From: Kitasatospora phosalacinea
GTDB taxonomy: Bacteria; Actinomycetota; Actinomycetes; Streptomycetales; Streptomycetaceae
Reading direction: 5' to 3'
Assembly: GCF_000717185.1 (NCBI RefSeq)
Contig: NZ_JNYE01000017.1
Span: 1 to 64,000 of the forward strand
DNA: 64,000 bases
Shown piece after piece: positions 1-64,000 of the stretch (its first letter is position 1; every line of letters begins with the position of its first letter). The position numbers were made by a program, and so were the translations under genes. Under the pieces are notes generated by a model. It did not search any database. It saw nothing but the letters and a program-made list of their open reading frames with translations, and was not told the DNA's origin.

Positions 1-74
1 GCCCCTCCCCGTCCCTCCCCGCCCCCGGCCCGACCCGGCGCTCACCGCCGCCGCGCCGACCCCCGGAAACCGTT

Positions 75-104
75 TTGGCGTTCCCGCCCGGCATCCCATA
101 TGCT
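75..104 (+). promoter_or_regulatory. Promoter of the tRNA-Glu/Asp/Phe unit
   Basis: A -35 hexamer TTGGCG (75-80) and a -10 hexamer TATGCT (99-104) are separated by 18 bases and lie about 45 bases before the first tRNA. The hexamers are close to the housekeeping sigma consensus and no coding region lies between them and the tRNAs. The rest of 1-150 is C-rich and shows no gene. Confidence 0.6.
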
Positions 105-150
105 TCTCGACGTCCCCGAACGCCGGATGATCCGGCCGGAAGGGCCGCAA

Positions 151-223
151 GCCCTCATCGTCTAGTGGCCCAGGACGCCGCCCTTTCAAGGCGGTAGCAC
201 GGGTTCGAATCCCGTTGGGGGTA
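151..223 (+). tRNA. tRNA-Glu (anticodon TTC)
   Basis: The full cloverleaf can be folded by hand. The seven-base acceptor stem closes with two G-U pairs. The anticodon stem CCGCC/GGCGG carries loop CTTTCAA with anticodon TTC, and the T arm has loop TTCGAAT. The discriminator base is A and CCA is not encoded. It is the first gene of a three-tRNA transcript that ends at the hairpin near 460-490. Confidence 0.95.
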
Positions 224-265
224 CGCAGTACCGTAGTAAGGTCCTGTGCGGAGCGATCCGCATGA

Positions 266-339
266 GGTCCCGTGGAGCAGTTGGTTAGCTCGCCACCCTG
301 TCAAGGTGGAGGTCGCGGGTTCAAGTCCCGTCGGGATCG
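266..339 (+). tRNA. tRNA-Asp (anticodon GTC), copy 1
   Basis: Acceptor strand GGTCCCG pairs with CGGGATC, the anticodon stem CCACC/GGTGG carries loop CTGTCAA (anticodon GTC), and the T loop is TTCAAGT. The discriminator is G and CCA is not encoded. The 74-base gene is identical to a second copy at 19313-19386. It is the middle gene of the Glu-Asp-Phe cluster. Confidence 0.96.
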
Positions 340-366
340 CTCGTCTCGCAAGAGGCGGTGCAGTAC

Positions 367-440
367 GGCCAGGTAGCTCAGTTGGTACGAGCGTCCGCCT
401 GAAAAGCGGAAGGTCGCCGGTTCGACCCCGGCCCTGGCCA
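367..440 (+). tRNA. tRNA-Phe (anticodon GAA)
   Basis: Acceptor GGCCAGG pairs with CCTGGCC, the anticodon loop CTGAAAA gives GAA, and the T arm is GCCGG-TTCGACC-CCGGC. The discriminator is A and CCA is not encoded. It is the last gene of the cluster; a strong terminator follows 20 bases later. Confidence 0.96.
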
Positions 441-459
441 CATAGCCTGAACAGGCACG

Positions 460-493
460 ATGCCCTCGAAGCAGCTCGCTTCGGGGGCATTTT
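460..493 (+). terminator. Terminator of the tRNA cluster
   Basis: A 13-base-pair hairpin (460-472 with 478-490, one G-U pair, loop AGCTC) is followed directly by a T run. This is a textbook intrinsic terminator, unusual in a genome where most terminators lack the T run. Confidence 0.9.
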
Positions 494-550
494 CGTGTCG
501 TTTGACGCCAGCGGCACGGCGGACGGTCACCGCCCTCCCGCCGGAGCGAG

Positions 551-577
551 TACTTGACGTACTTGACGTACTTGACA
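551..577 (+). repeat. Triple TACTTGAC(G/A) direct repeat in the promoter of the toxin-antitoxin-like pair
   Basis: Three head-to-tail nine-base units (551-559, 560-568, 569-577) each contain a -35-like TTGAC; the last is the perfect TTGACA. No convincing -10 is visible at 17 bases. The units lie 40 bases before the antitoxin-like start and could be regulator half-sites, stacked -35 elements, or both. Confidence 0.55.
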
Positions 578-616
578 GCGGGACGCGATCCTGGTTCTCG
601 GATGAGGAGGCTCCCA

Positions 617-1033
617 ATGACAGCGGTCCACTACGAGAGCTACACCGAAGCCCGCGCACACTTGAAGGATCTGCTGGACGCAGCCGGACAGGGCCGGGTC
701 GCGACCGTGCGCCGGGACACCGGGTACGCGGCGGTAGTCGACGCGGGGCGACTACGCCACGCACTCACGCTGCTGTGCCCGTCCAAGGCCGAGGTGGTCG
801 CCGAGGGCGGCGGCTGGTCGGTGTTCTTCCCCGGCCTCCCGATCGCCGCGGACGGCGGCACGTTCGACGAGGCCATCGACGAAATGATCGACGCGCTCCG
901 CGAGTACGCGGAGGACTGGCAGGACCGACTCCTGAGCGCTCCGAACCACCGTGACAACTGGGGCCTGGTCCAGCTGATCGGTCTCAGTGACGACGCGCAG
1001 CTCCGCGACTGGCTGCTCGGAGTCGCGAAGTGA
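617..1033 (+). CDS. Antitoxin-like protein with Phd-like N-terminus and HicB-like C-terminus
   Basis: 138 residues from ATG 617, which has GAGGAGG (604-610) six bases upstream; in-frame upstream starts lack this. Residues 8-50 read like a Phd/YefM DNA-binding antitoxin (EARAHLKDLLDAAGQGRVA followed by a basic strand and AAVVDAGRL). Residues 60-105 resemble the HicB fold: GGWSVFFPGLPIAADGGTF followed by DEAIDEMIDALREY, matching the family pattern of a PGLPG-type turn before a T/F-x-EA helix. The next gene starts inside its stop (GTGA), so the two are translationally coupled. Role as an antitoxin is inferred from fold-like motifs and arrangement; no toxicity evidence can be read from sequence. 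Confidence 0.72.
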   Translation: MTAVHYESYTEARAHLKDLLDAAGQGRVATVRRDTGYAAVVDAGRLRHALTLLCPSKAEVVAEGGGWSVFFPGLPIAADGGTFDEAIDEMIDALREYAEDWQDRLLSAPNHRDNWGLVQLIGLSDDAQLRDWLLGVAK

Positions 1034-1455
1034 CCTGGCCTCAGCCGACCCGCGAACGACACGAGCAGTTCTGCAAGGTTGAAGGCTGGGACCGCGTACG
1101 TGACGCCCGCGGCCGCACCGGCACCCATCACATCACCTATGAGTTCGGGCTCCCCGATGGGCGGATCCTGCGTACTCGGGTATCGCATCCGGTCGACCGC
1201 ACCGCGTACGGCGCGAGCATGTGGGCGCATGTCCTCCGCGATCAGCTCGACGTGACGGAGGATGTCTTCTGGCCGTGCGTCCTGGACGGCCAGCTCCCCG
1301 ATCGAGGCGCGCCTGAGCCACCACGCGAGGCGCTTCCCGTGGATCTGGTCTTCATGCTGATCAACCGCGTCGGGCTCACCGAGGGCCAGGTCGCCGAGCT
1401 GGACAAGGCCCAGGCGATCGCGCGACTCCAGCAGTTCTGGACCGAGGGTCGCTGA
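1030..1455 (+). CDS. HicA-like putative toxin (translational repressor type)
   Basis: 141 residues, GTG start overlapping the previous stop by four bases. The first 90 residues suggest the HicA double-stranded-RNA-binding-like fold: GW near residue 18, then GRTGTHHITYEF, which lines up with the catalytic GSHH-type motif of HicA mRNA interferases, then a helix ending in a short acidic segment. A further ~50 residues (about 95-141) are not part of the usual 60-residue HicA and may bind the partner. I recall Streptomyces relatives labelled as cytotoxic translational repressors of toxin-antitoxin systems. Gene order here (antitoxin first) is the reverse of classical hicAB. A hairpin terminator lies just past the gene. 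Confidence 0.68.
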   Translation: MTWPQPTRERHEQFCKVEGWDRVRDARGRTGTHHITYEFGLPDGRILRTRVSHPVDRTAYGASMWAHVLRDQLDVTEDVFWPCVLDGQLPDRGAPEPPREALPVDLVFMLINRVGLTEGQVAELDKAQAIARLQQFWTEGR

Positions 1456-1556
1456 CTCCGGTTGCCGACTCGCCGCCTGGGTCGCTGTGTCTCTCAGTCG
1501 GCGAGTGGTACCTGCACTGGCTGGCCCAGGCCACCCGCGAGGCCCGCGGCCGCTGA

Positions 1557-1588
1557 GCCCCGCCCGCCCCGGGCGAGGCCGGCGGGGC
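1557..1588. terminator. Hairpin between converging genes
   Basis: GCCCCGCC (1557-1564) pairs perfectly with GGCGGGGC (1581-1588). It sits between the plus-strand toxin-like gene and the minus-strand secreted-protein gene and can serve both. There is no T run, as is common in this genome. Confidence 0.6.
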
Positions 1589-1604
1589 GGGCAGGGCGGA
1601 CGGG

Positions 1605-3011
1605 TCAGCCGACGGTGAAGTAGTAGGAGGTCATGCCCGTCCGGGCGCCGTCCTTGGTGACGCCCTGGACGTCCAGGGCGTACCAGCCGCTCGCGGGCGG
1701 GGTCCAGTCGATCTGCGCCTCGCCGCGGGGGCCGGCGGGCACGGTGACGGGCTGGCCCCAGTTGACGGAGTAGGTGTAGCTGACCAGGCCCTTGACCGTC
1801 GGGGTGAAGGCGAAGGTGCCGGGCACGCCCGCGCTGCCGCCGGTGCCGTTCTCGGGGTAGGTGGCCGAGGTGACGGTCGGGGCGGAGTCGGCGCCGTCGG
1901 CGCGCCACCAGTTCTGCTGGCTGACCCAGCCGTCGGCGCTGGTGGAGGTGACGAGCAGGCTGTCGCCGTCCGGGTCGTCCAGTGCGACCTTGAACTCGGC
2001 GATGCCGCTCGCGGAGGTCGGGACGACGGTGTCCGTCCAGTTCCGGCCGAGGTGCCGGACGCTGTAGCTGACCACGGGGCTGGCCGCCTGGAGGCCCGGG
2101 TCGGGGGTGATCTTGAAGGTCGCCTCCTTGCCGTACTGCGGCGAGTTGGAGACCTCGGTGACCGTCGGCGCGTTCCGCTTGACGGCGATGTAGTAGGTGG
2201 TGGGCCGGGAGGCGTTGAACGACCGGTCCAGGCTCTTCACCTGGAGGACCAGGTAGCCGGTGTCCTGCGGCGGGACGAGCTCGACCGTGGTCGGGCCGCC
2301 GAGGGAGTCGGCCCGGGCGAAGTAGGACGGGCTGGTGGTGTACGGGTCGTGGTACGTCGGGATGCCGTGGTCGCCGATCGTCGCGCCGCCCGCGATCGGG
2401 AACGTGCCCTCCCAGGTAAACGCGTACCCGGCGACGTCGTCCACGCCGTTGGCGCCGAGGGTGAGTTCGATCGGGGCGCCGCCCTGGTTCACCTGCCCGG
2501 AGGGGTAGTTGGACGAGCTGACGGTCGGTTCGGCGTCCGGGAAGGTGTCGTCGGTGACCACGTAGCAGGGCGCCGTCCAGTCCGAGGCGGCGCCGCTGTC
2601 CGGGTCCACGGTCCTGGCCTGCCAGGCGTAGGTCTCGCCGTCGCGCAGCGGGGCCCCGTAGCCGCCGAGGGTGGCGACCGCCTCGCTGCCCGCGTAGGCG
2701 TAGGGGCGCTCGGCGGTGACGAGCGCCGCGGGGTCGGACAGCGGCCAGGCCCGGTACTGCGCGGTGGCCCACATCGCGCCGGGGTCGGTGTTGCCCGGGA
2801 TGCCCTCGACGGTGAGGCCGGCCCGCCCGGTGACGTACAGGGGCGCGGCCGGGTCGGTCGAGCAGGCCCGGTAGTCGTTGTACAGGTCGGTCGGCACGAG
2901 CGGGGCGCCGGTGGCCGCGTGCGCGGGCGCGACGACGGCGAGCAGCGCGAGGCCGGCGGCTGCGACCGGGGCGAAGGCCGCGCGGGCGCGGGCGGCCGTG
3001 GTTCTGTTCAC
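1605..3011 (-). CDS. Secreted protein with repeated Ig-like domains
   Basis: 468 residues. The GTG start at 3011 has GGGGAGGA a few bases upstream; in-frame codons further upstream lack a ribosome binding site. Residues 1-33 form a Sec signal peptide: RARAAF, a hydrophobic stretch AGLALLAVVAP, and an AHA cleavage site. The mature protein is built of beta-sandwich-like blocks of about 100 residues with recurring phrases such as PTVTEVSNSP, PTVTSATYP and PTVSSSNYPSG, which mark successive domain starts. No catalytic motif is visible. This looks like an extracellular repeat protein of unknown ligand, transcribed alone, with its 3' end at a shared terminator. Confidence 0.82.
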   Translation of the reverse strand: MNRTTAARARAAFAPVAAAGLALLAVVAPAHAATGAPLVPTDLYNDYRACSTDPAAPLYVTGRAGLTVEGIPGNTDPGAMWATAQYRAWPLSDPAALVTAERPYAYAGSEAVATLGGYGAPLRDGETYAWQARTVDPDSGAASDWTAPCYVVTDDTFPDAEPTVSSSNYPSGQVNQGGAPIELTLGANGVDDVAGYAFTWEGTFPIAGGATIGDHGIPTYHDPYTTSPSYFARADSLGGPTTVELVPPQDTGYLVLQVKSLDRSFNASRPTTYYIAVKRNAPTVTEVSNSPQYGKEATFKITPDPGLQAASPVVSYSVRHLGRNWTDTVVPTSASGIAEFKVALDDPDGDSLLVTSTSADGWVSQQNWWRADGADSAPTVTSATYPENGTGGSAGVPGTFAFTPTVKGLVSYTYSVNWGQPVTVPAGPRGEAQIDWTPPASGWYALDVQGVTKDGARTGMTSYYFTVG

Positions 3012-3156
3012 GTGGTGTCCTCCCCTGGGGCCCTGCCGGTGGTGTTCGGGCGAGCACCACCCGGAGGGCGCGGGGAATGCTAGTGGACGCGAACGACCGG
3101 CCGCTCGGTTTAAATCGCAGCGGTGACGGGTGGTCACCGGACCGACCGGACAAGAC

Positions 3157-3930
3157 CTAGCGGGACGTCTGCTCGATCAGGGCGGCGAGGCCGTCGAGGA
3201 CCCGGGGGAGGCCGAACTCGTAGGCGTGGTCGGCGTTGTACGCGCCGCCCTGGGCCTGGCCGGCGGCGGCGCCGACGCGGGTGGCGACGGGATAGCGGGC
3301 GGGGTCGAGGACGCGGGCGAGGAGGTCGGCGTTGGCCTCCCACCACTGCTCGTCGTTCATGGCGCTGTCCTGCTGGGCGGCGCGTTCGTCGGCGGCCGTC
3401 CGGGCGCAGGTCTGGACGAAGCCGAGCAGGTGGGTGAGGGCGGCGTCGAGGCGGACGTCGTCGAGGCCGGTGCCTTCGAGGGCGCGGAGCTCGTACTCGT
3501 ACTTGGCCATCAGGCCGGGGCCGAGCGGGGGGCGGGTGGTGGGGACGGCGGCGGTCCAGGGGTGGGCCGCGTAGAGGGCGCGGTTGTCGTCGGCGACGGC
3601 GGTGGCGCGGGCGCGCCAGCCCTGGTCGGCGGGGGTGCTGCGGGGCATCGCGGCGTAGAGGGTGTCGAGCATCAGGTCAAGGAGTTCGGCCTTGCCGGGG
3701 ACGTAGGTGTAGAGGGCCATCGGGGAGAGGCCGAGCTCCTGGGCGACGCGGCGCATGGTGACGGCGTCCAGCCCTTCGGCGTCGGCGGTCCGGATCGCGA
3801 CGGCGGCGATCTCGGCCGGCGAGTGGGCCTTCCGCGGTCCGCGGCGGCCCGCGGTCGGGGCGAGGGGGACGCCCCAGAGCAGGGCGAGGGTGTGCGCGGG
3901 GTCTCCGGCGCTGCTCCGGTTGCTGGCCAT
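3157..3930 (-). CDS. TetR/AcrR-family regulator, divergent from a VOC-domain gene
   Basis: 257 residues from ATG 3930 (GGGAGAA about 10 bases upstream). The N-terminal half carries the TetR helix-turn-helix: EIAAVAIRTADAEGLDAVTM, then MRRVAQELGLSPMALYTYV, with the typical LYTYVPGKAELLDLM continuation. The C-terminal half is a larger helical ligand domain of the TetR_C_1 type (long version). It faces the glyoxalase-fold gene at 4023 across about 90 bases that contain a near-perfect palindrome, so it most likely represses itself and that gene. The ligand cannot be read from sequence. Confidence 0.9.
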   Translation of the reverse strand: MASNRSSAGDPAHTLALLWGVPLAPTAGRRGPRKAHSPAEIAAVAIRTADAEGLDAVTMRRVAQELGLSPMALYTYVPGKAELLDLMLDTLYAAMPRSTPADQGWRARATAVADDNRALYAAHPWTAAVPTTRPPLGPGLMAKYEYELRALEGTGLDDVRLDAALTHLLGFVQTCARTAADERAAQQDSAMNDEQWWEANADLLARVLDPARYPVATRVGAAAGQAQGGAYNADHAYEFGLPRVLDGLAALIEQTSR

Positions 3931-3967
3931 GCGCGGGATTCTCCCATGCAGAAATCTCCGTACCATG

Positions 3968-3986
3968 TATACTGTACGCCGTACAG
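3968..3986 (+). promoter_or_regulatory. Probable TetR operator overlapping a -10 element
   Basis: CTGTAC-GCC-GTACAG (3972-3986) is a perfect six-base inverted repeat with a three-base centre. TATACT (3968-3973) overlaps its left edge and fits a -10 for the rightward gene, so a bound repressor would cover the promoter. It lies between the divergent TetR gene and its likely target. Confidence 0.7.
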
Positions 3987-4022
3987 AGATTCTGGTGCGA
4001 CACGACCCGGGAGGACCCCGCC

Positions 4023-4409
4023 TTGAAGATCAACCGCTCCGCCGTGTCCCTGACCGTCGAGGACGTCGCGGCCTCCGCCGCCTTCTTCTCCGAGCACCTC
4101 GGCTTCCGGGAGGAGATGTCCGCCGACGGCTTCGTCTCGCTCGGCCACCCGGACGCCGGGATGAACGTGGTGCTGCTGCGCCGCGGCCTGGAGGTGCTGC
4201 CGGTCGGCTTCCGCGACCAGCACGCGGCCGGGCTGATCCTGGCCTTCACCGTGGACGACGCGGCCGGCACCGAGGCCCGGCTTAAGGAGGCCGGGGTCGA
4301 GATCACCATGCCGCTGCTGGACGAGCCGTGGGGCGAGCGGCTGTTCCAGGTCACCGACCCGAACGGGCTGGTGGTGCAGTTCGTCCAGTGGCTGACCCCC
4401 GAGGCCTGA
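4023..4409 (+). CDS. VOC superfamily (glyoxalase/bleomycin-resistance fold) protein
   Basis: 128 residues from TTG 4023 with GGAGGA (4010-4015) upstream. The protein has the paired beta-alpha-beta-beta-beta modules of the vicinal oxygen chelate fold: VSLTVEDVAASAAFFSEHLG at the start of module one, and LILAFTVDDAAGTEARLKEAG then FQVTDPNGLVVQFVQW in module two. The TDPNGLVVQ ending is typical of the small VOC proteins. The metal and substrate are not evident. The divergent TetR gene is its likely regulator. The stop codon lies within the first copy of a 17-base tandem repeat. Confidence 0.85.
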   Translation: MKINRSAVSLTVEDVAASAAFFSEHLGFREEMSADGFVSLGHPDAGMNVVLLRRGLEVLPVGFRDQHAAGLILAFTVDDAAGTEARLKEAGVEITMPLLDEPWGERLFQVTDPNGLVVQFVQWLTPEA

Positions 4410-4444
4410 CGGGCACGGAGGCCTGACGGGCACGGAGGCCTGAC
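4401..4444 (+). repeat. 17-base tandem repeat across a stop codon
   Basis: GAGGCCTGACGGGCACG occurs at 4401-4417 and 4418-4434, with a third partial copy at 4435-4444. The first copy encodes the last codons and stop of the VOC gene, so each copy carries a fresh in-frame Glu-Ala-stop. It looks like slippage duplication of the gene's end. Confidence 0.85.
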
Positions 4445-4454
4445 GCACGACGCA

Positions 4455-4500
4455 CGGTGCCCCCGGAGCGCGGTCCGCGAGGTCCGCTCCGGGGGCACCG
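4455..4500. terminator. Bidirectional terminator hairpin
   Basis: A 16-base-pair perfect stem (4455-4470 with 4485-4500) with a 14-base loop lies between the converging VOC and TetR genes. It lacks a T run but is very stable. Confidence 0.85.
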
Positions 4501-4516
4501 TGGCATCCGCCGCGCG

Positions 4517-5149
4517 TCAGGCCTCCGCGCCCGTGCCCGCGCCCCCGCCCGCCGGGAGGGAGTCGGCGACCGCCCGCCGGGCGAACTCCACCAGGTGCGC
4601 GCGCAGGTCGGGCCGGGGGCCCGCGCCGAGGATCAGCCGGGACATCTGGGGCACCGCGCTGGGCCAGGCGGCCAGCGCGATCAGGCCGAGCAGGCAGGAG
4701 GCGACCTCCGGGGAGACCTCGGTGCCGAAGGTCTCGGCGAGCGCGGCGACCTTGCGCTCGTAGTGGGTGGCCCGGCGCTCCTCGTCGGGCAGGGCCTCGT
4801 CGCGGTAGTGCAGGCCCTCCCAGAGCGAGAGCCGGACCAGGACGGGGTTGGCCCGGTGGAAGTCGTAGACCCGGCCGACGTACTCGGCGGGGTCGTCGCC
4901 GGGGCGCAGCGGGACGGCTTCGGCGAGTTCGTCCAGGGCCTGGGAGACCACCTGGTCGAAGAGCTTCTGCTTGCTGCCGAAGTAGCCGTAGATGCGCTCC
5001 TTGTTGACGCCGGCCAGTTCCGCGATGCGGTCCACGCGGGCGCCCGCGATGCCGTGGGCGGCGAACTCCTCCCGGGCGGCGGCGAGGAGCCGCTGCTTGG
5101 TGGTGGCGGCGGTGGCGGTGGCGGTGGCGGCGGCCGGGTCCTGGGTCAT
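4517..5149 (-). CDS. TetR-family regulator, divergent from a small membrane protein
   Basis: 210 residues from ATG 5149. After a Thr/Ala-rich tail encoded by GGTGGC repeats, residues 17-60 form the TetR DNA-binding domain: KQRLLAAAREEFAAHGIAGA, then RIAELAGVNKERIYGYFGSK. The rest is the helical TetR C-terminal domain (DFHRANPVLVRLSLWEGLHY resembles the TetR_C family seen in many actinobacterial paralogues). The 150-base divergent intergenic region contains several CCAACTGG-type inverted repeats overlapping a promoter. I infer autoregulation and repression of the membrane protein gene. Confidence 0.9.
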   Translation of the reverse strand: MTQDPAAATATATAATTKQRLLAAAREEFAAHGIAGARVDRIAELAGVNKERIYGYFGSKQKLFDQVVSQALDELAEAVPLRPGDDPAEYVGRVYDFHRANPVLVRLSLWEGLHYRDEALPDEERRATHYERKVAALAETFGTEVSPEVASCLLGLIALAAWPSAVPQMSRLILGAGPRPDLRAHLVEFARRAVADSLPAGGGAGTGAEA

Positions 5150-5184
5150 GCGGCCAGCGTAGGGCGGAACGGGGCAGCTGCCAA

Positions 5185-5226
5185 CCAACTGGATAGTTGA
5201 CGTCCAACCAACCAGTTGGATACCTT
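5185..5226 (+). promoter_or_regulatory. Promoter and TetR operator cluster
   Basis: CCAACTGG (5185-5192) and its inverse CCAGTTGG (5212-5219) flank a -35 TTGACG (5197-5202) and run into a -10 TACCTT (5221-5226, 18-base spacer). A tight inverted repeat CAACT-GGAT-AGTTG (5186-5199) overlaps the left copy. The geometry fits a repressor occupying the rightward promoter. Confidence 0.68.
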
Positions 5227-5303
5227 CGAGCGACCGCACCGCACCGCCCTGCACCACACCGCACCCGCCCGCCCGACCGCCCCGACCGAACAGGACGTGC
5301 CCC

Positions 5304-5669
5304 GTGTCGATCGCCGCCCCCGAAGCCACCGCATCCGCCACCACCCCCGCCACCGCGTCCGCCGCCGCGCCGCCCGCCGCCCCCTCCGTGCACGTCCGCG
5401 CCCTGCTCACCTGGCTGGCCGTCTACCCGGCGATCACGCTGGCCCAGGTCCTGCTCGGCCCCCCGCTGGCGGGGCTGGCCGTGCCGCTGCGGGTGCTGGT
5501 GCTCACGGCGCTGGTCGTCCCGACCGCGGTCTACCTGCTGGTCCCGGGGCTGCTGCGGGCCCGGGCGGCACTGCTGCGTCCGCGCCGCCGGGGGCCGTCG
5601 GCGGAGCGGGTGGACGGCCACCCTTCCGGACGCGGGTCGCAGCCCCGCCCGGCCGGGCCCGGCCGGTAG
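5304..5669 (+). CDS. Small membrane protein, TetR-controlled
   Basis: 121 residues from GTG 5304. An Ala/Thr/Pro-rich N-terminus (1-28) is followed by VRALLTWLAVYPAITLAQVL (segment one, ~30-50) and a second hydrophobic helix around 57-80 (LAGLAVPLRVLVLTALVVP). The C-terminal 35 residues are Arg-rich and cytoplasmic by the positive-inside rule. The two-helix block resembles the membrane tail attached to some antibiotic-biosynthesis-monooxygenase-domain proteins in Streptomyces, though no monooxygenase domain is present. Function unknown. Its promoter overlaps the operators of the divergent TetR. Confidence 0.7.
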   Translation: MSIAAPEATASATTPATASAAAPPAAPSVHVRALLTWLAVYPAITLAQVLLGPPLAGLAVPLRVLVLTALVVPTAVYLLVPGLLRARAALLRPRRRGPSAERVDGHPSGRGSQPRPAGPGR

Positions 5670-5722
5670 CGTCGCGACCGCCCGAGGACGTCCGCGGGCG
5701 CGCCCACGAGCAGGAGGACCCG

Positions 5723-7615
5723 GTGTTCCGGATGCCCCGAGCCGCTGCCGCGGCCGCCGCGACGGCCCTGGTCGCCACCGTGCTGGGGGCGGCTCCGGCC
5801 GCCACCGCCGGTGCCCCGGCCGCCACCGCCGACACCCCGGACGGCGATCGACTGCAACGCCAATTCGCCTCCGCCGCAGCCGAGTTCGGCGTACCGGAGG
5901 ACCTCCTGCTGGCGCTGGCCTACCAGCAGACCCGGTGGGAGTCGCACGGCGGCGCGCCCAGCACCACCGGCAACTACGGAGTGGCCGGGCTGACCCGGGT
6001 CGACCCGGCCGCCGTCCCGGCCGGTGCGGACGGCCCGCAGTTGCACACGCTGGACGCCGCCGCCGCGCTGGTCGGCCGCCCCGCCGGGGAGCTGGCGGCC
6101 GACCCGGCGCAGAACCTGCGCGGCGCCGCCGCGCTGCTGGCGCACTACCAGCGGGAGGCCGGCCGGGCGCCGGACGGCGACCCGGGCGCCTGGTACCCGG
6201 CGGTGGCCCGGTTCGGCGGGAACGCGCGCAGCCCGTTCGCCGACCGGGTGTTCGCGACCCTGCGCACCGGCGCCGAACGCACCACCGCCGACGGCCGCCA
6301 CGTCCGCCTCGCCGCCTCCCCCGCCCTGCGCGTCGACCGGCCGGCCGAACCGCCCGCCGACACCACCGACACCGCCGAGCCCCGGGGCGCCGCGGCCGTC
6401 GCCGACTGCCCGGCCGGGCTGGACTGCGACTTCCGCCCGGCCGCGTACGCGCTGACCGACCCGAAGGACCCGACCTCGTACGGCAATTACACCGAGGCGA
6501 ACCGTCCGGCCGACGGCCAGCGGATCCAGTACGTCGTGCTGCACGACACCGAGGGCGGCTACGACGGCTCGCTCGCCACCTTCCGCAACCCGAGCAGCCA
6601 GGCCAGCGCGCACTACCTGGTGCGCTCCTCGGACGGGCACGTGACGCAGCTGGTGGACAACGGGGACGTGGCCTGGCACGCCGGGAACAAGACCTTCAAC
6701 ATGCACGGCATCGGGATCGAGCACGAGGGCTACGCCTTCCCGAAGGACCGGCCGACCTGGTACTCGGAGCAGCTGTACCAGTCCTCCGCCGCGCTGGTGC
6801 GGCACCTGGCGGCGCGCTACGGCGTCCCGCTGGACCGGGAGCACGTCCTCGGGCACGACGACGTGCCGGGGCCGGTGCAGGCGAACGTCGCCGGGATGCA
6901 CTGGGACCCGGGCACCTTCTGGGACTGGGCGCACTACCTGGAGCTGCTGGGCGCCCCGCTGCCCGGCCCGAGCGGGCCGCCCGCGGTCGGCGAGACGGTC
7001 GTGGTCTCCCCCGCGTTCGACACCAACCGCCCCCCGGTGAACGGAACTTCGGACCGTCCGGAGAACTTCGTCTACCTGCGCACCGGCCCGTCCCCGGACG
7101 CCCCGCTGCTGAACGGCGGCACCCGGGACGCCTCCGACTGGCGGGACAAGGCCGTCACCGGCGCCCGGTACGTGGTCGCGGAGGTCGCGGGCGACTGGAC
7201 GGCGATCTGGTACGACGGGCAGAAGGCCTGGTTCGCGAACCCGGGCGGATCCGCCGCCGTCCGCGACACCCGCCCCGGCCGGACGGTGCTCACCCCGCGG
7301 CCCGGCGCGGCCGCGATCCCGGTGTACGGCCGCGCCTACCCGGAGGCCGCCGCGTACCGGGGCCACCCGTCGATCCCGGTGCAGCAGGTGGTGCCACTGT
7401 CGGCGACCGTCCCGGCCGGGCAGGCGTACCCGGCCGCGGACGCCGAGCCGGTGCGGGGCGACTTCTACTACGCGCGGAACATCGGCGGCGACGCGCCGGA
7501 GGACCGCACCCTGGTGGTCGGCTGCGACGCGTACTACCCGGTCCGCTACAACCACCGGCTGGCGTACCTCAAGTCGACCGACGTGCAGGGCGGTTCGGCG
7601 AAGCCGGTCTGCTGA
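5723..7615 (+). CDS. Secreted N-acetylmuramoyl-L-alanine amidase with N-terminal lysozyme-like domain
   Basis: 630 residues; GTG 5723 chosen because AGGAGGA (5712-5718) is five bases away. A signal peptide covers about 1-33. Residues 45-160 look like a lysozyme/SLT-type domain (EFGVPEDLLLALAYQQTRWE, NYGVAGLTRV), with a Trp-Glu pair at the expected acid position. Residues 265-385 form an Amidase_2/PGRP domain: YVVLHDTEGG has the first zinc His (274), WHAG contains His319, and VLGHDDVPG contains His378. The C-terminal 230 residues contain SH3-like pieces ending in DFYYARNIGG. It probably cleaves peptidoglycan outside the cell. Transcribed alone. Confidence 0.88.
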   Translation: MFRMPRAAAAAAATALVATVLGAAPAATAGAPAATADTPDGDRLQRQFASAAAEFGVPEDLLLALAYQQTRWESHGGAPSTTGNYGVAGLTRVDPAAVPAGADGPQLHTLDAAAALVGRPAGELAADPAQNLRGAAALLAHYQREAGRAPDGDPGAWYPAVARFGGNARSPFADRVFATLRTGAERTTADGRHVRLAASPALRVDRPAEPPADTTDTAEPRGAAAVADCPAGLDCDFRPAAYALTDPKDPTSYGNYTEANRPADGQRIQYVVLHDTEGGYDGSLATFRNPSSQASAHYLVRSSDGHVTQLVDNGDVAWHAGNKTFNMHGIGIEHEGYAFPKDRPTWYSEQLYQSSAALVRHLAARYGVPLDREHVLGHDDVPGPVQANVAGMHWDPGTFWDWAHYLELLGAPLPGPSGPPAVGETVVVSPAFDTNRPPVNGTSDRPENFVYLRTGPSPDAPLLNGGTRDASDWRDKAVTGARYVVAEVAGDWTAIWYDGQKAWFANPGGSAAVRDTRPGRTVLTPRPGAAAIPVYGRAYPEAAAYRGHPSIPVQQVVPLSATVPAGQAYPAADAEPVRGDFYYARNIGGDAPEDRTLVVGCDAYYPVRYNHRLAYLKSTDVQGGSAKPVC

Positions 7616-7651
7616 CGGGCGGACGGGCGGACGGACGGGCGGACGGACAGG
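7616..7651 (+). repeat. GGAC/GGGC tetranucleotide repeat
   Basis: A short run of alternating CGGGCGGACGGA units directly follows the amidase stop codon. It separates two converging genes and has no clear hairpin, so the boundary between their transcripts is not obvious. Confidence 0.7.
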
Positions 7652-7659
7652 CGGCCCGG

Positions 7660-8691
7660 TCACTTCCGGCGCAGCGCCTTGCGGGTGTTGCGCACCCGCC
7701 GGTGCAGCCGCTGGACGTTCGCCAGGGTGTGCACCCGGCCGGCGACGGTCAGCCGGTACTTGAGGCGCAGGAACGGCGGCAGCGCGTCGATCCGGTCGTC
7801 CCCTATCGCGCTGACCAGCCGGGTGACGTGCCGGTGGTAGGCGTAGCGGTAGGCGCGGTCGCCGTCGGGGACGGTCCAGAAGAACATCGGGACCTCCTCG
7901 ACCAGGGTGTTGTGGTCGTAGGCCCGCAGGTGCTCGCGGAAGACCGGCTCGGGGCGGTCGAGCAGCCAGCCGCGGACGAGTTCGATGGAGCGGATCCGGT
8001 CGGCCAGGCCGCGCGGGTCGGTGCGGCGCTGGGTGATCGAGCGGTCGCCGTCCTCGCGGACCCGCCAGTGGTAGACCGGCTCGGACAGCACGTCGACGCT
8101 CTTCGCCAGGAAGTGGTGCGGGACGCTGACCGGGGCGTCCTCGTAGAGCATGCCCTCGGGGTAGTCCAGTCCGGCGGCGTCGTAGAAGGAGCGCCGGTAG
8201 ACCTTGTTCCAGGCGGTGCGGTCGGTGACCAGCGAGGGCAGTTCGCTGACGTGGGTGCGCAGCCGGGTCTCGGCGAACGGGCGCTGGTGCACGTACGAGG
8301 GCCCCAGGCCGGTCGAGCGCAGCCGCAGCACGTTGCCGGTGGCGAAGTCGGAGCCGGTGCCGTCCAGGGTGTCGACCATCAGCCGGTAGGCGTGCGGCGG
8401 CACGACGTCGTCGCTGTCGACGAAGGCCAGGTACTCGGTGCCCGGGTCGAGGTGGCGCACTCCGGCGTTGCGGGCCGCGCCGAGGCCCTGGTTGCGCTGC
8501 CGGACCAGCCGGAACCGCGGGTCGCGCGCGGCGTACTCCTCGGCGACGGCGGCGCTGGCGTCGGTGGAGCCGTCGTCGACCATGACGCACTCCAGGTCGG
8601 CGAACGCCTGGGCGGCGATCGAGTCCAGGCAGGCGGCGAGGTAGCGCTCGACGTTGTACACCGGGACGACGACGGAGAGACGGGGTGCCAT
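7660..8691 (-). CDS. Family 2 glycosyltransferase
   Basis: 343 residues from ATG 8691. The first 110 residues are a GT-A domain: RLSVVVPVYNVERYLAACLD, then VDDGSTDASA, then RNQGLGAARNAGV, and the metal-binding FVDSDDVV (Asp-Ser-Asp). The motif pattern matches GT2 enzymes that use UDP- or CDP-linked donors. The C-terminal ~220 residues contain HWRVREDGDRSIT, which I recall from teichoic-acid and glycerol-phosphate-type transferases, but that is weak. No membrane helix is present. It is a lone gene with a long leader; the acceptor is unknown. Confidence 0.88.
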   Translation of the reverse strand: MAPRLSVVVPVYNVERYLAACLDSIAAQAFADLECVMVDDGSTDASAAVAEEYAARDPRFRLVRQRNQGLGAARNAGVRHLDPGTEYLAFVDSDDVVPPHAYRLMVDTLDGTGSDFATGNVLRLRSTGLGPSYVHQRPFAETRLRTHVSELPSLVTDRTAWNKVYRRSFYDAAGLDYPEGMLYEDAPVSVPHHFLAKSVDVLSEPVYHWRVREDGDRSITQRRTDPRGLADRIRSIELVRGWLLDRPEPVFREHLRAYDHNTLVEEVPMFFWTVPDGDRAYRYAYHRHVTRLVSAIGDDRIDALPPFLRLKYRLTVAGRVHTLANVQRLHRRVRNTRKALRRK

Positions 8692-9162
8692 CGGCTGCGC
8701 GGCCTTTCGGGCTGGGCGCCCGGAATGGCTGGCGGAAGTGCCGCCGGGCGGGGACGCGCGCAGCGTATCCGGGCCGAACCACCTTGCGGGGAACGCCGGA
8801 TGAAGCAGAGGTAGCGGAATTCCGTACTCCGGATCCACGGCGGACGGACGGAGGAGATCCGAGGAAACCCGAGGAGGCCCGCGGCGGGCGGAGTGCGGGC
8901 GGAGTGCGGGCGCGGGCGGAGTGCGGGCGCGGGCGCGGGCGCGGGAACAACCGAGCGCCGCTGCCCACCCCCGTGGGGCAACGGCGCCCGAGCATCCGGA
9001 TGCCGATCCTGCCGACCTGGTCCACGGCGTGTCAACTATCGTGGATTCCCCGCTGCCGCCCGCACCCCGCGAATGACCGATCCCCACGTTTTCCGCACGG
9101 TTTCACCAACGATCGTGCAGAAGGGGACGGACGGGGGATACGCCCGGGGGTACGGAGCCTCT
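8692..9162. other. Intergenic region with repeats and a leftward promoter
   Basis: No convincing gene. From 8884 to 8945 there is a GC-only tandem array built from GCGGGCGGAGT and GCGGGC units. A TTGACA -35 on the minus strand (9030-9035) with CAGGAT at 18 bases (9006-9011) would give the glycosyltransferase gene a ~300-base leader. On the plus strand the ribosome binding site GGAG (9154-9157) belongs to the XRE gene. Confidence 0.6.
9006..9035 (-). promoter_or_regulatory. Leftward sigma-70-type promoter
   Basis: Read on the minus strand, a perfect TTGACA (9030-9035) is followed after 18 bases by CAGGAT (9006-9011). It faces the glycosyltransferase gene and diverges from the XRE-zincin operon. 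Confidence 0.55.
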
Positions 9163-9612
9163 ATGATCCGGCACATGCCCCAGGACACCCCCCGTGCCGG
9201 AGCCCCGGACTTCGCCAGCCGCTTCCGGCGCCTGATAGCGGTGATCTACCCCAAGGACCTCGGCCGTCCCTGGCGGGACAGCGAGATCGCCGAAGGCACC
9301 GGGCTGAGCGGCACCTACATCGGCAACCTGCGCAAGGGCACCCAGAAACCGAGCCTGGAGAACGCCGTCCGGATCGCGAAGTTCTTCGGCGTCCCGCTCG
9401 ACTACTTCTCCGATTCGGAGACCGCCCGCGCGGTGGAGCAGGACCTGCGCAAGATCGAGGCGCTGCGGGACGCCCGGGTCGAGCGGATCGCGATGCGCGC
9501 GGCCGGGCTGCCCCCCGAGATGCAGGACGCCGCACTCACTATTGTGGAGCAGTTGCGGCGGGCCGTGGGCCTGACCGACGGGCAGCCGGACGAGGCCGGC
9601 CCGGCGACGTGA
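9163..9612 (+). CDS. XRE-family helix-turn-helix regulator
   Basis: 149 residues from ATG 9163 with GGAG five bases upstream; an in-frame ATG at 9175 is the alternative. Residues 18-85 form a Cro/cI-type domain: DSEIAEGTGLSGTYIGNLRK is the recognition helix unit, followed by KPSLENAVRIAKFFGVPLDY. The C-terminal part is a charged helix rich in Glu and Arg (EQDLRKIEALRDARVERIAM) that could dimerise or touch a partner. First gene of a four-gene operon whose members overlap by 4, 8 and 4 bases. XRE plus HExxH zincin is the arrangement of ImmR/ImmA-like switches, in which the protease cuts the repressor; that role here is inference. Confidence 0.9.
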   Translation: MIRHMPQDTPRAGAPDFASRFRRLIAVIYPKDLGRPWRDSEIAEGTGLSGTYIGNLRKGTQKPSLENAVRIAKFFGVPLDYFSDSETARAVEQDLRKIEALRDARVERIAMRAAGLPPEMQDAALTIVEQLRRAVGLTDGQPDEAGPAT

Positions 9613-10184
9613 CGGAGCGTCAGCAGGTGCCGCTGGGGAACTGGCGGCTGCCGGAGGAGGTCGACGTGCGCGGTGTGGGCAGCGGACTGGGGCGGACCCG
9701 GCGCCGGATGCGGGGAGTCGCGCGCGACCTGCGCCTGCCGCCCCTGAGCACCGTCGAGGAGCTCTGCGACGCGGTCTCCGCCCACCTGGGCCGGACCATC
9801 CGGATCGCCCCGCGCCGGATGCGGGTCGGCGAACCCTCCGGCTTCGTCGAACGGCTCCCCGCCGAGGACGTCGTCCACGTCGAGGAGGAGACCTCCGGCC
9901 TGCACCGGGCGCACATCGTCTGCCACGAGCTGGCCCACCTGCTCTGCGGCCACCTGCCCGTGCCCGCACCGCACGAACCGGACGCCGCACGGGTCGAACT
10001 GCCCACCATCGACCCGGAGATGGTCCGGCTGGTGCTCGGCCGCTCGCACTACGACGACGCCGCCGAGGAGGAGGCCGAGGTGCTCGGCGCCGAACTGATG
10101 CGCGTCCTGGTGCTCGCCCCCGGCGCCGGCACCACCTCGCAGCTCGCCCCCGCGCTGGAGCACCGCAAGGGACAGCATGTCTGA
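9609..10184 (+). CDS. ImmA/IrrE-like zinc metallopeptidase
   Basis: 191 residues, GTG start overlapping the XRE stop. The central motif HIVCHELAHLLCGH contains HExxH with His106, Glu107 and His110. A run of acids, AAEEEAEVLGAELM around 157-170, is where the third ligand (Glu) of ImmA/IrrE-type zincins is expected. The first 60 residues are basic (GRTRRRMRGVARDLRLP) and may bind the partner or DNA. Relatives in Streptomyces are often labelled toxin or toxin component; I see no reason to prefer that over a protease. The next gene begins inside it (eight-base overlap), so expression is coupled to a membrane protein. Confidence 0.86.
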   Translation: MTERQQVPLGNWRLPEEVDVRGVGSGLGRTRRRMRGVARDLRLPPLSTVEELCDAVSAHLGRTIRIAPRRMRVGEPSGFVERLPAEDVVHVEEETSGLHRAHIVCHELAHLLCGHLPVPAPHEPDAARVELPTIDPEMVRLVLGRSHYDDAAEEEAEVLGAELMRVLVLAPGAGTTSQLAPALEHRKGQHV

Positions 10185-11409
10185 ACTGCCGTACGACCTG
10201 GTCTACCTGGGCATCGGCGGCGCCGCCTGGCTGGTCGCCGCGCTGAAGCTGCGGGCCTGGCGGCGCGACCCGTCCTTCGGGCTGCTGGTGGTCGCCCTGG
10301 CGATCGCCTCCCCCGCCACCGCCTTCCTGCTCGCCTCCCCCGTGCTGTACCGGGCGATCGGGCACCTCACCGGCGTCGGCAACCTCGCCACCCTGTTCGT
10401 CTACCTCGGCATCGTCGGCTTCTCCGCGGCCGCCGTGGTCCTGGCCCTGGTCTGGACCCCGCCCGAGGAGCGCACCGGCAGCCGGGTCTGGGCCCCGCTG
10501 GACGAGCGGCTGCGGCAGCGGGTGCGCCGCCGCACCGCCGTCTTCGCCGCCCTCGTCCCCGTGCTGGCCGCCCTGTTCCTGGTCGGCGGCCCCTACCGGC
10601 CCGAGACCCCGCTCACCTTCGACACCACCTTCGCCCCGCGCACCGCCACCGCCCTGTTCCTCGCCCTCTACCAGGGCCTGTTCGCCTACGCGCTGGTCGA
10701 CATCGGCCGGGTCTGCCTCGGCCACGCCGCCCGCCTCCCGCTCGGCCCGCTGCGCCGCGGCATCCGGCTGATCGCCCTCGGCGCGCTCACCGCCTGCGGC
10801 TACGTCCTGTGCAAGATCGCCGCGATCACGCTCGCCCACGCGGGCGTCGACGGCGCCGAGTGGCTCAGCACCGCCCTCGGCCCGGCCTTCGCCGCCCTCG
10901 GCGCGATCGGCATCACCTGCGGCTTCGCCGGGCCCGCCGCGGCCGCCTGGGCCGCCCGCCGCCGCGACTTCCGCGCCCTGCGCCCGCTCTGGGACCTCGT
11001 CTACCGGGCCGACCGCCGCCTCGCCCTGGAGGGCCCGCCCTCCCCCGCCTGGCGCGAGCGCCTCGCCCTGCGCGACCTCGAGTGGCGCACCACCCGGCGC
11101 GGGCTGGAGATCCGCGACGGCCAGCTGACCCTCCGTCCGTTCGTCGACCCCGGCGCCGTCCACGCCGCGCAGCGCCTGGCCGGGCGCGCCTCGCTCGCCC
11201 CCACCCACCGCGACGCCCTGGTGGTCGCCGCCGCGATGCGCTCCGCCGTCGCCGCCCTCGCCACCGGGGCCGTCCCCCGGCCGCGCGAGGAGCAGCCCGC
11301 CCTGCCCGGCCTGGACACCGCGCCCGACGAGGAGCGCGGCCACCTCGTCCTGGTCGCCGCCTACCTGCGCTCCCCGCTGCTGGACCGCGCGCTGGAACCC
11401 CGCACGTGA
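10177..11409 (+). CDS. Seven-helix membrane protein (MAB_1171c-type, function unknown)
   Basis: 410 residues from ATG 10177. Seven hydrophobic segments fall in residues 5-265 (for example LVYLGIGGAAWLVAALKL, LFVYLGIVGFSAAAVVLALV, ALFLALYQGLFAYALVDIG, GIGITCGFAGPAAAAW-like last helix). The remaining ~145 residues are soluble and start with RRRDFRALRPLWDLVYRADR, then LEWRTTRRGLEIRDGQLTL. This matches my memory of the actinobacterial MAB_1171c family, named as putative transporters without proof. A seven-helix core with a cytosolic tail could equally be a sensor. It is coupled to an XRE regulator, a zincin and an MpaB-like oxygenase, so a signal-transduction role is a reasonable guess. Confidence 0.8.
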   Translation: MSELPYDLVYLGIGGAAWLVAALKLRAWRRDPSFGLLVVALAIASPATAFLLASPVLYRAIGHLTGVGNLATLFVYLGIVGFSAAAVVLALVWTPPEERTGSRVWAPLDERLRQRVRRRTAVFAALVPVLAALFLVGGPYRPETPLTFDTTFAPRTATALFLALYQGLFAYALVDIGRVCLGHAARLPLGPLRRGIRLIALGALTACGYVLCKIAAITLAHAGVDGAEWLSTALGPAFAALGAIGITCGFAGPAAAAWAARRRDFRALRPLWDLVYRADRRLALEGPPSPAWRERLALRDLEWRTTRRGLEIRDGQLTLRPFVDPGAVHAAQRLAGRASLAPTHRDALVVAAAMRSAVAALATGAVPRPREEQPALPGLDTAPDEERGHLVLVAAYLRSPLLDRALEPRT

Positions 11410-12089
11410 GCCCTCCGCCGCCGCCCCCGCGGGACGCCTTCGCCGCCCTCGTCCTGCACCGGCGCCCGCAGCGCGCCCGGGTCGGCCTGACGCTCGGCTT
11501 CGTCCGCACCTTCGCCGTCCCCGAGATCGCCGAAGTCCTCTCCGGCACCGGCAAGTTGGCGTCCGCGCCGAAGGCCCGGGCGAAAGCCACCGGCGCCATG
11601 ATGTTCGCCCTGATCGGCCACGGCGTCGACAGCCCCGCCGGACGCGGGATCGTCGCCGAACTCGCCGCGATGCACCGACTCCCGGGCGTGGACGAGGAGT
11701 TGATGCGCTACGTGCTGGCCTGCTTCACCGTCTGCCCGGCCGAGCACGCCGCCGCCACCCCCGCCGAACGCGGAGCGGCCGCCGCCTTCGCCGCCGCACT
11801 CGCCGCGGCCCTCCGGCTCCCGCCGCTCCCCGGGCCCACCCTGGCCGAGACCGCCGTCTGGATGCGGGAGTTCGAAACCGCCAGGTTCGCCCCCAGCGAG
11901 GCCGGGCACCGACTCTGGCGGGCCGTCGCCCCGCTCTTCGCCGCCCGCCTCCCTGGCCCGCTCGCCCGCCACGCCCCCGCCTTCGGCGCCGCCCTCCTCG
12001 ACCCCCCGTTGCGCACCGCCCTCGCCCTCCCCCGCCCCGCCCTGCCGCTGCGCGCCGCGGCCCGCCTCGCCTTCCACCTCACCCGCTGA
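11406..12089 (+). CDS. MpaB/DUF2236-like oxygenase
   Basis: 227 residues, GTG start overlapping the previous stop by four bases. After a Pro-rich leader, HRRPQRARVGLTLGFVRTFA, then MMFALIGHGVDSPAGRGIVA, match the DUF2236 family that includes latex-clearing protein and the mycophenolic-acid oxygenase MpaB. HRL in IVAELAAMHRLPGV and the downstream LMRYVLACFTVCPAEHA fit heme-binding helices of that family, although I cannot confirm the axial ligands. At ~227 residues it is shorter than typical members (~280-400). Last gene of the operon; a hairpin lies 73 bases on. Confidence 0.75.
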   Translation: MSPPPPPPRDAFAALVLHRRPQRARVGLTLGFVRTFAVPEIAEVLSGTGKLASAPKARAKATGAMMFALIGHGVDSPAGRGIVAELAAMHRLPGVDEELMRYVLACFTVCPAEHAAATPAERGAAAAFAAALAAALRLPPLPGPTLAETAVWMREFETARFAPSEAGHRLWRAVAPLFAARLPGPLARHAPAFGAALLDPPLRTALALPRPALPLRAAARLAFHLTR

Positions 12090-12161
12090 AGAGGCCCGTC
12101 AGGGGTCGGGGAACGGCGGGTCCGAGCTGCTGGCGGCCGGAGCCCATCGGCGTGTCCGTGC

Positions 12162-12193
12162 TGCTCCGGGCCGTGTGAACAGAACCCGGAGCA
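12162..12193 (+). terminator. Hairpin after the XRE-zincin-MpaB operon
   Basis: TGCTCCGGG (12162-12170) pairs with CCCGGAGCA (12185-12193) around a 14-base loop. There is no T run. It is placed to end the operon. Confidence 0.55.
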
Positions 12194-12227
12194 ACGGCGC
12201 GCAACAGCAGTGAACCGTCAGCAGACC

Positions 12228-12283
12228 CGGGCCCGCCGTTCCCCGTGCCCGCCGTTCCCCGGGCCCGCCGTTCCCCGGGCCCC
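12228..12283 (+). repeat. 16-base tandem repeat, 3.5 copies
   Basis: CGGGCCCGCCGTTCCC at 12228-12243 is repeated at 12244-12259 (one change), 12260-12275 and partly at 12276-12283. It lies just past the 3' end of the minus-strand membrane-protein gene. Confidence 0.85.
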
Positions 12284-12295
12284 TGAACGCGCGCC

Positions 12296-12730
12296 CTACC
12301 GGGCGCCGTGCACCCGGCGGTGGCTCCAGAGCAGCAGCCCGAGCAGGATCAGCCCGGAGAGCACCAGGCTCGCCCCGGTGGGCCAGCCCGCGAACGGCAG
12401 GGCGGGGAAGAGCACCGCGACCACGCCCGCACCGATCAGGCCGAGTCCGGCGAGGACGGAGCCCGCGATCCGCCAGCCCGAGGCGACGCTCGCCTCGACG
12501 CCCTGCATGGCCTTGGCCCGTACCGGTTCCACGAAGCGGGCGAAGGCCGGCACCGCGCGGGCGACGAGGACCAGGCCCGCCAGCAGGAGGAGCATGCCGG
12601 GGCCGGGCAGGATCAGCAGCACCACGCCCAGCGCGATGAGAGCCGTCCCGGCCACGCCGAAGGCCACCCGGGCCACCGGATGGACCGACGTGGGGTCCGC
12701 TTTGTACCCGGGACGCTGCTGCTCGCTCAT
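12296..12730 (-). CDS. Small membrane protein with PGPG motif (TIGR02611/PGPGW type)
   Basis: 144 residues from ATG 12730. Two hydrophobic pairs are visible: AFGVAGTALIALGVVLLIL running into LPGPGMLLLLAGLVLVARA (residues ~25-65), and GSVLAGLGLIGAGVVAVLF plus GASLVLSGLILLGLLLW (~95-138). The PGPG turn between helices one and two is the family hallmark. Members are conserved in actinobacteria with no assigned role. It is divergent from a broken hydrolase gene. Confidence 0.85.
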   Translation of the reverse strand: MSEQQRPGYKADPTSVHPVARVAFGVAGTALIALGVVLLILPGPGMLLLLAGLVLVARAVPAFARFVEPVRAKAMQGVEASVASGWRIAGSVLAGLGLIGAGVVAVLFPALPFAGWPTGASLVLSGLILLGLLLWSHRRVHGAR

Positions 12731-12742
12731 CAGCCCACCCTA

Positions 12743-13424
12743 ACCGGACGGCCCGCGGTTCCCGGCGTACCCGGCCCCACCGCTCCCACCGGCGCCCCCG
12801 CCCCCGCCCCCGCCCCCGCCGCGGCCCCGGCCGACGTCCTGGTCATGGTGCACGGCACCGGCTCGGGCGCCGAGGGCGCCTCCGGCCACCTGGTCGAGCA
12901 CTTCAGCGCCGACCGCAAGGGCGTCCTGCCGGGCTTCGCGGGCTGCGGCGAGTCCGTCGACGACGGCGGCGGGCTGACGCCCGAGCTGACGCCCGAACTG
13001 CTCGCGGAGCAGATCGTCGCCGTGATCGAGGCCGAGGGGGGGCGAGCCGGTCGACCTGGTGGGCTCCTCGCCGGGCGCGGTGGTCGCCGCCACCATAGCC
13101 GCGCACCGCCCCGACCTGGTGCGCCGACTGGTCCCGACCGCGGGCCGGGCCCGGCCCGACCCCCCGTACCCGACCACCCGCATGACCACCCGCATGACCA
13201 CCTGGGCCGGGCTCGCCGACGACCTGCGCCCGCTGCTGCCGCGGGTCACCGCCGAGACCCCGGTGACCGGCTGCACCAAGGACGGCACCGTCCGCTTCGC
13301 CCTCACCCGCGAGCTCGCCGACGCCGTCCCCGGCGCCCGCTTCGAGGCCCTGGAGAGCGGCCACGTGGTGGTCCACGAGCAGCCCGGGGCCTTCGTGGCG
13401 CTGGTCGCCGGGTTCACCGCCTGA
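12743..13424 (+). pseudogene. Broken alpha/beta hydrolase
   Basis: Two frames together give one alpha/beta-hydrolase-like protein. Frame one reads DVLVMVHGTGSGAEGAS through EQIVAVIEAEGG. A run of seven G (13036-13042) then shifts the frame; with six G the protein would continue EPVDLVGSSPGAVVAATIA to HVVVHEQPGAFVALVAGFTA at 13424. GSSPG would hold the nucleophile Ser and the final GH the catalytic His. No ATG, GTG or TTG with a ribosome binding site is present upstream, where the frame is a Pro/Ala tract. So both the start and the frame are broken. A sequencing error in the G run could explain the shift but not the missing start. Confidence 0.75.
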
Positions 13425-13450
13425 CCGCGGCCCGGCCGCCGCAACGGCCG

Positions 13451-13483
13451 GGGCGCTCCCCCGCAACCACCGGGGGAGCGCCC
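13451..13483. terminator. Terminator hairpin between converging genes
   Basis: GGGCGCTCCCCC (13451-13462) pairs perfectly with GGGGGAGCGCCC (13472-13483), a 12-13 base-pair stem. It ends both the hydrolase remnant and the NlpC-P60 gene. Confidence 0.8.
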
Positions 13484-13505
13484 TGACGCTTGTTCACCTA
13501 CCGGG

Positions 13506-14621
13506 TCACATGCCGTTCTTGCGGATCGGGGTGTACTCGGCCAGCTTGGACATCGGCACCTCGTGCGAGATGCAGCCCTGGCTTCCGGAGTCCTCCAGGA
13601 TGATCGCCTTGGTGTGCGCGGCGTCCGCCCAGCCGCCGAACAGCACCACGTGCTGCTCGCTGCGGTTGTCGACCACCAGCGCATCGCCGGGCTGGAGGTC
13701 CTTGCGGGCGATGTGGTGGGCGATGCCGGACGCCTCGCTGATCAGCGGCCCGGTGGTGGTGCCGGGGCCGGACAGGCCCCAGGCGGCGGAGACGAAGCCG
13801 GAGCAGTCGACCCGGTAGCCGTTGGTGACGGCGCCCTGGCTGTAGCCGAGCTTGCGCTCGACCCGCTCCATCGCCCGCTCCACCATGGCCCGGCGCTCGT
13901 CCGACACCCCGTCCAGCTTGGGCCGGGCGAGCACGCCGCGGCCCTCGCCGTTGCGCGGGTGCCGGTGGTCGGACCAGGCGTCCCAGCTGTTGCCGTTGAC
14001 GATCTTGGTCTTCCAGTCGCCGGTCGAGCGGTCCTTCAGCTTGGGGCCGTCGTGCTTGCCGCCCGGGCCGCTGATGACGCCCGTCCCGTCGTTGCCGCTG
14101 GTGTCGGTGCCGCCGGTGTGCGGCGAGGACGGCTGCCCGGCGTGGCCCCCGCCACCGCCGCCACCGCCGCCGGTGCCGCCGCCACCGCCCCTGCCGCCGC
14201 CCACGCCGTCGATGCCGGTGCCGGGCGACTTGGGGGAGGCGGGCTTGGCCTGCTCGTCGTGCTTGCGCTTGAGGTCCTCGGCGATCTTCCGCTCGACCGC
14301 CTCGTAGTCGGCGATCAGCTTCTTGATCTTCGCCGCGTCCTCGCCCAGCTCCTTGGTGAGCTTCTCCTTGGTCCTGGCCAGCGCCTCGGCCCGGGCGTTG
14401 ATCTCGTGGACGTCCCGGGTGACCTCGGCGAGGATCTTCCCCGCGCCGAGGACGCCCATGATCCAGCCCGAGAACACGTCGGTCGCCGCCGCCTTGGCGA
14501 CAGTTGCCTTGATGTGCCCGAGCTTGCCGGACATCTCTTCCATCCGCTGGTTGACCTGCTCGAAGTCCCGCTGGATCTTCAGCAGTTCACCCGGCTGGAA
14601 GCCGAACTGGTTCCCCGCCAT
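13506..14621 (-). CDS. WXG100-like coiled-coil protein with C-terminal NlpC/P60-type domain
   Basis: 371 residues from ATG 14621 (GAGGGGG upstream). Residues 1-125 are helical with long coiled-coil heptads (FEQVNQRMEEMSGKLGHIKA; EALARTKEKLTKELGEDAAK) and an FSGW turn. A Gly/Ser-rich linker spans ~145-205. Residues 255-371 are NlpC/P60-like: VDCSGFVSAAWGL has the catalytic Cys273, and SEQHVVLFGGW gives the His. Fusing an ESX-like helical domain to a cell-wall peptidase is the layout of polymorphic toxins and of type VII exported hydrolases. There is no Sec signal. The gene upstream on the same strand encodes a smaller WXG protein, probably its partner. Confidence 0.8.
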   Translation of the reverse strand: MAGNQFGFQPGELLKIQRDFEQVNQRMEEMSGKLGHIKATVAKAAATDVFSGWIMGVLGAGKILAEVTRDVHEINARAEALARTKEKLTKELGEDAAKIKKLIADYEAVERKIAEDLKRKHDEQAKPASPKSPGTGIDGVGGGRGGGGGTGGGGGGGGGHAGQPSSPHTGGTDTSGNDGTGVISGPGGKHDGPKLKDRSTGDWKTKIVNGNSWDAWSDHRHPRNGEGRGVLARPKLDGVSDERRAMVERAMERVERKLGYSQGAVTNGYRVDCSGFVSAAWGLSGPGTTTGPLISEASGIAHHIARKDLQPGDALVVDNRSEQHVVLFGGWADAAHTKAIILEDSGSQGCISHEVPMSKLAEYTPIRKNGM

Positions 14622-14663
14622 CGCGGTGTTCCCCCTCTTTCTCGTCACCCCGACCGGGAGGTG

Positions 14664-15008
14664 CTACAGGACGTTGGCGAGCTGCTTGACGGAGTCGCCG
14701 AGCTGCCCGAGCTCGTCCGCGACGCCGTTCAGCTCGCGCACCCGGCCCTGCGCGTGCGCGATGAACGCGTCCGCGGCCGCGCCGTGCCAGGTCAGGCTGC
14801 CGAGCAGGCCGTTGACCTCGCGGCCGAGGCCGTCGACCTGCTTGCCGAGCTCGGCCAGCTCCTGGGCGATCTTGTTCAGCTCGGCGTCGGCGTCGCCGAA
14901 CATCTTGCCGAGCGCCCAGTGCGCGATCTCGGCCGGAGCCATGACGATGTCCTCGGCGACCTTCGCCACGTCACCGACGAGGTGCTTGACGTCTCCGATC
15001 AGGTCCAC
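14664..15008 (-). CDS. WXG100-like small helical protein
   Basis: 114 residues from GTG 15008. It is almost entirely helical, with a helical hairpin joined by a LTWHGAAADAF turn that supplies the W-x-G signature near residue 73. QELAELGKQVDGLGREVNGL before it and VRELNGVADELGQLGDSVKQ after it have heptad repeats. No signal peptide. About 42 bases separate it from the NlpC/P60-type gene and both are read leftward, so I take them as one operon and perhaps one secreted complex. No ESX ATPase genes are in the window. Confidence 0.72.
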   Translation of the reverse strand: MDLIGDVKHLVGDVAKVAEDIVMAPAEIAHWALGKMFGDADAELNKIAQELAELGKQVDGLGREVNGLLGSLTWHGAAADAFIAHAQGRVRELNGVADELGQLGDSVKQLANVL

Positions 15009-15233
15009 GACCCGTCCCCCTGTTTCCCCGTGCGACTCTTCCCCGAAAGCCTGTTCCCCCCAGGCTAGTCAGTACCCGGCCCGGGCGAAACGGTCGGGTA
15101 CCCGGTCGATTCCGCGCGGCGGGCCCGGCGGCGGCTGTTCGCGGTCGGCCCGCCGTGCCTGTGACACTGGACGTGCTCGAAAACCGAGGTGCGCCCCGGC
15201 CCCCACTTTTTGCAACCTAGAGGGATGCCCGCA

Positions 15234-18200
15234 GTGAGTTCTCCCGTAGCCCAGCAGCCCGCCCCCACGTTCGCGGAGCTGGCCGCCCGGCTGCCCGGCG
15301 TGATGCTGCGCGACGCGCAGCGGCTCGGCCGCCGCCTGGAGGGCACCCGCAAGGTCAGGTCGGCCGAGGGCCGGCAGAAGGTGCTGACCGAGCTGGCGTC
15401 CGACTTCGACCGCTCCGAGGCCCGGGTGGCCTCCCGCCGGGCGGCCGTGCCGGTGATCAGGTACCCGCAGGAGCTGCCGGTCGCGCAGAAGAAGGACGAG
15501 ATCCTGGCCGCCGTCCGCGACCACCAGGTGGTGATCGTGGCGGGCGAGACCGGCTCCGGCAAGACCACCCAGATCCCGAAGATCTGCCTGGAGCTGGGCC
15601 GCGGCGTCCAGGGCCTGATCGGCCACACCCAGCCGCGCCGGATCGCCGCCCGCACGGTCGCCGAGCGGGTCGCCGAGGAGCTGGCCACCCCGCTGGGCGA
15701 GGCGGTCGGCTGGAAGGTCCGGTTCACCGACCAGGCGGGCCAGGACACCCTGGTGAAGCTGATGACGGACGGCATCCTGCTGGCCGAGATCCAGACCGAC
15801 CGGGACCTGCGCCAGTACGACACCCTGATCATCGACGAGGCGCACGAGCGCAGCCTGAACATCGACTTCCTGCTCGGCTACCTCAAGCAGCTGCTGCCCC
15901 GCCGCCCCGACCTCAAGGTCGTCATCACCTCCGCGACCATCGACCCGGAGCGCTTCGCCGCGCACTTCGACGACGCCCCGATCATCGAGGTCTCCGGCCG
16001 CACCTACCCCGTCGAGGTCCGCTACCGCCCGCTCGTCGAGGACGGGGACCCGGAGGAGGACGACAACGACCGGGACCGCGACCGGGACCAGATCCAGGGC
16101 ATCTGCGACGCCGTCGAGGAGCTCCAGGCCGAAGGGCCGGGCGACATCCTGGTGTTCCTCTCCGGCGAGCGCGAGATCCGCGACACCGCCGACGCGCTGA
16201 CCAAGCTGAAACTGAGGTCCACCGAGGTCCTGCCGCTGTACGCCCGGCTCTCCTCGGCCGAGCAGCACCGGGTGTTCCAGCGCTCCTCGCAGCGCCGGGT
16301 GGTGCTGGCCACCAACGTCGCCGAGACCTCGCTGACCGTCCCCGGCATCAAGTACGTGATCGACCCGGGCACCGCCCGGATCTCCCGCTACAGCCACCGC
16401 ACCAAGGTGCAGCGCCTGCCGATCGAGGCGGTCAGCCAGGCCAGCGCCAACCAGCGCAAGGGCCGCTGCGGCCGCACCTCGGACGGCATCTGCATCCGGC
16501 TGTACTCGGAGGAGGACTTCCTCTCCCGCCCCGAGTTCACCGACGCCGAGATCCTGCGCACCAACCTGGCCTCGGTGATCCTCCAGATGACGGCGGCGGG
16601 CCTGGGCGACATCGCCGCCTTCCCGTTCCTCGACCCGCCGGACTCCCGGAACATCAAGGACGGCGTCAACCTGCTGCACGAGCTGGGCGCCCTCGACCCG
16701 GACGAGAAGGACCACCGCAAGCGGCTGACCGAGCTGGGCCGCAAGCTCGCCCAGCTCCCGGTCGACCCGCGGATGGCCCGGATGGTGCTGGAGGCCGACC
16801 GCCTCGGCTGCGTCCGCGACGTGATGGTGATCGCCGCCGCGCTCTCCATCCAGGACCCGCGCGAGCGCCCCGCCGAGAAGCGCCAGGCCGCCGACGAGCG
16901 GCACCGCCGCTTCCAGTCGGAGACCTCCGACTTCCTGTCCTACCTGTCGATCTGGCGCTACGTGCGGGAGCAGCAGAAGGAGCTGTCCTCCTCGGCGTTC
17001 CGCCGGATGTGCAAGTCCGAGTTCCTCAACTACCTGCGGATACGGGAGTGGCAGGACGTCTACGTCCAGCTGCGCACCATCGCCAAGCAGCTCGGCGTCA
17101 CCATCGACGAGCCGAACGACGACGCGGAGCCGGACGCGGACCGGATCCACCAGGCGCTGCTGTCCGGCCTGCTCTCCCACCTGGGCCTGTTCGACGTGGA
17201 GAAGCGCGAGTACGCGGGCGCCCGCGGGGCCCGGTTCGCGGTGTTCCCGGGCTCGGGGCTGTTCAAGAAGCCGCCGCGCTGGGTGATGTCGGCCGAGCTG
17301 GTGGAGACCTCCCGGCTGTGGGCGCGGATCAACGCGAAGATCGAGCCGGAGTGGGTGGAGCCGCTGGCGGCGCACCTGATCAAGCGCACGTACAGCGAGC
17401 CGCACTGGGAGAAGAAGGCCGGCGCGGTGCTGGCGTACGAGCGGGTGACGCTGTACGGGCTGCCGATCGTCGCGCAGCGCAAGGTCAACTACGGCCGGAT
17501 CGACCCGGAGCTGTGCCGGGAGCTGTTCATCCGCACCGCGCTGGTGGAGGGCGACTGGGAGACCCACCACCGGTTCTTCGCGGAGAACCGCAAGCTGCTC
17601 GACGAGGTCGAGGAGCTGGAGAACCGGGCCCGCCGCCGGGACATCCTGGTGGACGACCAGACCCTGTTCGACTTCTACGACGCCCGGCTGCCCGAGGACG
17701 TGGTCTCCGGGCGGCACTTCGACGCCTGGTGGAAGAAGGCCCGCCGCGAGCAGCCCGACCTGCTCAACTTCGAGAAGTCGATGCTGATCAACGACTCGGC
17801 GGACGGCGTCACCGAGGCCGACTACCCGGACTTCTGGCAGCAGGGCAAGCTGCGCTTCCCGCTGACGTACCAGTTCGAGCCGGGCAGCGACGCGGACGGC
17901 GTGACGGTGCACATCCCGCTGGCGGTGCTGAACCAGGTGGTGTCGGAGGGCTTCGACTGGCAGATCCCGGGCCTGCGCGCCGAGTTGGTGACGGCCTGGA
18001 TCCGCTCGCTGCCGAAGGCGGTGCGCCGCAACTTCGTCCCGGCGCCGGACTACGCCCGGGCGGCGATGCGCGAGCTGACCGACCGGCAGGAGCCCCTGCT
18101 GCCGACGCTGGAGCGGGTGCTGCACCGGATGTCGGGCCTGCCGATCCCGCCGGAGGCCTGGGACGAGGAGCGGATCCCGGACCACCTGAAGGTGACCTTC

Positions 18201-19196
18201 CGGGTGGTGGACGGCAAGCGGAAGCTCGCCGAGTCCAAGGACCTGGAGGAGCTGCGCCTGAAGCTCCAGCCGAAGCTGTCCGCGACGCTGTCCAGCGCCG
18301 CGTCCGGCCGCGGCATCGAGCGCACCGGCCTGACCGCCTGGCCGGACGACCTGCCGGTCCTGCAGCGCACCTTCGAGCAGCGCTCCAAGGGGCACTCGCT
18401 GCGCGCCTACCCGGCGCTGGTGGACGAGGGCGCGACGGTCGGCATCAAGCTGTTCGACACCCCGGAGGCCCAGCAGCGGGCGATGTGGGCGGGCACCCGC
18501 CGCCTGCTGATGCTGCGGGTCAACTCCCCGGCCAAGTCGATCCAGGGCCGGCTGGGCAACCAGGCCAAGCTCGCCCTGTCGTACAACCCGCACGGCTCGG
18601 TCCCGGCCCTGTTCGAGGACGTGGTGGCGGCGGCGACCGACCGCCTGATGACGCTGAACGGCGGGGTGGCCTGGGACGCGGAGGCGTTCGGCGCGCTGTA
18701 CGACAAGGTCCGGGCGGACCTGTACGAGCTGTCGGCGGACACCACGCTGAAGACGGCCTCGGCGCTGATCGCCTTCCACAAGGCGTCGACCCGCCTGAAG
18801 TCGGTCTCCAGCCCGGTGCTGCTGTCCGCGGTGAACGACGTGCGGCTGCACCTGGCCTCGCTGGTGCACCCGGGCTTCGTGGCCGACACCGGCTGGTCGC
18901 GCCTGGGCGACCTGAAGCGCTACCTGCTGGCGGTGGACCGCCGCCTGGAGGCGCTGCCCAACCACCCGCAGCGCGACCTGCAGAACCTGCTGAAGGTGCA
19001 GGCGGTGCAGCAGGCGTACGGGGAGCTGCTGGCGAAGGTCCCGGCGGGCCGGGAGCCGTCGCCGGAGGTGCGGGCGGTGCGCTGGATGATCGAGGAGCTG
19101 CGGGTGAGCTTCTTCGCGCAGGGGCTGGGCACGCCGAGCCCGGTGTCGGAGAAGCGGATCCTCAAGGCGATGGAGGCCGCGGCGGCCACCCTCTGA
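15234..19196 (+). CDS. hrpA: ATP-dependent RNA helicase HrpA (DEAH box)
   Basis: 1320 residues from GTG 15234, which has AGAGGG nine bases upstream; ATG 15225 is in frame but touches that site. Motif I GETGSGKT is at 104-111, DEAH at 201-204, then SATID, and QRKGRCGR as motif VI near 407. The HA2 and OB-type regions follow, and the last ~600 residues are the long C-terminal region (DUF3418) typical of bacterial HrpA, with a length of about 1300 as usual. HrpA unwinds RNA and in other bacteria rescues stalled ribosomes on mRNA. It stands alone upstream of tRNA-Asp and bldC, which fits the Streptomyces core order. Confidence 0.96.
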   Translation: MSSPVAQQPAPTFAELAARLPGVMLRDAQRLGRRLEGTRKVRSAEGRQKVLTELASDFDRSEARVASRRAAVPVIRYPQELPVAQKKDEILAAVRDHQVVIVAGETGSGKTTQIPKICLELGRGVQGLIGHTQPRRIAARTVAERVAEELATPLGEAVGWKVRFTDQAGQDTLVKLMTDGILLAEIQTDRDLRQYDTLIIDEAHERSLNIDFLLGYLKQLLPRRPDLKVVITSATIDPERFAAHFDDAPIIEVSGRTYPVEVRYRPLVEDGDPEEDDNDRDRDRDQIQGICDAVEELQAEGPGDILVFLSGEREIRDTADALTKLKLRSTEVLPLYARLSSAEQHRVFQRSSQRRVVLATNVAETSLTVPGIKYVIDPGTARISRYSHRTKVQRLPIEAVSQASANQRKGRCGRTSDGICIRLYSEEDFLSRPEFTDAEILRTNLASVILQMTAAGLGDIAAFPFLDPPDSRNIKDGVNLLHELGALDPDEKDHRKRLTELGRKLAQLPVDPRMARMVLEADRLGCVRDVMVIAAALSIQDPRERPAEKRQAADERHRRFQSETSDFLSYLSIWRYVREQQKELSSSAFRRMCKSEFLNYLRIREWQDVYVQLRTIAKQLGVTIDEPNDDAEPDADRIHQALLSGLLSHLGLFDVEKREYAGARGARFAVFPGSGLFKKPPRWVMSAELVETSRLWARINAKIEPEWVEPLAAHLIKRTYSEPHWEKKAGAVLAYERVTLYGLPIVAQRKVNYGRIDPELCRELFIRTALVEGDWETHHRFFAENRKLLDEVEELENRARRRDILVDDQTLFDFYDARLPEDVVSGRHFDAWWKKARREQPDLLNFEKSMLINDSADGVTEADYPDFWQQGKLRFPLTYQFEPGSDADGVTVHIPLAVLNQVVSEGFDWQIPGLRAELVTAWIRSLPKAVRRNFVPAPDYARAAMRELTDRQEPLLPTLERVLHRMSGLPIPPEAWDEERIPDHLKVTFRVVDGKRKLAESKDLEELRLKLQPKLSATLSSAASGRGIERTGLTAWPDDLPVLQRTFEQRSKGHSLRAYPALVDEGATVGIKLFDTPEAQQRAMWAGTRRLLMLRVNSPAKSIQGRLGNQAKLALSYNPHGSVPALFEDVVAAATDRLMTLNGGVAWDAEAFGALYDKVRADLYELSADTTLKTASALIAFHKASTRLKSVSSPVLLSAVNDVRLHLASLVHPGFVADTGWSRLGDLKRYLLAVDRRLEALPNHPQRDLQNLLKVQAVQQAYGELLAKVPAGREPSPEVRAVRWMIEELRVSFFAQGLGTPSPVSEKRILKAMEAAAATL

Positions 19197-19235
19197 CGGC
19201 CTGGTCGGACCGGTTCCGGGGTGCTCCGGAGCCGG

Positions 19236-19266
19236 TTCGACCTGGGGGGTCGCGATGCAGTACAGT
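19236..19266 (+). promoter_or_regulatory. Promoter of the second tRNA-Asp
   Basis: TTCGAC (19236-19241) and TACAGT (19261-19266) are 19 bases apart (TCGACC at 18 is the alternative). They lie just past the hrpA stop and 47 bases before the tRNA, leaving a short leader. Confidence 0.5.
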
Positions 19267-19312
19267 CTGTCTTGTCCGCAGGCGAGAGCAGGCGGGCAAG
19301 GATCAGAACACT

Positions 19313-19386
19313 GGTCCCGTGGAGCAGTTGGTTAGCTCGCCACCCTGTCAAGGTGGAGGTCGCGGGTTCAAGTCCCGTCGGGATCG
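19313..19386 (+). tRNA. tRNA-Asp (anticodon GTC), copy 2
   Basis: Identical over all 74 bases to the copy at 266-339, with the same stems, anticodon GTC and G discriminator. It is transcribed alone, in contrast to the clustered copy, and is followed by a strong hairpin. Confidence 0.96.
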
Positions 19387-19396
19387 CAGTAGCGTG

Positions 19397-19424
19397 AGGC
19401 CCGGAACCGTATGGTTCCGGGCCT
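19397..19424 (+). terminator. Terminator of the second tRNA-Asp
   Basis: AGGCCCGGAACC pairs perfectly with GGTTCCGGGCCT around a GTAT loop (12 base pairs, 19397-19424), 10 bases after the tRNA. Confidence 0.88.
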
Positions 19425-19642
19425 TATCGCGTTTGCGGGGCGCCGCGCAAGATAACGCGGCTGTGATCACCGTCACTGAACGCCTTTTGAGATGCGACTT
19501 GGGGAGCATCGCCGCAAAGTACCCTGATTTAATATGTAAAATTGTACCGGCTTTCCCGGCAATCCCCCCCTCCCCGGTCACCCCAAAGGGAATCGCGCGT
19601 TCCGTGCCGCACCACCCGTCCGGACGGCCCCCGGGCACGACC
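19425..19642. other. Gene-free AT-rich stretch
   Basis: No coding potential on either strand. 19515-19550 is strikingly AT-rich for this genome (CCTGATTTAATATGTAAAAT). It is the 3' side of both the tRNA and bldC and may simply be relaxed sequence. Confidence 0.5.
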
Positions 19643-19727
19643 GAGGGCCGCCCCCTTCCGACCCGGCGGAGTCGGAAGGGAACGGCCCTCAGGCTGTCGG
19701 CGGCACCCCGACCCGGCGGAGTCGGGG
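19643..19727 (-). terminator. Tandem terminators downstream of bldC
   Basis: Two hairpins share an identical 18-base core, CCGACCCGGCGGAGTCGG, at 19658-19675 and 19708-19725, exactly 50 bases apart. The outer one (19643-19690) is extended by GAGGGCCG/CGGCCCTC. Both lie beyond the 3' end of bldC. Confidence 0.75.
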
Positions 19728-19749
19728 GGCTGCCCGGAAGAACGGGGGA

Positions 19750-19956
19750 TCAGACCTCGGTGCGCTGGGCCGGAATACCGGCCAGCAGGGCACGCACCTC
19801 CGCCTCGCGGTAGCGGCGGTGGCCGCCGAGGGTCCGGATCGACGTGAGCTTGCCCGCCTTGGCCCAGCGGGTCACGGTCTTCGGGTCCACGCGGAACATG
19901 GTGGCGACCTCTGCCGGTGTCAGCAGGGGCTCGGCGTCAGGGGTACGAGCGGTCAT
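19750..19956 (-). CDS. bldC: Developmental regulator BldC
   Basis: 68 residues from ATG 19956 with GAGGAGG six bases upstream. The sequence is almost identical to S. coelicolor BldC as I remember it: a MerR-like winged helix-turn-helix with LLTPAEVATMFRVDPKTVTR and the wing TLGGHRRYREAEVRALLAG; only the last few residues differ (IPAQRTEV). BldC binds direct repeats cooperatively and holds back entry into sporulation. Unlike MerR proteins it has no effector or dimerisation domain, consistent with its length. It sits between hrpA/tRNA-Asp and the conserved hypothetical next to vdh, as in S. coelicolor. Confidence 0.97.
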   Translation of the reverse strand: MTARTPDAEPLLTPAEVATMFRVDPKTVTRWAKAGKLTSIRTLGGHRRYREAEVRALLAGIPAQRTEV

Positions 19957-20477
19957 GAGCGGCCTCCTCGGGAGAACCGAACCAGGGCGGTTCTATCCTT
20001 CAAATTCTGCACCTTGGCCCGCGATGCCCGAAATGGCACGGACGGGCCGAGTCGGTTATAGGACGAACGGCTTGTCCTGGTGTCTACAACTACACCATCC
20101 GTCCAGCCCCATCGGCCAAACCGTCAAAATTGACCCCTCACGGGTTCAAGAGCGACGGAAGGCCCCGGACCACCCCATAGCGGACAGTCACGCGGCGGTG
20201 ACGTCCGGTCACGGTGCGACATGCCCGTACGGGCTTGGGCTGGTTGTCCCATTTTGGCATATAGGTCTGAGTTCGCGTCAACGGTGAGTAGTATCACGTT
20301 CCATGGGGATTGACCCGATCCGGGACCATGGTCCCGGAAACCACGGCAATGGTACGGACCATCCTCCCCCGTCGCACTGACATTCGGCCAGTGGCAATTT
20401 TCTGACGCCCCGTCGCCCCGCCCGCGCCCCCTCCAGCGCCCCTCCAGCGCCCCTCCCGCGCCCCGCCCCCGGCCGGT
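19957..20477. promoter_or_regulatory. bldC upstream region with an 18-base palindrome
   Basis: 520 bases without a gene. Close to bldC the sequence is less GC-rich. A perfect palindrome, CCGGGACCATGGTCCCGG, lies at 20320-20337. A GTGA-N6-TCAC inverted repeat lies at 20284-20297, and a minus-strand TTGACG at 20275-20280 could be a -35. The palindrome has no loop, so a protein site is more likely than a terminator. Confidence 0.5.
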
Positions 20478-21389
20478 TCAGGACGCCTGCCGCAGCGCCA
20501 GCACCCGCCGCCAGCGCGCCGTGAGCCCCTCGTAGGCCCGCAGCGCCGCGTCGGTGTCCCCGGCCCGCAAGGAGCCCAGCCCGTCCGCCAGTTCGCCCAC
20601 CGAGCGCTCCCGGGCCAGCTCCCGCGGGCCCAGCAGCCGGGCCAGGCCGCCGTAGTCCAGCTCCACCAGCGAGCGCGGGTGGAACTCCTCCAGCCACCGC
20701 CCGACCTCCTCCGCGCCGTCCCCCAGCACCCCGTCCGGCGCCCGCTCGCGCAGCAGCCGGTACGCCCGGGCCACCCGGCGGCGGGCCTGCACCATCGGCG
20801 TCAGGTAGAACAGCGCGGCCGGCTCCGGCCGCTCGCCCTCCCCCGAGGAGCCGTACTCGCCCTCCGGCACGTGCCGCCGGTCCTCCTCGCCGAACGGCAG
20901 GAACCAGCGCAGCGGCACCTCCCAGCGGCTGCTGGCGATCCACGGCCGGGCGTCCGGGTGGTCCTGCTGCCACTGCGCCCGGTCCGCCTCCGCGGCCGCC
21001 CGCAGGGCCGGCGGCAGCACGGTGTCCACCAGGTGCGCGGGCAGCGTCCGCTGCAGCTCCTGCAGGGCCAGCCAGCCCCGCAGCCGGGTCGTCCACGGGC
21101 AGACGTAGACCACCCCGTCCAGCATCCGCACGTACGCCCGCTCGTCCTCCTGCTCCGGCAGCGGACGGGGCGTCAGGGCCGCCAGGCCGGCCAGCGCGGC
21201 CCGCTGCTCGGCCAGCGCCGCCGCGGTCACCGGCTGCCCCGGCCCCTCCGCGTCGGGGCCGTGCTCGGCGGCGTACGCCTGCCAGCGGGCGCGGTCGGGC
21301 TCGGGGAAGGCGGCCAGCGGCTCGTAGACCCGCAGCTGCGCGGTGTACGGAGGAAGCACGGTCGTGCGCCAAGCGGTCACGCTCCGCAT
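20478..21389 (-). CDS. Conserved actinobacterial protein of unknown function
   Basis: 303 residues from ATG 21389 (weak ribosome binding site). No signal peptide or membrane segment. It is rich in Arg, Glu and Pro, with stretches RVYEPLAAFPEPDRARWQAY, WTTRLRGWLALQELQRTLPA and WEVPLRWFLPF that look like a conserved core, and a helical C-terminus (VGELADGLGSLRAGDTDAAL). A protein of this size lies between bldC and valine dehydrogenase in S. coelicolor, so I treat it as a conserved core gene. The domain is not one I can name. It is divergent from vdh over 160 bases. Confidence 0.8.
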   Translation of the reverse strand: MRSVTAWRTTVLPPYTAQLRVYEPLAAFPEPDRARWQAYAAEHGPDAEGPGQPVTAAALAEQRAALAGLAALTPRPLPEQEDERAYVRMLDGVVYVCPWTTRLRGWLALQELQRTLPAHLVDTVLPPALRAAAEADRAQWQQDHPDARPWIASSRWEVPLRWFLPFGEEDRRHVPEGEYGSSGEGERPEPAALFYLTPMVQARRRVARAYRLLRERAPDGVLGDGAEEVGRWLEEFHPRSLVELDYGGLARLLGPRELARERSVGELADGLGSLRAGDTDAALRAYEGLTARWRRVLALRQAS

Positions 21390-21551
21390 CGTCGCACGCG
21401 CCCGCAGGAACCGGCAGGGTGCCGTGCGAACGGCTTCGGTCGCCCAGGTTCCGGGGCCTCCGGGGGGCAGATTCGAAGGCGACCCCGGCACTAGGCTTCT
21501 GACCAGACGCCCGCACCACCGCCGCGGGCCATCCCTACTGGAGTCACCACA

Positions 21552-22694
21552 GTGACCGACGTACACACCACGCACCCCGCACCAGGCGTGCTGGGCCGAG
21601 TCTTCGGCACCGACCCGGACGGCGAGGGGCACGAGCAGGTCGTGCTCTGCCACGACCGCTCCTCCGGCCTCAAGGCGATCATCGCCATCCACTCCACCGC
21701 CCTCGGCCCGGCCCTGGGCGGCACCCGCTTCTTCCCGTACGCGACCGAGGAGGAGGCGCTGCAGGACGCGCTGAACCTCTCCCGCGGGATGAGCTACAAG
21801 AACGCCCTCGCCGGGCTCGACCTCGGCGGCGGCAAGGCCGTCATCATCGGCGACCCGGGCCGGGACAAGAGCGAGGCGCTGCTGCGCGCCTACGGGCGCT
21901 TCGTGCAGTCCCTGCGCGGCCGCTACGTCACCGCCTGCGACGTGGGCACCTACGTCCAGGACATGGACGTGGTGGCCCGGGAGACCGAGTTCGTCACCGG
22001 CCGCTCGCCCGAGCACGGCGGCGCCGGGGACTCCTCCGTCCTCACCGCCTTCGGCGTCTTCCAGGGCATGCGCGCCTCCGCCCGGGCCCGCTGGGGCCAG
22101 CCGACCCTGCGCGGGAAGCGGGTCGGCGTGGCCGGGGTCGGCAAGGTCGGCCACTACCTGGTCGGCCACCTGCTGGAGGACGGCGCGGCCGTGGTCGTCA
22201 CGGACGTCTCCGAGGCCGCCGTGAACCGGGTCAGGGCCGCCCACCCGGAGGTCGAGGTGGTGGCCGACACCGCCGCCCTGCTGAACGCCTCGCTGGACGT
22301 CTACGCCCCGTGCGCGCTCGGCGGCGCGCTCACCGACGACACCGTCGCGGCGCTCGGCGCGGCCGGCACCGCGGTCGTCTGCGGAGCGGCCAACAACCAG
22401 CTCGCCCACCCCGGCGTCGAGAAGGACCTCGCCGACCGCGGCATCCTCTACGCCCCCGACTACCTGGTGAACTCCGGCGGCGTGATCCAGGTCGCCGACG
22501 AGATCGAGGGCTTCAACTTCGACCGGGCGAAGAACAAGGCGACGCGGATCTTCGACACCGCGCTGGAGATCTTCACCCGCGCCGCCGCCGACGGCGTGCC
22601 CCCGGCGGTGGCCGCCGACCGGCTCGCCGAGAAGCGGATGCGGGAGATCGGCGCGCTCCGCTCGGTGCTGCTCCCGGCGGCCCGCCGGAGCTGA
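21552..22694 (+). CDS. vdh: Leucine/valine dehydrogenase
   Basis: 380 residues from GTG 21552 (GGAG eight bases upstream). It has the Glu/Leu/Phe/Val dehydrogenase layout. [19 protein letters not shown] is followed by [19 protein letters not shown], which carries both catalytic lysines, and [20 protein letters not shown] is the NAD-binding Rossmann glycine loop. Near the end, [16 protein letters not shown] is diagnostic. The enzyme deaminates branched-chain amino acids, which in Streptomyces feeds acyl-CoA starters for fatty acids and macrolides. Transcribed alone, with a terminator 18 bases past the stop. Confidence 0.95.
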
Positions 22695-22711
22695 TCCGCG
22701 ACCGCCCGTGC

Positions 22712-22741
22712 GCGCGGGGCCGGCACCGCCCGGCCCCGCGC
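22712..22741 (+). terminator. Terminator of vdh
   Basis: GCGCGGGGCCGG (22712-22723) pairs with CCGGCCCCGCGC (22730-22741), a 12 base-pair stem with a six-base loop. Confidence 0.85.
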
Positions 22742-23066
22742 ATCACGATGTGGAACCGGATTCTCAGTCCGTCCCCCGATCGGGCGATGCCGCGCCCCCT
22801 TCGGGGGATAATCTCCGTAGGAACGACGGGTCCGGTCACGTGCCGGACAGCCTGCGAAAGCCCCGTAATTCCCCTCTGACCAGGGCGGACCTGACTCGGG
22901 GGGGTTCGGGTGCGCGCCACGTCACACGGGCGACGTACCGTCCGGCGGCGGAAACAGGTACCGTTAATGCTCCAAGGGACGGTTTCCCACTTCGGGCAGG
23001 CCGGACCTGATCATCAACACGTGTCAGACTCGGGGCCGTGAGCCCCACCGTTGAGGGGGTCGACCC
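22742..23066 (+). other. Long upstream region of the DUF3073 gene
   Basis: No gene seen. It contains GGGGGATAATC near 22803, a -10-like GATAAT, and two GTACCGT copies (22934-22970). If transcription starts at GATAAT the leader is about 250 bases, long for this genome. I could not fold it into a riboswitch class I know. Confidence 0.4.
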
Positions 23067-23306
23067 ATGGGGCGCGGCCGGGCCAAGGCCAAGCAGACGA
23101 AGGTCGCCCGCGAGCTGAAGTACAACAGCGGCGGGTTCGACGCTAACCGTCTGTCTCACGAGCTGGGTGTATCTCCGTCCACCGCGATCGAGCCTGAGCC
23201 GATCGAGGACGACGACGAGGACGACCCCTACGCGGCGTACGCGGACAGGTACAACGACGACGACGATGACGACGAGGACACCCCTCCGGCTCGTCGCCGC
23301 GCCTGA
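23067..23306 (+). CDS. DUF3073 family small protein
   Basis: 79 residues from ATG 23067 with GAGGGGG upstream. The N-terminus MGRGRAKAKQTKVARELKY is the invariant signature of DUF3073, followed by GGFDANRLSHELG. The second half is a very acidic Asp run (DDDEDDPYAAY, NDDDDDDED) ending in a basic tail. The family is confined to actinobacteria and often lies next to purM. Function unknown; the basic head and acidic tail suggest nucleic-acid or ribosome contact, which is inference. It converges with purM. Confidence 0.92.
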   Translation: MGRGRAKAKQTKVARELKYNSGGFDANRLSHELGVSPSTAIEPEPIEDDDEDDPYAAYADRYNDDDDDDEDTPPARRRA

Positions 23307-23400
23307 CGTTCTCCGACCGGGCCGGTCCGAGCGCTCCCCGTGAGCGCCGGGCCGGTTTTCGGCGTCCCCGCGCGGGGCACCGACCGACCGGAGGCCGGAC

Positions 23401-23439
23401 GACGAGGGGCCCCGCCGCGGTGCGACGGGGCCCCTCGTC
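23401..23439. terminator. Bidirectional terminator between DUF3073 gene and purM
   Basis: GACGAGGGGCCCCG (23401-23414) pairs perfectly with CGGGGCCCCTCGTC (23426-23439), a 14 base-pair stem just past the purM stop and 95 bases past the DUF3073 stop. Confidence 0.85.
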
Positions 23440-23455
23440 GTGCCTCGCTCGGGGC

Positions 23456-24532
23456 CTAGAAGGCCTCGTAGGCGTTGTACAGCGCGGCGCCGCCCTCGTG
23501 CTCGTCGGTGCGCTCGACCACGTCGCCGAGCAGCCAGGCCTCCACGTCGCGGTCCTCCAGGACGGCGAGGACGGTGTCGACCGACTCCGGCGGGACGACG
23601 GCGACCATGCCGACGCCCATGTTCAGGGTCTTCTCGATCTCCAGGGTCTGCATCGCGCCGACCTCGGCGACCGTCCGGAAGACCGGCAGCGGCGACCAGG
23701 TGCCGCGGTCCAGGCGGGCGTGCAGGCCGTCCGGGATGACCCGGGCCAGGTTGGCGGCCAGGCCGCCGCCGGTGACGTGCGAGAAGGCGTGGACCTCGGT
23801 GGCGCGGGCCAGTGCCAGGCAGTCCAGCGAGTAGATCCTGGTCGGCTCCAGCAGCTCCTCGCCGAGGGTGCGGCCGAACTCCTCGACCCGGCGGTCCAGC
23901 GACCAGCCGGCCTGGTTCAGCAGCACGTGCCGGACCAGCGAGTAGCCGTTGGAGTGCAGGCCGGAGGCGGCCATCGCGATCACCACGTCGCCCGCCCGGA
24001 CGCGGTCCGGGCCGAGCAGCTCGTCGGCCTCGACCACGCCGGTGCCCGCGCCCGCGACGTCGTAGTCGTCCGGCCCGAGCAGGCCCGGGTGCTCGGCGGT
24101 CTCGCCGCCGACCAGCGCGCAGCCGGCCAGCGTGCAGCCCTCGGCGATGCCCTTGACGATCGCGGCGACCCGCTCCGGGACGACCTTGCCGACGCAGATG
24201 TAGTCGGTCATGAACAGCGGCTCGGCGCCGCACACCACCAGGTCGTCGACGACCATGGCGACCAGGTCGTGGCCGATGGTGTCGTGCTTGTCCATGGCCT
24301 GGGCGATGGCCACCTTGGTGCCGACGCCGTCGGTGGCGGTGGCCAGCAGCGGGCGCTCGTAGCGCTTGAAGGCGGAGGCGTCGAACAGTCCGGCGAAGCC
24401 GCCGAGCCCGCCGACCACCTCGGGCCGGTTGCTCTTCTTCACCCACTGCTTCATCAGCTCGACGGCACGGTCGCCGGCCTCGATGTCGACACCCGCGGCG
24501 GCGTAGGTCGCCCCGGTCTCGTTGCTGGTCAC
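23456..24532 (-). CDS. purM: Phosphoribosylformylglycinamidine cyclo-ligase
   Basis: 358 residues from GTG 24532. AAAGVDIEAGDRAVELMK opens the ATP-grasp-like AIRS fold. Key segments are ATDGVGTKVAIAQAMDKHDT, HDLVAMVVDDLVVCGAEPLF, LVGGETAEHPG and FSHVTGGGLAANLARV, all diagnostic of PurM. It closes the imidazole ring to make AIR from FGAM with ATP, the fifth step of purine synthesis. It lies 68 bases after purF on the same strand, in the usual actinobacterial purF-purM order, so the two are likely co-transcribed. Length is normal. Confidence 0.96.
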   Translation of the reverse strand: MTSNETGATYAAAGVDIEAGDRAVELMKQWVKKSNRPEVVGGLGGFAGLFDASAFKRYERPLLATATDGVGTKVAIAQAMDKHDTIGHDLVAMVVDDLVVCGAEPLFMTDYICVGKVVPERVAAIVKGIAEGCTLAGCALVGGETAEHPGLLGPDDYDVAGAGTGVVEADELLGPDRVRAGDVVIAMAASGLHSNGYSLVRHVLLNQAGWSLDRRVEEFGRTLGEELLEPTRIYSLDCLALARATEVHAFSHVTGGGLAANLARVIPDGLHARLDRGTWSPLPVFRTVAEVGAMQTLEIEKTLNMGVGMVAVVPPESVDTVLAVLEDRDVEAWLLGDVVERTDEHEGGAALYNAYEAF

Positions 24533-24600
24533 TTGATGTGGCCCTTTCGAAGTGGTGGTACCGCCGCCCCCGGCGCCCGGGCCGGGGGCGGTGCGCACGG

Positions 24601-26181
24601 TTACGGGCGGCGCAGCGCGTCCGCCGCGCCGGCGCCACCCAGCAGCGACTGCACGCCGTCGAGGTCGCTGGTCTGCTTGCTCCCGCGGACGGGCTGCTTG
24701 GCCTGGCCGCCCGCGATCTCGGCCTCGAGCAGCAGCTTGCCGAGCAGCGCCGGGTCGGGCAGCTCCATCGGGTACTCGCCGTCGAAGCAGGCCCGGCAGA
24801 GCTGGTCCTTGGGCTGCTTGGTGGCCTCGATCATCCCGTCGATGGAGATGTAGGCCAGCGAGTCGGCGCCCAGCGAGCGGCCGATCTCGTCGACCGACAG
24901 GCCGTTGGCGATCAGCTCGGCGCGGGTGGCGAAGTCGATGCCGAAGAAGCACGGCCACTTCACCGGCGGCGAGGAGATCCGGATGTGGACCTCGGCCGCC
25001 CCGGCCTCGCGGAGCATCCGGACCAGCGCGCGCTGGGTGTTGCCGCGGACGATCGAGTCGTCCACGACCACCAGGCGCTTGCCCCGGATGACCTCCTTGA
25101 GCGGGTTCAGCTTGAGCCGGATGCCGAGCTGGCGGATGGTCTGGTTCGGCTGGATGAAGGTGCGGCCCACGTAGGCGTTCTTCACCAGGCCGGAGCCGAA
25201 CGGGATGCCGCTGGCCTCGGCGTAGCCGATCGCGGCGGGGGTGCCGGACTCCGGGGTCGCTATCACCAGGTCGGCCTCGACCGGGGCCTCGGCGGCCAGC
25301 CTGCGGCCCATCTCCACCCGGGAGAGGTGCACGTTGCGGCCGGAGATGGTGGTGTCCGGGCGGGCCAGGTAGACGTACTCGAAGACGCAGCCCTTGGGCT
25401 TGGCCTCGGCGAAGCGCGAGGTGCGCATGCCGTTCTCGTCGATGGCGATCAGCTCGCCGGGCTCCACCTCGCGGATGAAGCTGGCGCCGACGATGTCGAG
25501 GGCAGAGGTCTCGGAGGCCACCACCCAGCCGCGCTCGATCCGGCCGAGCACCAGCGGGCGGATGCCCTGCGGGTCGCGGGCGGCGTAGAGCGTGTGCTCG
25601 TCCATGAAGACCAGCGAGAAGGCGCCCTTGACGTCCGGCAGGACCTTGCGGGCCGTCTCCTCTATGGTCAGGTCCGGGTGGCCGGCCAGCAGGGCGGTCA
25701 GCAGGTCGGTGTCGTTGGTGGCCGCGGTCCGGCCGGAGCGGGAGACGTGCTCCTCGCCCGGCAGTTCGGCGACCTTCGCCGCGAGTTCGGCGGTGTTGAC
25801 CAGGTTTCCGTTGTGGCCGAGGGCCAGCGAGCCGTGGACGGTCGCGCGGAAGGTCGGCTGGGCGTTCTCCCAGACCGAGGACCCGGTGGTCGAGTAGCGG
25901 GCATGTCCGACGGCGATATGCCCGTGCAGCGACCCCAGGGAGGTCTCGTCGAAGACCTGGGAGACGAGTCCCATGTCCTTGAAGACGAGAATCTGGGAGC
26001 CGTTGCTCACTGCGATGCCCGCGGATTCCTGTCCGCGGTGCTGCAGGGCATAGAGGCCGAAGTACGTGAGCTTCGCGACCTCTTCGCCGGGAGCCCAGAC
26101 ACCGAAGACGCCGCAAGCGTCCTGGGGGCCCTTCTCGCCGGGGAGGAGGTCGTGGTTGAGTCGTCCGTCACCACGTGGCAC
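24601..26181 (-). CDS. purF: Amidophosphoribosyltransferase
   Basis: 526 residues from GTG 26181. The propeptide runs to Cys23 in QDACGVFGVW, the N-terminal nucleophile released by processing. GLYALQHRGQESAGIAVSNG and GHNGNLVNTAEL belong to the glutaminase domain. VVVDDSIVRGNT is the PRPP-binding loop, and SPPVKWPCFFGIDFATRAEL carries cysteines that bind the 4Fe-4S cluster in this class. It commits PRPP to purine synthesis. First gene of the purF-purM pair. The leader on its 5' side (26182-26376) shows no gene. Confidence 0.97.
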   Translation of the reverse strand: MPRGDGRLNHDLLPGEKGPQDACGVFGVWAPGEEVAKLTYFGLYALQHRGQESAGIAVSNGSQILVFKDMGLVSQVFDETSLGSLHGHIAVGHARYSTTGSSVWENAQPTFRATVHGSLALGHNGNLVNTAELAAKVAELPGEEHVSRSGRTAATNDTDLLTALLAGHPDLTIEETARKVLPDVKGAFSLVFMDEHTLYAARDPQGIRPLVLGRIERGWVVASETSALDIVGASFIREVEPGELIAIDENGMRTSRFAEAKPKGCVFEYVYLARPDTTISGRNVHLSRVEMGRRLAAEAPVEADLVIATPESGTPAAIGYAEASGIPFGSGLVKNAYVGRTFIQPNQTIRQLGIRLKLNPLKEVIRGKRLVVVDDSIVRGNTQRALVRMLREAGAAEVHIRISSPPVKWPCFFGIDFATRAELIANGLSVDEIGRSLGADSLAYISIDGMIEATKQPKDQLCRACFDGEYPMELPDPALLGKLLLEAEIAGGQAKQPVRGSKQTSDLDGVQSLLGGAGAADALRRP

Positions 26182-26376
26182 GTCTCCGAGTCTAGGGCAG
26201 CCGGGGCGAACGGCCTGATGGCAGCCTCCTGGTACGCGCGTAGATACCGCCTCTTACCAGCTTTCCGCACCTCGGGGGGCCGCCTTCACGCCCTTGTCAT
26301 CAGGCCTTCGCGCGCCGGACGGGCGGGCGAACGTGAGCCTGCTCACCCTGGGTGACCGGGGGCCCGGGGCGACCGC

Positions 26377-27192
26377 TCAGGCGGCGGGCAGCAGCAGCCG
26401 CCAGGACGCCGGGCGGACCGTCCAGGTGCGGTGCCGGACCGGGCCGACCGGGCAGCCGTCGGCCTCGTAGCCGAAGTCGCGCCCGACGACGGTGAGCAGG
26501 ACGGCCCGGTGGCGCTGCGGGCGGCCGTCGAGGTCCAGGGCGAGCTCCATCGCGCCGTCGACCATCGCCACCCGCAGGTGGCGGACCCGCTGGTGGACGT
26601 CGACCAGCAGGCGGCCGTCGGCCTCGATCCGCAGTTCCTCCGGGTCGGTGGGGCTCGCCTGCTCGGCCGCAGCCAGTTTCGCCCATAGCGAACGCCAACC
26701 ACCTGTCCGGCCCTGGCGCGGCCCGGTGAAGCGCACTTCGGCCAGCACCACGCCGCCGCCGTCGTCCAGCAGCAGGTCCAGCCGCCGGGCCGCGCCGCCC
26801 AGCACCGCCCGGGCCGCCGCGACCGGCTCGGCGGGCACCCCGAGCAGCCGGGCGGTGGCGGTGGCCACCGGACCGCCGACCGGGACGAGGCCCACCGGGC
26901 CGGCGTCCAGCTCGCGCTGCCGGTGCAGGGCCTGCAGCACCCGCTGCAACGCCTGGTCGGAGCCGATCACCACGGCCCGCCGCCGCCCCCGGTGGGCGAG
27001 CACCCGGTCCAGCTCGGACGGACTCTCCGGCAGGGCGACCTTCACGTCGGCGCCGCCGCACAGCACGTCCTTGGCGATCCGCACCGACTCGCCGTCGGCC
27101 TCCCGGGCCGACGGGTCGAGCAGCACCAGCAGCGGCTCGGGACCCCCGGTGTCGTCCGGGGGGCGGGATACGGGCGTGGACAGCGACGACAC
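26377..27192 (-). CDS. Diacylglycerol/lipid-kinase-like protein
   Basis: 271 residues from GTG 27192 with GAGGAAGGA upstream. PLLVLLDPSAREADGES at the start replaces the usual nucleotide-binding NP loop. GLVPVGGPVATATARLLGVP aligns with the GGDGT/GTAN phosphate-binding region of lipid kinases (YegS/DgkB fold), but the GDG triplet is not present as such. The C-terminal half is beta-rich. The missing catalytic glycines suggest a weak or non-catalytic member. It is divergent from purA, an association I recall from Streptomyces genomes. Confidence 0.72.
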   Translation of the reverse strand: MSSLSTPVSRPPDDTGGPEPLLVLLDPSAREADGESVRIAKDVLCGGADVKVALPESPSELDRVLAHRGRRRAVVIGSDQALQRVLQALHRQRELDAGPVGLVPVGGPVATATARLLGVPAEPVAAARAVLGGAARRLDLLLDDGGGVVLAEVRFTGPRQGRTGGWRSLWAKLAAAEQASPTDPEELRIEADGRLLVDVHQRVRHLRVAMVDGAMELALDLDGRPQRHRAVLLTVVGRDFGYEADGCPVGPVRHRTWTVRPASWRLLLPAA

Positions 27193-27213
27193 GACCGGTC
27201 CTTCCTCAGGTAA

Positions 27214-28602
<1,389 letters not shown>

Positions 28603-28610
28603 GGCGCCCG

Positions 28611-28652
28611 CGAAAGGCCCGGCCCCCTCCCGAGGGGTGGCCGGGCCTTTCG
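28611..28652 (+). terminator. Terminator of purA
   Basis: CGAAAGGCCCGGCC (28611-28624) pairs perfectly with GGCCGGGCCTTTCG (28639-28652), 14 base pairs, starting eight bases after the stop. Confidence 0.92.
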
Positions 28653-28667
28653 CACACCCGGGACGGT

Positions 28668-28717
28668 TTGCACTAGTGCGAACCGGCCTTGCTACTGGTG
28701 CAATGCGGCCCTACGGT
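28668..28717 (+). promoter_or_regulatory. Promoter with two operator-like palindromes, probably leaderless
   Basis: TTGCACTAGTGCGAA (28668-28682) and TTGCTACTGGTGCAA (28689-28703) are related near-palindromes with centres 21 bases apart, two helical turns. The second overlaps a -35 TTGCTA (28689-28694), with TACGGT (28712-28717) at 17 bases. Transcription would begin at about 28724, next to the ATG at 28725. Confidence 0.6.
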
Positions 28718-28724
28718 GGGGCGC

Positions 28725-29318
28725 ATGACCGCGAAGCTGCCCGCACCCGTCGTCCTCACCGGCCGCCACGTCCGCCTGGAACCGCTGACCCGCGCCCACG
28801 TCCCCGACCTGTTCGCGGCCGGCGGCGGGGACGAGGAGGTGTGGCGGTGGATCCCCGTGCACACGCCGCGCACCGAGGCGGACATGGCGCAGGTCGTCGA
28901 CGCCCGGCTCGCCGACCGGGCCTGCACGCCGTTCGCGGTGGTCGCCGCGGAGAGCGGGCGGGCGGTCGGGGTGAGCTGCTACTTCGACGCCAGCGCCGCG
29001 GAGGAGCAGCTGGAGATCGGCGGCACCTGGTACGGCCGCGCGGTGTGGCGGACGGCGGTCAACACCGAGGCCAAGCTGCTGCTGCTCGCGCACGCCTTCG
29101 AGGACCTCGGCATGGGCCGGGTCTGCTGGAAGACCGACCACCTCAACGAGCGCTCGCAGAACGCGATCCGGCGGCTCGGCGCCTCCTACGAGGGCACCTT
29201 CCGGCGCGCCAAGCGGCGGCCGGACGGCAGCTGGCGCGACAGCGTGTACTTCTCGATGCTGGCCGACGAGTGGCCCGCGGCCAGGGCCCGGCTCACCGAG
29301 CGGCTGGCGGCGGGCTGA
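28725..29318 (+). CDS. GNAT-family N-acetyltransferase (RimJ/RimL type)
   Basis: 197 residues from ATG 28725. VVLTGRHVRLEPLTRAHVPDLF is the typical RimJ/RimL opening, EIGGTWYGRAVWRTAVNTEA covers the beta-4 region and acetyl-CoA loop, and HAFEDLGMGRVCWKTDHLNERS then NAIRRLGASYEGTFR form the conserved N-x-x-S-x-x-x-x-x-x-LGF-like end. It transfers acetyl from acetyl-CoA to an amine; the acceptor is unknown. The two upstream palindromes suggest control by an unlinked repressor. It converges with the DUF350 gene with only 18 bases between. Confidence 0.88.
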   Translation: MTAKLPAPVVLTGRHVRLEPLTRAHVPDLFAAGGGDEEVWRWIPVHTPRTEADMAQVVDARLADRACTPFAVVAAESGRAVGVSCYFDASAAEEQLEIGGTWYGRAVWRTAVNTEAKLLLLAHAFEDLGMGRVCWKTDHLNERSQNAIRRLGASYEGTFRRAKRRPDGSWRDSVYFSMLADEWPAARARLTERLAAG

Positions 29319-29336
29319 ACTCCCGCGCGGGGCGGG

Positions 29337-29759
29337 TCAGTAGATGGCGGCGGAGACGATCGCCGCCACGGCCAGGTTGGTGGAGGCGGTCACCCAGACC
29401 GCCGGGTGCGGCTCGGGGTCGACCAGCAGTTCGCCCAGCTTGCCCGGGGTGACCAGGTCCAGCACCCAGAACGACACGGCCATCAGCAGCAGGCCGAACA
29501 GGCCGAACACGGCGGCCGCGACCAGGCCCTTCACGAACTCCTGGTAGGTCGACATCACCGCGGTGAACACGATCGCGCCGATCGCCAGCAGCGCCGAGCT
29601 GAGCACCGCGGCCGCGTTGCGGTTGCGCTCGACCCAGATCTGGTGCCCCAGCCGGCCGGGCGTCAGCGCGTCCACCAGCAGCACCCCGAGCAGCAGCAGC
29701 ACCAGGCCGACCGCTCCGTACGCCGCCGCGTACCCCAGCTGGTGAAGGATGTCGTCCAT
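29337..29759 (-). CDS. DUF350 family membrane protein
   Basis: 140 residues from ATG 29759 with GGAGGGG upstream. Four hydrophobic helices: GAVGLVLLLLGVLLVDAL, AAVLSSALLAIGAIVFTAVM, LVAAAVFGLFGLLLMAVSFW and TNLAVAAIVSAAIY. The repeated LTPG and VTPGKLGELL turns, and N-A-A in RNAAAVLSSA, are DUF350 features. In other bacteria the family (YjfL) lies in membrane-stress-related loci, but its role is not established. It could share a transcript with the LURP-one gene 93 bases upstream on the same strand. Confidence 0.85.
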   Translation of the reverse strand: MDDILHQLGYAAAYGAVGLVLLLLGVLLVDALTPGRLGHQIWVERNRNAAAVLSSALLAIGAIVFTAVMSTYQEFVKGLVAAAVFGLFGLLLMAVSFWVLDLVTPGKLGELLVDPEPHPAVWVTASTNLAVAAIVSAAIY

Positions 29760-29852
29760 CCGCTCCGCCCCTCCTGCCCGTCCGCTCGCCGGCCCCGTGC
29801 CGAGGACCGGCACAACATAGCGCACGGGGCGGGCGCGGGCGGGGGCCGTGCC

Positions 29853-30344
29853 TCAGTCGTTGTGCTCGACCAGGCGGTCCAGGCAGACCGCGATCGCGAT
29901 CATCAGCGGGACGTCGACGCCGTCCTCGACCTCCACGCCGTAGGTGTCGCGGATCCGGAACCACTTGCGGGAGATCTCGGCGAGGCGGCGGCCGTCGCCC
30001 TTGACGGTGTACTCCTTGTCGATCAGGTCGCCGTGCACCTCGTACTCGCCGCCCGCCTCCAGCTCCACGTGGTACTTGTCGTGGAACGGGGTGAACAGCT
30101 TCTTGCGGACGGTCGCGACCACGTCCCCGTCCGCGTTCTCGATCTTCATCGCGTCGCGGACGGTCAGCACCTTCTCCCGGACGGTGGCGACCGTGTTGCC
30201 CCCGGTGTCCTGCAGCTCGAAGGTGTCGCGGACGCGCAGCACCTTGCCGTCCACCAGGAACGCCTTCTCGCCGTGCTCGTCCTCGACCCAGTAGTCGTCG
30301 CCGACCGCGAAGAGGCGCTCCTTGACCACGAACTTCCGACCCAT
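29853..30344 (-). CDS. LURP-one-related (tubby-like) family protein
   Basis: 163 residues from ATG 30344 with GAGGGAG upstream. The chain is a row of short strands with a repeating motif: VKERLFAVGDDYWVEDEHG, then KVLRVRDTFELQDTGGN, then KVLTVRDAMKIENADGD, then KWFRIRDTYGVEVEDG. This is the twelve-strand barrel of the LURP-one/tubby-like/scramblase superfamily. Bacterial members have no confirmed function; phospholipid binding is suggested by homology. Length is standard. The adjacent DUF350 protein is a membrane protein, so the pair may work at the envelope (inference). Confidence 0.88.
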   Translation of the reverse strand: MGRKFVVKERLFAVGDDYWVEDEHGEKAFLVDGKVLRVRDTFELQDTGGNTVATVREKVLTVRDAMKIENADGDVVATVRKKLFTPFHDKYHVELEAGGEYEVHGDLIDKEYTVKGDGRRLAEISRKWFRIRDTYGVEVEDGVDVPLMIAIAVCLDRLVEHND

Positions 30345-30412
30345 GTCCCCGACTCCCTCGCATCCCTGTCCGGCCCGCTGCCGGGCGGCACCCGACATGG
30401 TGCCACCGGCCG

Positions 30413-31201
30413 CTACGTCAAGTCCCACAACAGGCGGTAGTAGGCGAGGCGTTCGGCGTCCGGTTCGACGCCGTACGCCTCCAGCAGGGGGCGCTCCCAG
30501 CCCGGGCCGTAGTTCCACACCGTGCTCCAGGTCGCCACCGCCAGGTCCGCCCAGCGGTCGGCCGTCCCGATCGCGCCCAGGTCCACGTGCCCGGACGGGC
30601 GGCCGTCGTCGCCCACCAGGGTGTTGGGCGCGCAGGCGTCCCCGTGGCAGACCACCTCGACGTCGACCGGCGGCGGGTCGGCGAGCACCGCCAGCGCCCG
30701 CTCCACGGTGCCGTGGTGGCGCACGTCCTCGTGCCAGTCCGCCGGGTCGCGGCGCAGCGCGACCGCCCGGGCGACCCGGCCCGGCGCCGACCAGTCGTAC
30801 GGGCACCGCGCCACCGGCAGCGCCTCGTGGAAGGCCCGCAGGCCCGCGCCGACCGCCCGCACCGCCGTCGCCGGATCCCGCTTCCACACCTCGTCCACGG
30901 CCGAACGCCCCGGCAGCCCGGCCGTCAGCAGCCAGCGGCCCGCCCCGTCGCCGCCCAGCGCCAGCACCTCCGGGACGGTGGTGAACCGGCCCGCCCAGCC
31001 CAGCCGCTCGGCCTCCGCCGCCAGGTCCGCCGGGCTGCCGGCCGGCGCCCACTTCACGAACCGCCGCCCCGGCCCGTCCCCGAGCCGGAACGTCACCCCG
31101 TGCAACTCGTTGCGCCACACCGCGGTGACCGGCTCGCCCGCGGCCAACTCGACGACGGCGGGCGGGACTTCGACGTCACCCTCCGGTACGTACGCGATCA
31201 T
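30413..31201 (-). CDS. APH-fold phosphotransferase
   Basis: 262 residues from ATG 31201. It has the aminoglycoside-phosphotransferase (APH(3')-like) layout. FVKWAPAGS supplies the ATP-site Lys, VCHGDACAPNTLVGDDG is the catalytic loop (HGDxxxxN), and GHVDLGAIGTADRWADLAVA contains the metal-binding Asp. The normal length is 260-270. Substrate could be an aminoglycoside or another small hydroxylated molecule; the environment gives no clue. A second, divergent APH-fold gene begins 165 bases away. Confidence 0.87.
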   Translation of the reverse strand: MIAYVPEGDVEVPPAVVELAAGEPVTAVWRNELHGVTFRLGDGPGRRFVKWAPAGSPADLAAEAERLGWAGRFTTVPEVLALGGDGAGRWLLTAGLPGRSAVDEVWKRDPATAVRAVGAGLRAFHEALPVARCPYDWSAPGRVARAVALRRDPADWHEDVRHHGTVERALAVLADPPPVDVEVVCHGDACAPNTLVGDDGRPSGHVDLGAIGTADRWADLAVATWSTVWNYGPGWERPLLEAYGVEPDAERLAYYRLLWDLT

Positions 31202-31236
31202 CCGCCCATTGTCGCCCGGCCGGCGGCCGGGCGTCA

Positions 31237-31310
31237 CCCGGGTTTCCGGCGCCGCCCGGGTTTCCGGCGCCGCCCGGGGTTCCGGCGGGAACCCGGGGTT
31301 CCGGCGGGAA
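31237..31310. repeat. 18-19 base tandem repeat between two kinase genes
   Basis: Four CCCGGG(T/G)TTCCGGC-type units occur at 31237-31254, 31255-31272, 31273-31291 and 31292-31310; units one and two are alike and three and four are alike. They fill most of the divergent region, so they may hold operator sites or be neutral slippage products. Confidence 0.8.
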
Positions 31311-31366
31311 CCGGTCCGGGCCCCGGGACGTACTACCGGCTACCAGCACGGAGAACGGGGGAGCAC

Positions 31367-32131
31367 GTGCCCGAAGGCGCCCGCCACCTACCGCCGGAAC
31401 CGGACGGACCGCCCGGCGAGCTGATCGGCACCGGCCGCACCGCCGACGTCTACGCACTGCCCGACGGCCGGGTGCTGCGCCGCTACCGCACCGGGGCCGA
31501 CGCCCGCGGCGAGGCCGCGCTGATGGCGCACCTCGCCGGGCACGGCTACCCCGTGCCCGCGGCGCGGCCCGGCGAACGGCCCACCGACCTGCTGATGGAA
31601 CGGCTGGACGGCCCGACCGTCGCGCAGGCCGTCACCACCGGCGCGCTCGCGCCCGACGCCGCCGGACGGCTGCTCGCCGACCTGCTCCGCCGCCTGCACG
31701 CCGTCCCGCCGCGCACCGCCGCCCGGCCCGGCGACCGGCTGCTCCACCTCGACCTGCACCCCGAGAACGTCCTGCTCACCGCCCGCGGACCGGTCGTCAT
31801 CGACTGGGCCACCGCCACCGAGGGCGACCCCGGGCTGGACGGCGCGATGAGCGCCCTCGTCCTCGCCCAGGCCCTGCTCGGCATGCCGCCCGAGTACGCC
31901 GGGGCCGCCCCCGCCATCCTGGTCCCCCTGCTGCGCGGCCTCCCCCCGCTCGGCACCCACCACCTCGCCGCCGCCCGCACCCGCCGCGCCGCCGACCCGG
32001 TGCTCGACGCCGCGGACCACGGGCGGCTGGACGCGGCCCTCGCCCTGGTCCGCGCCTGCGCGGCGGAGGCGGCGGCTCTGGCGGCGGCTCTGGCGGCGGA
32101 GGCGGAGGCGGAGGCGGGGGCGGCGGGGTAG
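31367..32131 (+). CDS. APH-fold phosphotransferase
   Basis: 254 residues from GTG 31367 with GGGGGAG upstream. LIGTGRTADVYALPDGRVLR is a glycine-loop-like start, RLLHLDLHPENVLLTARGPV contains the catalytic HLDLHPEN, and VVIDWATATEGDPGLDGAMS gives the DW metal motif. This is the choline-kinase/APH branch (HxDxxxxN). The C-terminal 45 residues are an Ala/Glu repeat (AAALAAALAAEAEAEAG). Substrate unknown. It converges with the tandem membrane-protein genes. Confidence 0.85.
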   Translation: MPEGARHLPPEPDGPPGELIGTGRTADVYALPDGRVLRRYRTGADARGEAALMAHLAGHGYPVPAARPGERPTDLLMERLDGPTVAQAVTTGALAPDAAGRLLADLLRRLHAVPPRTAARPGDRLLHLDLHPENVLLTARGPVVIDWATATEGDPGLDGAMSALVLAQALLGMPPEYAGAAPAILVPLLRGLPPLGTHHLAAARTRRAADPVLDAADHGRLDAALALVRACAAEAAALAAALAAEAEAEAGAAG

Positions 32132-32143
32132 CGGGCGGGGTGG

Positions 32144-33310
32144 TCAGGCGCTCGCCGGTCCGGACGCGGCTACGGTTCCGGCTTCGGCGGCGGGTTCGGC
32201 TTCGGGTTCGGGTTCGACGGCAGGTTCGGGTTCGGCTTCGGCGAGCAGGTCGGTCAGGAACTCCAGCCGGGCGCTCGCCGGTCCGGTCCTGCGGGCCGCC
32301 GCCAGCGCGGTGCGGGCCTCCTCGGGGCGGCCCGCGCGGTGCAGGGCCAGGGCCAGGGTCGCGTACGCCATGCTGCGGCGCAGCGGAGGGCTGGCGACGG
32401 CGGAGGCCGAGCGGGCCTCGTCGATGGCCAGTCCGTTCCGGCCCAGGGCGAGTTCCTGCAGGGCGGTCAGGTCGCTGCCGGCGCGGAGTTCGCGCGGCAG
32501 GCGGCGGCCCGTGGCGTACGCGGGGCGGAAGGCCGCGCGGTCGGCGTCGGTGGCGGCGCCGGTCTCGTCCAGGTAGGCCAGCGCCCGGGCGTGCACCAGG
32601 GCCTCGGCAGGGAACCCGGATTCGACGGACTCCGCGGTCAGGTCGGCGAGTTCGCGGTAGCGGCCCTCGGCGAGCAGCACACTCAGCGTGGCCTCCCGGG
32701 TGCCGGGTCCCTCCGGGAGGGCGTCCAGCAGGCGGCGGGCCCCGGCGACGTCGCGCTGCAGCACCTCCGTCACCTCCTGCACCTCGGGGGCGACCGCGGA
32801 GGCCGCGGGCGTCGTGCGGTAGACGACCATCAGCACCGCCGGTCCCACCGATCCCGCCAGGCAGAGCACTGCGGCCGCCCGGCCGAACTCCCCGCCCACC
32901 AGAGCGAGCAGCCCGGCGCCCAGGGCGGAGAGCGTCAGGTACGCCAGCAGGCCGGGCAGCAGTCCGCCCCTGGACGGCACGGTGCCCAACGCGATCGGCC
33001 GCACCACCGGCAGCGGGACGCGGCGCAGCTGCCACCCGCTGTGCAGCCGCCGCGAGGTGAGCCAGGGGGCGCCCCTGCCGAACGACCAGCCGTCCGCCCG
33101 CAGCCCGAACCACCGTCCGGGCCCGGCCAGGTAGGCGGCCCACAGCAGGGCCGAGGCGTACGTCCCCGCCAGCACCCCCCACTCGGCCTCCCAGAGCGTG
33201 CCCGACGCGTTCCGTAGGTGCCAGCCGAGCAGCACCAGCAGCGCCGCCAGCAGGGCCGCCACCTGCGCCCGGGTGACCTGCTTCTCCCGCCGCCTCAATT
33301 CCTCGCTCAC
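32144..33310 (-). CDS. Membrane protein with helical C-terminal domain, paralogue A
   Basis: 388 residues from GTG 33310. Hydrophobic helices at about 15-35, 43-65, 130-155 and 160-180 are followed by a soluble helical domain of ~190 residues with tetratricopeptide-like phrases (EVTEVLQRDVAGARRLLDAL, RRSMAYATLALALHRAGRPE). The last 35 residues are Glu/Pro/Ala repeats. No ribosome binding site precedes the start; a GATCGTGCCAGA element (plus-strand notation) lies eight bases upstream, as in paralogue B. Its 3' half is nearly identical to B at the DNA level. Function unknown; TPR-like domains usually mediate protein contacts. Confidence 0.8.
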   Translation of the reverse strand: MSEELRRREKQVTRAQVAALLAALLVLLGWHLRNASGTLWEAEWGVLAGTYASALLWAAYLAGPGRWFGLRADGWSFGRGAPWLTSRRLHSGWQLRRVPLPVVRPIALGTVPSRGGLLPGLLAYLTLSALGAGLLALVGGEFGRAAAVLCLAGSVGPAVLMVVYRTTPAASAVAPEVQEVTEVLQRDVAGARRLLDALPEGPGTREATLSVLLAEGRYRELADLTAESVESGFPAEALVHARALAYLDETGAATDADRAAFRPAYATGRRLPRELRAGSDLTALQELALGRNGLAIDEARSASAVASPPLRRSMAYATLALALHRAGRPEEARTALAAARRTGPASARLEFLTDLLAEAEPEPAVEPEPEAEPAAEAGTVAASGPASA

Positions 33311-33378
33311 GACGGAGGATCGTGCCAGAACCGTGCCCGTCCCGACAGCCGTTTCCGGGATCGTGCCCGGCCCCGACC

Positions 33379-34476
33379 TCAGACTTCCGCCGGGGCGGCG
33401 AGCAGGTCGGTCAGGAACTCCAGCCGGGCGCTCGCCGGTCCGGTCCTGCGGGCCGCCGCCAGCGCGGTGCGGGCCTCCTCGGGATGGCCCGCGCGGTGCA
33501 GGGCCAGGGCGAGGGTCGCGTACGCCATGCTGCGGCGCAGCGGAGGGCTGGCGACGGCGGCGGCCTTGCGGGCCGCGACGGCGGCCAGGACGGCGCGGCC
33601 CAGGACGAGTTCCTGCAGGGCGTCCAGGTCGGTGCCGGTGCGGAGTTCGCGCGGCAGGCGGCGGGCCGCGGCGTACTGGGCGTGGAAGGCGGCGCGGTCG
33701 GCGTCGGTGGCGGCGCCGGTCTCGTCCAGGTAGGCCAGCGCCCGGGCGTGCACCAGGGCGGTGTGCTCGTCCTCGGGTGCGGTGAACTCCGCTGCCAGTT
33801 CGACGAGTTCGCGGTAGCGGCCCTCGGCGAGCAGCACGCTCAGCGTGGCCTGCCGGGTGTCGGGGCCGTCCGGGAGGGCGTCCAGCAGGCGGCGGGCCCC
33901 GGGCACGTCGTGCTGGAGCGTCGCCAGCACCTCCGACAGGCCCGCGGGGAGGCTCCCGGCGGTGGGGACCGAGCTGACCGCGGCGGTCAGCAGCACCGGC
34001 CGCACCGCCCCGAGCAGGCACAGCACCGCGGCGACCCGGCCGAAGCCGCCGCCCGCCAGGGCCAGCAGCCCCGCGAGCAGCACGGCGGCGCCGAGGAACG
34101 GCAGCAGGACGGACAGCAGCCGTCCCGGCCGCAGCGGCGCCCCGCTCCGGGTGCCGAGGCCGGCGGGGGCCAGCACCGGCAGCGGGATCCGCCGCCGGTA
34201 GCGCGGCCCGCCCCGCCCCAGCGTGGTGCGCACCACCGCCCCGACGCCGAACGACCAGCCGCCCGCCCGCAGCCCGAACCACCGCCCCGGCCCGGCCAGG
34301 TAGCCCGCCCACAGCCACCGCAGGGCGTACGTCCCGGTGATCGCCCCGGCGGCGGGCGGCAGCACCGTCGCGCCATCGCTCATGTACGGCAGGCACACGG
34401 CCACGCAGCCGACCGCCAGGAGCACCCGGTACACCTTGTCCACCAGCGTCCAGCGCCGGAGCAGTTCGTTCCTCAC
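33379..34476 (-). CDS. Membrane protein with helical C-terminal domain, paralogue B
   Basis: 365 residues from GTG 34476. Same layout as paralogue A: membrane helices (YRVLLAVGCVAVCLPYM; LLSVLLPFLGAAVLLAGLLA; RVAAVLCLLGAVRPVLLTAA), the GPGRWFGLRAGGWSF phrase shared with A, then the helical domain ending MAYATLALALHRAGHPEEAR. It lacks A's Glu/Pro tail and stops at PAEV. No ribosome binding site; the same GATCGTGCCAGA element lies eight bases before the start. The two genes arose by tandem duplication including the promoter. Confidence 0.8.
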   Translation of the reverse strand: MRNELLRRWTLVDKVYRVLLAVGCVAVCLPYMSDGATVLPPAAGAITGTYALRWLWAGYLAGPGRWFGLRAGGWSFGVGAVVRTTLGRGGPRYRRRIPLPVLAPAGLGTRSGAPLRPGRLLSVLLPFLGAAVLLAGLLALAGGGFGRVAAVLCLLGAVRPVLLTAAVSSVPTAGSLPAGLSEVLATLQHDVPGARRLLDALPDGPDTRQATLSVLLAEGRYRELVELAAEFTAPEDEHTALVHARALAYLDETGAATDADRAAFHAQYAAARRLPRELRTGTDLDALQELVLGRAVLAAVAARKAAAVASPPLRRSMAYATLALALHRAGHPEEARTALAAARRTGPASARLEFLTDLLAAPAEV

Positions 34477-34638
34477 GGCGGGTGATCGTGCCAGAGCCCC
34501 GGCGGCGGGCCCGCACCGGGTGGGCGGTGCTCGTGCCCGGAACCGGCCGCGGACCCGAACCGTCCTGCAAGGGTGGCGGGTTGGGCACGAAGCACCCGCA
34601 GCCCGTGCACGACACCGCGAACAGCCAGGGGGCCGACG

Positions 34639-35358
34639 ATGCGATTCCTGCGAGTGCCCGACCGCCACCGGCGCCGGACGGGCGTGCTGCTCGCCGTCGC
34701 CTCCCCGCTCGCCCTGGCCGGCCTGGACCTGCTGAGCACCCGCGCCGACACCTGGGACGCCTGCACCACGGCGGGCCTCGCCGTGCTGGCCGTCTCCCTG
34801 CTCGGGCTGGCCGCCCTGCGGGTGGGCTGGGCGCGGACCACGGCGGCCGGGCTGGGCGGGTTCGCGCTGCTGCTGCTGCCGGGCTGGCTGCTCACCGACC
34901 AGCTGCGGTACCACCGGGGCGTGGTCGTCGAGGTCACGGTGACGGGGGCGCACCGCACCGACGGCCTGCTGTCCGGCCCGGCCTGGGTCTGCGGCCTCCG
35001 GCGCACCGACGGACGGCCGCTGGCGCACCCGGTCGCCCGCAACTGCGGCCCGTCCGACATCGGTGACACGGTGGGCCTGCTGGTGGACCGGGGCGGCTGG
35101 CTGCCCCCCACCTCCACCGAACGCAGCAACTGGGACGGCCCCGCCCCCTCCCCCACCCCCGACCTCGTCCTGATCGCCCTCGCCCTCACCACCTGGGCCT
35201 GGACCGCCCTGGACACCACCGCCCCCCGCCCCGCCCGCCTGCCGCTGCCCGCCGCTACGCCTCCTACTCCGCCCGCTCCTCCCGCTCCTCGCGCCGCGGC
35301 AGCGCGGGGTCGCGCAGCTCGTCCGGCGACGCGGCGAGGGCCGGGTCCGCGGCCGTGA
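34639..35358 (+). CDS. Membrane protein of unknown function
   Basis: 239 residues from ATG 34639 (AGGGGG nearby). Helices at about 15-33 (GVLLAVASPLALAGLDLL), 45-62 and 67-88 (TTAAGLGGFALLLLPGWLL), then a small mixed domain with three conserved-looking cysteines (DACTTA, WVCGLRR, RNCGPS) and a further hydrophobic stretch near 175-195 (DLVLIALALTTWAWTALD). The last 50 residues are Pro/Ala/Arg-rich and overlap the opposite-strand gene by 95 bases, so the true end may differ. Divergent from paralogue B. Confidence 0.65.
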   Translation: MRFLRVPDRHRRRTGVLLAVASPLALAGLDLLSTRADTWDACTTAGLAVLAVSLLGLAALRVGWARTTAAGLGGFALLLLPGWLLTDQLRYHRGVVVEVTVTGAHRTDGLLSGPAWVCGLRRTDGRPLAHPVARNCGPSDIGDTVGLLVDRGGWLPPTSTERSNWDGPAPSPTPDLVLIALALTTWAWTALDTTAPRPARLPLPAATPPTPPAPPAPRAAAARGRAARPATRRGPGPRP

Positions 35359-35755
35359 CCCCGGGGTAGCGGCGGTGCAGCCCGCCCAACCAGTAATCGG
35401 CCCGCTCGACGCCCGCCCGCTCGACCTCGGTGCCCGTCGGCAGGAGCGCGTGCACGGCCTCGCGCACCCGCCGCACCCCGAACGCGTTCATCGCCGCGTC
35501 GAGGTAGTAGCGGTTGTAGCTCGGGTCCCGCTCGTAGACCGCCGCCCGCGCCAGGGCGTCGAGCGCCTCCGCGGGCAGCACCATGCCCTCCCGGCACCCC
35601 TCGAACACCTTGACCAGCACCCGGTGGTCCTTCAGCAGGTCGTACCGCGGCCCCAGCCCGACCCGCAGCCCGAGCGCCCGCACCACGTCCGCCAGCGCCA
35701 GCGCGTACAGCCGCCGCCGCTCCTGCTCCTGCCCCGCCCGGCCCTCTCCGTCCAC
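35264..35755 (-). CDS. Hypothetical soluble protein
   Basis: 163 residues from GTG 35755 with GGGGAGGGAG just upstream. It is entirely helical-looking with no membrane segment. Conserved-looking segments are ADVVRALGLRVGLGPRYDLL, KVFEGCREGMVLPAEALDAL and DPSYNRYYLDAAMNAFGVRR, ending in an acid/Arg tail (LPRREEREERAE). I do not recognise a family. It converges with, and overlaps by 95 bases, the membrane-protein gene. Its start is 66 bases from the divergent thioredoxin/NHL gene fragment. Confidence 0.65.
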   Translation of the reverse strand: MDGEGRAGQEQERRRLYALALADVVRALGLRVGLGPRYDLLKDHRVLVKVFEGCREGMVLPAEALDALARAAVYERDPSYNRYYLDAAMNAFGVRRVREAVHALLPTGTEVERAGVERADYWLGGLHRRYPGVTAADPALAASPDELRDPALPRREEREERAE

Positions 35756-35821
35756 CCCCGGCTCCCTCCCCGCGATCTCCCGCGCGGAATCCTGCACGGC
35801 GCGATGAGGTTGACTGTGGTC

Positions 35822-35959
35822 ATGACTTCTCGTGCACGCGTCCGCGCCCCCGAACTGGTGGGCAAGGGCGGATGGCTGAACACCGGGGGCAAGGACCTGT
35901 CCCTGGTGGACTTCCGCGGCAAGATCGTGATCGCGGACTTCTGGACCTTCTGCTGCTGA
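35822..35959 (+). pseudogene. Truncated 5' copy of the thioredoxin/NHL gene
   Basis: 45 codons, ATG 35822 to TGA 35957-35959. The peptide opens SRARVRAPELVGKGGWLNTG and ends DFWTFCC. It matches the first 45 residues of the intact gene at 37201 with about ten differences (roughly 78% identity), and about 80% at the DNA level. It stops exactly at the first cysteine of the CINC active site. Homology ends at the stop; the next 100 bases show no related frame. About 20 bases upstream of the ATG are also partly shared. It is the left end of the segment that carries the Fic gene. Confidence 0.8.
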
Positions 35960-36061
35960 GGCCCTGGCCCGGTACCGCACCACCTGTGCCGACCGGAGTG
36001 CGCGGTCAGGAGGATCACCCCTCGGGGTGACACCGGGGCGACCGGGCGGAGTCCCCACTCG

Positions 36062-36104
36062 GAGTTGATAAGTTCAATTAGCCATCGTCGGCGTGTATCA
36101 ACTC
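36062..36104. promoter_or_regulatory. Inverted repeat before the Fic gene
   Basis: GAGTTGATA (36062-36070) and TATCAACTC (36096-36104) are perfect nine-base inverted arms 25 bases apart, in a locally AT-rich stretch. The right arm ends three bases before the Shine-Dalgarno sequence (36107-36113). It could be an operator or an mRNA hairpin that controls Fic translation. Confidence 0.65.
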
Positions 36105-36119
36105 TTGGGGAGGAAGTTC

Positions 36120-37154
36120 GTGGCAGGCAGGGGCAGGCCCAGTCGCAGCACGGTGTACCAGCGGCTGAGCGGGGCCCTGGCCGAGCTGAACGAGCGTTTC
36201 GGCGGGCTGCCCAGCCCTCGGGAGGCCCAGGAGATCTGGGACGACATCTGGCACCAGGAAGCGCACCACTCGACTGCGCTCGAAGGCAACACCCTCGTCC
36301 TTCGCGAGGTCGAGGCGCTACTCGACCAGGGTCGAGCCGTCGGCGCCAAGCCGCTGAAGGAGTACAACGAGGTCCAGGGCTACGCGGATGCCGCCCGTTG
36401 GGTCTACGGGCAGGCCCTCGATCCGGACGCGTGGCATGACGGGCGGCTGATCACGCTCGGCGAGGTCCGCCACATCCATTACGTCACCATGTCGCCGGTC
36501 TGGAACGTCGCACCTCATCCGGACGCCGCCGACAGGGAGGGCCCCGGTAGTTTCCGGGAGCACGACATCCACCCCTTCGCGGAGGGCATGACGCCCCCGA
36601 AGTGGCCGCTCGTTCCCGCTCACGTCGAGCAGTGGGTCGGCGAGGTCTGCGCCTTCGGCAAGCAGATCGAGAGCGGTGAGGAACTGGGCCGACCGCTCCC
36701 GGAGGTACTGGCCGGGATCCACAACCGGTTCGAACGCATTCATCCGTTCCTCGACGGCAACGGGCGAACAGGGCGTCTGGTGATGAACCTCGTCCTCGTC
36801 CGCCTGGGCTATCCGCCGATCATCATCCTCAAGAGGCAGCGGGAGGCTTACCTGGCCGCCTTGCGTCGCGCGGACGCGGGTGACCACGGAGCCCTCGGCG
36901 AGCTGATCGCCCGGGCCATGGAGGACAACCTCAACCGCTTCATCGTGCCGAACGTGGCCGGCCCCGCACGACTGGTTCCGCTTGCCGCGCTCGTGGACGC
37001 AGAGCTCTCCCTGGCCGCACTGCGGCAGGCGGCCCAACGGGGTCGGCTCAACGCCGTGCAGGGGCCGGACGGGGTGTGGCGCTCGTCCCGGAAGTCCGTG
37101 GCCGCCTACAAGGCCGGCAAGCACCAGCGCAGGCCCAAGTCCGACCGCGTCTGA
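36120..37154 (+). CDS. Fic-domain AMPylase (class II, self-inhibited)
   Basis: 344 residues from GTG 36120, six bases after GGGGAGGA. The catalytic loop HPFLDGNGRTGR starts at His208. Upstream, S51-T-A-L-E55-G-N matches the (S/T)xxxE(G/N) inhibitory helix, and Glu55 would clash with ATP gamma-phosphate, so activity should be held back until the helix moves. The C-terminal ~70 residues (LAALRQAAQRGRLNAVQGPD, then WRSSRKSVAAYKAG) look like a small winged helix, as in DNA-binding Fic proteins. Fic enzymes usually transfer AMP to Thr or Tyr of a target protein. It lies between a fragment and the intact copy of the thioredoxin/NHL gene, suggesting recent insertion. Confidence 0.92.
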   Translation: MAGRGRPSRSTVYQRLSGALAELNERFGGLPSPREAQEIWDDIWHQEAHHSTALEGNTLVLREVEALLDQGRAVGAKPLKEYNEVQGYADAARWVYGQALDPDAWHDGRLITLGEVRHIHYVTMSPVWNVAPHPDAADREGPGSFREHDIHPFAEGMTPPKWPLVPAHVEQWVGEVCAFGKQIESGEELGRPLPEVLAGIHNRFERIHPFLDGNGRTGRLVMNLVLVRLGYPPIIILKRQREAYLAALRRADAGDHGALGELIARAMEDNLNRFIVPNVAGPARLVPLAALVDAELSLAALRQAAQRGRLNAVQGPDGVWRSSRKSVAAYKAGKHQRRPKSDRV

Positions 37155-37200
37155 GCGCAGGAGCGGACTGCTCCCCGGTTCGATGGGGTTGGATGCAGGT

Positions 37201-39021
37201 ATGGCTTCTCGTGCACGTGTCCGCGCCCCCGAACTGGTCGGCGCCGGCGGATGGCTCAACACAGGCGGCAAGGAACTCAAGCTGGCCGACCTGCGAGGTA
37301 AGTGTGTCGTACTGGACTTCTGGACCTTCTGCTGCATCAACTGCCTCCACGTCCTGGACGAGCTCCGGGAGTTGGAGGAGAAGCACCGGGACACCGTGGT
37401 GATCGTCGGCGTGCACTCGCCGAAGTTCGTCCACGAGGCCGACCACCGGGCGGTGGTCGACGCGGTGGCCCGGTACGAGGTGCACCACCCCGTGCTGGAC
37501 GATCCCGAGCTGGTGACGTGGAAGCAGTACGCGGTGCGGGCCTGGCCGACGCTGGTGGTGATCGACCCGGAGGGGTACGTGGTCGCGCAGCACGCCGGGG
37601 AGGGGCACGCGCACGCGATCGCGAAGCTGGTGGAGGAGCTGGAGGCCGAGCACGCGGCGAAGGGGACGCTGCGGCGCGGCGACGGGCCGTACGTGGCGCC
37701 CGAGCCGCAGGCGGGTGACCTGCGCTTCCCGGGGAAGGCGGTGCGGCTGCCGGACGGGCACTACCTGGTCGCGGACTCGGGGCACCACGCGCTGGTGGAG
37801 CTGGACGCGGACGGCGAGCGGGTGGTGCGGCGGATCGGCGACGGGGTGCGCGGGCTGGTGGACGGCGCCGAGCCGCGGTTCAGCGAGCCGCAGGGCCTGG
37901 CGCTGGTGCCGGAGGGGCTCGGCCTGGACTACGACGTGGTGGTGGCCGACACCGTCAACCACGCGCTGCGCGGCGTCCGGCTCGCGGACGGCTCGGTGAC
38001 CACGCTGGCGGGCACCGGCAGGCAGTGGTGGCAGGGTTCGCCGACCTCGGGCCCGGCCCGCGAGGTCGACCTCTCCTCGCCGTGGGACGTCGCGTTCTTC
38101 GACGGCCGGGTGTGGGTCGCGATGGCGGGCGTGCACCAGCTGTGGTCCTTCGACCCGGTGGCGGGGACGGTGGAGGTCGCGGCGGGCACCACCAACGAGG
38201 GCCTGGTGGACGGCCCGGCCGGCGAGGCCTGGTTCGCCCAGCCCTCCGGCCTGGCGGTGTCCGCGGACGGCGAGCGGCTGTGGGTGGCCGACTCGGAGAC
38301 CTCCGCGCTGCGCTGGGTTTCACGTGGAACCCACGAGGTGCGCACCGCCGTCGGCACCGGCCTGTTCGACTTCGGCCACCGCGACGGCGCCGCCGGGCAG
38401 GCGCTGTTGCAGCACCCGCTGGGCGTGACCGTGCTGCCGGACGGCTCGGTGGCGGTCAGCGACACCTACAACCACGCGCTGCGCCGCTACGACCCGGCGT
38501 CCGGCGAGGTCAGCACGCTGGCCACCGACCTGCGCGAGCCGTCGGGCGCGGTGGTGGTGGACGGCGACATCGTGGTGGTGGAGTCCGCCCGGCACCGGCT
38601 GACCAGGCTGCGGCTGCCCGAGGAGGCCGTCCGGGTGGAGGCGGTCGCGCACCGCACCCGGCGGGCCGCGACCGAGGTCGCCCCGGGCGCGCTGCGGCTG
38701 GACGTGGTGTTCTCCGCGCCGACCGGCCAGAAGCTGGACGAGCGCTACGGCCCGTCGACCCGGCTGCTGGTCAGCTCGACCCCGCCCGAGCTGCTGGTCT
38801 CCGGCGCGGGCGCGGACAGCGCGCTCAGCCGCGAGCTGGTGCTCTCCGACGAGGTCGCGGAGGGCGTGCTGCACGTCTCGGCGATGGCGGCGTCCTGCGA
38901 CGACGACCCGGAGATCGAGTACCCGGCCTGCCACGTGCACCAGCAGGACTGGGGCGTGCCGGTGAAGCTGGTGGCGGGCGGCGCGAGCCGGCTGCCGCTG
39001 GTGCTGGCCGGGATGGACTGA
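37201..39021 (+). CDS. Thioredoxin-domain NHL-repeat protein
   Basis: 606 residues from ATG 37201. Residues 1-165 are a TlpA/AhpC-like thioredoxin fold with the redox motif C45-I-N-C48 in DFWTFCCINCLHVLDEL, then HSPKFVHEAD and WPTLVVIDPEG. Residues 180-500 form NHL-type propeller blades (LPDGHYLVADSGHHALVELD; EPQGLALVPEGLGLDYDVVV; QPSGLAVSADGERLWVADSE). The C-terminus is a further beta domain. No signal peptide, so it is probably cytoplasmic. A parS-like site lies inside the coding region at 38316. Its 5' end is duplicated at 35822. Confidence 0.92.
   Translation: MASRARVRAPELVGAGGWLNTGGKELKLADLRGKCVVLDFWTFCCINCLHVLDELRELEEKHRDTVVIVGVHSPKFVHEADHRAVVDAVARYEVHHPVLDDPELVTWKQYAVRAWPTLVVIDPEGYVVAQHAGEGHAHAIAKLVEELEAEHAAKGTLRRGDGPYVAPEPQAGDLRFPGKAVRLPDGHYLVADSGHHALVELDADGERVVRRIGDGVRGLVDGAEPRFSEPQGLALVPEGLGLDYDVVVADTVNHALRGVRLADGSVTTLAGTGRQWWQGSPTSGPAREVDLSSPWDVAFFDGRVWVAMAGVHQLWSFDPVAGTVEVAAGTTNEGLVDGPAGEAWFAQPSGLAVSADGERLWVADSETSALRWVSRGTHEVRTAVGTGLFDFGHRDGAAGQALLQHPLGVTVLPDGSVAVSDTYNHALRRYDPASGEVSTLATDLREPSGAVVVDGDIVVVESARHRLTRLRLPEEAVRVEAVAHRTRRAATEVAPGALRLDVVFSAPTGQKLDERYGPSTRLLVSSTPPELLVSGAGADSALSRELVLSDEVAEGVLHVSAMAASCDDDPEIEYPACHVHQQDWGVPVKLVAGGASRLPLVLAGMD
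38316..38331. promoter_or_regulatory. parS-like site (ParB centromere sequence) inside a coding region
   Basis: GGTTTCACGTGGAACC contains GTTTCACGTGGAAC, one base from the perfect palindromic parS core GTTTCACGTGAAAC and, as I recall, a form accepted by Streptomyces ParB. It encodes Val-Ser-Arg-Gly-Thr in the NHL region. parS sites in Streptomyces cluster around the origin, often within genes. Confidence 0.75.
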
Positions 39022-39064
39022 CCGTGCGCGGGGTGCGGGCCGCGGGCCCGCACCCCACCGGGCC

Positions 39065-40366
39065 TCAGCCCTCCAGGAAGGCCTTGATCGCGCTCGCCAG
39101 GTAGTGCGGGTCCTCCGCGCCGCACAGCTCGCGGGCGGAGTGCATGGACAGCGCGGCGATGCCGCAGTCCACGGTGGTGATGCCGAGCCGGGCCGCGGTG
39201 ATCGGGCCGATCGTGGTGCCGCAGGGCATCGCGTTGTTGGAGACGAAGGACTGCCACGGCACGCCGGCCTTCTCGCAGGCGGCGGCGAACACCGCCCGGC
39301 CGACCCCGTCGGTGGCGTACCGGTTGTTGACGTTGACCTTGAGGATCGGGCCGCCGTTGGGCATCGGGTGGTGGCCGGGCTCGTGCCGCTCGCTGTAGTT
39401 CGGGTGCACGGCGTGGCCCATGTCGGAGGACAGGCAGACGGTGCCGGCCAGCGCGCGGGCGCGGTCCTCGAAGCTGCCGCCGCGGGCGTGGCAGGAGCGC
39501 TCCAGCACGTTGCCCAGCAGCGGGCTCTGCGCGCCGGTGTCGGACTCGCTGCCGGTCTCCTCGTGGTCGAACGCGGCCAGCACCGGGACGTACGGCAGCT
39601 CGCCGCCCGCCTCGGCGACGGCGGCCAGCGCGGCGGTGGCGGCGTGCACGGACAGCTGGTTGTCCAGCCGCGGCCCGGCCAGCAGCTCGCGGTCGCGGCC
39701 GAGGTAGGCGGGCGGCTGGATGTCGTGCGCCATCAAGTCCCACCCGGCGACGTCGGCGACGGCCAGCCCGGCCTTCCCGGCGACGTACTCCAGCAGGGCG
39801 CCCTCGCTGGTGCCGCCGATTCCCCAGATCGGCGTCAGGTGGCGCTGGCGGTCGAGCTTGAGGCCGTCGTTGACCCCGCGGTCGAGGTGGATGGCCAGCT
39901 GCGGGACGCGCAGCAGCGGCTCGTCCAGGTGCACCAGCCGGGTGGAGCCGTCGCGCAGCGCGAGCCGGCCGGACAGCCCGAGGTCCCGGTCGAGCCAGGT
40001 GTTGAGCGGGACGCCGCCGTAGATCTCCACGGCGACCTGCCGCCAGCCGGCCGAGCTGGTGTCGGGCACCGGCTTGACCCGCAGGTTCGGCGAGTCGGTG
40101 TGCGTGCCGACCACGCGGTACGGGGTCGCCGCGGTCGCGTTCTCCGGCACGTACCAGGCGATCATGGCGCCGCCGCGCACCAGGTAGCGGCCCCCGCTGC
40201 CGCCGTCCCAGGCGTCCGTCTCGCTGACCCGGCGGAAGCCGACCCGCTCCAGCCGCTCGGCCGCGCTCGCCACCGCGTGGTACGGGGAGGGGGAGGCGGC
40301 GAGGAAGGCGATCAGGTCGTCCGTGTGCTTCCGGTCGAAGTGGGCCGTTCGGGCGGCGGTCGACAT
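39065..40366 (-). CDS. M18-family aminopeptidase
   Basis: 433 residues from ATG 40366 with AGGAG upstream. The M18 (aspartyl aminopeptidase-type) zinc enzyme is recognised by SPSPYHAVASAAERL, VVGTHTDSPNLRVKP (first zinc His), AGPRLDNQLSVHAATAAL (bridging Asp), AAFDHEETGSESDTGAQSPL (catalytic Glu pair) and VNNRYATDGVGRAVF. The usual length is 430-ish. It removes acidic N-terminal residues from peptides in the cytoplasm; ApeB is the relative I recall. It converges with the thioredoxin/NHL gene. Confidence 0.94.
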   Translation of the reverse strand: MSTAARTAHFDRKHTDDLIAFLAASPSPYHAVASAAERLERVGFRRVSETDAWDGGSGGRYLVRGGAMIAWYVPENATAATPYRVVGTHTDSPNLRVKPVPDTSSAGWRQVAVEIYGGVPLNTWLDRDLGLSGRLALRDGSTRLVHLDEPLLRVPQLAIHLDRGVNDGLKLDRQRHLTPIWGIGGTSEGALLEYVAGKAGLAVADVAGWDLMAHDIQPPAYLGRDRELLAGPRLDNQLSVHAATAALAAVAEAGGELPYVPVLAAFDHEETGSESDTGAQSPLLGNVLERSCHARGGSFEDRARALAGTVCLSSDMGHAVHPNYSERHEPGHHPMPNGGPILKVNVNNRYATDGVGRAVFAAACEKAGVPWQSFVSNNAMPCGTTIGPITAARLGITTVDCGIAALSMHSARELCGAEDPHYLASAIKAFLEG

Positions 40367-40618
40367 TTTGCTCCTGGGTAGAGGGCGGGGCGGGCCTGGT
40401 GGGGTTGCGGGTCCGCCCCATGAGCATATGCCCGTACACGGACAGGGCCGCGGGAAGTCTGCAACGGTGACACAACAGTGAACGCAGCGCGACCCGACGC
40501 GCTCCCGGGCCGTGCGGCGCCCGGCGGGGACGACGCCGCGGGGCCCGGTGCAGTACCGGGCCCCGCGGGGTGAGGGTGGGTCAGGCGGTCCTGTGGCGGG
40601 CGCGCCGGATCGGCCGGA

Positions 40619-42448
40619 TCAGAACGCCTCCTCGGCCAGCTCCATCAGCTCGTTGTCGACGCTCTCGGCGATCTGGCGCTGCGCGGCGGTGGTCGGCAGC
40701 ACGGTGCGGGCGAAGTGCTTGGCGGCGGCGACCTTGCCCCGGTAGAACGCGACGTCCTTCCCGGTGGCGCCCGCCTCCAGCTTGGCGAGCGCGACGGCGG
40801 CCTGGCGCAGCAGCAGCCAGCCGACCACCACGTCGCCGGAGACCAGCAGCAGGCGGGTGGTGTTCTGGCCCACCTTGTACATGTTCCGGGCGTCCTGCTC
40901 GACCGCGGTCAGGTCGGCGATCAGGGTGCCGACGATGGCCTCCAGGTCGCCCGCGGCCTTGGCCAGCAGGTCGCGCTCGGCGGCCAGCTCGGCGCCGCCC
41001 TCGCCGGTGGCGAGGAACTTGGTGATCTGCTCGTTGACGGCGGTCAGCGCCTGGCCGCCGTCCTTGACGATCTTGCGGAAGAAGAAGTCCTGGCCCTGGA
41101 TGGCGGTGGTGCCCTCGTACAGGGTGTCGATCTTGGCGTCCCGGATGTACTGCTCGATCGGGTACTCCTGCAGGTAGCCGGAGCCGCCGAAGGTCTGCAG
41201 CGACTGGGCGAGCTGCTCGTAGGACTTCTCCGAGCCGTAGCCCTTCACGATCGGCAGCAGCAGGTCGTTCAGGCGCTCGGCGGCGGCGTCGTGCTCGCCG
41301 CGCAGGCGGGCGGCCAGCATGTCGTCCTGCACCGAGGCGGTGTAGAGCACCAGGGCGCGCATGCCCTCGGCGTACGCCTTCTGGGTCAGCAGCGAGCGGC
41401 GCACGTCGGGGTGGTGGGTGATGGTGACGCGCGGCGCGGTCTTGTCCATGAACTGCGCGAGGTCGGCGCCCTGCACGCGCTCCTTGGCGTACTCCAGCGC
41501 GTTCAGGTAGCCGGTGGAGAGGGTGGCGATGGCCTTCGTGCCGACCATCATCCGGGCGAACTCGATGATCTTGAACATCTGGCGGATGCCGTCGACGGTC
41601 TCGCCGAGCAGCCAGCCCTTGGCCGGGTGCTTGGCGCCGAAGGTCATCTCGCAGGTGTTGGACGCCTTGAGGCCCATCTTGTGCTCGACGTTGGTGGCGT
41701 AGACGCCGTTGCGCTCGCCGAGCTCGCCGGTCTCCCAGTCGAAGTCGAACTTCGGCACGATGTACAGGCCCAGGCCCTTGGTGCCCGGCTTGCCGCCCTC
41801 GGGGCGGGCCAGCACCAGGTGGACGATGTTCTCGGACATGTCGTGCTCGCCCGAGGTGATGAAGCGCTTGACGCCCTCGATGTGCCAGGAGCCGTCCTCC
41901 TGCTTGACCGCCTTGGTGCGGCCGGCGCCGACGTCGGAGCCCGCGTCCGGCTCGGTCAGCACCATGGTGGCGCCCCAGAGCCGCTCGACCATGCGCTGGG
42001 CGACCTTCTGCTGCTCCTCGGTGCCCTCGTCGTGGACGACGCCCGCGAAGGCCGGGCCGGAGGAGTACATCCAGATCGCCGGGTTCGAGCCGAGCACCTG
42101 CTCCGCGTACGCCCACACCAGGGAGTTCGGGGTGACCTGGCCGCCGATGCCCTCCGGGATGCCCAGGCGCCACCACTCGGCGTCCATGAAGGTCTGGTAG
42201 CTCTTCTTGAAGGTCTCCGGGATCGGAGCGGTGTTGGTCTCCGGGTCGAACACCGGCGGGTTGCGGTCGGCGTCGACGAACGAGGCGGCGAGGTCGTTCT
42301 CGGCCAGCCGGGCGATCTCGGCGAGGATGTTCTTCGCGGTGTCGACGTCCATCTCGGCGAACGGACCGGTGCCGTACACCTGGTCGCGGCCGAACACCTC
42401 GAAGAGGTTGAACTCCACGTCCCGCAGGTTGGACTTGTAGTGACCCAT
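40619..42448 (-). CDS. Acyl-CoA dehydrogenase (FadE5-like)
   Basis: 609 residues from ATG 42448 with GGAG eight bases upstream. It is the long type of acyl-CoA dehydrogenase. [20 protein letters not shown] is the FAD/substrate loop, [20 protein letters not shown] follows, [19 protein letters not shown] covers the central helix, and [20 protein letters not shown] with [12 protein letters not shown] are the C-terminal FAD signature. The extra ~150 residues at the end fit the mycobacterial FadE5 class, which oxidises many chain lengths. The promoter at 42520-42548 carries two TACC-type operators, probably for a TetR fatty-acid regulator. Confidence 0.95.
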
Positions 42449-42500
42449 GACCGTTTCTCCGGTTCGTCTGCTCCACGGGCGGCCGCTTCCGGCGCACCGC

Positions 42501-42548
42501 TTACCCACCAGTACGCCCCATGATGCTACCCGTTGGTAACTTGTTCAA
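42501..42548 (-). promoter_or_regulatory. Acyl-CoA dehydrogenase promoter with paired operators
   Basis: On the minus strand, TTGAAC (42543-42548) and CATCAT (42520-42525) have a 17-base spacer. One operator, TACCCGTTGGTAA (42527-42539), fills the spacer; a related inverse, TTACCCACCAGTA (42501-42513), lies near the expected start of transcription. Both share a TACC/GGTAA core, so one repressor could bind both. Confidence 0.6.
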
Positions 42549-42661
42549 GCCCCCTGACGTGACCGGGGTATGAACGTGGTCACGTCCCACAATGGCGCCC
42601 CGCCCGGGATTGTGCGGATCACCGACCCCCAAGCGGGGCGCGGCCCGATAGCCTTGTCCCC

Positions 42662-43150
42662 GTGTACGGCTACGAGCAGAGCGCCTACCAGGACCCCTAC
42701 CAGCAGCAGATGCAGCAGGGGATGTCCGGCATGCCCGGCCCCGGGTACGGCGACCCGCAGGCCGCCCAGCAGTCGCTCTACCCCGAGCCCTCGCCGCCCT
42801 CCCTGGCCGACGCGGTGCGCGCCTTCACCACCGGCGCCATGCCGGTCGAGGACTTCCAGGCCATCTTCATCACCTCCAAGGTGTACTGCCCGCGCGGCGA
42901 CCGCCCCGGCTTCCTGGCCCTGCACAACACCCCGACCCCGGTGATCCCGATGTTCAGCTCGCTCAAGGAGCTGAAGCGGTACGCGGGCAAGGAGTCCAAG
43001 CACTTCTCGGTGACCGGCGCCGAGATCCTCGACCTGCTGCCCACCGGGTACGGCTTCGCCCTCGACATGGAGGGCGAGCACCGGATGGTCTTCGACGCCC
43101 GCGCGGTCGAGCAGATGGTGGACTTCACCATGCGCCGCATGTACGGCTGA
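42662..43150 (+). CDS. SseB N-terminal-domain protein
   Basis: 162 residues from GTG 42662. The first 45 residues are a flexible Gln/Tyr/Pro/Gly-rich tail (QDPYQQQMQQGMSGMPG). Residues 48-160 match the SseB-like domain: LADAVRAFTTGAMPVEDFQA, a strand-rich centre with TPVIPMFSSLKELKRYAGKE, and the end VTGAEILDLLPTGYGFALDM. In enterobacteria SseB is linked to stress and redox, but actinobacterial members have no known role. It is divergent from the acyl-CoA dehydrogenase. Confidence 0.82.
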   Translation: MYGYEQSAYQDPYQQQMQQGMSGMPGPGYGDPQAAQQSLYPEPSPPSLADAVRAFTTGAMPVEDFQAIFITSKVYCPRGDRPGFLALHNTPTPVIPMFSSLKELKRYAGKESKHFSVTGAEILDLLPTGYGFALDMEGEHRMVFDARAVEQMVDFTMRRMYG

Positions 43151-43204
43151 CGCCCTCCCCCCTCTCCCCCGCCCCCTTTCCTTCCCCGGTGGAATACGCC
43201 CACA

Positions 43205-43250
43205 TAGTTCAACGTTCAACCTTGCGAGTGGTTGAGAGTTGAACTACTGT
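43205..43250 (+). promoter_or_regulatory. Four-half-site operator over the pirin promoter
   Basis: Two GTTCAAC units (43207-43213, 43214-43220) are mirrored by GTTGAGA and GTTGAAC (43231-43237, 43238-43244), giving a 17-base inverted repeat with two mismatches. TTGCGA (43223-43228) and TACTGT (43245-43250), 16 bases apart, are the likely -35 and -10. The arms resemble TTCAAC-type MarR sites. No regulator gene is adjacent. Confidence 0.75.
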
Positions 43251-43288
43251 GGTGGACGTAGGCCACAGACCCGCCGAAGGAGGCCGAC

Positions 43289-44242
43289 ATGCCCGCCGTG
43301 ACCGTCGAGAACCCGCTGATCCTGCCGCGCATCGCGGCCCCCGCCGAGGGTGCCGCCGCCCGCCCCGTGCTGACCGTCGCCACCGCCCCGGAGGGCTTCG
43401 AGGGCGAGGGCTTCCCGGTCCGCCGCGCCTTCGCCAAGATCAACCAGAAGTTCCTGGACCCGTTCATCATGATGGACCAGATGGGCGAGGTCGACTACGC
43501 CGCCGGAGAGCCCAAGGGCACCCCCTGGCACCCGCACCGCGGCTTCGAGACCGTCACCTACATCATCGACGGCACCTTCATCCACCGTGACTCGCACGGC
43601 GGCGGCGGCACCATCACCGACGGCGACACCCAGTGGATGACGGCCGGCTCCGGCCTGCTGCACATCGAGACCCCGCCCGAGTCGCTGGTCACGTCCGGCG
43701 GCATCTTCCACGGCCTCCAGCTCTGGGTGAACCTGCCCGCCTCGGACAAGATGATCACGCCGAAGTACCAGGACATCCGCGGCGGCAGCGTCAAGCTGCT
43801 CGCCTCGGCCGACGGTGGCCTCGTCCGGATCATCGCGGGCGACCTCGACGGCCACCGGGGCCCCGGCGCCACCCACACCCCCATCACGATGATCCACGTC
43901 TCCGTGAACCCCGGCGCCCAGGTCACCCTGCCCTGGCGCCCCGACTTCAACGCCCTCGCCTACGGCCTCGCCGGCAGCGGCTCCGCGGGCGAGGAACGGC
44001 GCCCCTTCCGGATGGGCCAGGCCGTGGTCTTCGGCGACGGCGACAGCCTCACCATCCGCGCCGACGAGAAGCAGGACTCCCGCTCCGCCAACTTCGAGGT
44101 CGTCCTGCTCGGCGGCCTCCCGATCCGCGAACCCCTCGCCTGGTACGGCCCGTTCGTGATGAACAGCCACCGCGAACTCCAGCAGGCCATGGAGGACTTC
44201 CAGGCCGGCCGCCTCGGCACCGTCCCGGCCGACGCCAACTGA
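43289..44242 (+). CDS. Pirin-family protein
   Basis: 317 residues from ATG 43289 with GAAGGAGG upstream. The two-cupin fold is shown by FLDPFIMMDQMGEVDYAAGE, then the metal-binding cluster WHPHRGFETVTYIIDG (two His), and GLLHIETPPES in the N-terminal barrel. The second barrel contains TPITMIHVSVNPGAQVTLPW and RPFRMGQAVVFGDGDSLT. Length is slightly above the bacterial norm (230-300). Some pirins are quercetin dioxygenases and others act in transcription; the four-half-site operator hints at regulation by a redox- or phenol-sensing MarR protein. Confidence 0.93.
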   Translation: MPAVTVENPLILPRIAAPAEGAAARPVLTVATAPEGFEGEGFPVRRAFAKINQKFLDPFIMMDQMGEVDYAAGEPKGTPWHPHRGFETVTYIIDGTFIHRDSHGGGGTITDGDTQWMTAGSGLLHIETPPESLVTSGGIFHGLQLWVNLPASDKMITPKYQDIRGGSVKLLASADGGLVRIIAGDLDGHRGPGATHTPITMIHVSVNPGAQVTLPWRPDFNALAYGLAGSGSAGEERRPFRMGQAVVFGDGDSLTIRADEKQDSRSANFEVVLLGGLPIREPLAWYGPFVMNSHRELQQAMEDFQAGRLGTVPADAN

Positions 44243-44258
44243 CCCGCTGACGACGGCA

Positions 44259-44308
44259 CGAAGCCCGCGCCCGACCCCTGCCCCCGGGGGGGGACGGCGC
44301 GGGCTTCG
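44259..44308 (+). terminator. Terminator of the pirin gene
   Basis: CGAAGCCCGCGCC (44259-44271) pairs with GGCGCGGGCTTCG (44296-44308), a 13 base-pair stem around a 24-base G/C loop. Confidence 0.82.
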
Positions 44309-44584
44309 ACGCGCTCGGAGACGACTCCGTTTCGGTGAGGCAGCGCGGCCAGGACAGCGCGGCCAGAACAGCGCGCGCCCGGCGCCGCGGGTACGGATGC
44401 GGACCCACTACGCCGCCGAGCCGTGCAGGGGATTACCGGTGAACCCGTACGAAGCATCGCCCGAGCCGGAGAAGGGGCCGGAGAAGAGGAGTGCAGGGCG
44501 CCCGCGGCGGCGGATCGCGCTACTGGTCTTCCTGCCGCCGGTCGCTCTGGTGCTGGTGCGGCGCTCGCACCGGCTGCGGCGGGC
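44309..44584. other. Gene-poor interval with one doubtful frame
   Basis: No firm gene. A plus-strand frame starting GTG near 44438 (AGGGG upstream) would encode VNPYEASPEPEKG and a possible helix (IALLVFLPPVALVLV), but it runs into the HTH gene on the other strand and has no homologue I know. I leave it unannotated. Confidence 0.4.
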
Positions 44585-45457
44585 CTACCCGGTGAACGTG
44601 GCGGGCAGGCTCAGCGGCAGCGCTCCCTTCGCGGCGCGCAGGGCGTCCCGGACGCGGGCGGCTCCTGCGCGGGACGCGGCCGCTCCCGTACCGGCCCTGG
44701 GCGTCCGGGGTGCGAGGCCCGCGCAGGAGAGGCAGATGCCGGGACGGGGGACGGGGTCGTGGCAGGTGGCGCACTCGGCGTAGCGGGCCGCAGCCCGAGG
44801 CGCGGGGACGGCGGGCATCTTGCGTTGCAGCCGGTTGCGGAGCACGGCGGCCGGGGAGTGCAGCGGGACAGGCAGACCCGGCAGCAGGGCGGTCGCGAGG
44901 TCGGCGGGGGTCGCACCGCGCTCCTGCCACCGGACGACCAGGGGCGCGAGCTCCTCCGCCTCCGCCTGCCCGAGCCGCAGGCGGGGTTCGGACCGGATCA
45001 CCCGCAGCAGGAGGGCGGCCGCCTCGCGGACCCGCTCGTCCAGCACCGGCGGCTCGGGGTCCGCGGGGAGGGAGGGTTCTTGGTACCGGTCCTTTGGAGG
45101 GGCGCCAGCGGCGGGGGCGGCCGGTGCACCGGGTCCCGGGAAAGTGCCACCCGGCAGGAACGGGAGCTGCGGGGTGTCGAAGACGTGGTTCTCGCTGATG
45201 ATCGTGCCGTCGTCCAGCTTGATCTTCTCGACCCGGTAGTACCCGGCCCTCACCAGCTCCTTCAGCGCCTTGTAGATCGCCCTGCGCCCCTGCGGGCTGG
45301 TGTCCGCCATGTGCCGACCGTCCTCCCGCCAGCCGTCCGGCCGGGAGAGCAGGTCCGCGAGCAGACCGCGGGCGGTGTAGGAGAGGCTGCGGTCCTGCAA
45401 CATCGCGTTGGGCAGCACGGTGAAATTGCGCGCGTGAGCGCTACGATGAACGTGCAT
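44585..45457 (-). CDS. Helix-turn-helix protein with C-terminal zinc-ribbon-like motif
   Basis: 290 residues from ATG 45457; AGGAG lies 12 bases upstream, a loose spacing. Residues 1-90 form a winged helix: HVHRSAHARNFTVLPNAMLQ, then SYTARGLLADLLSRPDGWRE, with the recognition part MADTSPQGRRAIYKALKELV and wing YYRVEKIKLDDGTII. The middle is Pro/Ala-rich. A short Cys/His cluster (AECATCHDPVPRPGICLSC) near 230 could bind zinc. The family is widespread in Streptomyces, partly on plasmids, which may point to replication or mobile-element ancestry; the function is not known to me. Confidence 0.75.
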   Translation of the reverse strand: MHVHRSAHARNFTVLPNAMLQDRSLSYTARGLLADLLSRPDGWREDGRHMADTSPQGRRAIYKALKELVRAGYYRVEKIKLDDGTIISENHVFDTPQLPFLPGGTFPGPGAPAAPAAGAPPKDRYQEPSLPADPEPPVLDERVREAAALLLRVIRSEPRLRLGQAEAEELAPLVVRWQERGATPADLATALLPGLPVPLHSPAAVLRNRLQRKMPAVPAPRAAARYAECATCHDPVPRPGICLSCAGLAPRTPRAGTGAAASRAGAARVRDALRAAKGALPLSLPATFTG

Positions 45458-45740
45458 GGGGAGGTGCTACTCCTGATGCCGGGCCCCGGGGTGTTCCACC
45501 ACCGCCGGGGTCAACTATTTTCGTTTGCGGTGGGGAACGTAGCACACGTACCAGCTGAAAACCGACATGATCGGCAGGCGATCGATCCTGCCCCGTCCTG
45601 TCCCTGACTGATCGTCAAGCACCGTGTCAGTGGCGTCGATTGACGCTCTTGTTCCCCGTTCCCACTGAGGGCGGGGGCGTGCTGCGGATGGTTTGCTTCC
45701 GTTTGGTCACGACTCGGAGGAACACGGGCGCCGGGGCGCG
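45458..45740. other. Promoter region of the HTH gene and excalibur gene
   Basis: 283 bases without a gene, locally AT-rich (CTATTTTCGTTTGC near 45513). TTGACG occurs near 45641 on the plus strand without a clear -10. An alternative TTG start for the excalibur gene (45693) falls in it. Confidence 0.4.
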
Positions 45741-46016
45741 GTGAGGCGTTCGACGCGGCTGCACCAGGGTGTGCGGGTGCTGCTGCTGGCGTGGTGTGCG
45801 GTGATGTCGGTGTTCTGGCTCGCGGCGGTCCTCGGGCCGGACGAGAAGGACGCTGCGGACACGCCCGCCCCCGCGGTCACCACCGAGCAGGCGGCGGCGT
45901 ACTACAAGAACTGCACGGAGGCGAAGGCCGCCGGTGCCGCGCCGCTGCACGCGGGGGATCCCGGGTACCGGTCGGCGCTGGACCGGGACGGTGACGGGGT
46001 GGCCTGCGAGAAGTAG
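45741..46016 (+). CDS. Excalibur calcium-binding-domain protein, membrane-anchored
   Basis: 91 residues from GTG 45741 (weak ribosome binding site; TTG 45693 is the alternative and would add 16 residues). A signal anchor VRVLLLAWCAVMSVFWLAAV precedes an acidic linker. Residues 55-91 are the excalibur domain: YYKNCTEAKAAG, then GDPGYRSALDRDGDGVACEK, whose DRDGDGxxCE is an EF-hand-like calcium loop closed by two cysteines. The domain is extracellular in actinobacteria and other Gram-positives. Followed by a strong T-run terminator. Confidence 0.85.
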   Translation: MRRSTRLHQGVRVLLLAWCAVMSVFWLAAVLGPDEKDAADTPAPAVTTEQAAAYYKNCTEAKAAGAAPLHAGDPGYRSALDRDGDGVACEK

Positions 46017-46033
46017 GGCCCCGAGCTCCGGGG

Positions 46034-46076
46034 AGCCCGCAGCTGACCGCCGTGGAGCGGTGGTTGCGGGCTTTTT
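46034..46076 (+). terminator. Terminator of the excalibur gene
   Basis: AGCCCGCA (46034-46041) pairs with TGCGGGCT (46065-46072), with an inner ACCGC/GCGGT stem, followed by a T run (46072-46076). Confidence 0.88.
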
Positions 46077-46159
46077 CGCGGTTCGGGCTCAACCTTCCCG
46101 GGGCCCGGCGCATTGAGAACGGTTGACAGGGGCGGGTGGCCGGAGGGGCGGGGGAACGG

Positions 46160-46663
46160 ATGCGCGGACAGGGCGAGTTGAGCTTCGAGGAGTACGCGGC
46201 GGTGCACGGGCGCCGGCTGTACCGGACGGCGTACCTGCTGTGCGGGGACACCCACCGGGCCGAGGACCTGGCCCAGACGACGCTGGCCAAACTGTTCGCG
46301 CACTGGCGGCGGGCGTCGCGGATGGAACACCTCGACGCCTACACCAGGACGGTGCTGACCCGGACGTTCCTGGGCGAGCAGCGCAGGCGGGCGGTGGCCC
46401 GGCGGCTCGGACTGCTGGCGTCGCGGCCCGAGAGCTCACCCGGGGAGGACACCGACCTGCGGGTGACGCTGATGAACGCACTGGCCGAACTGCCGGTCCG
46501 GGCAAGGGCGATGGTGGTCCTGCGGTACTGGGAGGACCTGAGCGTGGAGACCGTCGCCGACCTGCTCGACTGCAGCACCGGCACCGTCAAGAGCCAGTGC
46601 TCGCGCGCACTGGCCAGGCTCCGCGAGCAGTTGGGCGAGTCCTACCCGTACGCGGCCGCCTGA
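46160..46663 (+). CDS. SigE-family ECF sigma factor
   Basis: 167 residues from ATG 46160 with GGAGGGGCGGGGG upstream. FEEYAAVHGRRLYRTAYLLC and HRAEDLAQTTLAKLFAHWRR cover sigma-70 region 2. Region 4 is LMNALAELPVRARAMVVLRY, then WEDLSVETVADLLDCSTGTV as the -35-reading helix-turn-helix. This matches the SigE family of small actinobacterial sigma factors (about 165-180 residues). The following gene encodes a single-span membrane protein, probably its membrane-bound partner or anti-sigma factor. Confidence 0.92.
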   Translation: MRGQGELSFEEYAAVHGRRLYRTAYLLCGDTHRAEDLAQTTLAKLFAHWRRASRMEHLDAYTRTVLTRTFLGEQRRRAVARRLGLLASRPESSPGEDTDLRVTLMNALAELPVRARAMVVLRYWEDLSVETVADLLDCSTGTVKSQCSRALARLREQLGESYPYAAA

Positions 46664-46724
46664 GCCCGCCCCTACGCGCAACTCCCGTACGCACGCACTC
46701 GGGTGCGCGGCGGACACGAGACCC

Positions 46725-46752
46725 GGGATCCGGGATCAGGGATCAGGGATCC
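46725..46752 (+). repeat. Seven-base tandem repeat GGGATC(C/A)
   Basis: Four head-to-tail copies (GGGATCC, GGGATCA, GGGATCA, GGGATCC) fill the gap between the sigma factor and its partner, about 30 bases before the next start. The array reads the same forwards as a symmetrical pattern of C, A, A, C. Role unknown; it could alter leader structure. Confidence 0.8.
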
Positions 46753-46783
46753 GAGCGACAAGACACCGTGAAGGAGCTTCGAC

Positions 46784-47656
46784 ATGCAGGAGAAGGAGCA
46801 GGCCCCCGGGGCGCTGTTCGTCAGAGGGGCGATGAGCCGGGTCACCGACGAGTTGGCCGAGCCGGTCGGGCTGACGGCCAAGGCGGTGCGGCAGGGGCGT
46901 CGGCGGCGGTTGCGGTCGCGGCTGGCGGTCGGCGGGGCGGCGGTGTGCACGGCGGCGCTGGCCGCGACGGGGCTGGCCCTCCTCCCCGAGCCCTCGGGCG
47001 GGGGCGCGGGGTCGGCGCCGTTGCAGGTGGCCGCGGCGCCGACCGCGAGTCCGCGGGTGTTCCCCACCACGACGGTCGCCCCGACCGCGTCCCCCGACCC
47101 CTCGCAGTCCGCCCCGGTGGTCCCGGAGGCCGAACGGCTGCGGATCGAGGACTTCCGGCAGCGGAGCGCCGCCGTGCTGCAGGACCTGCTGCCGCCGGAG
47201 ATCGGCGCGGTCAGCCTGCTCAGCGACCACGTCTCCGACTACCTGGGGACGTCCGCGCAGGGCGACCTCCTGCTGCGGTTCTCGGTGCGCCCCCACAGTG
47301 ACGCGGGCCCGCCGAGCACGCTCTGCGCGGACACCCCGATCGGGCAGGAGGTGCAGGTGAAGGGCTCGACCTGCAAGCGGGTGCAGCTGACCGACGGCAT
47401 CACGGGCATCACCTGGGCGGGGCTGGACAGCGACGGGCGGACCTCGGCCAGCGTGGTCTTCCGGCTCGGCGGCAGCGACGTGGGCCTGAGCGTCGGCCCG
47501 TACGCGCGCACGGGCAGCACGCCGGTCTCGTCCCCGCTGACGGTGGACCAGGTCGTCGCCTTCGCCCAGCAGCCCCGGGTCATGGCGCTGCTCGAAGAGG
47601 GCGACCTGCACCCGGTGGAGGAGGCCCAGACCTACTCCCCCGCGTACGAGGAGTGA
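46784..47656 (+). CDS. Membrane protein downstream of the sigma factor (putative anti-sigma)
   Basis: 290 residues from ATG 46784 with GAAGGAG upstream. Residues 1-45 are cytoplasmic and Arg-rich before a single membrane helix at ~48-70 (AVGGAAVCTAALAATGLALL). The outside part has a Thr/Pro/Ser linker (PTTTVAPTASPDPSQSAPVV) and a ~150-residue domain (IEDFRQRSAAVLQDLLPPEI; STLCADTPIGQEVQVKGSTC, with a Cys pair). There is no zinc-binding HxxxCxxC motif, so it is not a ZAS-type anti-sigma. Position directly after the sigma gene is the main reason for the suggestion. Confidence 0.65.
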   Translation: MQEKEQAPGALFVRGAMSRVTDELAEPVGLTAKAVRQGRRRRLRSRLAVGGAAVCTAALAATGLALLPEPSGGGAGSAPLQVAAAPTASPRVFPTTTVAPTASPDPSQSAPVVPEAERLRIEDFRQRSAAVLQDLLPPEIGAVSLLSDHVSDYLGTSAQGDLLLRFSVRPHSDAGPPSTLCADTPIGQEVQVKGSTCKRVQLTDGITGITWAGLDSDGRTSASVVFRLGGSDVGLSVGPYARTGSTPVSSPLTVDQVVAFAQQPRVMALLEEGDLHPVEEAQTYSPAYEE

Positions 47657-47796
47657 GGAGCGGGGCTCCGTACGCACCACCCCGACCGCCCGGACGCCTC
47701 GACCGCCCGACCGCCCGACCGCCTCGACCGCCCGGACGGTCGAGCCGGAGCGGGTGCCGACCCCCGATCTCGGCGCCCGCTCCCGGGCGCTGCCAT

Positions 47797-47810
47797 GTCA
47801 TGCGCATGAC
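47797..47810. promoter_or_regulatory. 14-base palindrome upstream of a secreted-protein gene
   Basis: GTCATGCGCATGAC (47797-47810) is a perfect palindrome 47 bases before the ATG at 47858. It is well placed for an operator. No matching second copy was seen in the window. Confidence 0.55.
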
Positions 47811-47857
47811 TTGATGGACGGGTCCGCATCCGCCGGAACCCGACGAAGGAGAGAGCG

Positions 47858-49042
47858 ATGAAGCACCGCACCACCGCGACCACCCTGCTGCTGGCCGCCG
47901 CCCTGCTGGCCGCGGCCGCCCCCGCCGACGCGCAGTCCGTGCCGCCGCCGGGCACGCAAGTCCAGGTCCAGGCCTCGGACGCCCGGGCCCGGGCCTGGCG
48001 GGCGGACGCCTTCCCCGCCGGGGAGGCCACCGTCCGCAGCGCGGCCCGGGTCGGCGGCCGCACCACCTGGGCGCTCGGTGCCCGGGTGGTCGGGAAGGGC
48101 GGGAAGCGGCCCCTGGTGGAAGTGGCCTACGCCCGGGACGGCGCCGACGGCCCCTGGCGGGAACTCGCCCTCCCGGAGGGCGTGAGCGGAACGACCGTCA
48201 CCCCGGACGGCTCCGGCGGCACCTGGGTGACCGGCAGCGGACAGGGCGGCACCGTCTCCGTCAGCCGGTACCGCGCCGGGCAGTGGCAGACGCAGGAGGC
48301 GCCGCTGCCCGCGCACCCCATGGGCGGCGGGCTCAACGGGTTCGCGACGGCGGGTGACCCGGACGACGTGTGGGCGGTCGGCTACTACCAGCCCGACGAC
48401 TTCCTGACCTTCTACGGCGTGATCGACCACTGGGACGGCAAGGCCTGGCAACAGGTGCCGACCCCCGACCTCGGCACCGACTACTGGACGCTCTCCGCCG
48501 TGGTCGCCAACAGCCCCTCCGACGTCTGGGCCTCCGGCGACGTCGGCAACGAGGACGGCTGGGCCCGCCCGCTGCTGCTGCACTACGACGGCCACGCCTG
48601 GAGCAAGGTCGCCACCCCCGCCCTGGACACCCGCCCCGGCGAGCTCACCGACCTGGTCGTGGCCGGTCCGAACGACATCTGGGCGGCGGGCGCCGAGATC
48701 GGCCCGTCCCACCGGGCCAAGCCGACCGTCGCCCACTACGACGGCCGCAGCTGGACGTACCAGGAGATCGGCATCGACGCGGGACGGCTCTACGGCCTCG
48801 TCCGCACCCCGAACGGGGTGGCCGTCGTCGGGGCGTCCCTCACCGACGGCGTCTACCGGCCGACCGGCGCCCAACTGACCGGCCGCGGCTGGGAGCCGCT
48901 GGACATCCCGCAGAGCACCACCCCCGGCGGGCGCCGCCCCGCCGACATCGTGAGCGTCGCGGGCCGGCTGACCGTCGTCGGCACCGACTACGCCGGCACG
49001 GCCGACGAGCGCGTGGAGCTGCCCTTCTCCCTGACCCGGTGA
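47858..49042 (+). CDS. Secreted beta-propeller-like protein
   Basis: 394 residues from ATG 47858 with GGAG upstream. Signal peptide 1-25: KHRTTATTLLLAAALLAAAA then PADAQ. The body is a set of ~50-residue blades with a WA-x-G strand: GTWVTGSGQGG, DDVWAVGYYQPDD, DVWASGDVGNED and NDIWAAGAEIG, each before a HYDG or HWDG turn (IDHWDGKAWQQVPTPD; LLHYDGHAWSKVATPA). This recalls kelch/tachylectin-type sugar- or protein-binding propellers. No catalytic residues evident. Stand-alone gene. Confidence 0.82.
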   Translation: MKHRTTATTLLLAAALLAAAAPADAQSVPPPGTQVQVQASDARARAWRADAFPAGEATVRSAARVGGRTTWALGARVVGKGGKRPLVEVAYARDGADGPWRELALPEGVSGTTVTPDGSGGTWVTGSGQGGTVSVSRYRAGQWQTQEAPLPAHPMGGGLNGFATAGDPDDVWAVGYYQPDDFLTFYGVIDHWDGKAWQQVPTPDLGTDYWTLSAVVANSPSDVWASGDVGNEDGWARPLLLHYDGHAWSKVATPALDTRPGELTDLVVAGPNDIWAAGAEIGPSHRAKPTVAHYDGRSWTYQEIGIDAGRLYGLVRTPNGVAVVGASLTDGVYRPTGAQLTGRGWEPLDIPQSTTPGGRRPADIVSVAGRLTVVGTDYAGTADERVELPFSLTR

Positions 49043-49227
49043 GGCCCCGCGCCACCGGGCCGGTGCGTGGGGGTGGGCCGGTGCGCGGTCGAGGTGGTCC
49101 GGGCCGCTGGCATACGCGCGTTCGGGTACGCGGGCAGGCTGGCCCCAGGGCGGTGGTCTTCACCGACGCGTCCGAGCCGTCCGAGCTGATCTCCCGTGCG
49201 GTGCATGGGAGTTGACGGTTCGGGCGG

Positions 49228-50130
49228 TCAGTCCAGGGGTGGACGCTGGGCGTGCAGCTGTTCGAGCTCGGCGAGGACGGCGGCGCCCACCTCGGCCTTG
49301 CTCCGCCCGCCGCCGACCTCGGGGCCGGGCTCGGAGTCCGACTCGGGTTCGGGGTCGGTGGCGCGCAGGCGGCGGAGGGCCTCGGTGAGGCGGTCGGTGG
49401 CGCCGCGGAGCTGGGCGGCGCGTTCGGCGTGCATCCCGGTCATCGGGTCGTCGACGACGGTGACCGGGATGCCGCGCTCCCGGGCGGCGGCGAGGACGGC
49501 CTCGCCCGCCTCCGGGATCAGGGTGAGCGCGGAGGCCGCGAACAGGCCTCCGGCCAGGTTCTTCGGGCGGCCGAACAGGTTCTTCGCGACGATCTCGCAG
49601 GGCAGCGAGCGCTCCTGGCGCTCGGCGGCGGCGGTCGCCGCGAGGGCGACCGTGAGCAGCGCCTCGGCGGCCTTGGTGACCAGCCACTTGCGGCCGGGGA
49701 CGGGCGGCAGGAACTCGCGGATCCGGTCGACCTCGCGCTCGACCACCACGTCCGGCAGCAGGTCGACGGTGCTGTGGCAGCGGATCTCCAGCACCTTGCC
49801 CCAGGCGACCGACTCCCCGTCGAAGCCGACCTCCTCCGGCCCGACCACGACCTGGCCGAGCCCGTCCAGCAGGTGCAGCAGCCGCACCGCCGGGCCCGGG
49901 ACGTGCGGGAGGCGGCCGATCAGCCCGGCGAGCGAGACCTCCCACTCCTCCTCCAGCGGCACCCCCGGCTTCGGGTGCGTCTCCAGGGCCCGCCGCGCCC
50001 AGTCCGACCCGGCCTTGGCCCGGGCCGAGGCGACCGCCCCCGAGACCGCACCCGTCACGGCCCCCGACACCGACCCCAGCGCCGCCCCGGCCCGCCGCCC
50101 GGCCCCCTCGCCGACCTGCCTGATCCCCAC
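49228..50130 (-). CDS. Conserved hypothetical cytoplasmic protein
   Basis: 300 residues from GTG 50130 with GGGGGAGGGGCGG upstream. The first 45 residues form Gly/Ala small-residue repeats (GSVSGAVTGAVSGAVASARA), perhaps a membrane-associated helix. Then a mixed domain: EEEWEVSLAGLIGRLPHVPG, VVVGPEEVGFDGESVAWGKV, REFLPPVPGRKWLVTKAAEA and RERGIPVTVVDDPMTGMHAE. The tail is Glu/Pro/Ser-rich and acidic. I do not recognise the family. It may be functionally unrelated to its neighbours; it stands 187 bases before a divergent gene. Confidence 0.7.
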   Translation of the reverse strand: MGIRQVGEGAGRRAGAALGSVSGAVTGAVSGAVASARAKAGSDWARRALETHPKPGVPLEEEWEVSLAGLIGRLPHVPGPAVRLLHLLDGLGQVVVGPEEVGFDGESVAWGKVLEIRCHSTVDLLPDVVVEREVDRIREFLPPVPGRKWLVTKAAEALLTVALAATAAAERQERSLPCEIVAKNLFGRPKNLAGGLFAASALTLIPEAGEAVLAAARERGIPVTVVDDPMTGMHAERAAQLRGATDRLTEALRRLRATDPEPESDSEPGPEVGGGRSKAEVGAAVLAELEQLHAQRPPLD

Positions 50131-50316
50131 GTCCGCCCCTCCCCCTGCTCCGTCCCCGCCCACCGTTCCGGCCCACCGTTCCGACCCACCGTTCCGGCCC
50201 ACCACGCTACCGGCCGCCACCCGGCCCGGGGGCTCGGTCCGGCGAGCGGGCCTGCTGCCGACGGGCACCTTCTAGGCTGGGGCGGCAGGACGGGAACACC
50301 GAACCGAGAGGGCGTC

Positions 50317-50889
50317 ATGGCGACGATCCACCACGTCACGCTGGAGCCGGGCAAGTTGGAGCTGCTGGCCGGATGGCTGCCGCGGCAGGAGTGGTTCCGG
50401 CCGGGAGGCGGGGAGCTGGTGCGGGCCGGGGGGTTCCGGTTGGACGATCCGGCCGGGGAGGTGGGGATCGAGTTGATGGTGGTGGCGGACGGGCGGGACG
50501 CCTACCTGGTGCCGATGGCCTACCGCGGTGCGCCGCTGGCGGGGGCCCCGGAGGGGGCGCTGATCGGGACGTCGGAGCACGCGGTGCTGGGGACGCGCTG
50601 GTTCTACGACGGGGTGCAGGACCCGGTGGTGCGCGAGCAGTTGGCGCGGCTGCTGCGGGGCGAGGCGGTGCCGCAGATGCAGAGCGAGAGCGACACGGCG
50701 GACGACAGCGTGGCGGTGGCCCCGGCGGCGGGCGTGGCGGCGGGTGCGGTCGAGCCGGTGGTGCGCCGGGTGCTGGTGCCCGGCGGGGAGCCCGTGGCGG
50801 GCGAGGTGGTGGCCGGGTACACCGCGCCGGACGGGTCGGCGCGGCGGGCGGTGTTCGTGGCGGACGGCCGCGCGGGCGCGGCGGGGTGA
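50317..50889 (+). CDS. Maltokinase N-terminal cap-like domain protein
   Basis: 190 residues from ATG 50317. The first 115 residues match the N-terminal cap of actinobacterial maltokinase (Mak) and its stand-alone relatives: [40 protein letters not shown] and [20 protein letters not shown], which give a beta-rich intermediate subdomain. No kinase domain follows; instead there is an Ala/Val-rich linker and a second short strand repeat ([20 protein letters not shown]). The stand-alone cap has no known activity and may bind a phosphosugar. Confidence 0.75.
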
Positions 50890-50908
50890 CGACGGGGACG
50901 GGGACGGG

Positions 50909-51730
50909 TCAGAGGCTGGCGTAGAGCGCGGCGGCGTCGTCGTGGGCCTTGCCGCGGGGCCAGCGCAGGCAGGCGGCGTCGGAACGTTCGGCCGCCCGGA
51001 CCTGGGCGATCAGCTCGGCCGGGCCCGCCTCCGCGAGCAGCCGCATCGCGTCGGCCCAACTGCCCAGCTCCAGGCGGTCGGTGTAGCGGGCGGCGCCGTC
51101 GGAGAGGGCGGCCACGCCGTGCAGGGCGGCCCGGGCGACGGTGCCGGTCTCGGCGTGCTCGGCGGCGTGCGGGGCGGCGGCGGCGATCCACGGGCCGCGG
51201 CCGCTGTTGCGGGCGGACCGGACGGCGACCGCGTACCGCATGTAGAGCGCGGCGCGTTCGGCGGTGCCCGGGACGGTCGACCAGATCTGGCGGCGCAGCG
51301 CCTCACCGCCCGGGAAGCGCTGGTTGTCGCCGATCACCCGCGGCGGCCCGTCCTTGAGGTGCAGCACCAGCAGGGAGTCGCCGAGCACCAGGTACTCCAG
51401 GGTGTCCTCGCGCAGCCGGCCGGCGACCACCATGGCGGCGGGGGTGGCCGGGTTCGCCAGGTCGCAGGCGCCGCCGTGCAGGGCCGCGGTCTCGGCGATC
51501 GCGTCGGCCAGGCAGTGGGCGACCGGGCGGTCGACCCGGTCGGTGAGCCTGGCCAGCAGGTGGACGCCGAGGCGGCGCACGTACCAGGCGATGCCGTGGG
51601 TGCAGCCGGACGGCAGGGCGTCCGGGGCACTGGAGCCGTCCAGGAGGACGAACGCCTCCGGAGTGGCGACTGCGAAGTCCTCGTTGGCCCGGTCGGGGCG
51701 GCGCGCGTCGACTGCCAGCTCTACCCGCAT
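50909..51730 (-). CDS. PP2C-like protein (phosphatase fold)
   Basis: 273 residues from ATG 51730. The start [20 protein letters not shown], then [12 protein letters not shown], resembles PP2C motifs I-II (N-E-D and D-G). [20 protein letters not shown] and [20 protein letters not shown] fit the central sheet, and [20 protein letters not shown] the SDG motif (Asp for metal). Not every metal ligand of canonical PP2C is clear, so activity on phospho-Ser/Thr is likely but unproven. Converges with the maltokinase-cap gene. Confidence 0.8.
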
Positions 51731-51796
51731 GCCCCCAGTCTGCGGCCGCGGCCCGGTCCCGAACAGGGGTCCGACCGTGATCCCTCCCGGGAGCGG

Positions 51797-51886
51797 CCGG
51801 GTGTGGCCGGGAGCAACCGGGTGTGGCCGGGAACTGCCCAGGGGCCCCCGGGAACGCCCGGGAACGCCCGCGAGCACCCGGGAACG
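51797..51886 (+). repeat. Two short tandem-repeat blocks
   Basis: A 20-base unit, CCGGGTGTGGCCGGGA(G/A)C(A/T)(A/G), occurs twice (51797-51836), followed by four ten-base units of CCCGGGAACG type (51847-51886, the third changed). They lie upstream of the PP2C-like gene and the small membrane protein. Confidence 0.8.
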
Positions 51887-51968
51887 CTTGGGCGCGGATC
51901 GGACATAATGGTGCAAAGCCGGTCAATCGACCTCGGCTCTCCCGACGTCCCGCGACAGGAGCGACCCC

Positions 51969-52103
51969 ATGGTCTGGCAGTTCTTCGTACTGGTGATCGC
52001 CTCGATCGGCTTCCCGACGCTCACCCTGCTTTTCATGATCGGCGGCCTGCAGTACCGCGAGGACCGGGAGCACCCGCAGGCCGCCGCCCACCGCGCGGCG
52101 TAG
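51969..52103 (+). CDS. Small single-span membrane protein
   Basis: 44 residues from ATG 51969 with CAGGAG eight bases upstream. A hydrophobic helix [20 protein letters not shown] spans ~3-25, followed by a polar tail [17 protein letters not shown]. Codon usage has GC-rich third positions (TTC, CTG, ATC, CTC, CGC), which supports a real gene despite its size. No family recognised. It sits between a repeat block and the DUF5302 gene. Confidence 0.65.
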
Positions 52104-52171
52104 CGACCGCACGGCGCGCCGGGGCGCTCGGACGCCGATATCGGCTGACAGCAACCCCGGTCGACATGGCA

Positions 52172-52191
52172 GGGTGTGCTGCAGCACACCC
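52172..52191. promoter_or_regulatory. 20-base perfect palindrome
   Basis: GGGTGTGCTGCAGCACACCC reads the same on both strands and ends 11 bases before the AGGAGG site of the DUF5302 gene. It has no loop, so a dimeric regulator site is more likely than a terminator for the small membrane gene upstream. Confidence 0.7.
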
Positions 52192-52213
52192 GCTCCCCGT
52201 CCAGGAGGTCCCC

Positions 52214-52462
52214 ATGAGCAGCGACACCGCCCCGGCCGCCGAGCCCGCGCCGGACGCCACCGCCGACGCCGAGACCGGCACCGGAACCGGCGCCGAGACC
52301 GTCGCCCCGGACGACCAGAAGGCCAAGTTCCTGGCCGCACTGCAGCGCAAGGGCGGCGAGAACCGGAACACGAACGGCGGCCCCGGCAGCGACTCGAAGA
52401 TCCACGGCACCCACGGCGCGGCCGGCGGCAAGCGCACCTTCCGCCGCAAGAGCGGCGGCTGA
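52214..52462 (+). CDS. DUF5302 family small protein
   Basis: 82 residues from ATG 52214, AGGAGG five bases upstream. A Thr/Ala/Glu-rich N-terminus ([16 protein letters not shown]) precedes the conserved [18 protein letters not shown], then [20 protein letters not shown] and RRKSGG. This order (short amphipathic helix, then a basic Gly/His tail) is the DUF5302 pattern I recall for actinobacteria. Function unknown; it is soluble and probably disordered. Confidence 0.85.
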
Positions 52463-52568
52463 GCGCCACCGATCACCCGCCGAACACCCGGACGGCCGGT
52501 CCCGCGCCACGTGCGCCCGGACCGGCCGTCCGGCGTTCCGGCCCGCGGCCGGGCGCTCCGACCCGCCG

Positions 52569-53507
52569 TCAGGCGGCGGGCGCCACGGGCTCCGGCGACA
52601 CCGACGACCCCACCGGCTCAACCGCTGCCACGTCCGGCAGCGACGCGGGAGCGACCGGCAGCGGTTCGGCCAGGAAGGCCAGCACGTTGTCGACCACCGT
52701 CGGCTCGGACAGCACCCGGCGGTGGCCCAGGCCCCGGGTGGTGATCAGGCGCAGCTGCTCCTCGTCGTACGCCGCGCGCAGCAACTGGGACTGGCGGTAC
52801 GGGACGACGTCGTCGCCCTCGTCGTGCACCGCCAGGATCGGCGCGGTGACCAGCTCCGGGCGGCGGGTGGCGTCGAAGCGCTGCCAGATGTTCCCGGCGC
52901 CGGGCAGCAGGACCTGCTCGATCCGGCGGACCAAGTCCCGCTCCAGGCGCTCGTTCAGGCCCGTGATGGCGGTGAACGCCTCGACCAGGTAGCCGAATTC
53001 GGCGAGCCCGGCGATCGAGACGAGCCGTCCGACCGGCACGCCCTCGGCCATCGCGAGGAACGTGCAGCAGGCCCCGAAGGAGTGCGCCACGGCGGCCTCG
53101 AACGGCCCGTGCCGCTCGGCGAGCCGGACGATCAGCTCGCGGTACTCCAGGATCGTGACGGTCCGGCCCCCCGAGTCGCCGTGCGCGGGCGCGTCGAAGG
53201 CGACCGGGCTCATCCCGAGGTCCAGCAGCCCCTGCACGTACGGGGTGAACCGGGACGCCCGGGAACGCCACCCGTGCACCATCAGCACCGGCCGCCGCCC
53301 GTCGCCCCAGCGGTAGACCCGCACCCGCTTGCCGTTCACCGAGAGCTCCTCGGTGACCGCGCGGTCGTGCAGCTCGCGCTCGGCGGGACGGACCCGGCTG
53401 CGGCGGATCGGGTGCCGGAAGAGCTCGAAGGCCACCCGGCCCGGCGGGGCGGTGGCGACACGGGAGGTGGCGTTCAGCGCGGTGCGGACGAGAGCGGTAG
53501 CTGTCAT
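52569..53507 (-). CDS. Alpha/beta-fold hydrolase
   Basis: 312 residues from ATG 53507. VLMVHGWRSRASRF contains the oxyanion HGW, FDAPAHGDSGGR follows, AVAHSFGACCTFLAMAEG carries the nucleophile elbow (H-S-F-G), VHDEGDDVVPYRQS contains the catalytic Asp, and TTRGLGHRRVL the His. The first 45 residues are basic and may form an N-terminal helix. Substrate unknown. No Shine-Dalgarno site precedes the ATG, while a -10 TAATAT lies seven bases upstream, so the mRNA is probably leaderless. The TetR gene directly upstream on the same strand likely regulates it. Confidence 0.9.
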   Translation of the reverse strand: MTATALVRTALNATSRVATAPPGRVAFELFRHPIRRSRVRPAERELHDRAVTEELSVNGKRVRVYRWGDGRRPVLMVHGWRSRASRFTPYVQGLLDLGMSPVAFDAPAHGDSGGRTVTILEYRELIVRLAERHGPFEAAVAHSFGACCTFLAMAEGVPVGRLVSIAGLAEFGYLVEAFTAITGLNERLERDLVRRIEQVLLPGAGNIWQRFDATRRPELVTAPILAVHDEGDDVVPYRQSQLLRAAYDEEQLRLITTRGLGHRRVLSEPTVVDNVLAFLAEPLPVAPASLPDVAAVEPVGSSVSPEPVAPAA

Positions 53508-53512
53508 GGGCG

Positions 53513-53538
53513 AGATATTAGCACGACCGTTCGTGCAA
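53513..53538 (-). promoter_or_regulatory. TetR operator and leaderless promoter of the hydrolase gene
   Basis: TTAGCACGA-CCG-TTCGTGCAA (53518-53538) is a near-perfect palindrome. Minus-strand TAATAT (53514-53519) overlaps its edge, and the ATG begins seven bases on. A bound dimer would cover the -10. This is the typical TTAGCACG-type TetR site. Confidence 0.7.
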
Positions 53539-53621
53539 TTTCTGGGAGTGGAAACCGCCCGGAACCGCCCGGGACCACTCGCGGTCGGAACCGCCGGTCA
53601 GACCGGGTACCGGGTGGGGCG

Positions 53622-54242
53622 TCAGGCCGGGGGGAAGCCCAGCAGGCGGCGGACCGCCCGCATCGTCCGGTCGTAGCGGGACGGGTCGTCGTGCAGCACC
53701 GCGAGGCTGTTGGCGCTGTCCATCAGGCCGGTCAGCAGCATCGCCAGTTCCTCCGGGTCGGGCCCCGGCGGCAGTTCGCCGGCCGCCTCGGCCGCCCGGG
53801 CCAGGTCGACCACCAGGCCCTCCCACTCCAGCGCCGACTGGGCCAGCGCGTCCCGCACCGGACCGGGCTGGGCGTCGAACTCGGCCGTCACCGAGTAGAA
53901 GAAGCAGCCGCCGTCGAAGACCCGGCCCCGCGAGTAGTCGAGCCAGCGCTCGCACAGCGCCAGCAACCGGGACGCCCCCGTCGGCCGCTCCAGCGCCGGG
54001 GTCACCACCCGGTCGTAGAAGATCCGCCGCGCCGCCCGGACGGTCGCCAGCTGCAGTTCCTCCTTCGAACCGAAGCCCGCGAACACGCCGCTCTTGCTCA
54101 GCCCCAGGTCCGTCGCCAACCGCCCGATCGACAGCGCGCCCAACCCCTCGACCGAGGCGATCTGCACCGCCCGACCGAGCACCGCCCGCCGGGTCTCGTT
54201 GCCACGCTGGACCCGGCCGTCGGTGGCGGAATCGATGACCAC
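53622..54242 (-). CDS. TetR-family regulator
   Basis: 206 residues from GTG 54242 with GGAGG seven bases upstream. The DNA-binding domain is RRAVLGRAVQIASVEGLGAL, then IGRLATDLGLSKSGVFAGFG, with SKEELQLATVRAARRIFYD. The C-terminal domain (WLDYSRGRVFDGGCFFYSVT; LLTGLMDSANSLAVLHDD) is of the common TetR_C type. It precedes the hydrolase gene in the same direction with 114 bases between and an operator in that gap, so repression of the hydrolase is inferred. Confidence 0.92.
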   Translation of the reverse strand: MVIDSATDGRVQRGNETRRAVLGRAVQIASVEGLGALSIGRLATDLGLSKSGVFAGFGSKEELQLATVRAARRIFYDRVVTPALERPTGASRLLALCERWLDYSRGRVFDGGCFFYSVTAEFDAQPGPVRDALAQSALEWEGLVVDLARAAEAAGELPPGPDPEELAMLLTGLMDSANSLAVLHDDPSRYDRTMRAVRRLLGFPPA

Positions 54243-54366
54243 GGAAACACCTCCGGCAGAACGGGTCGGAACACCCGCCAGGGTACGCCGGGACCGCCCG
54301 CGGGCGGCCGTCGGACGTCGGCTGTCGGTCCTCGTCCGTCGGCTGTCGGCCGCCGGTCGTCGGTCG

Positions 54367-54618
54367 TCAGCCGGTCTGTTCGTCGTGCTCGTCCGGGAGG
54401 TACGGGGTCTCGCGTAGGAAGAGCGCCCCGCAGGTGTGGCAGTTGTGGTCGGGGTCGACCGTCCAGCGGGTGGCGTCCTGGAGGGGCGCGGCGGCCTCCA
54501 GCTCCCTGCCGCACAGCGCGGTGAGATCCGCGTTGCGGACGATGTGCCAGCTGACCACGGAGTCCGTGGCACCGGTCGGGTCGGTCTCGGCGCGCATCTG
54601 GTGCATCATGATCACCAT
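54367..54618 (-). CDS. Small cysteine-containing hypothetical protein
   Basis: 83 residues from ATG 54618. Segments SWHIVRNADLTALCGREL and HNCHTCGALFLRETPYL supply three cysteines and several His that could make a zinc site (a lone C, then H-x-C-x-x-C). Small proteins with C-G-R/C-H-T-C pairs are frequent in Streptomyces; I cannot name this one. No good ribosome binding site. The gene may be leaderless or may start elsewhere. Confidence 0.6.
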   Translation of the reverse strand: MVIMMHQMRAETDPTGATDSVVSWHIVRNADLTALCGRELEAAAPLQDATRWTVDPDHNCHTCGALFLRETPYLPDEHDEQTG

Positions 54619-54698
54619 GGTCCGCCGCCCGGACCGGCCCGGCAATTCGCGCAGGGGCGGTGCCGCGACCTCCACGCCTTGTCATCGGTGCCGCGACA

Positions 54699-55097
54699 TC
54701 AGCCCTGCGCCGGGGGCTCCGACATCAGCTCGCGCACCTCGATCGGCATGTTCATCGGCTTCCCGTCGTGCCCGGGCGCAGCGGAGACCCGGGCCGCGAT
54801 CTCGACCGCCCGGTCCTCGTCCGCGCAGTCGACCAGCCACCAACCGAACAGGAACTCCTTGCCGGTCGGGAACGGTCCGCCGGTGACGAGGGGCGCCCCG
54901 TCGGTGGCCCGGACGATGCGGGCGGTGTCGGGCATGGCGAGGCCGCGGACCTCGACCAGTTCGCCGCTGGCGGTCAGGTCGGCCGCCGTCCGGCGCATGT
55001 GCGCGACGTGGACGGCCACGGCCTCGGGAGCCCAGGTGGGGATCGGCGGGACGGTGGTGTCGTCCTGGCTGAAGTGCAGCTGCAGCATGTACGTCAC
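54699..55097 (-). CDS. YciI-family protein
   Basis: 132 residues from GTG 55097 with GAGGAG upstream. MLQLHFSQDDTTV, HVAHMRRTAADLTASGELVE, DTARIVRATDGAPLVTGGPF and GWWLVDCADEDRAVEIAARV follow the ferredoxin-like YciI (DGPF) fold; VTGGPF matches the DGPF-type motif with TGGPF. Streptomyces has many such proteins next to sigma factors, where they may act in regulation, but there is no partner here. Its role is unknown. Confidence 0.88.
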   Translation of the reverse strand: MTYMLQLHFSQDDTTVPPIPTWAPEAVAVHVAHMRRTAADLTASGELVEVRGLAMPDTARIVRATDGAPLVTGGPFPTGKEFLFGWWLVDCADEDRAVEIAARVSAAPGHDGKPMNMPIEVRELMSEPPAQG

Positions 55098-55242
55098 GGC
55101 GGGGCTCCTCGCGGTGCGGTGCGGATCGTCGTCTTCCGTACCAGGGTCGGAGCCGGGACGCCGTTCTCGACGTCCCGGTGCCGTGCCGCGCCGCGCGGGT
55201 CGGTGGGGGCCGCCGGTGCGGGCCGGTGCGGGTCGGGGCGGG

Positions 55243-56481
55243 TCAGGTGTTCGGGTGCAGTGCCCGCCAGGCTGCCAAGGTGGCGAGGAGGAGGGCGGTG
55301 CCGGAGAGGGAGAAGCCGAGTCGGGCGTCGACGTGCTGGGAGACGGCGGTGACGGCCAGGCCGCTGAAGGGGAGGGTGCCGGTCATCGCGCTGCCCCACA
55401 GGGACATCACGCGGCCGCGCATCGCGGGGGCGGAGCGCAGTTGGGCCAGGGTGTTGGCGGTGGCGATGAACCAGATCGAGGTGAGGCCGACGGCGGCCAT
55501 GCCGGGTACGGCGACGTGGACGTTCGGCGACAGGGCGGTGAGCAGGATCGCGGCGGAGGTGGCCAGCGACAGGGTGCGGACCCGGCGCGGGGTGGGTTCG
55601 GGCGAGGCGGCGGCGAGCAGGGCGCCGGGCAGGCCGCCGATGCCGAACGCGGCCATCAGCAGGCCGTACCCGCCGCCGCCCGCGTGCAGGGAGTAGCTGA
55701 CCAGCGGGGGGAGGGTGAGTCCCATGCCGAAGATCAGGCCGCTGGCGGCGGACATCGGCAGCAGGCCGCGGATGAGCGGGGAGCGCCAGGCGTAGGAGAG
55801 CCCCTCGCGGGCCTTCGCCCCGGGGGCGTGGGCGGGTTCGCGGCGCGGGCCGCCGCCCGCCGGGCGGAGCTTGATCAGGGCGAGCATCGGGGCGGCGTAG
55901 GAGAGCGCGTTGAAGGCGAAGCAGAACGCGGGGCCGCTGGTGACGAGCAGGGCGCCCGCGATGCTGGGGCCGATCACCCGGGAGGCGTTGAGCGCGACCT
56001 CCCAGAGTCCGACGGCGCTGGCCACCGCGCCGGAGCCGACCAGGTCGACCACGAAGACCTGGCGGGCCGGGGAGTCGACGGTGGTGATCAGGCCGGTGCA
56101 GGTGGAGAGGGCCAGCAGCACCCACAGGTGGAGGCCGCCGAAGGCGGCGACCAGGGCCAGGGCCAGGCTGACGGCCATCATCAGGCTCTGGGTGACCAGC
56201 AGCAGGCGGCGCCGGTCCGAGCGGTCGACCAGGGCCCCGGCCCACGGGCCGAGGATCAGTGTCGGGCCCCAGGCGCAGGCCGTCTGGACGGTCAACCAGA
56301 CGGCGTTGTGGGTGAGTTCGAGGATCAGCCAGGACGTCGCGACCCCCTGGGCGAGGGCGCCGGACGCGGACGTCAGCTGGCCGTAGAACCAGAGCCGGAA
56401 GTCCCGCCCCTGTAGGGCCTGACCCATCCGGGACAGTGCGCGACGGGAGGCGGAGGCGGGCTCCGCAGTGGTGGTGGTCAT
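55243..56481 (-). CDS. MFS transporter (MFS_3/Tet_V-like exporter)
   Basis: 412 residues from ATG 56481 with GGAGGG upstream. About twelve hydrophobic helices. RDFRLWFYGQLTSASGALAQ opens, WAGALVDRSDRRRLLLVTQ is the G-x-x-x-D-R-x-x-R-R cytoplasmic loop between helices two and three, and AGALLVTSGPAFCFAFNALS marks helix six. Related proteins export siderophores (EntS) and macrolides or tetracyclines. Substrate unknown. A DasR-box-like palindrome lies about 15 bases before the start codon. Confidence 0.9.
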   Translation of the reverse strand: MTTTTAEPASASRRALSRMGQALQGRDFRLWFYGQLTSASGALAQGVATSWLILELTHNAVWLTVQTACAWGPTLILGPWAGALVDRSDRRRLLLVTQSLMMAVSLALALVAAFGGLHLWVLLALSTCTGLITTVDSPARQVFVVDLVGSGAVASAVGLWEVALNASRVIGPSIAGALLVTSGPAFCFAFNALSYAAPMLALIKLRPAGGGPRREPAHAPGAKAREGLSYAWRSPLIRGLLPMSAASGLIFGMGLTLPPLVSYSLHAGGGGYGLLMAAFGIGGLPGALLAAASPEPTPRRVRTLSLATSAAILLTALSPNVHVAVPGMAAVGLTSIWFIATANTLAQLRSAPAMRGRVMSLWGSAMTGTLPFSGLAVTAVSQHVDARLGFSLSGTALLLATLAAWRALHPNT

Positions 56482-56494
56482 GGTCCCTCCGGTG

Positions 56495-56510
56495 GCCGGT
56501 CTAGACCATA
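56495..56510. promoter_or_regulatory. DasR-box-like palindrome before the MFS gene
   Basis: The core GGTCTAGACC (56498-56507) is a perfect ten-base palindrome and matches the centre of the dre consensus, ACTGGTCTAGACCACT, at 12 of 16 positions over 56495-56510. DasR is the GlcNAc-responsive GntR regulator of Streptomyces. On the minus strand it follows a TATGGT that could be a -10. Confidence 0.45.
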
Positions 56511-56588
56511 ACCAGCCGTCCCGGAGGGTCCGCCAGCGGGTTTCGGACCGTGAGACGTGCGGAGGGAGGGGGAGGAAGGGGAGGGCAG

Positions 56589-57305
56589 TCAGGAGGCGGT
56601 GCGCAGCAGGGCGGCGGCGGGGCGCGGGGTGAGGAGCTTGTCGAAGCTGACGGTGGCGCCGCGCAGCGGGTGGGTGCGGAGCTGGACGTGGTCGGCCAGG
56701 GCGTGGATCAGGAACAGGCCGCGGCCGCACTCGGCGTCCAGGTCGGGCAGGCCGTCGGCGGCGGGGGCGGGCAGCGCCGGACACAGCAGCGGGGGCAGCA
56801 CGTGGGTGTCGTAGGGGGCGGGGCGGTCCGCGGCGGGGCGGCGGGCGGTGAGCACCCGGGCCGGGACGGAGGCGCGGCCGCGGCGGGTGCGGCAGCGCGG
56901 GGCGGGGCGCTCGGCCGGGGGACGGCGCGGCGCCGCCGGACGCGGGGCGGGACGTTCGGCGGCGGGACGGTCGACGGCCGGGCGTTCGGCGAGCGGGCGT
57001 TCGGCGAGCGGGACGCCGAGGAGGGCGGGGACGGGGGCGGCCGGGCTGGTGTTGGCGACCTCGATCCGCAGCAGGTCGCCGCTGCGCGAGACGGTGACCT
57101 GGAAGGTGTCCCCGGCGGGGGCGGCGGCGTGGGCGGGAGCGGCGTGCTCGACCGCGTTGGCGCAGGCCTCGGTGAGGGCGAGGCCGAGGTCGAAGGCGAC
57201 CTGCGGGTCGACTCCGGCGGAGTCCATGGCGCCGAGCAGGATGCGGCGGGCGAGCGGCACGCTGGCCGGTTCGCGCTTGAGGTGCAGAGTCCACCAGATT
57301 TCCAC
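56589..57305 (-). CDS. Anti-sigma-type HATPase (serine kinase fold) with a large insertion
   Basis: 238 residues from GTG 57305 with AGGAGGG seven bases upstream. FDLGLALTEACANAVEHAAP is the N-box of HATPase_c_2 anti-sigma kinases (E-x-x-x-N), and DLDAECGRGLFLIHALADHV is the G2-type box (GRGLFL). Between them, where the usual loop is short, residues ~97-175 are a Pro/Ala/Arg insert (PLAERPLAERPAVDRPAAER then PAPRPAAPRRPP). Family members are ~140-160 residues. They bind ATP and sequester sigma factors or phosphorylate anti-anti-sigma factors; no partner gene is adjacent. Confidence 0.85.
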   Translation of the reverse strand: MEIWWTLHLKREPASVPLARRILLGAMDSAGVDPQVAFDLGLALTEACANAVEHAAPAHAAAPAGDTFQVTVSRSGDLLRIEVANTSPAAPVPALLGVPLAERPLAERPAVDRPAAERPAPRPAAPRRPPAERPAPRCRTRRGRASVPARVLTARRPAADRPAPYDTHVLPPLLCPALPAPAADGLPDLDAECGRGLFLIHALADHVQLRTHPLRGATVSFDKLLTPRPAAALLRTAS

Positions 57306-57535
57306 GGGAGATCCCTCCTGGCTGCGGCTCCACATACAACTAGCTATCTCCTCGGCGGTGCACGGCGAACCGTCCGCACGAGCCAAGCCCGCCCGTTCGG
57401 CGGATGGACTGGTCCTGTCGGGTGTGCCGATCAGCGCGCGAACGGGTGAGTGCGCCGGGCGGTTTCTCGCCATTCGGGGCCGGTTCACGCCCCTGCCCGG
57501 GGGCCGGGTGTAGGCGGTGAGATGATGTCCCGGCC

Positions 57536-58423
57536 ATGACCGATCCCACCGCCGCCGCCCGCCGGGGCACCGTCGTGCCCGCCGGCCGGGTGCCCGCCGG
57601 CCCGGTGCCCGCTGGACGGGTGTCGGTGGCGGCCTGGGACCTGCGGCTGCTCCGGGCGGTGCCGTTCGCGCTGGTGTGCACGCTGGTGGCGGCCCTCGGG
57701 CACGCGCGGGCGGGTGGCGCGGTGGCGCCGGACGTGCTGCTGCTGGGGTTCGCCGCGGTGTGCGCGGCGGCCGCGCTGGTCGGCGGGCGGGAGCGCTCGC
57801 TGGCGGCGATCGCGGCCGCGCTGGGCGCCGGGCAGTTGGGGCTGCACCTGCTGTTCCACTTCTTCGGCGGCGGCCTGGGCGGCGGCGCGCCGATGGCGCA
57901 CGCGCAGATGGCCGGGATGGCCGGGATGGCCGGGACGGCCGGTTCCGGTGCGGCGGACCCGCTGGCGGTGGTCGCGGGTCGACTGCTGTGCGACGACGCC
58001 CCCGGCAACGGGCTGACCGTCGTCCCGCTGGACACCACGCCGGAGCAGGTGGTGAGCGCCGCGGGCCTGGACCCGCAGGCGGTGATCGCGGCCGCGGCGC
58101 CGCACGCGGCGTCCGGCTGGCTGGGGCTCACCCCCGCCATGCTGCTGGGCCATCTGGCGGCGGCGCTGGTCGCGGGCTGGTGGCTGCGGCGCGGCGAGGC
58201 CGCGCTGTGGCGGCTGCTGCGGACGGCCGCGCTGACCGCCCGGGAGTGGGCGGCCCCGCTGCGCACCGCGGTGGTGCTGCTGACGGCGCTGCTGCTGGGC
58301 GCGGAGCGCCCGGCCGCACCGCGCCGGGCCGGGCGGGCGGAGGACTGGCCGCTGCCGGTGGCGGCGGTGCTGCGGCACAGCGTGCTGCGCAGGGGACCGC
58401 CCGCGGTGGCGTTCGCGCGCTGA
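57536..58423 (+). CDS. Membrane protein of the copper locus
   Basis: 295 residues from ATG 57536; no Shine-Dalgarno is evident. Hydrophobic helices: LVCTLVAALGHARAGGAVAP, LLLGFAAVCAAAALVGG, AAIAAALGAGQLGLHLLFHF, then MLLGHLAAALVAGWWLR and APLRTAVVLLTALLLGA. His- and Met-rich loops (HLLFHFFGG; MAHAQMAGMAGMAG) could bind copper. It starts the row of copper genes and is read in the same direction, 141 bases before ycnI. I do not recognise a named family, though I recall similar proteins next to ycnI in actinobacteria. Confidence 0.75.
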   Translation: MTDPTAAARRGTVVPAGRVPAGPVPAGRVSVAAWDLRLLRAVPFALVCTLVAALGHARAGGAVAPDVLLLGFAAVCAAAALVGGRERSLAAIAAALGAGQLGLHLLFHFFGGGLGGGAPMAHAQMAGMAGMAGTAGSGAADPLAVVAGRLLCDDAPGNGLTVVPLDTTPEQVVSAAGLDPQAVIAAAAPHAASGWLGLTPAMLLGHLAAALVAGWWLRRGEAALWRLLRTAALTAREWAAPLRTAVVLLTALLLGAERPAAPRRAGRAEDWPLPVAAVLRHSVLRRGPPAVAFAR

Positions 58424-58564
58424 TCGGGCCCGGGGAGAACGACCGGGGCCGGGCGCGCACCGCTGCCGCCGTGCCCGCGCCGTGAGCGGGCCGGACGGGC
58501 CCCGCACCTCCCCCCGCGCCGACGCGGCACCGCCGCGCGGCCCCCTCTCCTCAGGAGTCCCCTG

Positions 58565-59296
58565 ATGCGTTCGCTTTCCGCCCGTCGTTCCCTCGGTGCG
58601 CTCGCGCTGGCCGCCGGCGCCCTGCTGGCGTCCGCCGTCCCCGCCTCGGCGCACGTGACCGTCCAGTCGAACAACGCCCAGCAGGGCGGGTACACCGCCG
58701 TGGCGTTCCGGGTGCCGAACGAGAGCGACACCGCCTCCACCGTGAAGGTCGAGGTCAACCTGCCGCTGGACCACCCGATGGCCTCGGTCCGCACCCAGCC
58801 CGTCCCCGGTTGGACGGCCGTGATGGAGAAGTCGAAGCTCGACAAGCCGCTGGACTCGCACGGCCAGCAGATCACCGAGGCCGTCTCGAAGATCACCTGG
58901 ACCGCGAACGACGGCACCAGGATCGGCCCCGGGCAGTACCAGGACTTCTCGGTGTCGCTCGGCGCGCTGCCGACCGACACCGAGCAGCTGACCTTCAAGG
59001 CGCTGCAGACGTACGACAACGGCGACGTGGTCCGCTGGATCGAAGAGGCCAAGGACGGGCAGGCCGAGCCGTCCAAGCCCGCCCCGGTGCTGAAGCTGAC
59101 CAAGGCCGCGGGCGCGACCGCCGCGGCCGCCGACCACCACTCGACGGACGCCACCGGCACCCAGCAGGCCGCCGCGTCCGACGCGAAGGCCTCCGACTCG
59201 ACGGCCCGCACCCTGGGCGTGGTCGGCATCGTGGTCGGCGTGGTCGGCGCGGCGCTCGGCGCGGCCGGGCTGCGCCGCCGTTCCGCCCGGTCCTGA
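58565..59296 (+). CDS. YcnI-family copper-binding protein (DUF1775)
   Basis: 243 residues from ATG 58565 with AGGAG upstream. Signal peptide 1-29 ends VPASA, so the mature protein begins with His (HVTVQSNNAQQGG), the histidine brace ligand of YcnI. Strands FRVPNESDTASTVKVEVNLP, TQPVPGWTAVMEKSKLDKPL and ITWTANDGTRIGPGQYQDFS match DUF1775, with the Trp and Glu expected near the metal. The C-terminus is an Ala/Thr linker and one membrane helix (VVGIVVGVVGAALGAAGLR). It anchors outside the membrane and probably delivers Cu(II). Operon with sco1 and the following genes. Confidence 0.93.
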   Translation: MRSLSARRSLGALALAAGALLASAVPASAHVTVQSNNAQQGGYTAVAFRVPNESDTASTVKVEVNLPLDHPMASVRTQPVPGWTAVMEKSKLDKPLDSHGQQITEAVSKITWTANDGTRIGPGQYQDFSVSLGALPTDTEQLTFKALQTYDNGDVVRWIEEAKDGQAEPSKPAPVLKLTKAAGATAAAADHHSTDATGTQQAAASDAKASDSTARTLGVVGIVVGVVGAALGAAGLRRRSARS

Positions 59297-59380
59297 CGCA
59301 CCGCCGGGACGGGGCCGCGCGCCCCGTCCCGGCACCCCCTTCCCGCACGTACGAGCTCCCCGCACGAACAGGAAAGTCCC

Positions 59381-60061
59381 TTGGCTCCCCTCCCCCGCCC
59401 CCGCCCCCGGCTGCTGACCGCCGCCGCCCTCGTCCTCGGCGCCTCGCTGGCGCTCTCCGCCTGTGCCTCGTCCGGTGACGGCGGGGAGAGCACCGGGGCG
59501 GCGAAGGTCAGCAAGAAGGCGTCGACCAGCCGGTACCAGGGCACCGTGCTCAGCAAGAACTTCGAGAAGCCGGACCTGGTGCTGAACGACACCTCCGGGC
59601 AGCCCTACGACCTGCGGGCGCGGACCGCGGGCAAGAGCGTGCTGCTGTTCTTCGGGTACACCAGCTGCCCGGACGTGTGCCCGACCACGATGGGCGACAT
59701 CGGCGTCGCGATGTCGAAGCTGACCGCCGAGCAGCGGGCGAAGCTGGCGGTCGTGTTCGTCTCCACCGACCCGGAGCGGGACACCCCGCAGGTGCTGCGG
59801 ACCTGGCTGGACTCGATGGGCAAGGACTTCGTCGGGATGACCGGCGACCTGGCGAAGGTGAAGGCCGCGGCCCGGCCGCTGGGCATCGCGGTCGAGGACC
59901 CGGTGGTGGACGCCAAGGGCGCGGTCACCTCCACCCACGGCGCGCAGGTGCTGGCGTTCCTGCCCACCGACGACAAGGCGCACCTGCTGTACATGGCGGG
60001 CTCCTCGATCGACGTCTACAAGCACGACCTGGAGCTGATGGCGGACGGGGTGGCGGTGTGA
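59381..60061 (+). CDS. Sco1/SenC-family copper chaperone lipoprotein
   Basis: 226 residues from TTG 59381 with AGGAAAG upstream. Lipoprotein signal ending LSAC (Cys28). FFGYTSCPDVCPTTMGDIG contains the CxxxC copper site (CPDVC), and STHGAQVLAFL supplies the conserved His. FVSTDPERDTPQVLRTWLDS is the thioredoxin-like Sco signature. The protein helps load copper into cytochrome c oxidase. It overlaps the next gene by four bases, so the Sco-PCu(A)C pair is coupled. Confidence 0.95.
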   Translation: MAPLPRPRPRLLTAAALVLGASLALSACASSGDGGESTGAAKVSKKASTSRYQGTVLSKNFEKPDLVLNDTSGQPYDLRARTAGKSVLLFFGYTSCPDVCPTTMGDIGVAMSKLTAEQRAKLAVVFVSTDPERDTPQVLRTWLDSMGKDFVGMTGDLAKVKAAARPLGIAVEDPVVDAKGAVTSTHGAQVLAFLPTDDKAHLLYMAGSSIDVYKHDLELMADGVAV

Positions 60062-60531
60062 GCAGCCGGTCGTTCCGGCGCTCCGCGCTGCTCGGGGCGG
60101 GGCTAGCGGCCGCGCTCGCGGTCGGCGCGGGCGCGGTGGCGCACCAGTCCGGGGACGGCGGCGCGCCGCGGCTGACCGTCGCGGACCCGTACATACCGCT
60201 GCCCGCCACGCCCGGCGGGACGGGCGCGGGCTACCTGACCGTCCGCAACAGCGGCGGCGCGGACACCCTGGTCAGCGTGAGCAGCCCGGCCGCCGGGTCG
60301 GTGACGATGCACCGCTCGACCGACAGCACGATGGAGCAGGTCGACCGGATGGACGTACCGGCCGGCGGCACCCTCGACCTGTCCCGCGGCGGCGCGCACC
60401 TGATGATCATGGATTGGACCCGACAGCCCGCTCTGGGCGACGAGTTGGAGCTGGACCTGCAGTTCGCCAAGGCGGGCCGGGTCGTGGTCAGGGTTCCGGT
60501 GAAACCGCTGACGTACCGTCCGGGGAGCTGA
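60058..60531 (+). CDS. PCu(A)C copper chaperone
   Basis: 157 residues, GTG start inside the sco1 stop (GTGA). After an N-terminal anchor or signal (FRRSALLGAGLAAALAVGAG), DPYIPLPATPGGTGAGYLTV opens the cupredoxin-like domain, and SVTMHRSTDSTMEQVDRMDV then GGAHLMIMDW give the H-x(n)-M ligands of the H-(M)x10MX21HXM motif (His, Met, His, Met). It passes Cu(I) to cytochrome oxidase, together with Sco1. It ends six bases before an in-frame ATG of the next gene. Confidence 0.93.
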   Translation: MSSRSFRRSALLGAGLAAALAVGAGAVAHQSGDGGAPRLTVADPYIPLPATPGGTGAGYLTVRNSGGADTLVSVSSPAAGSVTMHRSTDSTMEQVDRMDVPAGGTLDLSRGGAHLMIMDWTRQPALGDELELDLQFAKAGRVVVRVPVKPLTYRPGS

Positions 60532-60561
60532 TCGGCGATGGCGACGAGGAGAGGCACGCAC

Positions 60562-62895
60562 GTGGTGACAGGGGCGAGGCGGCGGCTGGGCGCGCTGCTG
60601 GTGGTGCTGGTGGCGGCGCTCGGGCTGGTGCTCGGCGGGGCGACGGCGGCGTCCGCGCACGCCACCCTGGAGGGCACCGACCCGGAGCGGGGCTCGGTGG
60701 TGGCGACCGCGCCCGCCGCCGTCACGCTGACCTTCAGCGAGGGCGTGTCGCTGTCCGCGGACTCGGTGCGGGTGCTCGACCCGCAGGGCAACGCGGTCGA
60801 CGACGGCAAGCCCGAGCACGTCGACGGCCGGGCCGCCACCGCCCGGGTCGCGCTGCGCTCCGGCCTCGCCGACGGCACCTACACGGTCGCCTGGCGGGCC
60901 GTCTCGGAGGACTCCCACCCCGTCGGCGGCGCCTTCACCTTCTCCGTCGGCGCCCCGTCCGACACCTCGGTGGACGCCGCCGCCGTCCAGGGCGCCAAGG
61001 CCGACGGCGCGGTCGCCTTCGCCTACGGCACCGCCCGCACCGTCGCCTACGTCGCGTTCGCGCTGCTGGCCGGGGCCGCCGCGTTCGTCGTCGTGGTGTG
61101 GCCCGGCGGCGCGGCCGTGCGCGGCGTGCAGCGGCTGCTGATGACCGGCTGGGTCGCGCTGCTGCTGTCCACCGTCGCCGTGCTGATGCTGCGCGGCCCG
61201 TACGAGCGCGGCACCGGCCTCGGGCAGTCCTTCGACCTCTCGCTGGTGCGCGCCACCCTGGACGAGCGGATCGGCACCGCGCTCGCCGCCCGGCTGCTGC
61301 TGCTCGCCGCCGCGGGCGTCTTCCTGTCGCTGCTGGTCGGCCAGTTGGGGGTGCCGAAGCCCGTTCCCGCCGCGGACCCGGCCCCGGAGCCGGAACCCGA
61401 GGACGAGGAGGAGGCGGAGCTGCGACGGTTGGAGCGGGCCGCCGCCGAGCGCCCGCAGCGCGACGCCCGGCTCGGCCTCGGCCTGGCCGGGCTCGTCCTC
61501 GCCCTCGCACTGACCGCGACCTGGGTCGGCGCCGACCACTCCTCGGTCGGCATCCAGGTGCCACTGGCGCTCCCGATGGCCGCCCTGCACCTGCTCGCGA
61601 TGGCCGGCTGGCTCGGCGGCCTGGCCGTCCTCGCCGTCGGCCTGCGCCACGGCCTGTCCGCCGGCGCCGTCGACCGCTTCTCCAAGCTGGCGTTCTGGCT
61701 GGTCGCGGTGCTCGCGGTGACCGGCGTCTACCAGTCCTGGCGCGGCCTCGGCTCGTGGAGCGCCCTGGTCGACACCGAGTACGGGCGGCTGCTGCTGATC
61801 AAGATCGGCTGCGTGGCGGCGATGCTCGGCGTCGCCTGGATCTCCCGCGCCTGGACAGCCCGGCTGCGCGCCGCGGACGGGGCCCCGACCGGGGCGGTGG
61901 CTGCCGGGACGGCGGTAGCCGGGACCGTGGAAGCCGGAGCGACGAAGGCCAAGACGGTGGAAGCCGAGAGTGCGGCAGCCGGGACCGCGGAAGCCGAAGC
62001 AGTGAAGGCCAAGGCGGTGGAAGCCGAAGGGGCGGAAGCTGGGACGGCGGCAGCCGAGACCGTGGAAGCCGGAGCGGCAGAAGCCGAAGCAGCGAAGGCC
62101 AAGACGGTGGAAGCCGAAGCCGCGGAAACCGGAGCGGCGGCAGCCAAGACGGCGGCAGCCGAGACCGCGGAGCCCGGAGCGGCGGAGCCCGGAGCGGCGG
62201 AGCCCGGAGCGGCGGAGCCCGGAGCGGCGGAGCCCGGGGCGGCGGAGCCCGGGGCCGGTGAGGGTGCGGGTGCCGCGGACGGCAGCCCGGAGCGGGCTGC
62301 CCAGCTCGCCCGGCAGCGGGCGCTGCGCGAGCGGGCCCGCGGCGAGCGGACGGCCGTCGGCTCCCCGGCCCGGGCCGGGCTGCGGCGCAGCGTCGTGGTG
62401 GAGACCGCGGTGGCGATGCTGGTGCTGGTGGTCACCACCATGCTCACCAACTCCCCGCCCGGGCGCGTCGCCCAGGCCGTCGCCGACGCGCCCGCGACGG
62501 CGGGCACCGGTGCGGGAGCGGGCGCCGGGGCCTCGGCGGTGCCGGGGCGGACCGAGGAGCTGAAGCTCCCGTACGACACCGGCGGCCGCACCGCCAACGC
62601 CAAGGGCACCGCGGTCGTCACCGTCAACCCGGTCGCCACCGGGCCCAACGCCGTCACCCTGAAGCTGACCGACTCCGCCGGGCAGCCCACCGAGGTGCCG
62701 GAGCTGGAGCTGGCCTTCACCCTCCCGGACCGCGACCTCGGGCCGCTGCCGGTGACGCTGCAGGCGCAGGGCACCGGCAGCTGGACCGGCACCGCGCAGC
62801 TGCCGCTGAACGGCGTGTGGGTGGTGTCGGTGACCGTCCGCTCCTCCGACATCGACCAGGTGACGGCCACCCGGCAGCTGAAGGTCGGCCCGTGA
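60562..62895 (+). CDS. CopC-CopD fusion protein (YcnJ-like copper importer)
   Basis: 777 residues from GTG 60562 with GAGGAGAGG seven bases upstream; ATG 60538 in frame is the alternative. Signal peptide to TAASA, so the mature chain starts with His (HATLEGTDPERGSV), the CopC Cu(II) brace; EDSHPVGGAFTF supplies the other His. Residues ~130-440 are the CopD membrane region (eight or so helices). Residues ~447-566 are an Ala/Glu/Thr/Lys spacer with six AEPGA pentads, followed by one helix (VVVETAVAMLVLVVTTMLTN) and an outer YtkA-like beta domain. Typical CopC-CopD proteins are 550-650 long; the spacer is extra. It stops four bases into the next gene. Confidence 0.9.
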   Translation: MVTGARRRLGALLVVLVAALGLVLGGATAASAHATLEGTDPERGSVVATAPAAVTLTFSEGVSLSADSVRVLDPQGNAVDDGKPEHVDGRAATARVALRSGLADGTYTVAWRAVSEDSHPVGGAFTFSVGAPSDTSVDAAAVQGAKADGAVAFAYGTARTVAYVAFALLAGAAAFVVVVWPGGAAVRGVQRLLMTGWVALLLSTVAVLMLRGPYERGTGLGQSFDLSLVRATLDERIGTALAARLLLLAAAGVFLSLLVGQLGVPKPVPAADPAPEPEPEDEEEAELRRLERAAAERPQRDARLGLGLAGLVLALALTATWVGADHSSVGIQVPLALPMAALHLLAMAGWLGGLAVLAVGLRHGLSAGAVDRFSKLAFWLVAVLAVTGVYQSWRGLGSWSALVDTEYGRLLLIKIGCVAAMLGVAWISRAWTARLRAADGAPTGAVAAGTAVAGTVEAGATKAKTVEAESAAAGTAEAEAVKAKAVEAEGAEAGTAAAETVEAGAAEAEAAKAKTVEAEAAETGAAAAKTAAAETAEPGAAEPGAAEPGAAEPGAAEPGAAEPGAGEGAGAADGSPERAAQLARQRALRERARGERTAVGSPARAGLRRSVVVETAVAMLVLVVTTMLTNSPPGRVAQAVADAPATAGTGAGAGAGASAVPGRTEELKLPYDTGGRTANAKGTAVVTVNPVATGPNAVTLKLTDSAGQPTEVPELELAFTLPDRDLGPLPVTLQAQGTGSWTGTAQLPLNGVWVVSVTVRSSDIDQVTATRQLKVGP
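62167..62256 (+). repeat. Six 15-base units inside the CopC-CopD gene
   Basis: GCGGAGCCCGGAGCG is repeated at 62167-62181, 62182-62196, 62197-62211, 62212-62226, 62227-62241 and 62242-62256; the last two have a G for A change and the sixth ends C. Each encodes Ala-Glu-Pro-Gly-Ala. It sits within a longer degenerate Ala/Glu/Lys/Thr tract (61895-62165). Confidence 0.95.
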
Positions 62896-64000
62896 GCGCC
62901 CGGCCGGCCGGGCTGTCGCGGCGGGCGGTGATCGGCGGGGCCGGGGCCGGGCTCGCGGTGGGGGCGGCCGGCGGGGCGTGGGGCGGGCGGGCGTCCGCGC
63001 ACGCCCCGGCCGACGGGGGGACGCTGGGCGCGGCGCGGGTGCCGTTCCACGGGCCGCACCAGGGCGGGATCGTCGAACCGGCCCAGGCACGGGCGGAGTG
63101 GGCGGCGTTCGACCTGCTGGCCAGCACCCGGCGGGACGGGCTGGCCGCGCTGCTGCGCGGCTGGTCGGCGGCGGCCGCCCGGATGACCGCGGGCGAACCG
63201 GCCGCGGAGGGCGAGAACCAGGTCGCGCTGGACGCCGGGCCGAGCTCGCTGACCGTCACCTTCGGCTTCGGCGCGTCCCTGTTCGACAAGGTCGGCCTGG
63301 CCGACCGCCGCCCGGCGGCGCTGGCCGCGCTGCCCGCCTTCCCCGGCGACGCGCTGGACCCGGCCCGCTCCGACGGCGACCTGTGGGTGCAGGTCGGCGC
63401 GGACGACGCCCTGGTCGCGGTGCACGCGCTGCGGGTGCTGGCGCGGCTGGCCACCGGGCTGGCCGCGCCGCGCTGGCTGATGTCGGGCTTCGCCCGCACG
63501 CCCGGGGCGACGCCGCACCCGGTGACCGGCCGCAACCTGATGGGCCAGGTCGACGGCACCAACAACCCGCGCCCGCAGGACCCGGGCTTCGCCGCCACCG
63601 TGTTCGCCACCGGCCCGGACTGGATGGCCGGCGGCAGCTACGCCGTGCTGCGCCGGATCCGGATGCTGCTGGAGGGCTGGGACACCCTGCCGCTGGACCG
63701 GCAGGAGCGGATCATCGGCCGCCGCAAGAGCGACGGCGCCCCGCTGTCCGGCGGGCCCGACGCGGTCGAGCGCACCCCCGTCGACCTGGCCGCCACCGAC
63801 CCGGACGGCGTCCTGCGGATCGCCCCCGACGCGCACGTCCGGGTCGCCGCGGCGGACTCCAACGGCGGGGCGGCGATGCTGCGGCGCGGCTTCTCCTTCC
63901 ACGACGGCCTGCTCGCCGACGGCTCCCCCGACGCCGGGCTGCTGTTCGCCGCGTACCAGGCCGACCCGGCGCGCGGCTTCGTGCCGGTGCAGCAGCGGCT
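62892..64000 (+). CDS. Dyp-type (EfeB-like) heme peroxidase, Tat-exported, cut by the window end
   Basis: At least 369 residues, GTG 62892 overlapping the previous stop (GTGA); the 3' end lies beyond 64000. A twin-arginine signal (LSRRAVIGGAGAGLAVGAAG) begins it. WAAFDLLASTRRDGLAALLR, FGFGASLFDKVGLADRRPAA and LMGQVDGTNNPRPQDPGFAA follow the DyP fold; the GxxDG motif falls at residues 218-222 with catalytic Asp221, and IGRRKSDGAPLSGG is also typical. The axial heme His would be expected further on or is among the last residues shown. Folded in the cytoplasm and exported, it may handle peroxide or heme near the copper system. Last visible gene of the copper operon. Confidence 0.93.
   Translation, partial: MSARPAGLSRRAVIGGAGAGLAVGAAGGAWGGRASAHAPADGGTLGAARVPFHGPHQGGIVEPAQARAEWAAFDLLASTRRDGLAALLRGWSAAAARMTAGEPAAEGENQVALDAGPSSLTVTFGFGASLFDKVGLADRRPAALAALPAFPGDALDPARSDGDLWVQVGADDALVAVHALRVLARLATGLAAPRWLMSGFARTPGATPHPVTGRNLMGQVDGTNNPRPQDPGFAATVFATGPDWMAGGSYAVLRRIRMLLEGWDTLPLDRQERIIGRRKSDGAPLSGGPDAVERTPVDLAATDPDGVLRIAPDAHVRVAAADSNGGAAMLRRGFSFHDGLLADGSPDAGLLFAAYQADPARGFVPVQQR

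What the first reader, a model, noticed from the sequence alone, without database searches (positions are those of the whole stretch)
9163..12089. Four-gene coupled operon: XRE regulator, HExxH zincin, seven-helix membrane protein, MpaB-like oxygenase
All four genes overlap (4, 8 and 4 bases), which ties their expression tightly. XRE plus ImmA-like zincin is a known protease-repressor switch, but adding a seven-helix protein with a cytosolic tail and a possible heme oxygenase makes a complete sensor-protease-regulator-effector set. I know of no described function for the combination. Inference: a membrane signal triggers the zincin, which cuts the XRE repressor; the oxygenase acts on a hydrophobic molecule.
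Basis: partly seen in the sequence, partly recalled or inferred. Interest (0 to 1): 0.85.

Follow-up and report, generated by a model that had tools for sequence, protein, structure and literature searches.

The report
Bacterial GPCR-like receptor–protease gene switch
In this soil bacterium and many of its relatives, a gene regulator, a protein-cutting enzyme and a membrane protein predicted to be shaped like animal hormone receptors travel together with a changeable enzyme gene behind them, which looks like an undescribed way of sensing the surroundings, and the well-studied mycobacterial regulator EspR often sits beside the same set.

The parts
8957..8985 (.). Near-perfect palindrome GCCGYTGCCCACCCCCGTGGGGCARCGGC, putative cis element of unknown function
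   Evidence: 17 of 17 orthologues apart from two Y/R positions; the only match in the own genome at up to 3 mismatches; core also upstream of the cassette in L277-L280, not found in L281-L283 or L174
9004..9012 (.). Invariant CGATCCTGC, possible degenerate regulator half-site
   Evidence: 17 of 17 orthologues
9030..9046 (+). Putative operator 1, TGTCAACTATCGTGGAT
   Evidence: 17 of 17 identical; the other 4 matches in the own genome all have 3 mismatches
9107..9119 (+). Putative operator 2, CAACGATCGTGCA; 74 b downstream of operator 1 (about 7 helical turns)
   Evidence: 16 of 17 keep CAACGATCG, L040 has one change; spacing 74-76 b in 17 of 17; 2 of the 7 CAACNATCGTG sites of the own genome are here
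9162..9167 (+). -10-like TATGAT; 7 b before the ATG at 9175, which suggests a leaderless or near-leaderless mRNA (inference)
   Evidence: TCTATGATCC invariant in 17 of 17; the sigma-70 scan found no full promoter
9163..9612 (+). EspR-family XRE regulator (likely start 9175)
   Evidence: PF01381 38 bits; EspR 3r1f E 4.4e-16 alone, 3.6e-40 as a profile, near full length
9609..10184 (+). IrrE/ImmA/CapP-type zincin, HExxH with downstream Glu
10177..11409 (+). DUF6545/MAB_1171c protein: residues 1-267 a GPCR-like 7-TM bundle, 268-280 a helix-8-like segment, 281-410 a helical cytosolic tail
11406..12089 (+). MpaB/Lcp-like (DUF2236) putative heme oxygenase, the payload gene of this cassette
   Evidence: many close homologues carry PF09995; trans-anethole oxygenase 8s1j E 1.3e-5; invariant R58, T62, H90

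Best explanation
The locus is one copy of a widespread actinobacterial signalling cassette. A 7-TM membrane protein of GPCR-like shape (N-terminus outside, C-terminal helical tail inside) senses an extracellular or membrane-borne, probably hydrophobic, molecule. Its conserved inner parts (ends of TM6 and TM7, the helix-8-like segment, the tail) hold or activate a soluble IrrE-type zinc protease made from an overlapping gene. The activated protease removes the C-terminal dimerisation part of the EspR-type regulator, as IrrE removes the last 23 residues of DdrO. Loss of the dimer breaks the bridge between the two sites 74-76 b apart upstream of its own gene and so changes expression of the operon, up or down. 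The last gene is a payload; here a heme oxygenase makes, modifies or destroys a hydrophobic molecule, plausibly the ligand itself, closing a feedback loop. Shown: gene order, linkage, co-evolution, folds by prediction, active-site conservation, promoter footprint. Inferred: cleavage, gating, ligand, enzyme substrate.
Against: No direct evidence of cleavage, receptor function or ligand. A GPCR-like fold is a shape match to a predicted model: best Foldseek E is only 0.01 with TM-scores of 0.23-0.39 by query length, and the profile finds no GPCR by sequence up to E 10. The conservation pattern is mixed: in TM2-TM5 the outer halves are as conserved as or slightly more than the inner ones, and the inner loops are no better conserved than ECL1 and ECL3. 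Truncated EspR still binds DNA, so clipping need not release it. Zincin model confidence is moderate (78). 68 of 139 DUF6545 genes in the tree set have no same-strand payload within 150 b, so the payload is optional. The site motif is not shared by other cassettes: 4 of the 108 other XRE upstream regions hold CAACNATCG. In the Mycobacterium-like genus the pair is convergent with espR, not in its operon, and espR is present in 61 of the 62 genomes without a DUF6545 orthologue. The EspR motif TTTGC[TC][GA] is not upstream here. The only paper found that names a member calls it a transporter.
Confidence: 0.55

Rival explanations
1. DUF6545 is a transporter, as its family name says. The operon makes or modifies a small molecule (MpaB, P450, PAP2-like enzyme) and exports or imports it, and XRE plus zincin are ordinary local regulation.
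For: Family name 'MAB_1171c family putative transporter'. A MAB_1171c mutant of M. abscessus had about half the biofilm mass and lower clarithromycin and cefoxitin MICs (passages of PMC8707978). The TOG superfamily mixes transporters and receptors (abstract start and passages of PMC7176098). Several outer helix halves are also conserved.
Against: In the passages seen, the transporter label rests on annotation and a mutant phenotype. The fold matches receptors or receptor-like designs in all 50 rows shown of each list. The most conserved single part is the segment just after TM7. Zincin linkage is near-absolute while the enzyme is optional.
Confidence: 0.2
2. A toxin-antitoxin or stress module: the zincin is a toxin held by the XRE antitoxin, and the membrane protein is an accessory.
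For: The zincin is annotated 'toxin' in several plasmid records. A Zn-metalloproteinase/HTH-Xre pair is studied as a TA system (abstract start of PMC10538038).
Against: Three-part co-evolution with a 7-TM protein. The fold belongs with IrrE and CapP. The copy studied is syntenic in the genus with conserved control elements, unlike addiction modules. PADLOC gives weak matches for the XRE only (best capH E 2.8e-8) and none for the zincin.
Confidence: 0.1
3. A peptide-pheromone system: the zincin trims a small exported peptide and the 7-TM protein receives it.
For: In an S. clavuligerus plasmid an LxmA-leader RiPP gene lies directly before zincin-DUF6545; another cassette lies near lanthipeptide genes.
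Against: The conserved upstream blocks look like regulatory DNA, though small ORFs there were not searched for. The zincin carries no evident export signal by eye.
Confidence: 0.08

Closest known systems
IrrE(PprI)-DdrO of Deinococcus; ImmA-ImmR of ICEBs1; CapP-CapH (pairings partly recalled)
   Same: Separate HExxH protease of the same fold as IrrE, PprI and CapP beside an XRE regulator with a C-terminal dimerisation part
   Different: IrrE/PprI respond to DNA damage or redox through zinc in the cytosol (abstract starts); ImmA and CapP lie on mobile or defence elements (recalled). Here a 7-TM receptor-like protein is part of the set and the XRE is of the EspR type
BlaR1-BlaI / MecR1-MecI (recalled)
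   Same: A membrane sensor triggers a zinc protease that inactivates a DNA-binding regulator
   Different: There sensor and protease are one polypeptide and the regulator is a winged-helix protein; here three separate proteins of other folds
EspR (Rv3849), mycobacterial nucleoid-associated virulence regulator
   Same: Near full-length homology; [quoted passage not shown] in 72 of 76 genomes of a Mycobacterium-like genus with a DUF6545 orthologue, espR lies beside it
   Different: EspR is described as a global NAP with hundreds of sites (passages of PMC3315491); the Kitasatospora site pair is almost unique in its genome, and the EspR motif is absent
7TMR-DISM, 7TMR-HD and LytS-type bacterial 7-TM receptors (recalled; some titles)
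   Same: Bacterial receptors with several membrane helices and a cytosolic output
   Different: Output here is a separate zincin, not a fused kinase, cyclase or HD domain; the predicted helical bundle matches GPCRs
Conservon clusters of Streptomyces (recalled)
   Same: Multi-copy signalling cassettes with P450 genes attached
   Different: Conservons carry kinase-like, roadblock and GTPase proteins, none of which is in this operon

Membership tests
EspR family regulators | Near full-length sequence homology, HTH plus C-terminal helical part | tested here: met
   E 4.4e-16 residues 14-137 alone; profile E 3.6e-40
EspR family regulators | Consensus TTTGC[TC][GA] at target promoter | tested here: not met
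   Absent from 8692-9175 on both strands; a different motif is conserved
EspR family regulators | Dimer-of-dimers binding and looping | not testable with these tools
   Only the 74-76 b site pair is consistent with it
IrrE/ImmA peptidases (M78, PF06114) | Pfam curated cut-off | tested here: not met
   14.9 bits against 22; 24 of 64 aligned members match PF06114 at E 0.01 or better
IrrE/ImmA peptidases (M78, PF06114) | Fold and HExxH...E metal site | tested here: met
IrrE/ImmA peptidases (M78, PF06114) | Cleaves the partner XRE protein | not testable with these tools
   Needs protein chemistry
MAB_1171c / DUF6545 | NCBIfam and Pfam cut-offs | tested here: met
   159.9 against 100 bits; 88.7 against 24.4 bits
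GPCRs (likeness only) | Seven-helix bundle of GPCR arrangement, N-out | tested here: met
GPCRs (likeness only) | Detectable sequence homology | tested here: not met
   Profile of 58 sequences against PDB: no GPCR up to E 10
GPCRs (likeness only) | Heterotrimeric G-protein coupling | not tested
   Not expected in bacteria
MpaB/Lcp/DUF2236 oxygenases (PF09995) | Pfam match of the window protein itself | tested here: not met
   No hit up to E 1, although 25 of 28 alignment members match
MpaB/Lcp/DUF2236 oxygenases (PF09995) | Conserved heme-site residues (Arg, Thr, axial His; roles recalled from Lcp) | tested here: met
   R58, T62, H90 invariant in 28 sequences and aligned with R, T and H of trans-anethole oxygenase
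Type II toxin-antitoxin | Toxicity neutralised by partner | not testable with these tools
   Only the word 'toxin' in records

The most novel reading that the evidence does not exclude
Actinobacteria possess a class of GPCR-shaped receptors that signal through a separate IrrE-type protease to EspR-type regulators. Each copy reads a different hydrophobic molecule and many carry the matching oxidative or lipid enzyme. The mycobacterial virulence regulator EspR belongs to this pathway; in species that lack the receptor-protease pair (espR directly beside the DUF6474 gene) it is an orphan or free-running output.
Probability: 0.3. Interest if true: 0.95.

Novelty: new variant of a known kind. Interest (0 to 1): 0.78.

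Why it matters
A bacterial 7-TM protein of GPCR-like shape with a defined cytosolic partner would give a simple, genetically tractable receptor system, present in several copies in many genomes (up to 7 family matches) and tied to P450s and other oxygenases in antibiotic producers. It would supply a function for DUF6545, for which I found no paper by that name and which is annotated as a transporter. It would also put a protease and a receptor upstream of EspR, a much-studied mycobacterial regulator; in the five searches that named EspR (capped lists) I saw no listing that links it to such a protease.

Tried and rejected
Whole-operon reading (four fixed genes): rejected, because MpaB is 17 of 72 payloads. 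In 297 family genomes all 21 MpaB hits of 56% identity or more have DUF6545 directly upstream, but of the nine next hits fetched (37-47%) only 3 do (L257, L258, L261). The hits below them were not checked for context, save one at 38% in a locus already held (L174, which has the whole set).

Anti-phage defence: PADLOC gave 12 weak HTH hits for the XRE, best capH E 2.8e-8, and nothing for the other three. Structured RNA: one sub-threshold hit that looks like chance. Sigma-70 promoter and terminator scans: none found. Zincin by sequence against PDB: only weak BepA-type and FtsH-type hits, so the fold comparison was needed. Foldseek and VIA-align show 50 rows each; microbial rhodopsins are not among them, which does not exclude them. 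The tail (281-410) was barely tested by the fold search.

Bias and losses: loci were taken from PF20182 hits (Streptomycetaceae-rich, mostly high-scoring). Three plasmid loci (L130, L131, L132) came from a zincin search and so were chosen for having one. Four loci (L034-L037) were left out of the 151 as the same records as loci already taken. In 7 of the 151 loci the script called no DUF6545 gene, so they drop out of the count. Checked on the window and two plasmids, the script missed three annotated genes of the plasmids. In the tree set (139 of 148) short gene calls were dropped. Payload counts use same-strand genes within 150 b only; labels rest on one representative per cluster. The Mantel test uses 54 non-redundant of 89 triplets. 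The phylum count is a lower bound: G253, G497 and G561 were searched there, none is among its matches, and all three have a DUF6545 orthologue. Of the 20 loci, 17 were chosen for lacking a DUF6545 orthologue and 3 for having one.
Full report
What is there. The window lies in a Kitasatospora genome (own contig G000:C17; the nearest named relatives found are Kitasatospora records, K. phosalacinea first). Four + strand genes overlap by 4, 8 and 4 bases. The regulator's start is better put at 9175: the first ATG (9163) lies in an invariant TCTATGATCC and is out of frame with the second in 4 of 17 orthologues.

Regulator. The XRE protein matches M. tuberculosis EspR over nearly its whole length (4.4e-16 alone, 3.6e-40 as a profile of 33 sequences). 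An unnamed regulator entry (9sf2) follows at 3.9e-10; SinR, DdrO and ImmR appear far lower and over the HTH region. PMC3315491 (passages) describes EspR as a dimer that bridges distant sites; without its C-terminus it still binds DNA but does not dimerise or activate; it acts as activator or repressor; and two sites flank its own promoter.

Fourth protein. The window protein itself has no Pfam hit, but 25 of 28 alignment members match PF09995; the profile hits trans-anethole oxygenase (E 1.3e-5); R58, T62 and H90, corresponding to the heme-site residues recalled for Lcp, are invariant.

Distribution and linkage. PF20182 matches occur in 61 of 70 genus genomes, up to 7 matches each, some of them two pieces of one gene; in 116 of 150 family genomes; and in 18 of 396 phylum genomes, a lower bound. 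I cut out 151 neighbourhoods (and the window), called genes with a script and found 148 DUF6545 genes in 144 of them. 125 have a zincin as the next gene upstream; 22 of the other 23 have one in the locus that the script missed or that lies elsewhere; one (L059) has none. By clusters of 60% identity, 71 of 81 contain a case with the zincin called directly upstream. In reverse, 44 of 61 family genomes have the zincin, and the 30 loci fetched (best of each of 30 genomes) all contain DUF6545, 26 also the XRE. Distances of the three proteins correlate at 0.84, 0.76 and 0.79, never reached in 999 permutations, on 54 non-redundant triplets.

Payload. 72 DUF6545 genes have a same-strand gene within 150 b: MpaB 17, P450 cluster 15 (13 with the P450 motif), PAP2-like 11 (representative below the Pfam cut-off), an unknown family 4, amidase 4, methyltransferase 4, FAD-dependent oxygenase-like 3, aldo-keto reductase 3, mycothiol-transferase-like 2, a second DUF6545 2, seven singletons. 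Annotated plasmids agree (P450; amidase and FAD monooxygenase). On a FastTree of 139 DUF6545 proteins the payload label needs 14 changes among those with a payload and 30 with 'none' counted: mostly inherited, sometimes swapped. The genome's second cassette (L038) carries a PAP2-like protein. All 21 MpaB homologues of at least 56% identity found in 297 genomes sit directly behind DUF6545.

Promoter. Across 17 orthologues the upstream region is poorly conserved except for a 29-b palindrome (8957-8985), CGATCCTGC, TGTCAACTATCGTGGAT, CAACGATCGTGCA (one change in L040) and TCTATGATCC. The two CAACNATCGTG-type sites are 74-76 b apart in all 17, about seven helical turns, and are 2 of only 7 such sites in 8.6 Mb; background of CAACNATCG is 0.010 per 380 b, and only 4 of the 108 other cassette regulators have it upstream, so each cassette probably has its own sites. 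The palindrome core also precedes the cassette in four further loci, two of them of other genera (L277, L278). This suggests a local autoregulator with looping, by analogy with EspR (inference).

Mycobacterial link. In that genus espR occurs in 136 of 138 genomes and the DUF6545 orthologue in 76 of 138. In 72 of the 76 it is convergent with espR at 142 b or less; in one (G697) it is 1.6 kb away, in two (G741, G809) on another contig, and one (G797) has no espR hit. The zincin follows in 29 of 30 such loci examined; the 30th ends at a contig edge. 17 loci chosen for lacking the orthologue all have espR directly beside the DUF6474 gene, while 3 chosen for having it hold DUF6545-zincin between those two genes. 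So the pair is present or absent at one defined site next to espR. I recall that M. tuberculosis has the arrangement without the pair, but did not test a named genome.

Mechanism. IrrE removes the last 23 residues of DdrO and this probably abolishes dimerisation (passage of PMC5552922); EspR without its C-terminus does not dimerise. I therefore propose that the receptor gates the zincin and the zincin trims the EspR-type regulator. The steps from receptor to protease to regulator are inference.

Literature. 'MAB_1171c' is in one paper (passages read), 'DUF6545' in none. Searches for XRE/ImmA/MpaB, EspR with Streptomyces and metalloprotease, EspR homologues, EspR dimers, bacterial GPCR, TOG/7TMR terms, the espR neighbour genes and EspR with IrrE/ImmA/DdrO (102 papers, 20 listed, none of the 20 naming EspR) listed no description of this set. 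The library is open-access only, and only the listings and the passages named here were read.

Noticed in passing
window 14664-15008 (-) and 13506-14621 (-): A WXG100-like 114-aa protein (PF06013 E 9.2e-6, just under cut-off; DUF948 E 3.3e-6, also under) followed by a 371-aa protein without Pfam hit whose end looks NlpC/P60-like by eye; genes of similar size stand convergent beyond the cassette in several Kitasatospora orthologues. A type VII-like pair beside an EspR-type regulator may be chance.
   Followed up: partly
window 8957-8985: A 29-b palindrome invariant but for two positions in 17 orthologues and unique in the genome; its function is unknown.
   Followed up: partly
window 19750-19956 (-), 15234-19196 (+): A BldC-like MerR-type regulator gene and an HrpA-like helicase gene (names by recall and eye; HTH_17/MerR match) lie close by, so the cassette sits in what looks like a core chromosomal neighbourhood.
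   Followed up: no
L131 5371-7673 (S. clavuligerus plasmid): A gene annotated as LxmA leader domain family RiPP lies directly before zincin-DUF6545.
   Followed up: no
L210, L213, L137, L140, L147, L150, L057: A second layout: DUF6545, about 290-400 b gap, then XRE-zincin, next to a gene of 1100-1200 aa that looks like a polyketide synthase by eye in the two looked at, L210 and L137.
   Followed up: no
L219, L220, L349-L368: Presence or absence of DUF6545-zincin between espR and the DUF6474 gene in a Mycobacterium-like genus.
   Followed up: yes
L225, L227: Two DUF6545 genes in tandem behind one zincin.
   Followed up: no
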